Source: Caulobacteraceae bacterium | Lineage (GTDB): Bacteria > Pseudomonadota > Alphaproteobacteria > Caulobacterales > Caulobacteraceae | Assembly (NCBI GenBank): GCA_025359665.1 | Contig: JANYFU010000072.1 | Location: 1-36,584, forward strand | Direction: 5' to 3' | DNA length: 36,584 bases | Shown here: positions 1-36,584 of the stretch, piece by piece | How the letters are laid out: each line of letters begins with the position of its first letter | Numbering within the stretch: the first letter of the stretch is position 1 | Position numbers and translations under genes: made by a program | The notes under the pieces: model-generated | Told to the model about the DNA's origin: nothing | Databases searched by the model: none | What the model saw: only the letters and a program-made list of their open reading frames with translations

Positions 1-77
1 GGGGCCAGATCGGGTCGCAGACGTATCGTGACCGGGCCGGATTCCAGGGTCATGATCAGGGTGGGTTCAGAGGACAT
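1..77 (-). CDS. Peptidylprolyl isomerase (cyclophilin type), N-terminal fragment cut by window edge
   Basis: An open frame begins at the ATG at 77-75 and runs off the left end. Its first residues (MSSEPTLIMTLESGPVTIRL) match the opening beta strand of small cytoplasmic cyclophilins, which accelerate cis-trans isomerisation of X-Pro bonds. It has no signal peptide, unlike the upstream cyclophilin. A GTG at 86-84 is also in frame and would overlap the upstream stop codon as GTGA; either start implies translational coupling. A secreted plus cytoplasmic cyclophilin pair after coaD is a common arrangement in this bacterial group. Only 25 residues are visible, so the identification rests on the opening strand and on context. 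Confidence 0.7.
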   Translation of the reverse strand, partial: MSSEPTLIMTLESGPVTIRLRPDLA

Positions 78-82
78 GGCGC

Positions 83-925
83 TCACTTGACTTGAGAGGG
101 AAGGTCGACGTCGCAGATTGAGAAATCGACGACTTTTTCGGTTTTCATGCGAGCAGTCATGGCGCTGAACCATGATCCCTGCGTGTTGATTACCCGGACC
201 CGTGGCCGCTGGGCATCGGGAATATCGGATAGCAGCCGGACCGTGGTCATGGTGTCGGCTGGCGGTTCCGGCGGTTCTCCGGTCTTGATCGAACGGACCA
301 CATCAATACCGGAAATCACCCGTCCCCAGACGGCGTATTTCTGGTCCAGAGCGTCGTTGGCGCCGCGCATCAGATAGAACTGGCTGTTAGCGGTATCGGG
401 CGCGTCGGCCCTGGCCATACCGCCAATCCCCGGACAATAAGTGACATAGGCCCTGACCTTGCCGTCGGCGGTCAACGCTCCAAGATCCATGGCTTGGCTG
501 ATCACCGGCAGGCTACCGATGAAGCCTGCCTCAAGACCGCCAACCTTAGTCACTGGGATGAAAACCATGTCGGCCGAACGCCGAAAAGTGAATTCCGCGG
601 GCAGGTTAGGGAGAGGTGAGCCACCCGTGCCATTGTCTAGCGGATCACCGGTCTGATCCATGAAACCGTCAATCACCCGAAAAAACGCCCTGCCGTCATA
701 GAAGTGCTTCCTGGTCAGATCACTGACCCTGGCCACGGCCATAGGAGCGGCTACGGGGTTCAGCTCGACGATGATCCGTCCCTTGCTGGTATCGATCACC
801 ATGACATTCTGAGGGTCGGGTGTGCGCCAATCAGCCTCGGTGGGAGTCGCCGCCGGTGGCGCGGTCGCGGCGAGGGCCGTTCCGGCCAAGGCGAGTGCAA
901 TGAGCAGCGGGACCGTCGTCTTCAT
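83..925 (-). CDS. Secreted cyclophilin-type peptidylprolyl cis-trans isomerase
   Basis: This is a 280-residue protein with a cleavable signal peptide (MKTTVPLLIALALAGTALAA), so it should act in the periplasm on proline-containing client proteins. The cyclophilin fold begins near residue 41 (VMVIDTSKGRIIVEL). It continues through the FYDGRAFFRVIDGFMDQTGD segment, which includes the family's conserved F-H/R-R-x-I-x-x-F-M-x-Q-x-G-D active-site pattern. The NSQFYLM strand and the A-VWGRVISGIDVV segment near the C-terminus also fit. The family core is about 160-190 residues, so the extra length lies in the signal, in an insertion near 120-160 and in a C-terminal tail. It follows coaD by 52 bases and overlaps the possible GTG start of the next cyclophilin, so coaD and both cyclophilins are probably one transcript. 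Confidence 0.93.
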   Translation of the reverse strand: MKTTVPLLIALALAGTALAATAPPAATPTEADWRTPDPQNVMVIDTSKGRIIVELNPVAAPMAVARVSDLTRKHFYDGRAFFRVIDGFMDQTGDPLDNGTGGSPLPNLPAEFTFRRSADMVFIPVTKVGGLEAGFIGSLPVISQAMDLGALTADGKVRAYVTYCPGIGGMARADAPDTANSQFYLMRGANDALDQKYAVWGRVISGIDVVRSIKTGEPPEPPADTMTTVRLLSDIPDAQRPRVRVINTQGSWFSAMTARMKTEKVVDFSICDVDLPSQVK

Positions 926-977
926 CGACGGGGCCTAGCCCGGAGAGGTTCAGGCCGCAAGCCTTCGAACAGCGGGA

Positions 978-1472
978 TCAGCGGGTTGTAACCTTCTCGA
1001 CCAGGCGCCGCTTGACTCCTTCCGGCACGAACAAGGAAACATCCCCACCGAGAGTGGCGATCTCCTTAATCAGCCTGGAGGCCAAGGCCTGATGGCGTGG
1101 GTCGGCCATCAGGAAAACCGTCTCGATCTCGCGGTCGAGCTGTTGATTCATCGCCGTCATCTGAAACTCGAACTCGAAATCCGCCACGGCCCGAAGGCCG
1201 CGCAGGATGACGTTGGCGCCAACTTCGCGCGCGGCGCTCAAAGTAAGTCCCGCATAGGGATGAACGACGATTTCCGCTCCGTTCTTGAACGCCGCGGTCT
1301 CGTCCTTGAGTATCGCCACGCGCTCCTCAAGGGTGAACATCGGTCCCTTGCCACTGTTGATCGCGACGCCGATCACCAGGCGATCCACGAGCTTCGACGC
1401 CCGCCGGATAAGATCCAGGTGGCCGTTGTGGATCGGGTCGAACGTGCCCGGATAGATACCAACGCGCGTCAT
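978..1472 (-). CDS. coaD: Phosphopantetheine adenylyltransferase
   Basis: A 164-residue protein of normal CoaD length. It transfers AMP from ATP to 4'-phosphopantetheine to give dephospho-CoA, the penultimate step of coenzyme A synthesis in the cytoplasm. The nucleotidyltransferase signature is clear at the N-terminus ([14 protein letters not shown], residues 5-18, containing the HxGH-type motif). The substrate-binding region ([16 protein letters not shown]) and the C-terminal motif ([14 protein letters not shown], with the usual ISSS replaced by IKEIAT) follow the family pattern. Its ATG overlaps the gyrA stop codon as ATGA, so it is translationally coupled to gyrA. This gyrA-coaD order is familiar from Caulobacterales. 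Confidence 0.96.
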
Positions 1473-4258
1473 TCACCGTTCCCCCCTTTGGCTTCTTCCG
1501 GATCCGCCGCGGAGGCGTCTCCTTCGGGCGATCCGGCTTCGCCTTCCAGCCGTTCCACCGAAACCACATGTTCGTTATCGGCGGTACGGAAAATCGTCAC
1601 GCCCTGGGTATTTCGTCTGGCGATACTGACCTGCGCCACCGGCACACGGATCAATTGGCCTTGATCGGTGACGAGCAGTATTTCATCGGAATCGTCAACC
1701 GGGAAAGACGCCACGAGCCGGCCCCCCCGGCGCGACAGATCATGGGCCAGAAGCCCGCGGCCGCCTCGGCCGGAGCGGCGGTAGTCATAGGCAAGGGTGC
1801 GTTTGCCAAATCCTTCGGAGGAGATTGTCAGCACCATCTGCGCCGCCTCGGCAAGTTCGGCGATCCGCTCCGGTGTCAGGTTCACCGCGCTCTCACCCGT
1901 CTCTTCCTCGTCATCATCGGCTTCGGCGAGGACCGGCGCGTCAGCCTCGGCTTCATCGCCATTGCCGGCCTGACGCTGCGCCGTGGCGTGTTTCATGAAG
2001 GCTTCCCGTTCGGCGGGGGTAGCGTCGATGCCCGTGAGCACCGCCATGGAGATCACGCTGTCGTCGTCCGCTAGGCGAATGCCCCGGACGCCCGTCGATT
2101 CACGTCCGGCGAACACCCGGACATCGTCCGCCCCGAACCGAATGCAACGGCCCAAAGCCGTGGTCAGCAGGATATCGTCCACGGCCGTGCAGAGGCCCAC
2201 CCCGATGATCGAGTCGCCATCGTCGAGTTTCATGGCGATCTTGCCGTTACGGTTGATCTGGACGAAGTCGGACAGCTTGTTGCGCCGGACACCGCCGGAT
2301 CGGGTGGCGAACATCACGTCCAGCGAGTCCCACAGGGTCTCGTCCTCGGGAAGGGTGAGGATCGAGGTCATGGTCTCGCCCGGCTCGATGGGAAACAGAT
2401 TGACGAACGCCTTACCCCGGGATGTCGGTGTGCCAAGCGGCAGCCGCCAGACCTTGAGCTTGTAGGCCTTGCCGCTCGAAGCGAAAAACAGCATCGGCGA
2501 ATGGGTCGAGGCCGAGAACACGCGGGTGACGGCGTCCTCGTCCTTGGTCGACATGCCCGAACGGCCGCGGCCACCGCGATGCTGGGTCCGATAGGTCGCC
2601 AGGGGCGTGCGCTTGACATAGCCCGCGTGGGTGACGGTGATCACCATCTCTTCGCGGGCGATCAGGTCTTCGTCTTCAACGTCGGCGTCGCCTTCGACGA
2701 TGATCGTGCGGCGTGGGACGGCGAAGGCCTCCCGGACCTCGACCAGTTCGGCGCGCACTACCGCCATGATGGCGTCTCGCGAACCGAGCAGATCGAGATA
2801 ACCCTTGATGTCGGCGGCCAGTCCCCTGGCTTCGCTGAGGATATCCTCGCGGCCCAGGCCGGTGAGACGGCTCAGGGTCAGGGCCAGAATGGCGCGGGTC
2901 TGTTCGTCGGTCAGCCTCACCTGATCGCCATCGACCACCACGGTACGCGGGTCGGCGACCAGCTCGATCAACGGCATCATGTCGCCAATCGGCCAGTCCC
3001 GCGCCACCAGGCGCTCGCGCGCCTCGGCCGGGTCCCGCGACGTGCGGATGATGTGGATCACCTCGTCGATATTGGCCACGGCGATCGCCAGGCCAACCAG
3101 GACGTGGGCGCGATCCCGGGCTTTCGAGAGTTCGTGCCGGGTGCGCCGGACCACCACTTCCTCGCGGAAGATGATGAAAGCGGCCAGCATATCCCGCAGG
3201 CCAAGTTGTTCGGGCCGGCCGCGGTTAAGGGCCAGAGCGTTGACCGGAAAGGCGCTCTGTAGCGGGGTGAAACGATAGAGTTGGTTGAGCACCACCTCGG
3301 CGCTGGCGTCGCGCTTGAGTTCGACCACCACGCGCATGCCGGTGCGATCGCTCTCGTCGCGCATATCGCTGACGCCTTCGACGCGCTTTTCATGCACGAG
3401 CTCGGCGATCCGGGCGACCAGGGCGGCCTTGTTCACCTGGAACGGGATCGCGGTGATGATGATGGCCTCGCGATCCTTGCGGATCTCCTCGATCGTCGCC
3501 ACGCCACGCACCACGACCGAGCCGCGTCCGGTCATCAGGGCCTGGCGGGCGCCGGTGCGCCCGATGATCTCGCCGCCGGTCGGAAAGTCGGGACCCGGCA
3601 CGATATCCAGCAATTCATCGAGCGGCAGGTCGGGGCGGTCGATCAGCGCCAGGCAGGCGTCGATGATCTCGCCAAGGTTGTGCGGCGGGATATTGGTGGC
3701 CATGCCCACGGCGATGCCACCGGCGCCATTGACCAGCAGATTGGGAATTCGCGAGGGTAGGACGACGGGTTCCTGTTCCTTTCCGTCGTAGTTCTCCTTG
3801 AAGTCGACCGTGTCCTTGTCGAGGTCGGCCATGATCGCCATGGCGGCCTTGGTCAGGCGGCTTTCGGTGTAGCGCATGGCGGCTGGGGGATCGTTGTCCA
3901 CCGAACCGAAATTACCCTGCCCGTCAATCAGCAGCAGGCTCATGGAGAACGGCTGCGCCATCCTGACCAGGGTGTCGTAGATCGAAAGGTCACCGTGGGG
4001 ATGATATTTACCCATCACGTCGCCGACCACGCGCGCCGACTTCACATAGCCGCGATCAGGGGTGTGGCCCTGCTCGTTCATCGAATAGAGGATGCGGCGC
4101 TGTACCGGTTTGAGGCCGTCGCGCAGGTCGGGAAGCGCTCGGCTCACGATCACGCTCATGGCGTAATCGAGGTACGATTTCTTGACCTCGTCCTCGATCG
4201 AGATCGGGGTCACATGGCCCCGCTGGGGGTCGCCCGGCGGCGTGATTTCTTCGGTCAA
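1469..4258 (-). CDS. gyrA: DNA gyrase subunit A
   Basis: A 929-residue breakage-reunion subunit of DNA gyrase, which with GyrB introduces negative supercoils. The catalytic tyrosine is Tyr130 in AAMRYTE. The quinolone-resistance region is [19 protein letters not shown]; Leu91 occupies the position of E. coli Ser83, while Asp95 matches Asp87. The GyrA box appears as QHRGGRG, followed by six-bladed pinwheel repeats. An acidic insert (about 790-830, rich in E and D) lengthens the C-terminal domain. No ATG precedes the conserved [14 protein letters not shown] block. The first possible start after an in-frame TGA is a TTG at 4258-4256 without an obvious ribosome binding site, so weak or regulated initiation is possible. 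Real gyrase rather than ParC, judging by the GyrA box and coaD linkage. Confidence 0.97.
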
Positions 4259-4370
4259 ATGGGGGGTTCAGCACTTCAGAATCGGACAAATACCGTCCAG
4301 GTTCTTTAGCATCCGTCCCGCCCGGACGCCACCCGGCGGGCGAGAACGCCCATTTTCGGCTGAAATAGGA

Positions 4371-4844
4371 TCAGAACGGGATTTCGTCGTCCATGTCGGC
4401 ACTGAAGGATTCACGCGGACCGGACGGCGCCGCACGCGGCGCGGGTGCGTAGCCGCCGCCACCGCCGGATTCCCGCGCGCCATCACCATCGCCACGACCA
4501 TCGAGCATGGTCAGTTCACCGCGGAACTTCTGCAGCACGATCTCGGTCGCGGTCTTCTCCAGGCCGGCGGCGTCGGTATATTTGCGGGTCTGGAGCGCGC
4601 CCTCGATATAGACCTTCGATCCCTTCTTCAGGTAATTCTCGGCGATCTTGACCAGGTTATCGTTAAAGATCGAAATCCGGTGCCACTCGGTTTTCTCACG
4701 TTTTTCTCCGGAAGCCCTATCTCGCCAGGATTCGGAGGTCGCGATACTGAAGCTGGCGACCCTGTCGCCTGAACCGAGCGATCGTATTTCAGGATCACGA
4801 CCCAGGTTGCCGACCAGAATGACCTTATTGACGCTGCCCGCCAT
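4371..4844 (-). CDS. ssb: Single-stranded DNA-binding protein
   Basis: A 157-residue SSB that coats single-stranded DNA in replication, recombination and repair. The N-terminal OB fold is complete (MAGSVNKVILVGNLGRDPEI through the TEIVLQKFRGEL strand). It is followed by a Gly/Pro/Ala-rich linker and the acidic tip DMDDEIPF, the docking site for replication and repair partners. An in-frame ATG lies six codons upstream, but the start chosen here has a GAGAGA ribosome binding site and gives the family-standard N-terminus. A GTTC-N7-GTTC LexA box about 90 bases upstream indicates SOS control. In many alphaproteobacteria ssb is divergent from uvrA; here no uvrA is present. Confidence 0.96.
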   Translation of the reverse strand: MAGSVNKVILVGNLGRDPEIRSLGSGDRVASFSIATSESWRDRASGEKREKTEWHRISIFNDNLVKIAENYLKKGSKVYIEGALQTRKYTDAAGLEKTATEIVLQKFRGELTMLDGRGDGDGARESGGGGGYAPAPRAAPSGPRESFSADMDDEIPF

Positions 4845-4895
4845 ATTGTTTCTCTCAAGCACGCCCAGCGACCGTGCGCGCCGGAATCTAGGGGA

Positions 4896-4923
4896 AATTT
4901 AGCAGCCTTTTAGCGGGAATCAA
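4896..4923 (-). promoter_or_regulatory. Candidate sigma-70-type promoter of ssb
   Basis: On the minus strand a TTGATT element and a TAAATT element are separated by 16 bases. They lie 50-80 bases upstream of the ssb start and just downstream of the SOS box. The match to TTGACA/TATAAT is partial, so the exact start site is uncertain. Confidence 0.35.
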
Positions 4924-4929
4924 GCAAAA

Positions 4930-4944
4930 GTTCCTATTATGTTC
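4930..4944. promoter_or_regulatory. LexA (SOS) box upstream of ssb
   Basis: The sequence GTTCCTATTATGTTC is a perfect GTTC-N7-GTTC direct repeat, the LexA operator established for Caulobacter and other alphaproteobacteria. It lies 86 bases upstream of the ssb start codon and next to the likely promoter, so it should repress ssb until DNA damage inactivates LexA. Confidence 0.85.
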
Positions 4945-4983
4945 CAATTCATCCGAGTTACCCACAAGATAGGCGAGGCGACA

Positions 4984-5364
4984 TTAGGGCCTGGGCATCG
5001 CTCCCGGCACCGCCAGGCGACCGTCTCCGGTGCGGACCATGAACGGGTATCGATAGCCGTCGACGGTCTGGGCGGTGAAAACGCCCTCGCGCTGCAAGAA
5101 CAGGAACTGACCCTGATAGGCGCCGGTTACCCGCTCCTGGCTGACCCCCAGGGACCGGAACTGGAGACGCATGATTTCCAGCTGGGCCGCGCAATGTTCG
5201 AGATCCGGCTGGTTGTCGGCCAGGCGGTTGAAGCGGGGCTTGCCGGCGTCATCCCTGACCAGATGCCAGCACACCCCTCGATCCATCGGCGCCTCGAGCG
5301 ATGGGGCGCACGCCGAGAGAAAGACCGGGGCCGCAAGGGCCACAAAGAGCACATTCACACGCAT
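4984..5364 (-). CDS. Putative lipoprotein of unknown function
   Basis: A 126-residue protein starting with a lipoprotein signal (MRVNVLFVALAAPVFLSAC), where LSAC is the lipobox and Cys19 the expected lipidated residue. The mature part is polar with scattered Cys and Trp (GVCWHLVRDD, LEHCAAQLE) and a repeated beta-like end (FLFLQREGVFTAQTVDGYRYPFM). I do not recognise a family. A GTG nine codons upstream could also start the frame, but the ATG places the charged N-terminus directly before the hydrophobic stretch. It lies on the same strand as the membrane-anchored protein ending at 5421, 57 bases away; both carry Cys-Trp pairs (VCWHL here, GCWRY there), so the two may be related in function. 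Confidence 0.7.
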   Translation of the reverse strand: MRVNVLFVALAAPVFLSACAPSLEAPMDRGVCWHLVRDDAGKPRFNRLADNQPDLEHCAAQLEIMRLQFRSLGVSQERVTGAYQGQFLFLQREGVFTAQTVDGYRYPFMVRTGDGRLAVPGAMPRP

Positions 5365-5420
5365 GACGACGAGCCTAACATCTCTCGCCACTTGGGAAAA
5401 CGAGCTAACCCGGAGCTTCG

Positions 5421-6089
5421 CTAACCGGAAGGGCTGGATACGCAGCCGGGATTGCGATCGACGAGGACACGGAAATTGCGGTTGTCGGGCGAGAACTCGA
5501 CACGCCCCGCCGTCAGGCGAAGGGTGCGATCACCCCAACGACCATAGGCCGGAGGACCGGCTTGACCACATATCCCATCGTAGAGGGTTTTCACGCAGGC
5601 CTGCAATGACAGGTCGTCAGGCAGCCGAGTCCATTCACCTTCGCCATAACGCCAGCACCCCGCGACGCGAGCGGCCGAAGCCATGGCCGGCGCGTCGGCG
5701 GTCTGGTCCGCGGTTTGAGTGGCGCCGGCCGAATCAGGTGGTAATGGCGTTATCTGATTTGAAACCCCATTGGTTGCCGCCAGGGCGCCGCTGGGGTCGA
5801 GACCCACGTCCAGCGCGCCGCTGGCCACGCCATTGCGGTGGGCGCAGTCGCTCAAGGTAAGCTCACCCACCAGCTGGCCGTTGACAAAGCAGCGCAACGG
5901 CCTGCGGACGTCCAGCTTGACGTCGTCATCGCGCCCGGTCTGAACCACCAGCCCGCCCTGGGACGCGGGCGGAGCCTCCAGGGGGCCATGGTCTCGCCCG
6001 ATCAGAAACAGGGCGATCCCCAAACCGGCGACCAGCGCCAGGCCCATGCCCACGAGAACCACGGCCTTGCGGTTTCTCAGGAATTGCAT
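5421..6089 (-). CDS. Membrane-anchored protein of unknown function
   Basis: A 222-residue protein with a single N-terminal transmembrane anchor (about residues 8-28, VVLVGMGLALVAGLGIALFLI), so the rest should face the periplasm. The exported part has a Cys-containing segment (RPLRCFVNGQLVGELTLSDC), a Pro/Ala/Thr-rich linker, and a C-terminal domain with four Cys (GCWRYGEGEW, QACVKTLYDGICGQ, DRNPGCVS) that could form disulfides. The family is not recognised. The start at 6089 is preferred over the longer frame because it lies 13 bases after the infA stop codon with GGCTGGA just upstream, suggesting cotranscription with infA. Similarity in Cys-Trp content to the adjacent lipoprotein hints at a shared envelope role, but this is inference. 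Confidence 0.7.
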   Translation of the reverse strand: MQFLRNRKAVVLVGMGLALVAGLGIALFLIGRDHGPLEAPPASQGGLVVQTGRDDDVKLDVRRPLRCFVNGQLVGELTLSDCAHRNGVASGALDVGLDPSGALAATNGVSNQITPLPPDSAGATQTADQTADAPAMASAARVAGCWRYGEGEWTRLPDDLSLQACVKTLYDGICGQAGPPAYGRWGDRTLRLTAGRVEFSPDNRNFRVLVDRNPGCVSSPSG

Positions 6090-6102
6090 TCCAGCCCTGG
6101 AC

Positions 6103-6321
6103 CTATTTGAATCGATAGGTGATGCGTCCCTTGGAGAGATCATACGGGGTCATTTCGACCAGCACCTTGTCGCCGGCCAGAACCCGGATGCGATTCTTGC
6201 GCATCTTGCCGGCGGTATGAGCTATAATTTCGTGAGCGTTTTCTAGCGTCACCCTGAAGGTGGCGTTGGGCAGAAGTTCGCTGACCGTGCCCGGCAGTTC
6301 CAGTAATTCTTCTTTCGCCAT
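6103..6321 (-). CDS. infA: Translation initiation factor IF-1
   Basis: A 72-residue IF-1, exactly the usual length. It binds the 30S A site and helps IF-2 and IF-3 select the initiator tRNA. The whole S1-type OB fold is visible: [56 protein letters not shown]. The start at 6321 gives the family-standard MAKEE N-terminus and is preceded by GAGGAG; the frame is open 23 codons further but that part is not IF-1. In many alphaproteobacteria infA lies directly after the LMW phosphatase gene; here a foreign-looking plus-strand gene (6503-7474) separates the two. Confidence 0.98.
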
Positions 6322-6502
6322 GCGGCTCCTCGAATACGACAAACGACCGGAACGCCCGCGATAGGTCTCGCGCGCGCCGGTGATCATCAATCATAAGCAT
6401 CCTGGGCGTTGAGGTCGATGGCTGGCGGGCGTATCGCGATAAAGGGCATTCGAATCTGAGCTGAAGCCCGGCGCGACACGCGCCCCCACGCGAGGCGCGC
6501 CC

Positions 6503-7474
6503 ATGCCCATGATCGACAAAGCCTGGATCCGGACCAACCTGGCGGCGCCGCTTCTCGCCTGCGTCATGGCCGCTTCAGGCCCTACCATCGCCCAACCCGC
6601 GCCAACCGCCGCCACCGTCCAGAACGCCGGCGCCGACTGCGGTGGCGGCCTGAGCGAACCGGTGCGCGGAGCCTGGCGGGACATGGGAGCCGAGGCCGGC
6701 CGTCTGGGCTGTCCTACGCAACGGGAGATGACCACCTCGACATCACCCCGGGGATCGGCCGCGCGCGCGGCGGTGTTCGGCCTGAACGGTGAAATCATCC
6801 TGCATGTCTCCGGCCCCCGCGCCGGACAGGCCTATACCGTCTGGGGTTGCGCCTATCGCCTGTTTGTCCAGTTCGGCGGAACCAGCGGCTGGCTGGGCCT
6901 GCCGATCGGGGAAGCTGAAAATATCCCCGACGGATCCCGCCAGGCCTTCGAGGGCGGCACGATCCGCTACACCCGGGCCTATGACGATTGCGAGGCCACG
7001 CCCGCCGCGCCGAGCGCCGTCGCCGCGGCTCCAATACCGACGGATGCGGAAACATCGCTCGATATCTTTGAAAACTCCGCCACCGGCGATCGCCTGAGCC
7101 TGGCGGCTGGCGGCAGCGTCGCCGAGGCTCTCGGCGCCGGCTACGTCAGGCTGCGCGGCCAGGCCCGGGTGCTGACTGTCCCCTCCCCCGGCGCCCTGTC
7201 GCTCAAGCTCTATTGGAACGAGGCCCGTGACCTGCGCGAAACCCTGGCCTCGATCCAGAGCGAGCAGGACGCCCTGGCGGCCGGCTATGTATTCGAGGCG
7301 GGCCAGGGTTTCGTCTGGCCTGATCCGCGTCCGGGGACCCTGGCCCTCAAACTGTTTCGCGACCCGGCCACCGGACGAACGCGGCTGACGGCCGGAGCCC
7401 AGGACGAGAGCGGGGCGGTGGCCAAGGGCTATGGGTTCGTCAGGATCGAGGGCTACGCCGACCCCGCGCCCTGA
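6503..7474 (+). CDS. Secreted LGFP-repeat protein with three C-terminal internal repeats
   Basis: A 323-residue protein with a signal sequence (about residues 10-31, ending TIAQP). Residues 55-100 and 112-160 are LGFP-type repeats (GAEAGRLGCPT..., GGTSGWLGLPIGE... FEGGTIRY), a module associated with cell-wall or surface binding. Residues 185-318 hold three degenerate repeats of about 40 residues, each with an aromatic-Leu opening, a charged turn and a closing A-x-GY strand: LDIFENSATGD...GAGYVRLRGQ, LKLYWNEARDL...AAGYVFEAGQ, LKLFRDPATGR...AKGYGFVRIEG. They resemble DUF5648-type repeats. A GAGG lies 9 bases before the ATG. It interrupts the conserved phosphatase-infA pair and is transcribed against it, so it is probably an insertion acquired by this lineage. 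Confidence 0.8.
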   Translation: MPMIDKAWIRTNLAAPLLACVMAASGPTIAQPAPTAATVQNAGADCGGGLSEPVRGAWRDMGAEAGRLGCPTQREMTTSTSPRGSAARAAVFGLNGEIILHVSGPRAGQAYTVWGCAYRLFVQFGGTSGWLGLPIGEAENIPDGSRQAFEGGTIRYTRAYDDCEATPAAPSAVAAAPIPTDAETSLDIFENSATGDRLSLAAGGSVAEALGAGYVRLRGQARVLTVPSPGALSLKLYWNEARDLRETLASIQSEQDALAAGYVFEAGQGFVWPDPRPGTLALKLFRDPATGRTRLTAGAQDESGAVAKGYGFVRIEGYADPAP

Positions 7475-7500
7475 TACACCCCAAACACCAAGTACCCGGC

Positions 7501-7998
7501 TCACCCTCCGAAGGTGCGGACTTCGCCAAAGCGGGCGCGTATGCGCTTTTCCAAACCGTCGCGGACGTCGCGATAAGCCTGGAGCATGACATCGCGCTGG
7601 CCCGAAACCAGGGTCGGATCGAGTGTCGGCCAATATTCCACGTCGATCGCCCGGCCTCGGGCCATTTCGCCGGCCCGGTGGTGAGCCTCTGGCGACAACG
7701 AGACCACCAGGTCGAACGAGTCGTCCTCCAGATCGTTGAAGTTCTTGGGCCGGTGCCGGCTGAGATCGCCACCCAATTCATCCATGACCGCGACGGCGAA
7801 CGGGTCGGCGGCGAACGGCAGTTCATCGCGACGGGTTCCGGTGTGCAGACCGCAACTGTCGACATAGACCGCCTGGCCGAACCACAGCTTCATGAGGCCC
7901 TCGGCCATGGGCGAGCGGACGCGGTTGAGGTTGCAACAGAAGAGAACGGCGCCGGGCAGCCCACGATGAATTGGCTTGAGCTCGGTCACCCCCGCCAT
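7501..7998 (-). CDS. Low-molecular-weight protein tyrosine phosphatase family protein
   Basis: A 165-residue LMW-PTP/arsenate-reductase-fold protein. The phosphate-binding loop CNLNRVRS fits the family's CX5R(S/T) signature, and the general-acid Asp is probably in WPTLDPT near residue 128. The usual reaction is hydrolysis of phosphotyrosine through a cysteinyl-phosphate intermediate; the real substrate here is unknown. It overlaps the UPF0262 stop by 13 bases with the ATG start. A GTG at about 7989 would give a tidy GTGA overlap and is a possible alternative. It belongs to the conserved murA-hisD-UPF0262-phosphatase-infA block. Confidence 0.88.
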
Positions 7999-8462
7999 TG
8001 CAGCGCGCAGACCAGGGTGAACAGACGCCGCGCGGTGTCCAGGTCGATGTCGATCTTGCCGGCGAGACGGCGCTGCAAAAGGCTTGACCCTTCATTGTGA
8101 AGCCCACGCCGGCCCATATCCAGGGCCTCGATCTTCTGGGGCGTGGCGTTGCGGATGGCGTCGTAATAGCTGTCGCAGACCATGCGATAGTCGCGCACCA
8201 CCCCGCGCAAGGGCGAGAGCGACAGCAGGTAACGGCGCTGGTAGCTCGGGCCGGTGACATCCAGGGCCAGCCGGCTGTCGATCAGGGCGATGCGAAGGTC
8301 GTAGGGGCCGCCCTCCGCGCCCTCCGGCGCGAAATCGTTCTCCTCGATCAAATCGAAAATGGCGATCTGGCGTTCCTGTTCCTGGTCGCGCGAGGCGGCG
8401 GCGAGAGACTCTTCGTCGAGTTCCACGGACCGCAGCCGATTGTTGGAGGAAGGAGACGACAT
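7986..8462 (-). CDS. UPF0262 family protein
   Basis: A 158-residue conserved alphaproteobacterial protein of unknown function. The family pattern is evident in [18 protein letters not shown], the DLIEENDF segment, the middle strand [15 protein letters not shown], the core [23 protein letters not shown], and the closing [12 protein letters not shown]. It has no signal or membrane segment. The frame offers GTG-ATG as adjacent starts; the ATG at 8462 is chosen, with AAGG a few bases upstream. It lies between hisD (38 bases upstream) and the phosphatase gene, which it overlaps, so these are one transcript. Confidence 0.9.
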
Positions 8463-8502
8463 CACGCCTTTCTAGCCCGTTCTCCGGTTCCGCCGAAAGC
8501 GG

Positions 8503-9789
<1,287 letters not shown>

Positions 9790-9796
9790 GGGGCTT

Positions 9797-10228
9797 CTAG
9801 CTCTCATGCTCCGGCGACCGGGGGGTCGTCCAGGGCGTGGAGAGATCGGCCAGGGCAACGTCGATACATTCGACCTCGGCCGCCAGATCGGCGCCGTCGG
9901 CGAAGGCGAAGATGATAACCCCGCCAGGCGCCTCGCCGGGATCGAAGGAGACCGCCAACAGCTGGACCACGGCGTCCTTGGCCTCCGGCCGCAGGTTTCG
10001 CGCCCTGACGGCCATGACCCCGCCGAGCTGAATGGCGGCGCGCACTCGCTCATGGCCGGCGTCGGCGACCTCCCAGCGAAAGCGATTGACAGCGATGGTC
10101 AGCCGCCTCGCCTTCGGCTCCCAGGAGATATCGCCGATGTGAGCGACTGCGTCCTGCAGCGCCGCGGAGATGATTTCCAGGTCATCGGCGTCTTCGGCCA
10201 GCAGTCTGAGCGCCTGGGCGGGATCCAT
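9797..10228 (-). CDS. DUF2948 family protein
   Basis: A 143-residue protein typical of the DUF2948 family that sits between murA and hisD in many alphaproteobacteria. Visible family features are LRLLAEDADDLEIISAALQD at the N-terminus, the strand-rich middle (RRLTIAVNRFRWE), and the C-terminal segment GGVIIFAFADGADLAAEVECI with LADLSTPW. Function is unknown; no catalytic motif stands out. It starts 3 bases after the murA stop codon and ends 7 bases before hisD, so it is certainly within the same operon. Confidence 0.9.
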   Translation of the reverse strand: MDPAQALRLLAEDADDLEIISAALQDAVAHIGDISWEPKARRLTIAVNRFRWEVADAGHERVRAAIQLGGVMAVRARNLRPEAKDAVVQLLAVSFDPGEAPGGVIIFAFADGADLAAEVECIDVALADLSTPWTTPRSPEHES

Positions 10229-10231
10229 CGC

Positions 10232-11521
10232 TCAGGCCTCTCCCTCTCCAGAGCCTTTCAGCCGCCGCACCTTTGCCCCGCAGGCCGAGAGCTTTTCTTC
10301 CAGCCGCTCGAAACCCCGATCGAGATGGTAGACACGGTTGACGATGGTCTCGCCACGGGCGGCCAGGGCGGCGATCACCAGGCCTACGGAAGCCCGCAGA
10401 TCGGTGGCCATCACCGGCGCGCCTTCCAGATGATCGACGCCGCGGATCCGCGCCTCGCCCCCGGAAACGGTGATGTCGGCGCCAAGCCGGGCCAGTTCGG
10501 GAACGTGCATGAATCGGTTTTCGAAAATCGTCTCGCGCACCACGCTCTCGCCCTTGGCGACGGTCATCAGGGCCATGAACTGGGCCTGCAAGTCGGTGGC
10601 GAAGCCAGGATAGGGATCGGTTTCGACCTCGACGGCGTTCATGCGCGCGCCATTTCGGCGGATGGTCAGGCCGTCATTGCGGCGCTCCACCTCCACCCCT
10701 GCCTCCTCCATTTTGACCAGCAGCGACTCGATCAGGTCGGCGCGGGTGTTGGTCAGGCGAACCTCTCCGCCTGCCATCGCGGCGGCCAGCGCATAGGTTC
10801 CGGTCTCGATGCGATCGGGGGTGACGGCGTGGTTGGCGCCGGTCAAGCGGTCGACGCCGACGATGCGGATCGTCGAGGTTCCCGCCCCCTCCACCTTCGC
10901 GCCCATGGCGTTGAGACAGACCGCAAGATCAACGATCTCGGGCTCGCGCGCCACGCCGATCAGCACCGTCTCGCCGCGCGCTAGCACGGCCGCCAGCATG
11001 GCGTGTTCGGTGGCCCCGACCGACACGAACGGAAATTCGATGGTCGCGCCGCGAAGGCCGCGCGGGGCTTGGGCATAGACATAGCCCTCGTTGAGATCGA
11101 TGTGCGCCCCAAGCGCCTCTAGCGCCTTCAGGTGCAAGTCCACCGGCCGCGCGCCGATGGCGCAGCCGCCTGGCAGGCTGACCTTGGCATGGCCGGTGCG
11201 GGCCAGCAGCGGACCCAGCACGTTGAACGAGGCGCGCATCTGGCGGACGAGATCATAGGGAGCGAAGGAACTGACGATCTCGGGCGTGTGCAGCACGCTT
11301 TGCGGGCCATCGGGTCCGTCGTTTTCGACCAGTTCCGTCCCCAGCCGGCGCAACAGACTGCCCAAGAAACGGGTGTCGGCCAGGCGCGGCATGTTGGTCA
11401 GGCGCAGCGGCTCGTCGGTCAGCAGGCTGGCCGCCATCAGTTTGATCGCCGAGTTCTTGGCGCCGCTGATCGGGATTTCTCCCTCCAGGTGAGCGCCGCC
11501 GATGATGGCGATCTGGTCCAT
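10232..11521 (-). CDS. murA: UDP-N-acetylglucosamine 1-carboxyvinyltransferase
   Basis: A 429-residue MurA that transfers enolpyruvate from phosphoenolpyruvate to UDP-GlcNAc, the first committed step of peptidoglycan synthesis. Lys22-Asn23 in ISGAKNSA and Cys120 in [16 protein letters not shown] are the conserved substrate-binding and active-site residues. Cys120 matches the E. coli Cys115 alkylated by fosfomycin, so the target appears fosfomycin-sensitive. The remaining blocks ([43 protein letters not shown]) are intact. The start at 11521 (MDQIAIIGG) matches the family; the 12 extra upstream codons are unlikely. It heads the block DUF2948-hisD-UPF0262-phosphatase. Confidence 0.98.
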
Positions 11522-11608
11522 GCGGCCCTTTGTGCGGACCGCTCGAACGCGGGCCATGAGTAGATGAAATTAGGCTCTTATCGACCCGCGCGATCAAGCG
11601 CCAGCGGC

Positions 11609-11773
11609 CTATTCGGCGGGGGTTTTCCCGGCTGTTTTGCGCCTCCGCAAATTGGCCCGCAAGGCCGCCACCAGCCGGGCGTCGCGCGCCTGCGATTGTC
11701 CGGACGCGGCCTTCTGGGCGGGCTTCGGCGATACGTCGGGCCGGGCGGGCGACCGATCATCGGATTGGGTCAT
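11609..11773 (-). CDS. Small basic conserved protein upstream of murA
   Basis: A 54-residue reading frame with a clear ATG and AGGGCAGGG just upstream. The first half is polar and disordered-looking (MTQSDDRSPARPD); the second half is a basic helix (RDARLVAALRANLRRRKTAG) before the stop. Short proteins with a closely similar LxAALRANLRRRK tail are familiar from alphaproteobacterial genomes, although the function is unknown to me. A basic amphipathic helix could bind nucleic acid, which is speculation. It lies 87 bases upstream of murA on the same strand and may be cotranscribed. Confidence 0.6.
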   Translation of the reverse strand: MTQSDDRSPARPDVSPKPAQKAASGQSQARDARLVAALRANLRRRKTAGKTPAE

Positions 11774-11870
11774 CGCCCTGCCCTATTCTCGCATCCGCGC
11801 GCGTCAAGTCCCGATTTCGCTTCCCTACCGCGCCAGCTTTCGCTAACACGCGCCCGTCCCAAACGGGATC

Positions 11871-11945
11871 GCCGCCGTAGCTCAGTGGTAGAGCGCATCA
11901 TTGGTAATGCTGAGGTCGGCAGTTCAATCCTGCCCGGCGGCACCA
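11871..11945 (+). tRNA. tRNA-Thr (anticodon GGU), CCA encoded
   Basis: The cloverleaf folds with a perfect acceptor stem (GCCGCCG with CGGCGGC), a GCTC/GAGC D stem, an anticodon loop TTGGTAA giving anticodon GGU, a 5-base variable loop, and a T arm GGCAG-TTCAATC-CTGCC. Discriminator A and an encoded CCA follow (11942-11945). The anticodon stem CATCA/TGCTG contains one U-C mismatch at its middle pair, where a fully paired stem would need TGATG. It reads ACC and ACU threonine codons. Confidence 0.95.
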
Positions 11946-11990
11946 GCATCGGATATAGTGGAAGAGCCGGCCGCGGTCCGAGGCGAGTTT

Positions 11991-13421
11991 TCAGACAACA
12001 TCAGTTCTGGATATCACAGGCGCCGGCAGGGGCCCGAGCAGCGCTTCGATCGCTAGGCCGACACGTAGCACATTGCGGTCGGCGCCTTCCGGGCCGTCCA
12101 GTTCGATCGCGATCGGAAGGCGCGAGTCGCGGGTGACACCGGCGGGTAAAGCGAGCCCTGGCAGGCCGGCGGTACTTCCAGGGGCGATGTTGCGGGAGAT
12201 GGCCGTCTGGAAGTCGACCTTTACGCCGCCAATGTCCACGGTCTCGTCCTCGCCGATCGGGGGCGCCGGAATCATGGTGGCCGGGAACAGGATCGCCGCG
12301 ACGCCATGGCCGGCGAAATAGTCTGCGAACAGGCGGCGCATCACCGGCCGGTGGATGTCCCGGGCCGCCAGATAAGTCGCTTCGGGTATGGCGAACGGCG
12401 CGTCCGGCACGACGAAGCGGTCCCAGATCGTCTTCACATCGGGACTGACCGCGGCGATCATCGCCTCGAAGTCGACAGGGGCGCCCGACTGACGCAGATA
12501 CTCGACCGTCGCGGCGGCCGCGTCGTGGATCTGTATCGGACCGGTGACCTGGGCGACCAGCGACTCGAGCCGCGGCATGCCGGCCTCGACCAGAACGACG
12601 CCCGCCTCCGTGAGACGCGCCAGCGTTTTGTCCATCACCCGCTCAACCTCGGGGTCCAGGCCGCCGAAGAAATAGTCGCTGACGACACCCAGGCGCAGGC
12701 CTTGGAGCGATACCGGCGTGATCGCAGCCATGTCGCCGGTCATCACCGCGTCGAACAGCCCCAGATCCGCGACGGTGCGGGCATGGGGTCCAATCTGGTC
12801 GAACAGCGGCGTGATCGGCGCCGTGCCGTCGGTCGGATAGCGACCGGTGGTCGGCCGGAAACCGCAGATCCCGCATAGCGCGGCCGGCACGCGGATCGAG
12901 CCCTGAGTGTCTTCGGCCACCCCTAGAGGCGCCATACGCGCCGCCACCGCCGCCGCGGTTCCGCCGCTGCTGCCACCGGGAATGCGGCTCCGGTCATAAG
13001 GATTGCGCACGGCCCCGAAAGCCAGGTTGTTGCTGGTCCAGCCGAACGAAAGCTCGTGCAGATTGGTCTTGCCCAGAACGCTGGCGCCAGCTGCTCGCAG
13101 CCGCGCGACCGCGGTGGCGTCGGCGGCGGGCCGGAAATTCCGCAGAGCCGACGTGCCGGCGGTGGTGGGCAGATCGCGGGTATTGACGCTATCCTTGATC
13201 GGGATCGGCAGGCCGTGCAACGCGCCCAGCGCCCCTCCGGCGGCGCGAAGCCGATCGGCGGCCCGCGCCGCTTCGCGCACGCGGTCGGGCTCCAGGGTGA
13301 TGAAGGCGTTCAGATATTGGCCGGCGGCGCATTGGGCCAACAGGGCCTCTGCATAGGCTTCGGCGGAAATCTCGCCCGCGCGCATGGCGGCGACTGCCTG
13401 GGTGGCGGAAAGCTCGATCAT
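11991..13421 (-). CDS. Amidase signature family hydrolase
   Basis: A 476-residue amidase-signature enzyme that hydrolyses carboxamides. The Ser-cisSer-Lys triad is present: Lys76 (LPIPIKDS), Ser151 (PGGSSGGTAAAVA) and nucleophile Ser175 (DTQGSIRVPA). The glycine usually two places before the nucleophile (DTGGS) is Gln here. The rest matches amidases acting on small aryl or alkyl amides such as indoleacetamide or mandelamide, rather than GatA, since no gatC/gatB is nearby. No signal peptide is seen with the start at 13421 (MIELSATQAV); the frame is open much further upstream only because of antisense of the regulator gene. The true substrate cannot be read from the sequence. Confidence 0.9.
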   Translation of the reverse strand: MIELSATQAVAAMRAGEISAEAYAEALLAQCAAGQYLNAFITLEPDRVREAARAADRLRAAGGALGALHGLPIPIKDSVNTRDLPTTAGTSALRNFRPAADATAVARLRAAGASVLGKTNLHELSFGWTSNNLAFGAVRNPYDRSRIPGGSSGGTAAAVAARMAPLGVAEDTQGSIRVPAALCGICGFRPTTGRYPTDGTAPITPLFDQIGPHARTVADLGLFDAVMTGDMAAITPVSLQGLRLGVVSDYFFGGLDPEVERVMDKTLARLTEAGVVLVEAGMPRLESLVAQVTGPIQIHDAAAATVEYLRQSGAPVDFEAMIAAVSPDVKTIWDRFVVPDAPFAIPEATYLAARDIHRPVMRRLFADYFAGHGVAAILFPATMIPAPPIGEDETVDIGGVKVDFQTAISRNIAPGSTAGLPGLALPAGVTRDSRLPIAIELDGPEGADRNVLRVGLAIEALLGPLPAPVISRTDVV

Positions 13422-13444
13422 CACGGCCTCGATCACCGAAAGGT

Positions 13445-13633
13445 TCAGGCGACGGCCCGCGAATGACGGCCGGCCATACCCGGTTCGAACAGCAACCAGA
13501 CCCCTAGCGCAACCCTCAAGGCGCCGCGCAGGGCGATGATCGATAGCAACATGACGCTGACAAGCCAGAGAATGGCGAAGACGGATCCAAACATGGGGCG
13601 GGCTTTCGGGTTGCGGTTGACGTCTCCAGCCAT
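13445..13633 (-). CDS. Possible small membrane protein
   Basis: A 62-residue frame with a hydrophobic centre (FGSVFAILWLVSVMLLSIIALRGALRVALGVWLLF), long enough for one or two membrane passes, and a basic tail (GRHSRAVA). It lies between the amidase and the divergent WYL regulator, in a gap of about 250 bases. The ribosome binding site is weak at both candidate starts (ATG 13633 or 13594). I do not recognise it. Conservation would decide whether it is a gene. Confidence 0.4.
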   Translation of the reverse strand: MAGDVNRNPKARPMFGSVFAILWLVSVMLLSIIALRGALRVALGVWLLFEPGMAGRHSRAVA

Positions 13634-13670
13634 CGCCCGATGATGCGACAGAAACGGACGTAGAATCGCC

Positions 13671-14702
13671 ATGCGCCACGAGAAAGCCAACACCCTGCTG
13701 GAACTGGCCCGCCACCTGGCGTCCAGCGCCGAGGGCCTGACCCTGAATGAGATGGCGCGCGAGGCGGGCGTCGGTCGGCGAACCGTGGAACGTATGCGCG
13801 ACGCCCTGTGGGCGCTGTTTCCCCAGATGGAGGAGATCGCCGACGGTCCGGCCAAACGTTTCCGTATTCCGCATGGCCTCGACGGCTTCTTTCAAAGCCC
13901 CACCACCGAGGAGCTTCTGGAACTCAACAAAGCCGCGACCGGCCTGCACACGGCGGGGGCGGCGCCTCGCGCTCGCGTTCTGGAGACCTTGGAGCGTAAG
14001 GTCCGCGCCGCCATGCGCGGCGGCGTGCTTCGGCGAATGGCTCCGGATGTCGAGGCGCTGGTCCGCGCCGAGACCGTTGCCGTCCAGGCCGGGCCCCGCC
14101 CGTTCGAGGATGAAACCCTAATCGCCACCATCCGCCACGCGCTGATGGCCATGAAGGCTTTGAGATTCAGCTATGGCGGCGGGCGCACCCCGGGCGCGGT
14201 TCGCGAAGTGACCCCCCATGGCCTGATGTTCGGCCGGGCCAACTATCTGGTGGCCGCTGAACTGGGCCAGAGCGAGCCGAGAAACTGGCGGCTGGATCGG
14301 CTCGGCGAAGTTGAAATCCTGGAAACCGCCGCCTCGCCTCCGGCCACGTTCAATCTGCGGGACTACGCCAACCGTTCCTTCGGCATCTATCAGGGCGAGA
14401 CCGAGGCGGTGGTTCTGCACATATCGCTCGACGGGGCCGAGGACGCCCTGGGCTGGCGGTTCCATCCCACCCAGACCACCGAGGTGCTGGGCGACGGGTC
14501 GGTGATGGTGCGATTTCAGGCCAGCGGCATGAAGGAACTGGCCTGGCACCTGTTCACCTGGGGCGACAAGGTGCGGATTCTGGCGCCGCCGTCGCTGCAA
14601 GACGCGATGTTGAGCGAATTGGAGCTGGCCCTGGCACGCCATCGCCCGCCTGTGACGCAAGGCCTTGCCCGACACACCCCCGGGGGCGATCAACGGTCAT
14701 GA
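13671..14702 (+). CDS. WYL-domain transcriptional regulator (HTH-WYL)
   Basis: A 343-residue regulator. The N-terminal helix-turn-helix (residues 5-60; LTLNEMAREAGVGRRTVERMRDAL) is of the DeoR-like type seen in WYL proteins. A WYL domain occupies about 145-225 (IRHALMAMKALRFSY, TPHGLMFGRANYLVAAE, WRLDRLGEVEIL), followed by a WCX-like C-terminal extension to about 320. WYL domains sense nucleic-acid or nucleotide ligands in several studied regulators; many partner with defence systems, but nothing defence-like is next to this one. The stop codon overlaps the start of the next membrane-protein gene as ATGA, so the two are translationally coupled. Confidence 0.92.
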   Translation: MRHEKANTLLELARHLASSAEGLTLNEMAREAGVGRRTVERMRDALWALFPQMEEIADGPAKRFRIPHGLDGFFQSPTTEELLELNKAATGLHTAGAAPRARVLETLERKVRAAMRGGVLRRMAPDVEALVRAETVAVQAGPRPFEDETLIATIRHALMAMKALRFSYGGGRTPGAVREVTPHGLMFGRANYLVAAELGQSEPRNWRLDRLGEVEILETAASPPATFNLRDYANRSFGIYQGETEAVVLHISLDGAEDALGWRFHPTQTTEVLGDGSVMVRFQASGMKELAWHLFTWGDKVRILAPPSLQDAMLSELELALARHRPPVTQGLARHTPGGDQRS

Positions 14703-16144
14703 TCGAGTTGGGGGAATCGAACCGAACGACGGCCACGGGCGGCTTCGCCCGCTGGGCCGCGATGGGGGTGGTCGTACTCGGCGCGGCGGTATCGCTGTGG
14801 CTGAACTTTCCGGGTCATATGTCTTACGATTCGGTAGTGCAAATGGCCGAGGGCCGTGACGGCGCCTACGGACTGAGCGGTCACCCGCCGGTGATGTCCT
14901 GGCTGCTCGGGGTGAGCGACGCGCTGGTTCCGGGGTCGGCCGTTTTCGTCATTCTGGACACGGCGCTGATCGCGGGCGCCCTGGTCTCGTTCATCATGCT
15001 GGGTCGGCGCGTATCGTGGCTGGTGGTGATCCCTTGCACTGCGGTCGTGACCTTTCCTCAGCTGCTGATCTATCCGGCCATCGTATGGAAGGATGTGCTG
15101 TTCGCGGCGGCCGCGACCGCCGGCTTCGCCTGCCTGGCCCAGGCGGCCGCCCATTGGCGTGGACCGGTATTGCGATACGGCCTGATCGGGGCGGGCCTGG
15201 CGCTGGTGACCCTGGCCGCCATGGCGCGGCAGAACGGGGTGGTTATTCTGCCTTTCGCCGCCGCCGCCATCGCCTGGATCTCGGCCAGATCACCCGACGG
15301 GCCAAAGGTGTGGCGTGGGCTCGCGCATGGTTTTGGGTTCCTGGGGACCTGCGTCGTGATCATGCTCGGCGGATCGGCCGGCCTGACCCCGCCCAAGATC
15401 GCTCCGGCCGCTGCGGTCCGCGGTCAATTCGGCAATCTGCAGACCTATGATATGGTCCATGCCCTGGTCCTCGACCCCAGCGCCCAACTGCGGGTTCTGC
15501 ATCGCCGCGCACCCTGGTTCGAACGGCTGCTGAGACATGATGGCGTTGCGGCCTTTTCACCAATCCGCATCGACAGCCTGCAGCCGCTGATGGAACAGGC
15601 CGGTGTACATCCCGACAGCACCGAGTTGATCGCCGCCCAATGGAACGACCTCTTCCTGCGTGATCCGTGGCTCTATCTGCGGGTCCGACTCGATGCGTTC
15701 AGTTGGGTCTTGCTGACTCCTTCGGTGGAGGAGTGCGTCCTGATCTACACCGGCGTCGATGGACCGTCGGACGAGATGTCGGATGTCGGGTTAACCCCCC
15801 GCCAGACGGTGACGGATGTCGCGCTGGCCGACTATGCGGTCGGCTTCGCGCCGACACCGGTCTATTCGCACGCCGCCTATGGCGTCCTCGCCGTGGTGCT
15901 GCTGTTGGGTCTCCTGCGACGCCGTACGGCCAGCGACATCGTGGTGGCGGCCATGCTCGGGGGCGCCCTGGCCTTCGCCGGCGCCTTCCTGTTGATCTCA
16001 ATCGCCTGCGACTATCGCTACCTATATGATCTCGACGTGGCGACGATCGCCGCGGCGCTCTATGTCGCGGCGACCTGGAGGGATGACGCGGGGCTCTATC
16101 CGCGTCCGTGGCGCAGGGCTGCCGCCAAGCGGAACGGATTGTAG
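14699..16144 (+). CDS. Polytopic membrane protein, putative GT-C-type glycosyltransferase
   Basis: A 481-residue integral membrane protein with about ten hydrophobic segments. The first loop after TM1 carries an acidic motif (FPGHMSYDSVVQMAEGR), and SGHPPVMSWLLG plus IYPAIVWKDVLFA follow. An Asp in the first periplasmic loop and such HPP/WKD motifs are the organisation of lipid-phosphate-sugar-dependent GT-C transferases and their relatives, so a sugar transfer to an envelope glycan or lipid is plausible but unproven. A large soluble loop (about 255-345) lies before the last membrane segments. It is coupled to the WYL regulator by an ATGA overlap. Its 3' end overlaps the convergent cytochrome gene by 49 bases. 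Confidence 0.75.
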   Translation: MIELGESNRTTATGGFARWAAMGVVVLGAAVSLWLNFPGHMSYDSVVQMAEGRDGAYGLSGHPPVMSWLLGVSDALVPGSAVFVILDTALIAGALVSFIMLGRRVSWLVVIPCTAVVTFPQLLIYPAIVWKDVLFAAAATAGFACLAQAAAHWRGPVLRYGLIGAGLALVTLAAMARQNGVVILPFAAAAIAWISARSPDGPKVWRGLAHGFGFLGTCVVIMLGGSAGLTPPKIAPAAAVRGQFGNLQTYDMVHALVLDPSAQLRVLHRRAPWFERLLRHDGVAAFSPIRIDSLQPLMEQAGVHPDSTELIAAQWNDLFLRDPWLYLRVRLDAFSWVLLTPSVEECVLIYTGVDGPSDEMSDVGLTPRQTVTDVALADYAVGFAPTPVYSHAAYGVLAVVLLLGLLRRRTASDIVVAAMLGGALAFAGAFLLISIACDYRYLYDLDVATIAAALYVAATWRDDAGLYPRPWRRAAAKRNGL

Positions 16145-17094
16145 AGGGAGCTGGCTTCATGCTTCAGGATCGGGGCCTCCCAATCCCCCGATCTCGCTAT
16201 CCAGGCGGCAAGCCGAAGCGATGCGTCTGGCCCGGCGATCCCCGCCAGATCGAGGGCGGCGTCGGCGAGGCGCCGCCGTTCAGGCGCCAAGGCCGGACCG
16301 TCATAGCGCTCGGCGAGATTGCCGAGGCCCGCGCGAGCGGCCTGGATCATGACCCTGGCGGTCTCAGGGTCATGGCGTGCCAGCGCGCCCTGGGCCGCAG
16401 TCACGGCGCGGCTAACATCGGCGATGGCGTCGCCGGCGGTCTGCGGCTCCAGGCCTAACCCGGCGCAAGCGGCCGGACTCATGCCCCGAACATAGACGGC
16501 CAGCGCATCCAGGACCGTTTCGGGCGGCGGCGCGCCATCGAATTCCTCGGTAACGAGGCCCCGGATGAAGGTTTTCAGCGCTGGCGAGCCCGGCGCCTGA
16601 GACACTTTCAAGGACGCCTTGGGTCCGCCCAGGTCGGGGATAGGTTTGGGATCGAAGGTGTGATCACCCCTGTGGCTGCTGAACACGAAGGAGGTGACGT
16701 CGGCCGTGCCAGGCCCGCCGGAGACGCCCGGGAAATCGAAATCGGGGTTTGCGCGGCCGTTGCGATGGCAGGTCTCGCAGGCGACCCCAGCCCGGGCCGC
16801 CTGGCCGCCGAGCAGCAAGGGGTCGCGAAACGCCGCGCGACCGACCTCGACCAGATAAGCCGCCTCCGGATCAGCCGGAACCTTGAGGCATTCCAAAGGC
16901 CGGCGCGTGAGGATACTGGCCGCGTCCGCTCCCGGCGCCAGCCAGCGCATAGCGCGCAATGGCAGAGCAAATATCTCGGCGCGCGACGCCCCCAGAATCA
17001 GGGCCAAGCCGGTCGCGGCGATCAGGAAGCGGGATCGCCGCCGTGCTCGATCCAACGGCCCAGGTCCTCCTCCTCCGCGCAGCCAAAGGCGCAT
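16096..17094 (-). CDS. Membrane-anchored c-type cytochrome, MauG/CCP-like fragment with one heme site
   Basis: A 332-residue protein with an N-terminal anchor (FLIAATGLALILGASRAEIFAL, about residues 23-45) and one heme-binding CETCH (106-110) in GVACETCHRNGRANPDFD. The following SSHRGDHTFDPKPIPDLGG and ALKTFIRGLVTEEFDG segments resemble the N-terminal heme domain of di-heme peroxidase/MauG-type proteins, but the second CXXCH is missing. The probable distal Met is in VRGMSPAAC. The C-terminal third is helical and heme-free. The ATG lies inside the preceding TPR gene (73-base overlap), so translation is coupled; a non-ATG start nearer residue 20 is possible. The 3' end overlaps the convergent membrane-protein gene. 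Confidence 0.8.
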   Translation of the reverse strand: MRLWLRGGGGPGPLDRARRRSRFLIAATGLALILGASRAEIFALPLRAMRWLAPGADAASILTRRPLECLKVPADPEAAYLVEVGRAAFRDPLLLGGQAARAGVACETCHRNGRANPDFDFPGVSGGPGTADVTSFVFSSHRGDHTFDPKPIPDLGGPKASLKVSQAPGSPALKTFIRGLVTEEFDGAPPPETVLDALAVYVRGMSPAACAGLGLEPQTAGDAIADVSRAVTAAQGALARHDPETARVMIQAARAGLGNLAERYDGPALAPERRRLADAALDLAGIAGPDASLRLAAWIARSGDWEAPILKHEASSLYNPFRLAAALRHGRG

Positions 17095-17972
17095 TGGCGT
17101 TCAATACGGGCCAGCAAGGCGCGGGCGGCGAGCAGATCGCCCTCGATCACCTTCAGTTCGCCATAATATTCCGCGGCGCCGCGATGATTCGGCGCAATGG
17201 CCAGCGCGGCGCGGTAATTGCGTTCCGCCAGATCGAGCCGGCCGAGCTTGCGCCACACATAGCCACGATAGGTCAGGACGTCGGGGTGAGGCCCGAACGC
17301 CGATTCCGCTCGATCCAGCGCCGCCAGGGCGTCTTGATAGCGGTGCTCATTGATCAGGCTCACCGCCTCGACGTAGGCGGAATCCCCGGCGGCGGCGGTC
17401 AGCAGACCGGTCGTTGGCGCGATCGACGCCGAAGGTTTCGGCGCGGCGGCCGGGTCGGCCGGTTTCATGGCGTCCTCGGCCTGGCCGATCGCCGTTTTCA
17501 ACATCTGGGCCTCGGGACAGGTGTCGTGACAGGCGTCGGCGCGGGTTTTCAGCTTGCCCAGCTCCGTTGTCGCCTTGTCGGTCATCTTGGCGTTGGCGAG
17601 CGCCACGACATAGTCGCGCCGGGTGTCGATCGGCGCTGGATCGATCTTCAAAGCCCGTTCGAAGGCCCGCGCCGCGCCCTTGGGATCGCCGGCCCCGACC
17701 TTGGCCAGGCCCAGCATCTTCCAGCCGGTCGCCTGGCCGTCGGAGACCTGGGTCACATGATCGAACGATCGGACGGCGTCCTTGAATTTTCCGGCCTGGT
17801 AGGCGGCCATGCCCTCGCTGTACTCGCGGGCGGGATCATAGAGAGGCGCCGAAGCGCTCGGAAAGCCGCCGCCGCCACTTCCGCCGCCGCCGGACGCCAA
17901 GGCCGCGCCCACGGACGCCGATGCGATCAGCAGTCCAAGCCAGGCAACCGTCATCGCGCGATGGTTCACCAT
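17022..17972 (-). CDS. Secreted tetratricopeptide-repeat protein with paired CX3C motifs
   Basis: A 316-residue exported protein with signal peptide (residues 1-27), a Gly-rich stretch (GGGGSGGGGF) and two blocks of TPR helices, about 48-145 and 198-285. Each block ends in the same motif, a hydrophobic helix followed by CX3C and an acidic helix: Cys148/Cys152 in ACHDTCPEAQML and Cys294/Cys298 in QCAFGCAEEEDL. The duplication suggests two equal modules joined by a Pro/Ala linker, with Cys pairs that may form disulfides or bind metal or heme. The start at 17972 is set by GGGGAGGA seven bases upstream. The next gene, a c-type cytochrome, begins within it, so the two proteins probably work together in the periplasm. 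Confidence 0.88.
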   Translation of the reverse strand: MVNHRAMTVAWLGLLIASASVGAALASGGGGSGGGGFPSASAPLYDPAREYSEGMAAYQAGKFKDAVRSFDHVTQVSDGQATGWKMLGLAKVGAGDPKGAARAFERALKIDPAPIDTRRDYVVALANAKMTDKATTELGKLKTRADACHDTCPEAQMLKTAIGQAEDAMKPADPAAAPKPSASIAPTTGLLTAAAGDSAYVEAVSLINEHRYQDALAALDRAESAFGPHPDVLTYRGYVWRKLGRLDLAERNYRAALAIAPNHRGAAEYYGELKVIEGDLLAARALLARIERQCAFGCAEEEDLGRWIEHGGDPAS

Positions 17973-18062
17973 ATCGGTCCTCCCCGGAGCCGGAATGGGC
18001 CGACTATGATCCATGCGTGGATGTTGTCAAACACGGCGCGTCGCGAACATGAAAGTCCACGC

Positions 18063-18650
18063 ATGATAGAGCTCACCCAGCATATCCAACCGCCAGAAAG
18101 AGGCGTCATCCGCGTAGAGCGGGCAAGCGCGGCTGAACGCCCTCTGATCGAAGGGATGTCGAGGTTCTACATCTATGACTTTTCGGAAATGGAGCCCGCC
18201 GGATCCGATGAGATGGATTTCGATCAGCGGGGGGACTTTGGCGTACTGCCATACCTGCCGGAATATTGGACGGAGTCGGGGCGGCGCCCACTGCTGATCA
18301 GGCTTGGCGAAAAGCCGGCCGGTTTCGCCCTGATCAACACCCATTCCCACCGTGGAGGCAGCGTCGAGCGCAACATGGGCGAGTTCTTCGTGGCGCGGAA
18401 ATATCGCCGCCGCGGCGTGGCGGGCGAGGCGGTCCGCCAGGTCCTGGCGCTCTACCCGGGCCGCTGGGAAGTGGCGGTGGCGGAGCGAAACACCGCCGCC
18501 AAGGCCTTCTGGCCACGGGCGATCGCCGCCGCCCCGAATGTCACCGACCTTGTCCGGCTCGAAGGCGACGGCGAACATTGGCGAGGGCCGATCTGGACAT
18601 TCAAGGCATCGACCAGCCCTGGTTCGCGCGACCGTCAAAATAACCGTTAA
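18063..18650 (+). CDS. GNAT family N-acetyltransferase
   Basis: A 195-residue acetyl-CoA-dependent transferase. The pyrophosphate-binding loop is the ARKYRRRGVAGEAVR segment near residue 120, and the preceding FALINTHSHRGGSVERNMGEFFV and following WEVAVAERNTAAKAFWPRAI match motifs A and B of the GNAT fold. Substrate unknown. The start at 18063 is the last in-frame ATG before the fold; an upstream in-frame ATG near 18007-18025 is possible, and no strong ribosome binding site separates them. It is convergent with the Cys-rich gene, overlapping by four bases. Confidence 0.88.
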   Translation: MIELTQHIQPPERGVIRVERASAAERPLIEGMSRFYIYDFSEMEPAGSDEMDFDQRGDFGVLPYLPEYWTESGRRPLLIRLGEKPAGFALINTHSHRGGSVERNMGEFFVARKYRRRGVAGEAVRQVLALYPGRWEVAVAERNTAAKAFWPRAIAAAPNVTDLVRLEGDGEHWRGPIWTFKASTSPGSRDRQNNR

Positions 18651-19045
18651 AACGCCGGGTGAGCGTCGATATCGGCATTGTTGGTCACGACAAAACGACA
18701 CAAACCGCAAGCGTCCGGTCCGCGCTGTAGAAACCAGCGGCAATCATCGCGGATCAGGCATGACGGCAGCCCGCGTGGAGCGGGACCAGATTGCGGCGCG
18801 TTGACCACGGTGTCGATCACCCCGCATCGCCCCCCCGCCCATTGGCCGCAGCCGGATGTTGCGCATGGGGCGGAAAACCGAAACAGCCGCTCCGGGTCGC
18901 CGCGTGCGCGTAGTCCCGACGCAATCTCGGGATCAAGCCAGACGGGCCTGCTCGCGAACTCAACCTCGTTCTCAACGACGCGTCCGAGCAGAAGCGCGCC
19001 CTCTTCGCAGGTGGCGCTAGGACAAAGTACGGTCCGGCCAGCCAT
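18647..19045 (-). CDS. Cysteine-rich protein of unknown function
   Basis: A 132-residue protein with nine cysteines in an ordered pattern: Cys8 and Cys13 (CX4C), Cys61, Cys66 and Cys74 (PCATSGCGQWAGGRCGV), Cys96 and Cys102 (CLIRDDCRWF), Cys113 and Cys116 (CGLCRF). Conserved-looking Trp residues sit next to several Cys (GQW, RWF). This arrangement suggests metal or Fe-S binding rather than disulfides, because there is no signal peptide. The family is not recognised by me. It starts 10 bases after the small GTG-start gene at 19056 with no ribosome binding site of its own, so the two are coupled. No known radical-SAM, peptidase or transporter gene is nearby. Confidence 0.7.
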   Translation of the reverse strand: MAGRTVLCPSATCEEGALLLGRVVENEVEFASRPVWLDPEIASGLRARGDPERLFRFSAPCATSGCGQWAGGRCGVIDTVVNAPQSGPAPRGLPSCLIRDDCRWFLQRGPDACGLCRFVVTNNADIDAHPAF

Positions 19046-19055
19046 GGCGCGTGAA

Positions 19056-19337
19056 TCAACCGTCGCGGTTTTGTATGCCGACGTTGACGGTCAGCGGCTT
19101 GTTGAGAAGGCCAGGATTTTCCGCCAGGGCGGCCTCGGCGATTATCCAACGGCCGTTCCAACGCCTGGGGATGAAAACCACGCTACCGCCGCCACCTCCG
19201 CCCGAGTCGTCGGGATTCGGCGTGAAGCTGGCGTGGGACAGGGCGCTTTCAACGGCGGCGCCGATGGCGGCCTGCACATGGTGCTGTTGCTCACGGCTGA
19301 GTTTCACGCCTTCAAACCGTACGATGAAGTCACTCAC
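19056..19337 (-). CDS. Small protein of unknown function, GTG start, partner of Cys-rich gene
   Basis: A 93-residue protein. The start is a GTG at 19337-19335, supported by AGAGGTG about seven bases upstream. It has a beta strand (DFIVRFEGVKL), a helix (SREQQHHVQAAIGAAVESAL), a Gly-rich loop (SGGGGGGS), a hydrophobic strand (VVFIPRRWNGRWIIAEA) and a polar tail ending in RDG. There is no signal peptide. It resembles a small modified-peptide precursor or a small adaptor in architecture only; I do not recognise it and do not claim that role. The gene is followed 10 bases later by the nine-Cys protein, which should be its functional partner. Confidence 0.65.
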   Translation of the reverse strand: MSDFIVRFEGVKLSREQQHHVQAAIGAAVESALSHASFTPNPDDSGGGGGGSVVFIPRRWNGRWIIAEAALAENPGLLNKPLTVNVGIQNRDG

Positions 19338-19359
19338 TGCGACACCTCTATGTTTACAT

Positions 19360-19379
19360 ATTTAGAATTGTAACTAAAT
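19360..19379. promoter_or_regulatory. Inverted repeat in AT-rich promoter region of the Cys-rich pair
   Basis: The arms ATTTAG and CTAAAT are perfect inverted repeats separated by eight bases. They lie in a short AT-rich island 23-42 bases upstream of the GTG start of the small protein, in otherwise GC-rich DNA. It could be an operator for a dimeric regulator or part of the promoter; no specific family is recognised. Confidence 0.35.
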
Positions 19380-19435
19380 TACCCCCGTCGTGCAACCGCA
19401 ATTGAACCCAGATCTGGTCACCAGTCGGCTCACCC

Positions 19436-19996
19436 TTATGGCTCCCGATAGGTCCCCGCCTTGACCGCGATCGGTTTGGCGGTGGGGTAGAATTGCGTGA
19501 ACGTGGTGTCCACGGCCCCATGCGCTTGGTGGCAGGCGTAACAGGCCGCCGCATAGGGAATCATCTTCGCCGGAGCCGCGCCGTTCAAGGCGAAGAATCC
19601 CCAGCCGCCCTTGAATCTCGCCGAGTCGTGGACGTGAGCCTCAAGACCCATTAGGTCCTCGGTCTGGTAATGGCCGTGCTTGTTGATCGAGCCGCGGCTG
19701 GCGCCGCCGCGATTTTCGAGGATGAAAACCGCGCCCTCGGGCCAATGACCGGTCTTCTTGAACTCGCGCCAGGAGTCCGGATCGACGAACACATTGTCGA
19801 ACATCGATTGCCCGGGCATCGACGGCGCATCGGAATAGCTCATGTCGAGACCCGTGCTCAGATATATCCACTCACGGTAGTCGGACGGCGGGATGAAGGC
19901 GCCGTTGGCGGTGAAGTGGGCCGCGCCCGGCGCCGGAGCGGCGCCGGCTGTCAGCAGCAGCGCCATGATCGGCAGCAGAGCGGCGAATCTGATCAT
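19436..19996 (-). CDS. Cytochrome P460 family c-type cytochrome
   Basis: A 186-residue exported hemoprotein with signal peptide (MIRFAALLPIMALLLTAGAAPAPGA, cut at a Val/Ala site) and a single heme site CYACHQAHGAVDTTF near the C-terminus. That heme position, with the HQAHGAVDTTFTQFYP tail, is the hallmark of the P460/cytochrome c'-beta family. The YREWIYLSTGLDMSY opening and the KKTGHWPEGAVFILENR strand are also typical. P460 enzymes oxidise hydroxylamine or bind NO; the crosslinking Lys may be Lys80 or Lys81 in WREFKKTGHW, but I cannot tell which function applies. No ammonia-oxidation genes are present, so NO binding or stress tolerance is more likely. Confidence 0.88.
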   Translation of the reverse strand: MIRFAALLPIMALLLTAGAAPAPGAAHFTANGAFIPPSDYREWIYLSTGLDMSYSDAPSMPGQSMFDNVFVDPDSWREFKKTGHWPEGAVFILENRGGASRGSINKHGHYQTEDLMGLEAHVHDSARFKGGWGFFALNGAAPAKMIPYAAACYACHQAHGAVDTTFTQFYPTAKPIAVKAGTYREP

Positions 19997-20056
19997 CGGG
20001 ATGGCGATCTCCTCAGGCCAGACACTGTAACAGGCGGAGCCAATCCAAAAGGACGT

Positions 20057-21685
20057 TCATCCAACCTTTTCAGCCAAGCCAAACGGTCCCGCCACGAGGC
20101 CGGCGTCGCTCAGGATATCGCGCAATGGTGCCAGGCCCTCGCCATAACGGCGCCAGCGTCCGACCGAGGTCGAATATAGTGGCTGGCGAACCTGAACCGA
20201 ACTCGCCGTGGCCACCGGGGCGGCGTTCCGGTGGAAATCCAGACACCCGTCCTCCCAGGGCAGGCCGCAGACATCGAGCAGGCGACGGGTCGCGCCGGCC
20301 TGATCGGCGATGATATCTTCGTAGGCGATTTCAGTGAAACGGTCGGCCGGCAACACAGCGCGCCAGTGGGCGACCAGCCTGTCGAAACCGACATAGTAAC
20401 GTCCGATGTCCGCCAGATCGAAGGCGTAGTTGTAGTAGGAAAAGCTGGTGGCGAACAGCTGCCGATAGTTCGACAGACAGACGTCCATCGGATCGCGCCT
20501 TAGGCAAACGATCCGCGCCTGGGGTAAAGCGCGGTGGATCAGGCCGGCGTAGAAGACATTGAGCGGCATCTTGTCGATGAACCGGGGCGTGGCGCCGGTC
20601 AGCGGGCGCGTGCTGGCGAGATACGCGGCCCCAAGCCGCGCCGGATCAAGGTGACGCGCCGCGTCCAGGGTATCGGGGTCGAGGACAAGGTTCGACGGCG
20701 TCGCCGCCGCCCGTTTTAGCAACAGGGCGAAGTTGCCGAGTTCGCCGGCGGAGGTGACGGCCGAATGGCTCGAGAGAATGCGGTCGACCAGAGTCGTGCC
20801 GCTGCGCGGCAAACCGACCACGAATATCGGCTCGGATGAAGGATCGCCCAATGAGTGGCCGGGCCATGGATAGGTCCGGGCCGCGGCGGCGAACAGCGCG
20901 GCGTCGATTTCGGGATGGTAGTCGACCTGGCGGCGCTTGGCCGCCTTGCCCCGGCTCAGCCAACTCAGCGCGACGGCCCAATCGCCCAGATCTTCATAGG
21001 TTTTGGCCAGGGTGTGACCCAGGTGCAGGGCGCGTTCGGCATCCGGTGACGCCCGGGCGAACAAGGCCTCCAGCTGCTCGGAGAAATTATGCTCGGTTGT
21101 CTGGCGCCGCAGCTGCACTCGCAAAGACCAGGCGCGATGGTTTTCGGGATCCTTGCGCAACGACCGCCCATAGGCAGCCTCGGCGCCCTCGAAATCGCCG
21201 GTGAACTGCCGTGAGGCGGCGAGATTGAACAGGAAACTGGCGCTGTCGGGATTGAGGCCGGCGGCGCGCTCGAAAAACGGCAGAGCCCGGGCGTGTTGTC
21301 CAAGGCGCGTAAACACCACGCCCAGGGTGTCCAGGGTCAAGGCGTCGGACGGATCGAGGCCGACGGCGATCTCGGCGGCGCAAAGCGCGTCCGGCTGACG
21401 GTTGAGCGCCACAAGCGATCTTGCGAGATGGGCGTGATGCCGCGGAACATCCGGGCCCAGCGCGACGGCCTTGGCGAACAGTTCAGCTGCCTTTGCCGGT
21501 TGGTCGTGGTCGGCGCTCAGCACTCCCAGCAGGAACCAGGCGCGCGCCGACTGGGGCTCGATCTGGAGCGCCTCCAGGCAATGCTGGTGGGCGCCTCGAT
21601 AGGCGCGCGCGGCAAGGGCGGTTTCGGCGAGATCCAGGGTATTTTCGGCATCAACGCCCATCAACGCCCGCTTTCGATGCGCCAT
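20057..21685 (-). CDS. TPR-containing sulfotransferase
   Basis: A 542-residue protein with two parts. Residues 15-245 are TPR repeats, and the second half is a sulfotransferase domain. The 5'-phosphosulfate loop is GLPRSGTTLVDRIL (291-304), and the 3'-phosphate loop is RIVCLRRDPMDVCLSNYRQLF (391-411). With PAPS it should sulfate hydroxyl or amine groups of small molecules or glycans; the TPR half may present a protein. There is no signal peptide. It is divergent from the TonB receptor, with 117 bases between the starts. TPR-sulfotransferase genes are often found next to TonB receptors in sphingomonads and caulobacters, which suggests a joint role, although the acceptor is unknown. Confidence 0.92.
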   Translation of the reverse strand: MAHRKRALMGVDAENTLDLAETALAARAYRGAHQHCLEALQIEPQSARAWFLLGVLSADHDQPAKAAELFAKAVALGPDVPRHHAHLARSLVALNRQPDALCAAEIAVGLDPSDALTLDTLGVVFTRLGQHARALPFFERAAGLNPDSASFLFNLAASRQFTGDFEGAEAAYGRSLRKDPENHRAWSLRVQLRRQTTEHNFSEQLEALFARASPDAERALHLGHTLAKTYEDLGDWAVALSWLSRGKAAKRRQVDYHPEIDAALFAAAARTYPWPGHSLGDPSSEPIFVVGLPRSGTTLVDRILSSHSAVTSAGELGNFALLLKRAAATPSNLVLDPDTLDAARHLDPARLGAAYLASTRPLTGATPRFIDKMPLNVFYAGLIHRALPQARIVCLRRDPMDVCLSNYRQLFATSFSYYNYAFDLADIGRYYVGFDRLVAHWRAVLPADRFTEIAYEDIIADQAGATRRLLDVCGLPWEDGCLDFHRNAAPVATASSVQVRQPLYSTSVGRWRRYGEGLAPLRDILSDAGLVAGPFGLAEKVG

Positions 21686-21786
21686 CCGCCCGGTTCGCTA
21701 TCACAATTGGCACAATATCTCCCAGGCGCAACACAAGCCTTGAGGCCGGCCCGCCGCCAAGGCAGTTCATGGCCAACGATATGGCC

Positions 21787-21795
21787 GGAGGGGAG
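21787..21795 (+). promoter_or_regulatory. Strong ribosome binding site setting the GTG start of the TonB receptor
   Basis: GGAGGGGAG lies 7 bases before the GTG at 21803. It decides the start, since no ATG precedes the signal peptide in this frame. Confidence 0.7.
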
Positions 21796-21802
21796 TTTTT
21801 CG

Positions 21803-24277
21803 GTGAAAAAATCGCTTCGTAAAGCGCTCGTCAACTCAATCAGCGCACTGGCCATTCCCGTGACGCTGGTCGCGGCGCCGATCGGGGCCCAAGCAGCCGA
21901 AGCGGCGGTCGCGGCCGACAGCGAGAACCCCGGAGAACTGGTGGTCACCGCCACCCGTCGCGCGACGACGGTCCAGGATACACCGGTCAATATCGCGGCG
22001 GTCGGCGGCGAGCAGATCAAGCAGCAGGGCATGACCGACCTCGCCCAGGTCACCCGGTTCGTACCCGGGATTTTCATCGTCGATCAGGGGCCGCGTTCGG
22101 GCAACACGATCGTCGTGCGCGGCCTGAACGCCACGGGGCTGGGGTCGAATGACGGCAACAACGACGGTGGCGGCACGGTGGCCACCTATGTCGGCGAGAT
22201 CCCCCTGTTCGTCGATCTGAAGCTGAATGACATCGATCGGGTCGAGCTTCTCCTCGGTCCCCAGGGCACCCTCTATGGAGCGGGCACGCTTGGGGGCGCG
22301 ATCCGCTTTATCCCCACCCGGCCGAAGTTCGGGACCTGGGAGGCGACCTTCCGAGGCGAGACCTATAGCTACGCCCGCGCCTCCAACCCTAGCGGCAGCC
22401 TGGGTGTGACCGTCAACGCGCCGATCGGCGACACCCTGGCGGTGCGCGCCTCGCTCGACTACTCGAACGACTCCGGTTTTCTGGATCAACCCTATCGAGT
22501 CAAGACGGTCGGCGTGTCGAACCCCGACCCGAACCTGAGCGATCCGGCGGCGGTGAAGGCCAATCTGAACTACACTAACGACGTAAACACCGATGTGGTG
22601 CTGTCTGGCCGCTTCGGCGTCCGGTGGCGGCCGACCGACAAGTTCGATGTCAATCTCACCTACTACTATCAGAACGACAAGGTCGGTGGGCGTCAGGAAA
22701 GCGGCGTCGGGGTGTCGGATTTCCCAGTTCCCGTGAACAAATGGACTCAGCTTCAGCGGGTCGCCGAACCCAACCACAGGATCAACCAGCTTGTCGCCCT
22801 CGAGGCGAATTTGGATCTGGGCTTTGCCGAACTGACCTCGGCGACGGGATATTCGGAATATACCGACTACGGACACCGCGATCAGACCGACCTGCTAATT
22901 GCTCTCGAATATAGTTACGAAGCCTTTCCGAGTTTCTCGGCCTTCACCGAGGAACGGGACAAGACCGACACCTTGACCCAGGAAATCCGTATCGTTTCCA
23001 AGGGCGACAGCAAATTCAGCTGGATCGTCGGCGGCTTCTACAACCATCAGTTCTCAACCGGCTACAGCAAGGAATTCACCCCGCACTATGACCAGTTTCT
23101 GGTGGACAACGCCGGTGGCGTTCAGCTCCGTCCAGACTCTGTTGAATACTACAGTATTAGCAAAAGTAAATTAACGGAGCTAGCCGGATTTGGCGAACTG
23201 ACCTATAAAATCACGCCGAAGTGGCAGATCACCGGTGGCATAAGATACTATAACTATTCGTACGGCACCGCCAGTGGCACAGACATCCCGCTATTCAACA
23301 CGGTGATTGAAGGCCGCACACCGGCGGACGCCCTCGTGGTGGACTTGCAGCCTGGCGGGCAAGGGGCGGACGGTTTTCTGTTCAAGGGCAATACATCGTA
23401 CAAGGTGACACCGGACGCGATGGTCTATTTCACCTTCAGCGAGGGGTATCGAATCGGCAGTTCCAATGGTGTCGCCCCCTGTCCGCCCCCACCCTTCCCT
23501 GGCCAGACAGTCTGCGCCCTGCCCAACGAAGTAGAATACAAACCCGACAAAACTTTGAACTATGAACTTGGTCTCCATAGTCAATGTTTTGATAAACGCC
23601 TGACGATCAATGGTGATATCTACTATATTCAATGGAAGAGTCCGCAGGTCGGCTCGGCCACCAAATTCGGCTTGCAGCCCATCACGGTGAACGGCGGTGA
23701 CGCGGAGTCCAAGGGCATCGAGATCAATTTCGACGGACAGATCACCAAGGGACTTAGTCTCCGTGGTAGTTATTCTCACAATGAAACCAACTTTGTAGCT
23801 GAAACCATCAATCTGATCCCGTATATTACGCCCAGTATCATTCCACCTAAATTCCAGAAAACTCTGAAATATGACTCTGGCGAACCCGGTGACCGCCTAC
23901 CCGGCTCGCCAGAGGATGAGGGAAGTCTGTTCGCGCGTTATGAGCGGCATGTCTGGAACGACAAGACCCTGGCCTTTGGCTACAGTTTTACAGCGGCCGG
24001 CAACGTTCTGACCCGCACCGCCGGCAAGGGCGGTGGCTACACCGTTCCCGCCTACACCCTCCACGGCCTGTCGATGGAGCTATCGGGAGATAAATGGAAG
24101 GCGACCCTGTTCGTCGATAACCTGTTCGACGCCTTCATCGTCACCGGCGCGCGAAACACGCCCGCGTACAATCAGTCCGTTCCCGATATCAACGGCGGCC
24201 TACATTATCAGCGTGGCTTCTTCGTTAGTGTCCTGCCGCCACGAAAGGTTGGCCTTCGCTTCGAGCATCAGTTCTAA
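21803..24277 (+). CDS. TonB-dependent outer-membrane receptor
   Basis: An 824-residue receptor starting with GTG. It has a signal peptide (about residues 1-31, ending QAA), a TonB-box-like GELVVTATRR (44-53), and a plug domain containing TVQDTPVNIAAVGGEQI and the conserved LYGAGTLGGAIRFIPTRP block. The rest is a 22-strand-type beta barrel ending in GLRFEHQF with a terminal Phe, the normal export signal for barrel assembly. Such receptors pull scarce substrates (siderophores, cobalamin, sugars, other ligands) through the outer membrane using TonB energy. Codons become AT-rich in patches around 23140-23240, 23560-23650 and 23770-23880 compared with the rest. Next gene 47 bases downstream is the Fe oxygenase. 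The substrate is unknown. Confidence 0.95.
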   Translation: MKKSLRKALVNSISALAIPVTLVAAPIGAQAAEAAVAADSENPGELVVTATRRATTVQDTPVNIAAVGGEQIKQQGMTDLAQVTRFVPGIFIVDQGPRSGNTIVVRGLNATGLGSNDGNNDGGGTVATYVGEIPLFVDLKLNDIDRVELLLGPQGTLYGAGTLGGAIRFIPTRPKFGTWEATFRGETYSYARASNPSGSLGVTVNAPIGDTLAVRASLDYSNDSGFLDQPYRVKTVGVSNPDPNLSDPAAVKANLNYTNDVNTDVVLSGRFGVRWRPTDKFDVNLTYYYQNDKVGGRQESGVGVSDFPVPVNKWTQLQRVAEPNHRINQLVALEANLDLGFAELTSATGYSEYTDYGHRDQTDLLIALEYSYEAFPSFSAFTEERDKTDTLTQEIRIVSKGDSKFSWIVGGFYNHQFSTGYSKEFTPHYDQFLVDNAGGVQLRPDSVEYYSISKSKLTELAGFGELTYKITPKWQITGGIRYYNYSYGTASGTDIPLFNTVIEGRTPADALVVDLQPGGQGADGFLFKGNTSYKVTPDAMVYFTFSEGYRIGSSNGVAPCPPPPFPGQTVCALPNEVEYKPDKTLNYELGLHSQCFDKRLTINGDIYYIQWKSPQVGSATKFGLQPITVNGGDAESKGIEINFDGQITKGLSLRGSYSHNETNFVAETINLIPYITPSIIPPKFQKTLKYDSGEPGDRLPGSPEDEGSLFARYERHVWNDKTLAFGYSFTAAGNVLTRTAGKGGGYTVPAYTLHGLSMELSGDKWKATLFVDNLFDAFIVTGARNTPAYNQSVPDINGGLHYQRGFFVSVLPPRKVGLRFEHQF

Positions 24278-24324
24278 TCTCCGGGTGAACTCCACCGCCA
24301 ACAGGCCCGTGAGGAGGTTTTTCG

Positions 24325-25485
24325 ATGGCTGATGGGACGACTACGACAACGGCGGAGATGGGCGCCAGGCTGTTGGCGTTTTCATCCATTCCGGTCATCG
24401 ACATCGGGGCGCTGAGAGGAAGCGACCGGGCCGCGCTGGAGGCGTGCGCCCAACAGATCGGCCATGCCTGCGAGACCGTGGGTTTCTTCTATATCACTGG
24501 TCACGGCGTACCGGAGGCGCTGATCGCGCGCGCCTATGAGCGGTCCCGGATGTTCCACGCCTCACCGGTCGAACAGAAGGATCGGGTGCACATCCGTCAT
24601 TCGCCGGGCACCCGGGGCTGGTGCCCGGATAAGGACGACACCCAGGATGGCGATCCAGAACTCTACCGCCTGGTCGAGCCTCATCCCGATCACGACTACC
24701 TGACCAGGCCCCGGCTCCACGCCGCCTTCGACGTCGCCCTGGAACTTAGCGAAGATGACCCGGATTTTCGCGCCGGCAATCTGATGCTGGTGCCGAACCA
24801 ATGGCCGGACTGGATTCCCGGATTCCGCGAAGACATCATGGCCTACTACGATGCGGTCAAAGCCGTTGGTGATCGCCTGTTCCACGCCTTTGCGGTGGCT
24901 CTAGGGCTGCCCGAGGACTTCTTCGCCACGGTCACCGCCAAAAGCCCGTCACAGCTAAGACTGTTGCGCTACACGCCCAATGATCTGCCCATGGACAACG
25001 ATCACCTCGGCATTGGAGCCCATTCGGACTTCGAGTGCTTCACTATCCTGCACCAGTCGGCGCCAGGCCTGCAGGTGATGAACGCCGCCGACGAATGGGT
25101 GTCCGCGCCGCCGATAGCGGGGGCCTTCATCGTCAACGTCGGCGATCTGATCGAAGGCTGGACCAACGGCCGCTTCAAGGCCACGCAGCACCGAGTGGTG
25201 AATACGGGCAAGGAGCGGTTCTCCATGCCGCTGTTCTTCGCGGTGGACTATGACACGGTGATCGAGCCCCTCCCCGCCTTTGTCAGCAAGGAGAATCCAG
25301 CCAGATACAACAGGATCGTGGCGGGCGACCATCTGGCCGGTTTCAGCGTCAATGGCGCGAAACATCTGCGCAAGAAGATCGTGCAGGGCGAATTGAAGAT
25401 CGACTTCCCGATCCACCAGGAAAATCCGTTCAAGCGCAAGGCGGTCAACGAGTTCCAGGCGGGCGCTCGACAGGCGCCGGCATGA
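24325..25485 (+). CDS. Isopenicillin-N-synthase-like Fe(II)-dependent oxygenase
   Basis: A 386-residue cytosolic enzyme of the isopenicillin-N-synthase/2-oxoglutarate oxygenase superfamily. The DIOX_N part (IPVIDIGALRGSD, GFFYITGHGVPEALI) is followed by a complete metal site: His233 and Asp235 in GAHSDFECFT, His289 in KATQHRVVN, and Arg298-Ser300 (RFS), which usually binds the 2-oxoglutarate carboxylate. It could hydroxylate, desaturate or cyclise an imported compound. AGGAGG lies 8 bases before the ATG. It overlaps the following binding-protein gene by four bases, so it belongs to the TonB/ABC operon. Confidence 0.93.
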   Translation: MADGTTTTTAEMGARLLAFSSIPVIDIGALRGSDRAALEACAQQIGHACETVGFFYITGHGVPEALIARAYERSRMFHASPVEQKDRVHIRHSPGTRGWCPDKDDTQDGDPELYRLVEPHPDHDYLTRPRLHAAFDVALELSEDDPDFRAGNLMLVPNQWPDWIPGFREDIMAYYDAVKAVGDRLFHAFAVALGLPEDFFATVTAKSPSQLRLLRYTPNDLPMDNDHLGIGAHSDFECFTILHQSAPGLQVMNAADEWVSAPPIAGAFIVNVGDLIEGWTNGRFKATQHRVVNTGKERFSMPLFFAVDYDTVIEPLPAFVSKENPARYNRIVAGDHLAGFSVNGAKHLRKKIVQGELKIDFPIHQENPFKRKAVNEFQAGARQAPA

Positions 25486-25836
25486 CGCCCGTCCCTGGCG
25501 GCGTGGACCGTCGGCGCCTGATGCTTGGGGCGGCCGGACTCGGGGCGGTCGCCCTGGCCCAGGCCTGCGCGCCCAGCCCGACGGCGAAGGGCTCCGGAGC
25601 CCTCAAGGTTTCGACCTATGGCGGCAATTTCGAGCAGGCGATGAGCCAGCACGTCTATCCGGTGTTCGAGAAAGCCACCGGGATCAAGGTTCAGTCGATC
25701 GCCCAGCCAGCGGGTCTCCAGTTCCTGCTGCAGTTGATCCAGGCCAATCGCGCCGGCATGGCGCCGATGGACCTGTGCATTTCGGCCGCCATGGACATGA
25801 ATCGCGGCCGGACCGCCGGCATCTGGCGTGTTCGTG
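25482..25836 (+). pseudogene. ABC substrate-binding protein, 5' part (interrupted by IS66 element)
   Basis: This is the N-terminal part of a PotD/PotF-type periplasmic binding protein. It begins with a Tat-like signal combined with a lipobox (DRRRLMLGAAGLGAVALAQAC, Cys29 the likely lipidation site), then ALKVSTYGGNFEQAM, the classic opening of spermidine/putrescine-type binding proteins. The frame would read on inside the element and end at 25922 after 146 codons. The remainder of the gene lies at 27566-28299. The ATG overlaps the oxygenase stop as ATGA. The protein is almost certainly inactive in this strain. Confidence 0.93.
25828..25836. repeat. Left copy of 9-bp target-site repeat
   Basis: GTGTTCGTG flanks the element on the left and is repeated at 27557-27565. 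IS66-family members usually give 8 bp, so one base is ambiguous because of shared sequence at the ends. Confidence 0.8.
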
Positions 25837-27556
25837 GTAAGCGGGGCAAATTCCCGGGCGAGTGGGGTTGGCGGGGACTCGGGTTTGTGATTCACCCTAT
25901 GGATGCCGGCGCCGCGCTCTGAATCGGTTGATGATTTTTCCCTGGCCGGGCTTCGGCGAGTTGCTGAGACGCTTGTGGCCGAGGTGGATCGGCTGCGAGG
26001 TGAAGTTGGTGATCTGAAGCTTGCTGTGTTGGCCAGGGACGCCAAGATTTTGGAGCAGGCCGAGGAGATTGCGCGGTTGAAGGGTCTGCCGCCTCGACCG
26101 AAGTTCACGGGCAAGCCCTCGGGCATGGAGCAGGCGGTCTCGAAGGCGCTGGGCAAGAAGAAGGGCCGCAAGGCTCGCCGCGGCGCCAAGCGCGATGCGT
26201 CGGCGGTGACGGCGGAGATCAAGCTGAAGGTCGGCGCCGTGCCGCCCGGCTCCCGCTTCAAGGGCTATGAAGATGTGCTGGTCCGCGATCTGCGGATTGT
26301 CGTGGATGTGATCCGCTATCGGCGCGAGCGTTGGGAAACGCCCGACGGGGAGCGGCTGGTGGCGCCGTTGCCGGCGGGGGTGATGGGCGGCTTTGGTCCC
26401 CAGCTTCGCCAGTTCATTCTGGCGGGCCATTTTCAGGGCCAGATGACGAGCGAACGGCTGACCTCGCTTCTGAACGGCATGGGGTTGGAGATATCCAAGC
26501 GGCAGGTCGTGCGCTTCCTGGCCCAGGGGCTGGAGGGCCTGAGGGAGGAAGACCAGGCGGTTCTCCGCGTTGGTCTGGAGACGGCGGCGTGGATCACGGT
26601 GGACGACACCTCGGCGCGCCACGCCAGGAAGGACATGTTTACCACCCAACTGGGCGATGACCGCTTCGCCGCCTTCAGGACGGGGGCGTGCAAGTCCCGG
26701 CGGCGGTTCCTGTATGACCTGCAGTGTGGACGAGAGGACTATGTCGTCGATGATGAGGCCCTGGCCCACATGCGGCGGCTGAATCTGGCCGGGGGACTGA
26801 TCGACCAACTGGCGGCGCACCCGAACCGGCGCTTCGAGAGCCGGGCGGACTGGGAAGCCCATCTCGAGGCCTTGGGCTTTGACCAACTCAATACCTTGCC
26901 CAATCCAGTGAAGGTGGCCACCGAGGGCGCCTTGTGGGCCGCCGTCATGGAACAGGGCCTGATCAAGGGCACGGTCATCGTGTCCGATGGCGCCGGCCAG
27001 TTCCGCCTTCCCGATCACGCCCTGTGCTGGATCCACGCCGAGAGGCTGGTCTACAAGCTTCAGCCGACCAGTCTCGCCCACCGCCGGGCCGTGGACCTGG
27101 CGCGGACCTTGATCTGGTGGTTCTACCGCGACCTCAAAAGCTACAAGCTTGATCCCGATCCCAAGTGGGCACGGATGATGCGCGCCCGGTTCGACCGGAT
27201 CTTCACCAGGAACACCCGCTATATCCTGCTTGATCAGTTGCTGGCGCGCCTGCACCGACAAAGGGACGATCTGCTCCGCGTGCTCGACCGTCCGGAAATC
27301 CCGATCCACACCAATGGCTCGGAGAACGATATCCGCGCCGTCGTCACCAAGCGAAAAATATCCGGCGGCACGATCAGCGAGGCCGGCAAGGGCGCCCGCG
27401 ACACCCTGCTGGGCCTGATGAAGACCTGCGCCAAACAAGGCGTCTCGTTCTACCAGTTCCTCGGCGACCGCCTCGCCGTCCCAGGCGCGCCCACCGTCCC
27501 GCCGTTGCATCAACTGATCACAGCCGCCGCCTAGCCCGGGAATTTGCCCCGCTTAC
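25837..27556 (+). mobile_element. IS66-family insertion sequence, single-gene (ISBst12-like), 1,720 bp
   Basis: The element has perfect 23-bp terminal inverted repeats (25837-25859 and 27534-27556) that begin GTAAGCGGGG, typical for IS66. It carries only the long transposase and no tnpA/tnpB helper genes, which fits the ISBst12 subgroup. It lies inside a binding-protein gene and is flanked by a direct 9-bp repeat. The element is intact and its ends agree perfectly, so it moved recently and may still be active. Confidence 0.95.
25903..27534 (+). CDS. IS66-family transposase (single-ORF, ISBst12-like)
   Basis: A 543-residue DDE transposase. A coiled coil spans about residues 15-60 (ETLVAEVDRLRGEVGDLKL), followed by a basic Lys/Arg-rich linker (85-97). 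The catalytic triad is probably Asp234 or Asp235 in WITVDDTSARH, Asp360 in VIVSDGAGQF, and Glu472 in HTNGSENDIRAV. The C-terminal AVVTKRKISGGTISEAGKGARDTLLGLMKT block is the IS66 hallmark. The frame is intact and its last base reaches into the right inverted repeat. A 538-codon frame lies antisense to it and is a shadow. Confidence 0.95.
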   Translation: MPAPRSESVDDFSLAGLRRVAETLVAEVDRLRGEVGDLKLAVLARDAKILEQAEEIARLKGLPPRPKFTGKPSGMEQAVSKALGKKKGRKARRGAKRDASAVTAEIKLKVGAVPPGSRFKGYEDVLVRDLRIVVDVIRYRRERWETPDGERLVAPLPAGVMGGFGPQLRQFILAGHFQGQMTSERLTSLLNGMGLEISKRQVVRFLAQGLEGLREEDQAVLRVGLETAAWITVDDTSARHARKDMFTTQLGDDRFAAFRTGACKSRRRFLYDLQCGREDYVVDDEALAHMRRLNLAGGLIDQLAAHPNRRFESRADWEAHLEALGFDQLNTLPNPVKVATEGALWAAVMEQGLIKGTVIVSDGAGQFRLPDHALCWIHAERLVYKLQPTSLAHRRAVDLARTLIWWFYRDLKSYKLDPDPKWARMMRARFDRIFTRNTRYILLDQLLARLHRQRDDLLRVLDRPEIPIHTNGSENDIRAVVTKRKISGGTISEAGKGARDTLLGLMKTCAKQGVSFYQFLGDRLAVPGAPTVPPLHQLITAAA

Positions 27557-27565
27557 GTGTTCGTG
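27557..27565. repeat. Right copy of 9-bp target-site repeat
   Basis: GTGTTCGTG follows the right inverted repeat immediately. Removing the element together with this copy rejoins the binding-protein frame through RVRDPKPLTNL. Confidence 0.8.
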
Positions 27566-28299
27566 ACCCCAAGCCCCTGACCAACCTCGGCAACCTGCCG
27601 CCGCAGTATGTCGCCCATGGCGCGACGGGCATCGACGGCGTTGGCGCCCTGGGCTGGTTCGCGGCCTTTGTAATCAATCCGGACAAGGTCTCTCCGACGC
27701 CGGACAGCTGGACGGCGCTATGGGATCCGGCGCGAAAGGATGCCTGGGGCCTCGATGGCGGCGCCAGCCTGCTCTACGAGATCGCCGCCAAGACTTATTT
27801 TGGCGGTACGGAGATTCTTGAGACCGAAGCGGGCATCCTCAAGGTTCTGGCCAAGCTTGCCGGGCTCAAGCCCAACACCAAGCTGTGGTGGGAATCGGAG
27901 GGCACGATGCAGACGGCCCTGGAGAACGGCGAGGTTCAGGGGGGCATCTACTTCGCCGACGTGGCCGCGACCATGGCGGCCAGCGGCACGAGGATCAAGA
28001 CCATCTTCCCCAAAGAGGGGGCGGTGATCGACTTCGGCTGCTGGTGCCAGCCGACGGCCTCCAAGAAGATCGCCGAAGCCGACACCTTCATCAATTTCAT
28101 GTGCTCGGCCGAGGCGCAAAATCTGATCGGCCGGCGCGTCAACGCCCCGCCCCTGATCCGGCGCGAGCTTCTCGACCTGACCCCGGCCGAGTTCGCCAAG
28201 GTCTCCAGCGACATTCCGCCGATAACGGTCAATCTGAAGGCCCGCGCCGACCACCTCGACTTCATGGCCAGCCAATTCAACCAGATGGTTTCGAGCTAG
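27566..28299 (+). pseudogene. ABC substrate-binding protein, 3' part (interrupted by IS66 element)
   Basis: This is the C-terminal two-thirds of the binding protein, in frame with the 5' part once the element and one repeat copy are removed (355 + 734 bases = 363 codons including the stop, 362 residues). It carries the hinge and ligand regions typical for PotD-like proteins: GYFAAF-type GALGWFAAFVINPDKV, DSWTALWDPARKDAWG, LWWESEGTMQTALENGEVQGGIY, and the C-terminal helix ADTFINFMCSAEAQNLIGRRVNAPP. No start with a ribosome binding site precedes it, so it is not translated as a functional exported protein. Confidence 0.93.
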
Positions 28300-28310
28300 G
28301 TTTCGCCCGG

Positions 28311-29360
28311 GTGTTTGGTCTGGAAATCAGGAATGTCAGCAAGGCGTACGGACCCCTGCTAGCCGTGGACGATGTTTCGCTTTCAATACCGCAGGGCCAG
28401 TTCGTGTGTTTCCTGGGTCCATCGGGTTGCGGCAAAACCACCCTGCTGCGGATCATCGCCGGGCTTGAACCAGCCGGCGCCGGCGCGATCGTGCTGAACG
28501 GCAAGGACATAACCACCCAGGGCGCCAACGCGCGCCAGTTCGGAATGGTGTTCCAGTCCCTGGCTCTGTTTCCACACCTGTCGGTCTGCGACAACGTCGC
28601 CTTCAGCCTGCGCCTGCGCGGCGTTGACCAGAAGACCCGCAGAGCCCGAGTCGACGAACTCCTCAGCCTCGTGCGGCTGCCTGGCATGGCCAGCCGGTCG
28701 ATCAGTCAGCTATCAGGTGGACAGAGGCAAAGGGTGGCGATCGCCCGCGCCCTGGCCCAGGAGCCGCCAGTGTTCCTGTTGGACGAACCGTTCTCCGCCC
28801 TCGACGCCAAACTGCGGGAGGAGATGCAGGCAGAGCTTCGCGAGTTGCAGAAGCGCCTGAAGATCACCACCATCCTGGTCACTCATGATCAACGCGAAGC
28901 CATGTCGATGGCGGACGATATCGCGGTGATGGGCGAAGGGCGGATCCAGCAATATGGCGTCCCGCTATCGCTCTATCGCGAGCCCGCCAACCGTTTCGTC
29001 GCCAATTTCCTGGGCCTCAGCAATCTTTTGCCGGTGGAAATTCTTTGCCGCGACCGGGTGCGGCTGGGAGAAGCGGTCATCGCGGTGGCGCCGATGGCCG
29101 AGCCTCACGCCCGTGGCGTCGCCACCCTCTCGATCCGTCCGGAGGATGTGCTTCTGACGCTTGACGCCCCGGACGCCACCAGTCTGCCTGGGCTGATCCT
29201 GGCGGTTCGCGACATGGGTTCCAGCGTCGAGGTGCGACTCGACTGCCACGGCCACCAGGTGCTGTGTGTCTTGCAGCCCAGGGACTGGGCGGGCGCGGCG
29301 GCCGGGAGCACCGTCAAGGTCGGGTTCCCGGCGCAACAGTGCCGGGTTTTGGCCGCGTGA
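28311..29360 (+). CDS. ABC transporter ATP-binding protein, PotA/FbpC type
   Basis: A 349-residue ATPase with all nucleotide-binding motifs: Walker A GPSGCGKTT (36-44), Q-loop Gln82 in VFQSLALFPHL, signature LSGGQRQR (134-141), Walker B VFLLDEPFSALD (154-165), and switch His192 in VTHDQ. A C-terminal TOBE-like domain (from about 245; ATLSIRPEDVLLTL) marks the importer class for polyamines, iron(III) or similar solutes. The start is GTG at 28311, 11 bases after the binding-protein stop; AGG in the stop region may serve as a ribosome binding site. Its TGA overlaps the next permease start as GTGA. Confidence 0.96.
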   Translation: MFGLEIRNVSKAYGPLLAVDDVSLSIPQGQFVCFLGPSGCGKTTLLRIIAGLEPAGAGAIVLNGKDITTQGANARQFGMVFQSLALFPHLSVCDNVAFSLRLRGVDQKTRRARVDELLSLVRLPGMASRSISQLSGGQRQRVAIARALAQEPPVFLLDEPFSALDAKLREEMQAELRELQKRLKITTILVTHDQREAMSMADDIAVMGEGRIQQYGVPLSLYREPANRFVANFLGLSNLLPVEILCRDRVRLGEAVIAVAPMAEPHARGVATLSIRPEDVLLTLDAPDATSLPGLILAVRDMGSSVEVRLDCHGHQVLCVLQPRDWAGAAAGSTVKVGFPAQQCRVLAA

Positions 29361-30214
29361 CCACACAGCGGCGAGATAGCCTGGCGCTCTCCGTGCTGCT
29401 CTCGGCGCCGGCCGTATTTCTGCTCACCCTCAGTGTGGTCCCCGTTCTGCTGCTGCTGCAACTGAGCGTGGCCCACCATGCCGAAGGTGGGCTCTGGTCA
29501 CCGGGTTTCGAGCTGAGCCAGTACGCTCAATTGCTCAATCCGGAGTTCCTGAAGGTCGCGGCCTTCTCCTTCGGCCTGGCGATCGTCACGGCCCTGATCA
29601 CGGTGACGATCGCCTTTCCCGCCGCCTATTTCATCACCCGCATGCGGCGCCGCACCCAGGTGGCGTGGCTGGTGGGATTGCTGAGCACCCTGTCGCTGTC
29701 CGAGGTCCTGGTGGTGTTCGCCTTTCAGGTTCTGCTGTCCGGCGGCGGCGGGCTGGTGAAAGCCTTGGTTACCCTGGGCGTGATGGCCCAGCCACAGTCG
29801 CTCTATCCCAATGTCGCGGCGGTTCTGGTCTGTCTGGTCTATCTGGTGCTGCCTTACATCATCCTGTTTCTATACCCGGCCTTGTCACGCCTGGACGATG
29901 ACCTGCCCGCCGCGGCGGCGACCATGGGCGCTTCGCCACCGCGGATTTTTGTTTCGGTGACCGCGCCTCTGGTTCGCGGGTCGCTGTTTTCCGCCTTCCT
30001 GCTGGTGATCATCTTTACGGTGGGGTCCTACCTGACGCCCCTGGTGCTGGGCCGGCCACAGCACTGGACCATCGGAATTCTGATCAACAACGCCGCCATG
30101 GGCACGGGAAACCTGCCGTTGGCCGCGGCGCAGGCGGTCGCGCTGGTGCTGATCATGGCCGTGTTGTTCGGCCTCGCCCGAGGTTTGGGCCGGGCGCGGG
30201 ACGCATCGGAATGA
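29357..30214 (+). CDS. ABC transporter permease, PotB type
   Basis: A 285-residue inner-membrane permease with about six transmembrane helices (SLALSVLLSAPAVFLLTLSVV first). The cytoplasmic EAA-like loop is AAAATMGASPPRIFVSVTAPL. It starts at a GTG overlapping the ATPase stop codon and ends with an ATGA overlap to the second permease, so the three genes are translated together. Paired with the PotC-type permease it forms a heterodimeric channel for a cationic or small organic solute. Confidence 0.94.
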   Translation: MTTQRRDSLALSVLLSAPAVFLLTLSVVPVLLLLQLSVAHHAEGGLWSPGFELSQYAQLLNPEFLKVAAFSFGLAIVTALITVTIAFPAAYFITRMRRRTQVAWLVGLLSTLSLSEVLVVFAFQVLLSGGGGLVKALVTLGVMAQPQSLYPNVAAVLVCLVYLVLPYIILFLYPALSRLDDDLPAAAATMGASPPRIFVSVTAPLVRGSLFSAFLLVIIFTVGSYLTPLVLGRPQHWTIGILINNAAMGTGNLPLAAAQAVALVLIMAVLFGLARGLGRARDASE

Positions 30215-31020
30215 TCAAGCTGGCGACGGCTCTGCGCAGGCTTTTCCTGGGTCTGGTCGCCCTGTTCATCGCCGCCCCATTGCTGGTGGTGATCGGCGTC
30301 TCGTTCAATGAAAGCCGGCGCATGAGCTTCCCGCCCACGGTGATTAGCCTGAAATGGTACCGGGCCTTCTTCACTGACCCGGACTGGACGGACTCGCTGA
30401 AGTTGTCGCTGTCGATCAGCGCCCTGGCCGCGCTGGTGTCGGTCACTGTGGCCCTGCCGATCGCCTATGCGGTCTGGCGCTATCGCTCCCGGGCGGCGAC
30501 CGCCATGGCCAGCGTCGGCTCCAGCCTCTTCCTTCTGCCCGGGGTGGTGACGGCGCTGATGTTCTCGGCCTTCTGGGGCGTAGTCGGCCATGTCGGACGG
30601 GCGGAAAATGTCGTGCTCAGCCATGGAGCGGTGCTGCTGGGCATCCCGATCGCCCTGCTTTCCGTCGGCTTCCAGGCTATCGACCGCAATCTGATCGAGG
30701 CCGCGCGAACCATGGGAGCGGGGGAAACCGATGCCTTCCGGATGGTGATCCGGCCGGCGATGACGCCCTATATCCTGTGCGCCCTGATCTATGTCTTCGT
30801 GCTCAGCCTGAACGAATATCTGATCGCCTATATGGTGGCCGGCTTTTCGGTCCAGACCCTGCCGATCCGGGTATTTGGCAGCATGAGGTCGGGCTATGAA
30901 CCGACCCTGTGCGTCGGCGCGGTGATCTTCATCGTCCTGGGCCTCGCCAGCTTCTGGCTGTTGGCGGCGATCGGCGACCTGCCCAGGCTGATGGGCCGCC
31001 ACAAGCCACTGGAAGCGTGA
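30211..31020 (+). CDS. ABC transporter permease, PotC type
   Basis: A 269-residue inner-membrane permease with about six helices (LFLGLVALFIAAPLLVVIGV first). The EAA loop is EAARTMGAGETDAFRMVIRPAM. FNESRRMSFPP, a periplasmic segment just after TM1, is a PotC-class signature. It overlaps the first permease by four bases, and its stop codon is immediately followed by the start of the next gene. Confidence 0.95.
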   Translation: MIKLATALRRLFLGLVALFIAAPLLVVIGVSFNESRRMSFPPTVISLKWYRAFFTDPDWTDSLKLSLSISALAALVSVTVALPIAYAVWRYRSRAATAMASVGSSLFLLPGVVTALMFSAFWGVVGHVGRAENVVLSHGAVLLGIPIALLSVGFQAIDRNLIEAARTMGAGETDAFRMVIRPAMTPYILCALIYVFVLSLNEYLIAYMVAGFSVQTLPIRVFGSMRSGYEPTLCVGAVIFIVLGLASFWLLAAIGDLPRLMGRHKPLEA

Positions 31021-31851
31021 ATGACCTCGTTCGTGCCCCCGGAGCTGTCCGGCGTCTGGCGCCGGGAAGTGATTACCACGCCTTCCGGCCACCGCGACGC
31101 CGACACCCAGGTCCTGTGGCTGCAAACCCGTTCCTGGTACGCCGACATACGGGTGCGGGCGGATCGGCCGGTGCGTGACGGAGCGAGGGGGTTCGAAGAC
31201 TACAGCGACGGCGAACTACTTGAACTGGCGAGGGTCCAGGGCTTCGCCGGGCAACTGTCGGCCCATGACGGCGTCTGCCTGTGGCGGCGTGATATCGATT
31301 ATCAGCCACCGAGCCCGGAGCCCGACGAGGCGACCTACTCCATAGCCAGAGATGTGATGGTCGAGGACGGGATCCACTCGGACTATCAGGAAATCTGGCG
31401 TCGTGAGCCGCGGTCGGACACGCCTCTCGTGGCCTTGCGTCTGGTGATGGACAGCACTTGCCAGGGGCGGGAAGGGTTACTGGCGGTTGCGGGAGATCAC
31501 TTCATCGATATCCGCGGTCGTGCCGCCACAATACCCAAAGGGGCCGATCTGGGCGCGATCATCGCCGCAGCCCTGAAGTCTGGCCGTCGCAAAGACGCCA
31601 TCGCGGCGCTCTCCCTCAGGATCAGCTATGGGCGCATCGACACCGGAGCGTGGACCGTCGCCACCTCGTCATTTCCATGGCTGGAAAGACGCGAGCTTTG
31701 GGCGGGCGGGGCTGTCCATCTTGAGCCGGACGGGCGCGAACTCACCTATGAGGCTCTGGACGAACGCCAAACCTGGACCCTGATCGATTCCTCGGCTTCC
31801 GCGCACACACTTGACTCCCTCGCGGAGGCGTGGGCGTTAAAGCGGCGGTGA
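31021..31851 (+). CDS. Uncharacterised soluble protein encoded at the end of the TonB/ABC operon
   Basis: A 276-residue cytosolic protein that starts on the base after the permease stop (TGAATG). The opening LSGVWRREVITTPSG and TQVLWLQTRSWYADIRVRAD pattern, with a WxR/WLQT/ADIR core, belongs to a conserved bacterial family of unknown role that I cannot name firmly. The middle is YQEIWRREPRSD and the C-terminal half has beta-rich segments ending in ERRELWAGGAVH. The layout of two Trp-rich beta-barrel-like halves recalls lipocalin-like or HRI1-type proteins, but only faintly. Its position says that it acts on, or binds, the imported molecule or its oxidised product. Confidence 0.75.
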   Translation: MTSFVPPELSGVWRREVITTPSGHRDADTQVLWLQTRSWYADIRVRADRPVRDGARGFEDYSDGELLELARVQGFAGQLSAHDGVCLWRRDIDYQPPSPEPDEATYSIARDVMVEDGIHSDYQEIWRREPRSDTPLVALRLVMDSTCQGREGLLAVAGDHFIDIRGRAATIPKGADLGAIIAAALKSGRRKDAIAALSLRISYGRIDTGAWTVATSSFPWLERRELWAGGAVHLEPDGRELTYEALDERQTWTLIDSSASAHTLDSLAEAWALKRR

Positions 31852-31960
31852 TCGCATATCGGGCCGGCGGCGTATCGCGAACCCTAAAAACCCTGAATCC
31901 TTCGTCTCTGGACGACTATTGACGCTCGCTTTCGGGTCGGCGTCACGCCGGATAGCCACA

Positions 31961-33193
31961 ATGCCTCCCTCAAATACGCTTCGCGGCAACGCGGACTTCG
32001 TGAAACTCTGGTCGGCGCAGGCGGTCTCCGCTTTCGGAGCCCGGATCACCCGCGAGGGCCTGCCGATGGCGGCCGTGCTGATGCTCGGCGCCTCGCCCGG
32101 CCAGATCGGGGTGCTCGCGGCCCTGACCCGCGGCCCGGCGCTGGTCGTCGGCCTGATGGCGGGCGGCATGGTCGATCGCTCGCGCCGACGCGGCCTGATG
32201 ATCGCCATGGATCTGGTCCGCGTCGCACTGCTGGTCACCATACCCTTGGCGGCCTGGCTACATTGGCTGTCGATGGCGCATCTCTATGTGGCGGCGGCGC
32301 TGGTCGGGGCGGCCAGCGTTCTGTTCGAGATCGCCGATCATGCCTATCTGCCCAGCGTCATCGAGCCGCCTGACATCATGATCGCCAACGCCCGCTTGAG
32401 CGCTACCGATTCGGTCGCCGAAGTGGCCGGTCCCGCCCTGGCGGGGGTTTTGTTTCAATGGCTCGGCGGTCCCTACGCCATCGCCCTGAACGCCATGACC
32501 TATCTCGCGTCGGCGGGGTTTCTTGGCGGGATCGGCAAGCGTGAGCCGAAACCGGAAGTCGGACAAAAGAGCCGTTGGGGCCGCGATATCGTCGATGGCC
32601 TACGCGGAACGCTGGACGAGCCGCGCGTGGCGCCGCTGTTGTTCATGGAAGGGTCCAACGCTTTGTTCGGCGCCTTCTTCTCGGCGCTCTACGTGCTGTT
32701 CGCCCTGCGGGTCGTGGGCCTGAACACGGCCCTTCTGGGTCTTACCGTAGCGTGCGGCGGCGTCGGCGCGCTGGCGGGAGCCTTCATCGCACCGCGCCTG
32801 GCCCGCACGATCGGCGTCGGTCCGGCCATCGCGGCCTCCGCCGTGGCCGCGGCGCTATCAATGTTCTTGATACCGCTGGCGCCATCGAGCCGGACCGGCG
32901 GAATGGGCTTCCTGATCTGCGCCCAGCTGCTCGGCGACGCCTTGTGGGTGACGGCCGGAATCCTGGCTTCCAGCCTGCGCCAGGTGCTGTTGCCCCAGGC
33001 CGTGCTGGGGCGAGTCGCGGCGACCTTTCAGGCCGTGGCCGGAGGCTTGGGTGTGATCGGCGCTCTGCTGGGCGGCGGCCTGGGTGGAACGATCGGCGTG
33101 CGCCCTACCCTGTTCATCGCCGTCAGCGGTCTGCTGGTGGGACCGTTGGTGGTCGCGTTCTCAAAGTTGCGGACCTATCGGTCCACGGCCTGA
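31961..33193 (+). CDS. Major facilitator superfamily transporter
   Basis: A 410-residue transporter with about twelve hydrophobic segments. The loop after TM2 is GGMVDRSRRRGLMIAMD, the MFS signature form (G-x-x-x-D-R-x-x-R-R) between helices 2 and 3. The fold resembles the EntS/MFS_3 drug or siderophore exporter class. ATG 31961 is preferred over a TTG 14 codons upstream. It is separated from the ABC operon by 109 bases and may have its own promoter; an export link to the operon is possible but not shown. Confidence 0.9.
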   Translation: MPPSNTLRGNADFVKLWSAQAVSAFGARITREGLPMAAVLMLGASPGQIGVLAALTRGPALVVGLMAGGMVDRSRRRGLMIAMDLVRVALLVTIPLAAWLHWLSMAHLYVAAALVGAASVLFEIADHAYLPSVIEPPDIMIANARLSATDSVAEVAGPALAGVLFQWLGGPYAIALNAMTYLASAGFLGGIGKREPKPEVGQKSRWGRDIVDGLRGTLDEPRVAPLLFMEGSNALFGAFFSALYVLFALRVVGLNTALLGLTVACGGVGALAGAFIAPRLARTIGVGPAIAASAVAAALSMFLIPLAPSSRTGGMGFLICAQLLGDALWVTAGILASSLRQVLLPQAVLGRVAATFQAVAGGLGVIGALLGGGLGGTIGVRPTLFIAVSGLLVGPLVVAFSKLRTYRSTA

Positions 33194-33212
33194 CGAAAAC
33201 CCGCGGGCCGCT

Positions 33213-33800
33213 TCAGATGCGCCACCAAGGCGGCCCGATTCCCGCCACCAGACGGGCCACGGTCTTCAGATCGGGCGCCGCGTGGATCTTGTTGGTGAAC
33301 AGCACGAACGGGTTGTCCTTCATCAGGGGCCGCCCGGACCAGTCGCGCCAAGCCTCCTCATAGGGCACGCCGCGCACGACGATCGTCGCCCCCTCCACCC
33401 CATGCCAGGCGCCCCATCGCCACGTCATCCATTCATAGAACGAGCCCCGCGACACGATCCCCTTCTGATAGAAGTTATATTCATTGAGCATCAGGTCGAA
33501 GAGCTTGCGGTAGTAGGCGCCGGCCTCCGATCGGTCGGTCGGCGTCGGCCCGAACTCGGAGGGCGTGTAATCGCGGGCCAGCACATGAGCCCGGTCCAGC
33601 AGGTCGTGGAACCGCTTGGCGAATTCGAACAGGGCGTTGGCTTCCTGATGCCGGGTGGTGCGGGTGTGGACCACCCCGCCAACCACCGCGGAGGTGATCA
33701 CCGCCCCGAGGATCGCTCCCCACAGGGGTCCAAGCCCCTGGTACTCCTTGTTAATGCCAAGGAATGTCGCGAACGCGTGGGCGAAGTCGGCAACGCTCAT
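33213..33800 (-). CDS. Single-pass membrane protein of unknown function
   Basis: A 195-residue protein. One transmembrane helix (GPLWGAILGAVITSAVVGGVV, about residues 24-44) is followed by a long cytoplasmic helical part (RTTRHQEANALFEFAKRFHDLLDRAHVLARD) and a Trp-rich C-terminus (SFYEWMTWRWGAWHG, PPWWRI). It is reminiscent of DUF4760-type signalling or stress membrane proteins in layout, but I do not recognise it. It is convergent with the MFS gene and divergent from dedA. The intergenic 193 bases to dedA hold a candidate CtrA-like site. Confidence 0.75.
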   Translation of the reverse strand: MSVADFAHAFATFLGINKEYQGLGPLWGAILGAVITSAVVGGVVHTRTTRHQEANALFEFAKRFHDLLDRAHVLARDYTPSEFGPTPTDRSEAGAYYRKLFDLMLNEYNFYQKGIVSRGSFYEWMTWRWGAWHGVEGATIVVRGVPYEEAWRDWSGRPLMKDNPFVLFTNKIHAAPDLKTVARLVAGIGPPWWRI

Positions 33801-33939
33801 CGAATTCCCCCGGGGCCGCGAACCAAACGCAATTTTGATCGACGATCGCCGCCGCTTTGTAAACCGGGCGGCCCGCGATCACTCGCCACCTTGCGTGATG
33901 CGATGCTATGCCCTCATGCTCCCAAACGAGGCAGGTCGG

Positions 33940-33953
33940 TTAAACGCGGTTAA
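33940..33953. promoter_or_regulatory. Candidate CtrA-like site (TTAA-N6-TTAA)
   Basis: TTAAACGCGGTTAA lies in the region upstream of dedA and of the divergent membrane protein. The standard CtrA box is TTAA-N7-TTAA; this one has a spacer of six. In GC-rich DNA the pair is unlikely by chance but not conclusive. Confidence 0.3.
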
Positions 33954-33993
33954 GGGCGTGGCGGCGCCGCCGAAGCCTCGCAGAGACGGAGAC

Positions 33994-34602
33994 ATGCCCT
34001 TGCCCCATGGCCTGATGAGCCACGTTCTCTCACTGCTGGGCCAATATGGGTATGCCGTGCTGTTGCCTATTGCCATCGTGGAGGGCCCGGCGATCACTGT
34101 GGTGACCGGCGCCATGGTCGCGGCGGGCCAGCTCAATGGCGCGGTCGCCTTTGTTCTGCTGGTCGCGGCGGACCTGGTGGGCGACGCGGCCTACTACAGT
34201 CTGGGACGGTTCGGCCATGCGCCGGTGGTGCACCGGATCGGCGCCTGGCTGTCGCTGACGCCAGAACGGCTTAAGCCGCTTGAGCAGCGGTTTCGCGACA
34301 ACGACTGGAAGTTGCTGATGATCGGCAAGACCCAGGCGTTGGGGTCGCTGATCCTGTATTTCGCCGGCGCCAGCCGAGTGAATTTCGCGCGGTTCATGGG
34401 CCTGAACGTGGTCGGCACGCTTCCCAAGGTGCTGCTTTTCCTTACGGCCGGCTATTTCCTCGGGCAGAGCCTGCTGCGTTCGGACAAGTCGATCGACCTT
34501 GTGACAATGGTCTTTTTCGGCCTCGCCCTGATGGTGCTAGTTTTCTATTGGGTGGTCAGACGGGGCCTTGCCAAAGCCATGGCCGAAGACGCCTCTAGCT
34601 GA
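33994..34602 (+). CDS. DedA family membrane protein
   Basis: A 202-residue DedA/VTT-domain protein, a family linked to lipid flipping (undecaprenyl phosphate or phospholipid recycling) and membrane homeostasis. The reentrant segment with conserved acidic Glu appears as IAIVEGPAITVVTGAMVAAGQLN, and the AADLVGDAAYYSLGRFGH motif with Asp and Gly-Arg is the family signature. KLLMIGKTQALGSLILYFAGASRVNFARFM holds the second reentrant region. GGAG lies 5 bases before ATG 33994. The 3' end overlaps the convergent glycosyltransferase by 66 bases. Confidence 0.92.
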   Translation: MPLPHGLMSHVLSLLGQYGYAVLLPIAIVEGPAITVVTGAMVAAGQLNGAVAFVLLVAADLVGDAAYYSLGRFGHAPVVHRIGAWLSLTPERLKPLEQRFRDNDWKLLMIGKTQALGSLILYFAGASRVNFARFMGLNVVGTLPKVLLFLTAGYFLGQSLLRSDKSIDLVTMVFFGLALMVLVFYWVVRRGLAKAMAEDASS

Positions 34603-35397
34603 GGCTTGAGGACCTCCCCACCTCCGTCGGCGCTGTACGAGGCGCAGCAGGGCCAGGTTCTGGCGCAGCACGCCCCACGCCGACAGGACCTGCAGCGCAT
34701 CGCGCACCATGGAAAACTCAGCGGCCATGCCCCGCCAGCGGCCGAGTTTGCGGTGCTTACGCACGTTCAAAACCCCTGGCCAATCGACCACTGTGATTGC
34801 CAGACGGCGACGGACGATCAGCTCATTGATGAACGATTCGCCGCCCCAGCGCGGCAGCGCCTCCATGGTCTCAACCGCGCCCTTCAACAAGCTCGCCGGA
34901 ATGACCCGCTCACCGGAGACGAAGTCGAGGCCGATGCTGCGATATATAAGCAAGCTGTTGCTACGAAGACTGATGCTGACATCGGTCCGTCCGTTGATGA
35001 CGGGGTCAGCCAAGGCCTGGATGTCGGCGGCGGTCACACCCTCCAGGTCGGCGTCCAGCAGCATCAGATAGTCGCCCTTCGCCGCGGCGGCGCCCCGCGC
35101 CAGGGCATAGGTCTTTCCTCGGTTGGGGGTGTAGGAGATCACCCGGATGTCGGGGTAGTCGGCAAGAAGCGCGTCGGTCTCGTCGGTCGACCCGTCATTG
35201 ACGACGATCAGCTCGGCGAGGGCTGGATGATTGTGGACCGCATCCAGGATCCCACGAATCCGATCAGCCTCGTTGTAGGCGCACACCACGGCGGAGATTT
35301 TTGGCGGATGGCTGTCCCGCCCGACGACGGTAAACCGCGAAAGCGGCAAACCACGACCCAATCGCCTGGGAGGCGTCGTCAGGTGATCCGCTACCAT
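34537..35397 (-). CDS. Glycosyltransferase family 2
   Basis: A 286-residue GT-A-fold transferase. The nucleotide-sugar site is seen in ISAVVCAYNEADRI and VVNDGSTDET, and the DxD-type motif in MLLDADLEG; the fold continues through YRSIGLDFVSGERVIPASLLKGAVETMEALPRWGGESFINELI. That C-terminal segment resembles the acceptor region of the dolichyl-phosphate/undecaprenyl-type transferases. No membrane helix is predicted. The start at 35397 has GGAGG four to five bases upstream; a GTG 18 codons upstream lacks one. Its 3' end runs 66 bases into dedA on the opposite strand. Confidence 0.92.
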   Translation of the reverse strand: MVADHLTTPPRRLGRGLPLSRFTVVGRDSHPPKISAVVCAYNEADRIRGILDAVHNHPALAELIVVNDGSTDETDALLADYPDIRVISYTPNRGKTYALARGAAAAKGDYLMLLDADLEGVTAADIQALADPVINGRTDVSISLRSNSLLIYRSIGLDFVSGERVIPASLLKGAVETMEALPRWGGESFINELIVRRRLAITVVDWPGVLNVRKHRKLGRWRGMAAEFSMVRDALQVLSAWGVLRQNLALLRLVQRRRRWGGPQASARGVFGHGFGKAPSDHPIEN

Positions 35398-35467
35398 GAT
35401 TCCTCCGGTTGGCCGGCTGTCGCCGATTCTGGTCTTTATCGAATTCACCACGGTAACGCCAACGCGA

Positions 35468-36584
35468 CTAGGCCCGGCGCGGAATCACCACCGGCAGGGT
35501 CTCATAGCCCTTCACGAAGATCGAATGGGTGCGCAACGGATCGCCGGCCAGTTCCACCGATGGGAAACGCTTGAGGATCTCTTCCCAGATGATGGTCAGT
35601 TGCAGCTCCGCCAGGCGGTTGCCTACACAGCGGTGGACGCCGAAGCCGAACGAAAGATGATTGCGCGGCCGCGCCCGGTCGATGATGTAGTCGTTGGGTG
35701 TGTCGATGACGCTGTCGTCGCGGTTGCCCGAGACGTACCACATCAGCACCTTGTCGCCCTCACGAATGGTCTTCCCGCCGAACTCGATGTCGCGCATCGC
35801 CGTGCGGCTCATGTGAGCCAGCGGCGTCTGCCAGCGGATGGTTTCCGAGACCATTGAGGGGATCAGCGACCGGTCGGCGCGCAGCTTGTCGTATTGCGCC
35901 GGATGCCTGTTCAGCGCGTAGATCGAGCCGGAAATCGTATTGCGGGTGGTGTCGTTGCCGCCGATGATCAGCAGGCCGACGTTGCCATAGTATTCCAGCC
36001 GGTCCATGTCCCGGGTGGCCTCGTTGTGGGCCAGCATCGAGATGAGGTCGAACTTCGGCTCGGTGTTGACGCGCTCGTTCCACAGTTCGGTGAACACCCC
36101 AAAACACTCGTCGATCTCGGCGCGTTTCTGGTCCCAGCTGGTCACCGGCCCGTGGCCAGGCGCGTTGGTCATTACGTCCGACCAGTGAGTGAGCTTGCGG
36201 CGGTCCTCGAACGGAAAGTCGAACAGAGTGGCCAGGGTCATGGCCGTCAGTTCCTTGGAGACCAGGTCGACCCAGTCGAATTCCTCGCCGATCGGCAAGG
36301 CGTCCAGGATCGCCCCGGCCCGCTCACGGATGATAGGACCCATGCGCTGCAGATTTGCCGGCGCCACCACCGGACTGACCGCCTTGCGCTGTTCGTCGTG
36401 ACGCGGGGGATCCATGCCGATGAAACTGGGACGCCGCGGCCGCAGATCCGCCTCGGCCTTGCCCTCCAACGTCGGCAGGGCGATGCCGTCGGCCGACGAG
36501 AACACCTGATGATTGGTGTCCACGGCCATAATGTCGTTGTATTTGCTGATTGACCAGAACGGCCCGTAGTCGCTCTCGGGCGTG
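35468..36584 (-). CDS. Cytochrome P450, CYP153-like, 5' end cut by window edge
   Basis: A P450 monooxygenase open to the right edge; the frame continues before Met at 36529 with PESDYGPFWSISKYNDIM, so that Met is internal. The oxygen-binding I-helix motif is GGNDTTRN, the K-helix ExxR is ETIR, and the heme loop is FGFGVHRCVGNRLAELQL with the thiolate Cys. The blocks RWQTPLAHMSRTA, VMWYVSGNRDD and IIDRARPRNHLSFGFG fit CYP153, the soluble class that hydroxylates n-alkanes and fatty acids at the terminal carbon. Ferredoxin and ferredoxin reductase partners are not visible and may lie beyond the right edge. Confidence 0.95.
   Translation of the reverse strand, partial: TPESDYGPFWSISKYNDIMAVDTNHQVFSSADGIALPTLEGKAEADLRPRRPSFIGMDPPRHDEQRKAVSPVVAPANLQRMGPIIRERAGAILDALPIGEEFDWVDLVSKELTAMTLATLFDFPFEDRRKLTHWSDVMTNAPGHGPVTSWDQKRAEIDECFGVFTELWNERVNTEPKFDLISMLAHNEATRDMDRLEYYGNVGLLIIGGNDTTRNTISGSIYALNRHPAQYDKLRADRSLIPSMVSETIRWQTPLAHMSRTAMRDIEFGGKTIREGDKVLMWYVSGNRDDSVIDTPNDYIIDRARPRNHLSFGFGVHRCVGNRLAELQLTIIWEEILKRFPSVELAGDPLRTHSIFVKGYETLPVVIPRRA

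Follow-up and report, generated by a model that had tools for sequence, protein, structure and literature searches.

An IS66-type insertion sequence with a 9-bp target duplication in the binding-protein gene of an ABC importer operon of a Caulobacteraceae bacterium

The ends of IS66-family insertion sequences typically start with GTAA, and the tables of the family may allow target duplications of 8-9 bp. The closest described relatives of the element considered here belong to the ISBst12 group, i.e. IS66 elements with a single ORF, such as ISDge4 (PMC12898284). Group and element have in common one transposase gene of the PF03050 type and ends starting with GTAA or similar. The duplication printed for ISDge4 is 8 bp, and ISDge4 is described as copy-and-paste, which its authors call “unlike other IS66 family members”. 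Duplications of 8 bp are also given for the IS66 elements ISPpa5a and ISPpa7 in PMC3281130. Deep sequencing of ISEc22, also of IS66, yielded zero circle junctions and zero deletion junctions according to PMC5001619; the text of that report has deletion junctions absent for every IS, although its own table holds single ones for IS6100 and ISKpn18. Further relatives are plasmid elements of Mesorhizobium (CP050294.1, HB777_35145), annotated as “transposase” with no IS name. For the interrupted operon the comparison is with the PotABCD importers, where binding protein, ATPase and two permeases likewise follow one another in order.

We analysed a stretch of 36,584 nucleotides (the window) from a Caulobacteraceae assembly of 4.5 Mb in 634 contigs, 90% complete and with 1.9% contamination. 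Its genes run in the order TonB receptor, 2OG-Fe(II) oxygenase, binding protein, ATPase, two permeases, a Pfam-unmatched protein and an MFS transporter (Table 1). Very probably, a single-ORF IS66-type element jumped into the binding-protein gene of this TonB receptor, 2OG oxygenase and ABC importer operon in a recent event, import has been lost or much reduced, and the element mostly stays put. The element itself is a new member of an already known kind, with ordinary behaviour.

Table 1. Features of the insertion locus, in window coordinates.
Feature	Position	Strand	Evidence or remark
IS66-type single-ORF insertion sequence, 1720 bp	25837..27556	+	perfect inverted ends and target duplication
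Left terminal inverted repeat, 23 bp, begins GTAAGC	25837..25859	+	end comparison
Right terminal inverted repeat, 23 bp	27534..27556	-	end comparison
Left copy of 9-bp target duplication, GTGTTCGTG	25828..25836	none	
Right copy of 9-bp target duplication, GTGTTCGTG	27557..27565	none	
Conserved left-end box GTGATTCA, from base 51 of element	25887..25894	+	
Transposase, 543 aa, ATG to TAG, DDE-type residues VDDT, SDGAGQ, NGSEND	25903..27534	+	PF03050, alignment A1
5' part of solute-binding-protein gene, 118 codons and first base of codon 119	25482..25836	+	59-74% aa identity, 10 relatives
ORF as now read, 118 native residues and 28 from element	25482..25922	+	
3' part of solute-binding-protein gene, 243 full codons from 27568	27566..28299	+	59-75% identity, 10 relatives
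2OG-Fe(II) oxygenase	24325..25485	+	PF14226, PF03171; overlaps binding-protein start (ATGA)
ABC transporter ATPase, GTG start chosen by eye	28311..29360	+	PF00005, PF08402 for 28317-29360
ABC permease 1	29324..30214 (5' end approximate)	+	PF00528; PotB-like, below cut-off
ABC permease 2	30211..31020	+	PF00528; PotC-like, below cut-off

A preliminary description of the locus had claimed perfect 23-bp ends, a 9-bp direct repeat and an intact transposase, and all three are borne out. Both ends read GTAAGCGGGGCAAATTCCCGGGC without mismatch, with the GTAA start of the family at each, and the transposase frame is open with its DDE-type residues kept. Only 66 bp precede and 22 bp follow this ORF, which leaves no space there for more genes and no room for tnpA and tnpB companions; the single ORF is as in the ISBst12 group, and so is the length, about 1.7 kb. 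The element is oriented in the direction of the operon. A second, diverged copy elsewhere in the assembly (contig C590) has an open frame, 62% amino acid identity and its own flanking 9-bp repeat. In another genome of the genus (G011; L079, 7005-7282) we observed a 278-bp stretch 89% identical to the left end of the element, from which it follows that the lineage of the element was present in the genus earlier; a right end belonging to this stretch was looked for and not found.

The transposase matches PF03050, the IS66 DDE domain and the only Pfam family that it hits, at 66 bits (gathering score 23.1); eight of eight members of alignment A1 match the domain at E values up to 1. Against the NCBIfam IS66 transposase model NF033517 it reaches 121.5 bits, below the cut-off of 180, an outcome that is a model score and not a mechanistic trait. 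When eight relatives are aligned, the invariant residues fall partly in the VDDT, SD.AGQ and SE.D motifs, which, as in DDE transposases generally, would hold the catalytic triad. A profile of the transposase searched against the PDB gave just weak coiled-coil matches at the N terminus, none with an E value better than 0.01. The Mesorhizobium elements of CP050294.1 are 58-60% identical over the whole transposase and share a similar layout (1723 bp), perfect 23-bp ends and a 9-bp duplication, seen at two plasmid sites; they differ in host group and in ends that start with GTAACC rather than GTAAGC.

The element breaks the binding-protein gene after codon 118. The preliminary description had noted the split and had claimed that precise removal restores 362 codons in one frame. 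This is correct: the coding spans 25482-25835 and 27568-28296 encode 118 and 243 residues, and the rejoined gene (118 + 1 + 243 codons) has no stops. In all six intact orthologs aligned over the junction, drawn from the ten other genomes with a match to the C-terminal part, the junction column is Asp, with no stop and no gap beside it, and therefore no codon was lost or gained at insertion. At the orthologous loci L071, L072 and L073, the matched N and C parts lie exactly one codon apart. Insertion is favoured over chance because exact 9-bp repeats flank eight other copies and the six intact orthologs join the flanks as one gene.

By eye, the N terminus of the binding protein is signal-like (RR followed by a hydrophobic stretch), and the N part alone matched no Pfam family; the C-terminal part (ORF 27544-28299) matches SBP_bac_8 at 64 bits (gathering score 27). 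At a threshold of E 1e-25, the C-terminal part occurs in 11 of 299 same-family genomes, counting that of the window, and in none of the 15 same-genus genomes. Weaker matches of 26-31% identity, present in many of these, are taken as paralogs. Viral contigs searched for the C-terminal part gave five stretches that fit the pattern, none of them confirmed as a relative, and TAL-effector matches of the binding protein were set aside as an artefact, since no stretch passes on its own.

As judged from sequence, the importer resembles polyamine importers. The C-terminal part resembles spermidine/putrescine-binding structures (1pot, E 2e-8), yet it, the ATPase and both permeases all fail to reach the Pot model cut-offs, and the ATPase departs from the PotABCD type in scoring best with the 2-aminoethylphosphonate model, again below cut-off. 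The label PotD given in the preliminary description is too specific, as the C-terminal part alone scores 38 bits with the PotD equivalog model, whose cut-off is 582, and the N part gives no hit to it. The window operon also adds a TonB receptor and a 2OG oxygenase to the PotABCD arrangement; a literature search found no paper linking TonB receptor, isopenicillin N synthase, polyamine and Caulobacter.

L071, L072 and L073 share the set from the TonB receptor to the protein encoded at 31021-31851, at 52-83% identity. In these loci the oxygenase and binding-protein genes are separated by a gap of about 1.8 to 5 kb, which is occupied by other genes in L072 and L073. By eye, an opposite-strand aldehyde-dehydrogenase-like gene lies in this gap in both (L072 10440-14965, L073 10241-11764), together with an amidohydrolase-like gene in L072. 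The TonB receptor match of L075 is weaker (29%), the oxygenase of L076 is on the opposite strand, and L074, a 7.4-kb contig, has no match to oxygenase or TonB receptor. The protein at 31021-31851 is present in all six orthologous loci examined (48-57% identity), and has no match in Pfam or NCBIfam at E 0.001.

The likely course of events would begin with a 9-base staggered cut by the transposase, followed by fill-in to give the 9-bp duplication. Since the gene is split, its function is presumably lost: the N product would carry 28 foreign residues after its 118, and the C product has, by eye, no signal peptide. The two fragments would make no working binding protein, so that import by the ABC system would be lost or much reduced. 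Gene disruption of this kind is routine, and the locus offers a single clean example from a natural lineage in which an importer has been broken. The broken ORF extends 20 nt beyond the transposase start at 25903, an overlap through which its translation could feed that of the transposase.

The insertion is probably recent relative to the divergence from the orthologs. Values of dN/dS (NG86) for the window against L071, L072 and L073 are 0.26, 0.19 and 0.33 for the N part and 0.24, 0.21 and 0.29 for the C part. These ranges (0.19-0.33 and 0.21-0.29) overlap the 0.14-0.30 of the intact neighbours (ATPase 0.18-0.23, permeases 0.22-0.28, oxygenase 0.14-0.16, the protein at 31021-31851 0.25-0.30), and one of the three N-part values, 0.33, exceeds all of those of the neighbours. 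Tajima-type counts with three orthologs and up to four outgroups gave neither half a significant excess on the window branch; the two values that pass 3.84, both for the C part with outgroup L074 (4.12 and 3.92), run in the opposite direction. The test is noisy, as an excess on the window branch is seen for the intact ATPase with outgroup L074 (about 9) and for the intact oxygenase with outgroup L067 (4.6, in one of three comparisons). The absence of a clear acceleration of the halves over their operon neighbours thus fits a recent event and gives no date. What stands of the earlier description of the insertion as recent is that the halves are free of stops, frameshifts and clear acceleration, with the date not fixed by dN/dS or counts.

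An old insertion in a gene that was no longer needed, with halves undamaged through luck or through divergence too small to see, would draw on the weakness of these tests for short times, as they sum over the whole divergence and a short neutral period would escape them, and on the 15 same-genus genomes without the C part, which suggest that the system may be dispensable. It has to account for 361 full codons with neither stop nor frameshift, for identical repeats and identical ends, and for halves with no significant excess of change, and we regard it as unlikely. More improbable still is an assembly chimera or a strain mixture, in which the insertion would be an artefact or be confined to part of the population: the fragmented, 90% complete assembly with its 1.9% contamination leaves some room for this, against which intact ends with a duplicated target are the expected product of transposition, the element resembles its flanks in base composition (65% and 64%), and the assembly holds just one identical copy, though repeats can collapse.

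The same very low probability attaches to a revertible switch, by which precise excision at a useful rate would let the population alternate between broken and intact importer. The open transposase frame, the perfect ends and repeats and the undamaged halves all suit such a switch, as does the wording of the ISDge4 authors, by which other IS66 members might differ from ISDge4 (PMC12898284). ISDge4 itself is nevertheless reported there as copy-and-paste, ISEc22 gave neither circle nor deletion junctions (PMC5001619), and among the genomes that we compared the same site was never found both empty and filled. The proposal in the preliminary description that the insertion is revertible is therefore unsupported, with the published observations on ISDge4 and ISEc22 speaking against routine excision. 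On the preferred reading of a recent insertion, the element would mostly stay in place and its precise loss would be rare. Slippage between 9-bp repeats is a possible, rare event.

It had also been suggested that downstream genes can still be read. Between 25400 and 28400, the only terminator-like sites are two on the non-operon strand, no more than in shuffled sequences, and the transposase points in the operon direction, both in keeping with the suggestion; a scan of both strands of this interval for one promoter type gave no promoter-like site. Judged on these features, transcription of the genes downstream of the element is possible.

The 9-bp duplication departs from the 8 bp known as an IS66 trait and printed for ISDge4, ISPpa5a and ISPpa7, and the literature consulted on IS66 and ISBst12 duplications contained no report of 9 bp in this group. 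As the tables of the family may give 8-9 bp, we neither treat 9 bp as excluding IS66 nor claim it as new. Nor is it an 8-bp repeat plus one base of the end, because the two registers differ at fixed ends and the base adjoining the right end varies between copies. We surveyed 93 loci, namely the 80 best of 445 confirmed transposase relatives in genome contigs and 13 others, the window included, with ends picked by inverted-repeat match alone. An exact repeat of 8 or 9 bp was found at 32 (8 bp at 19, 9 bp at 13), one of 7 bp at a single locus, no pair of ends at 23, and ends with no such repeat at 37 (five of these where the contig stops). L078 and L092 represent a single place, and at 12 loci the inverted repeats are weak (fewer than 18 of 24), making their ends doubtful.

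Once L146 and L152 (weak ends) and L135 (repeat inside the IS end) had been dropped, relatives with an exact duplication among these best 80 of 445 and 13 others divided by amino acid identity to the window transposase: 9 bp in 9 of 10 at 58% or above, and 8 bp in 17 of 19 below it (Fisher p 5e-5, for a threshold chosen post hoc and rows that are non-independent). The exceptions are L094 (68%) with 8 bp, and L112 (52%) and L131 (51%) with 9 bp. Besides the window, eight copies of at least 58% identity have an exact 9-bp repeat, seven with GTAA ends and one with GTAT (L095); L096 and L097 represent the same element inserted at two sites, and L080 and L102 nearly so. A further Mesorhizobium plasmid copy has 9 bp, and in another 8 of 9 positions match when the 9-bp register is used, as against 2 of 8 with the 8-bp one. 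Counting against the 9-bp reading, the ends of L092 (72%), L101 and L106 are good yet lack a flanking repeat. On a quick tree of 29 rows the 8- and 9-bp states need five changes, and on one large branch of 31 rows all 13 repeats are of 8 bp.

The first and last 140 nt of 53 related elements were also searched for the box GTGATTCA, which in the left end lies near base 50, just ahead of the transposase start. Of the 15 distinct elements of at least 58% identity, 12 have it exactly and three depart from it by a single base or position; an exact box is also present in 2 of the remaining 38, with near forms at the same place in about nine more. It is absent from the last 140 nt of all 53. There is about an even chance that single-ORF IS66 elements include an alphaproteobacterial branch, to which this element belongs, with a transposase that usually cuts with a 9-base stagger and with GTGATTCA some 50 nt inside the left end alone, the spacing having switched between 8 and 9 within one family. 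The survey suggests that, within one transposase family, duplication length varies from branch to branch, a difference that could help in asking which feature of a transposase sets the distance between its two cuts. Three Microvirga elements (L112, L131 and L137), with duplications of 9, 9 and 8 bp, lie in the same target, GTGGCTTTCGG, which is perhaps a repeat.
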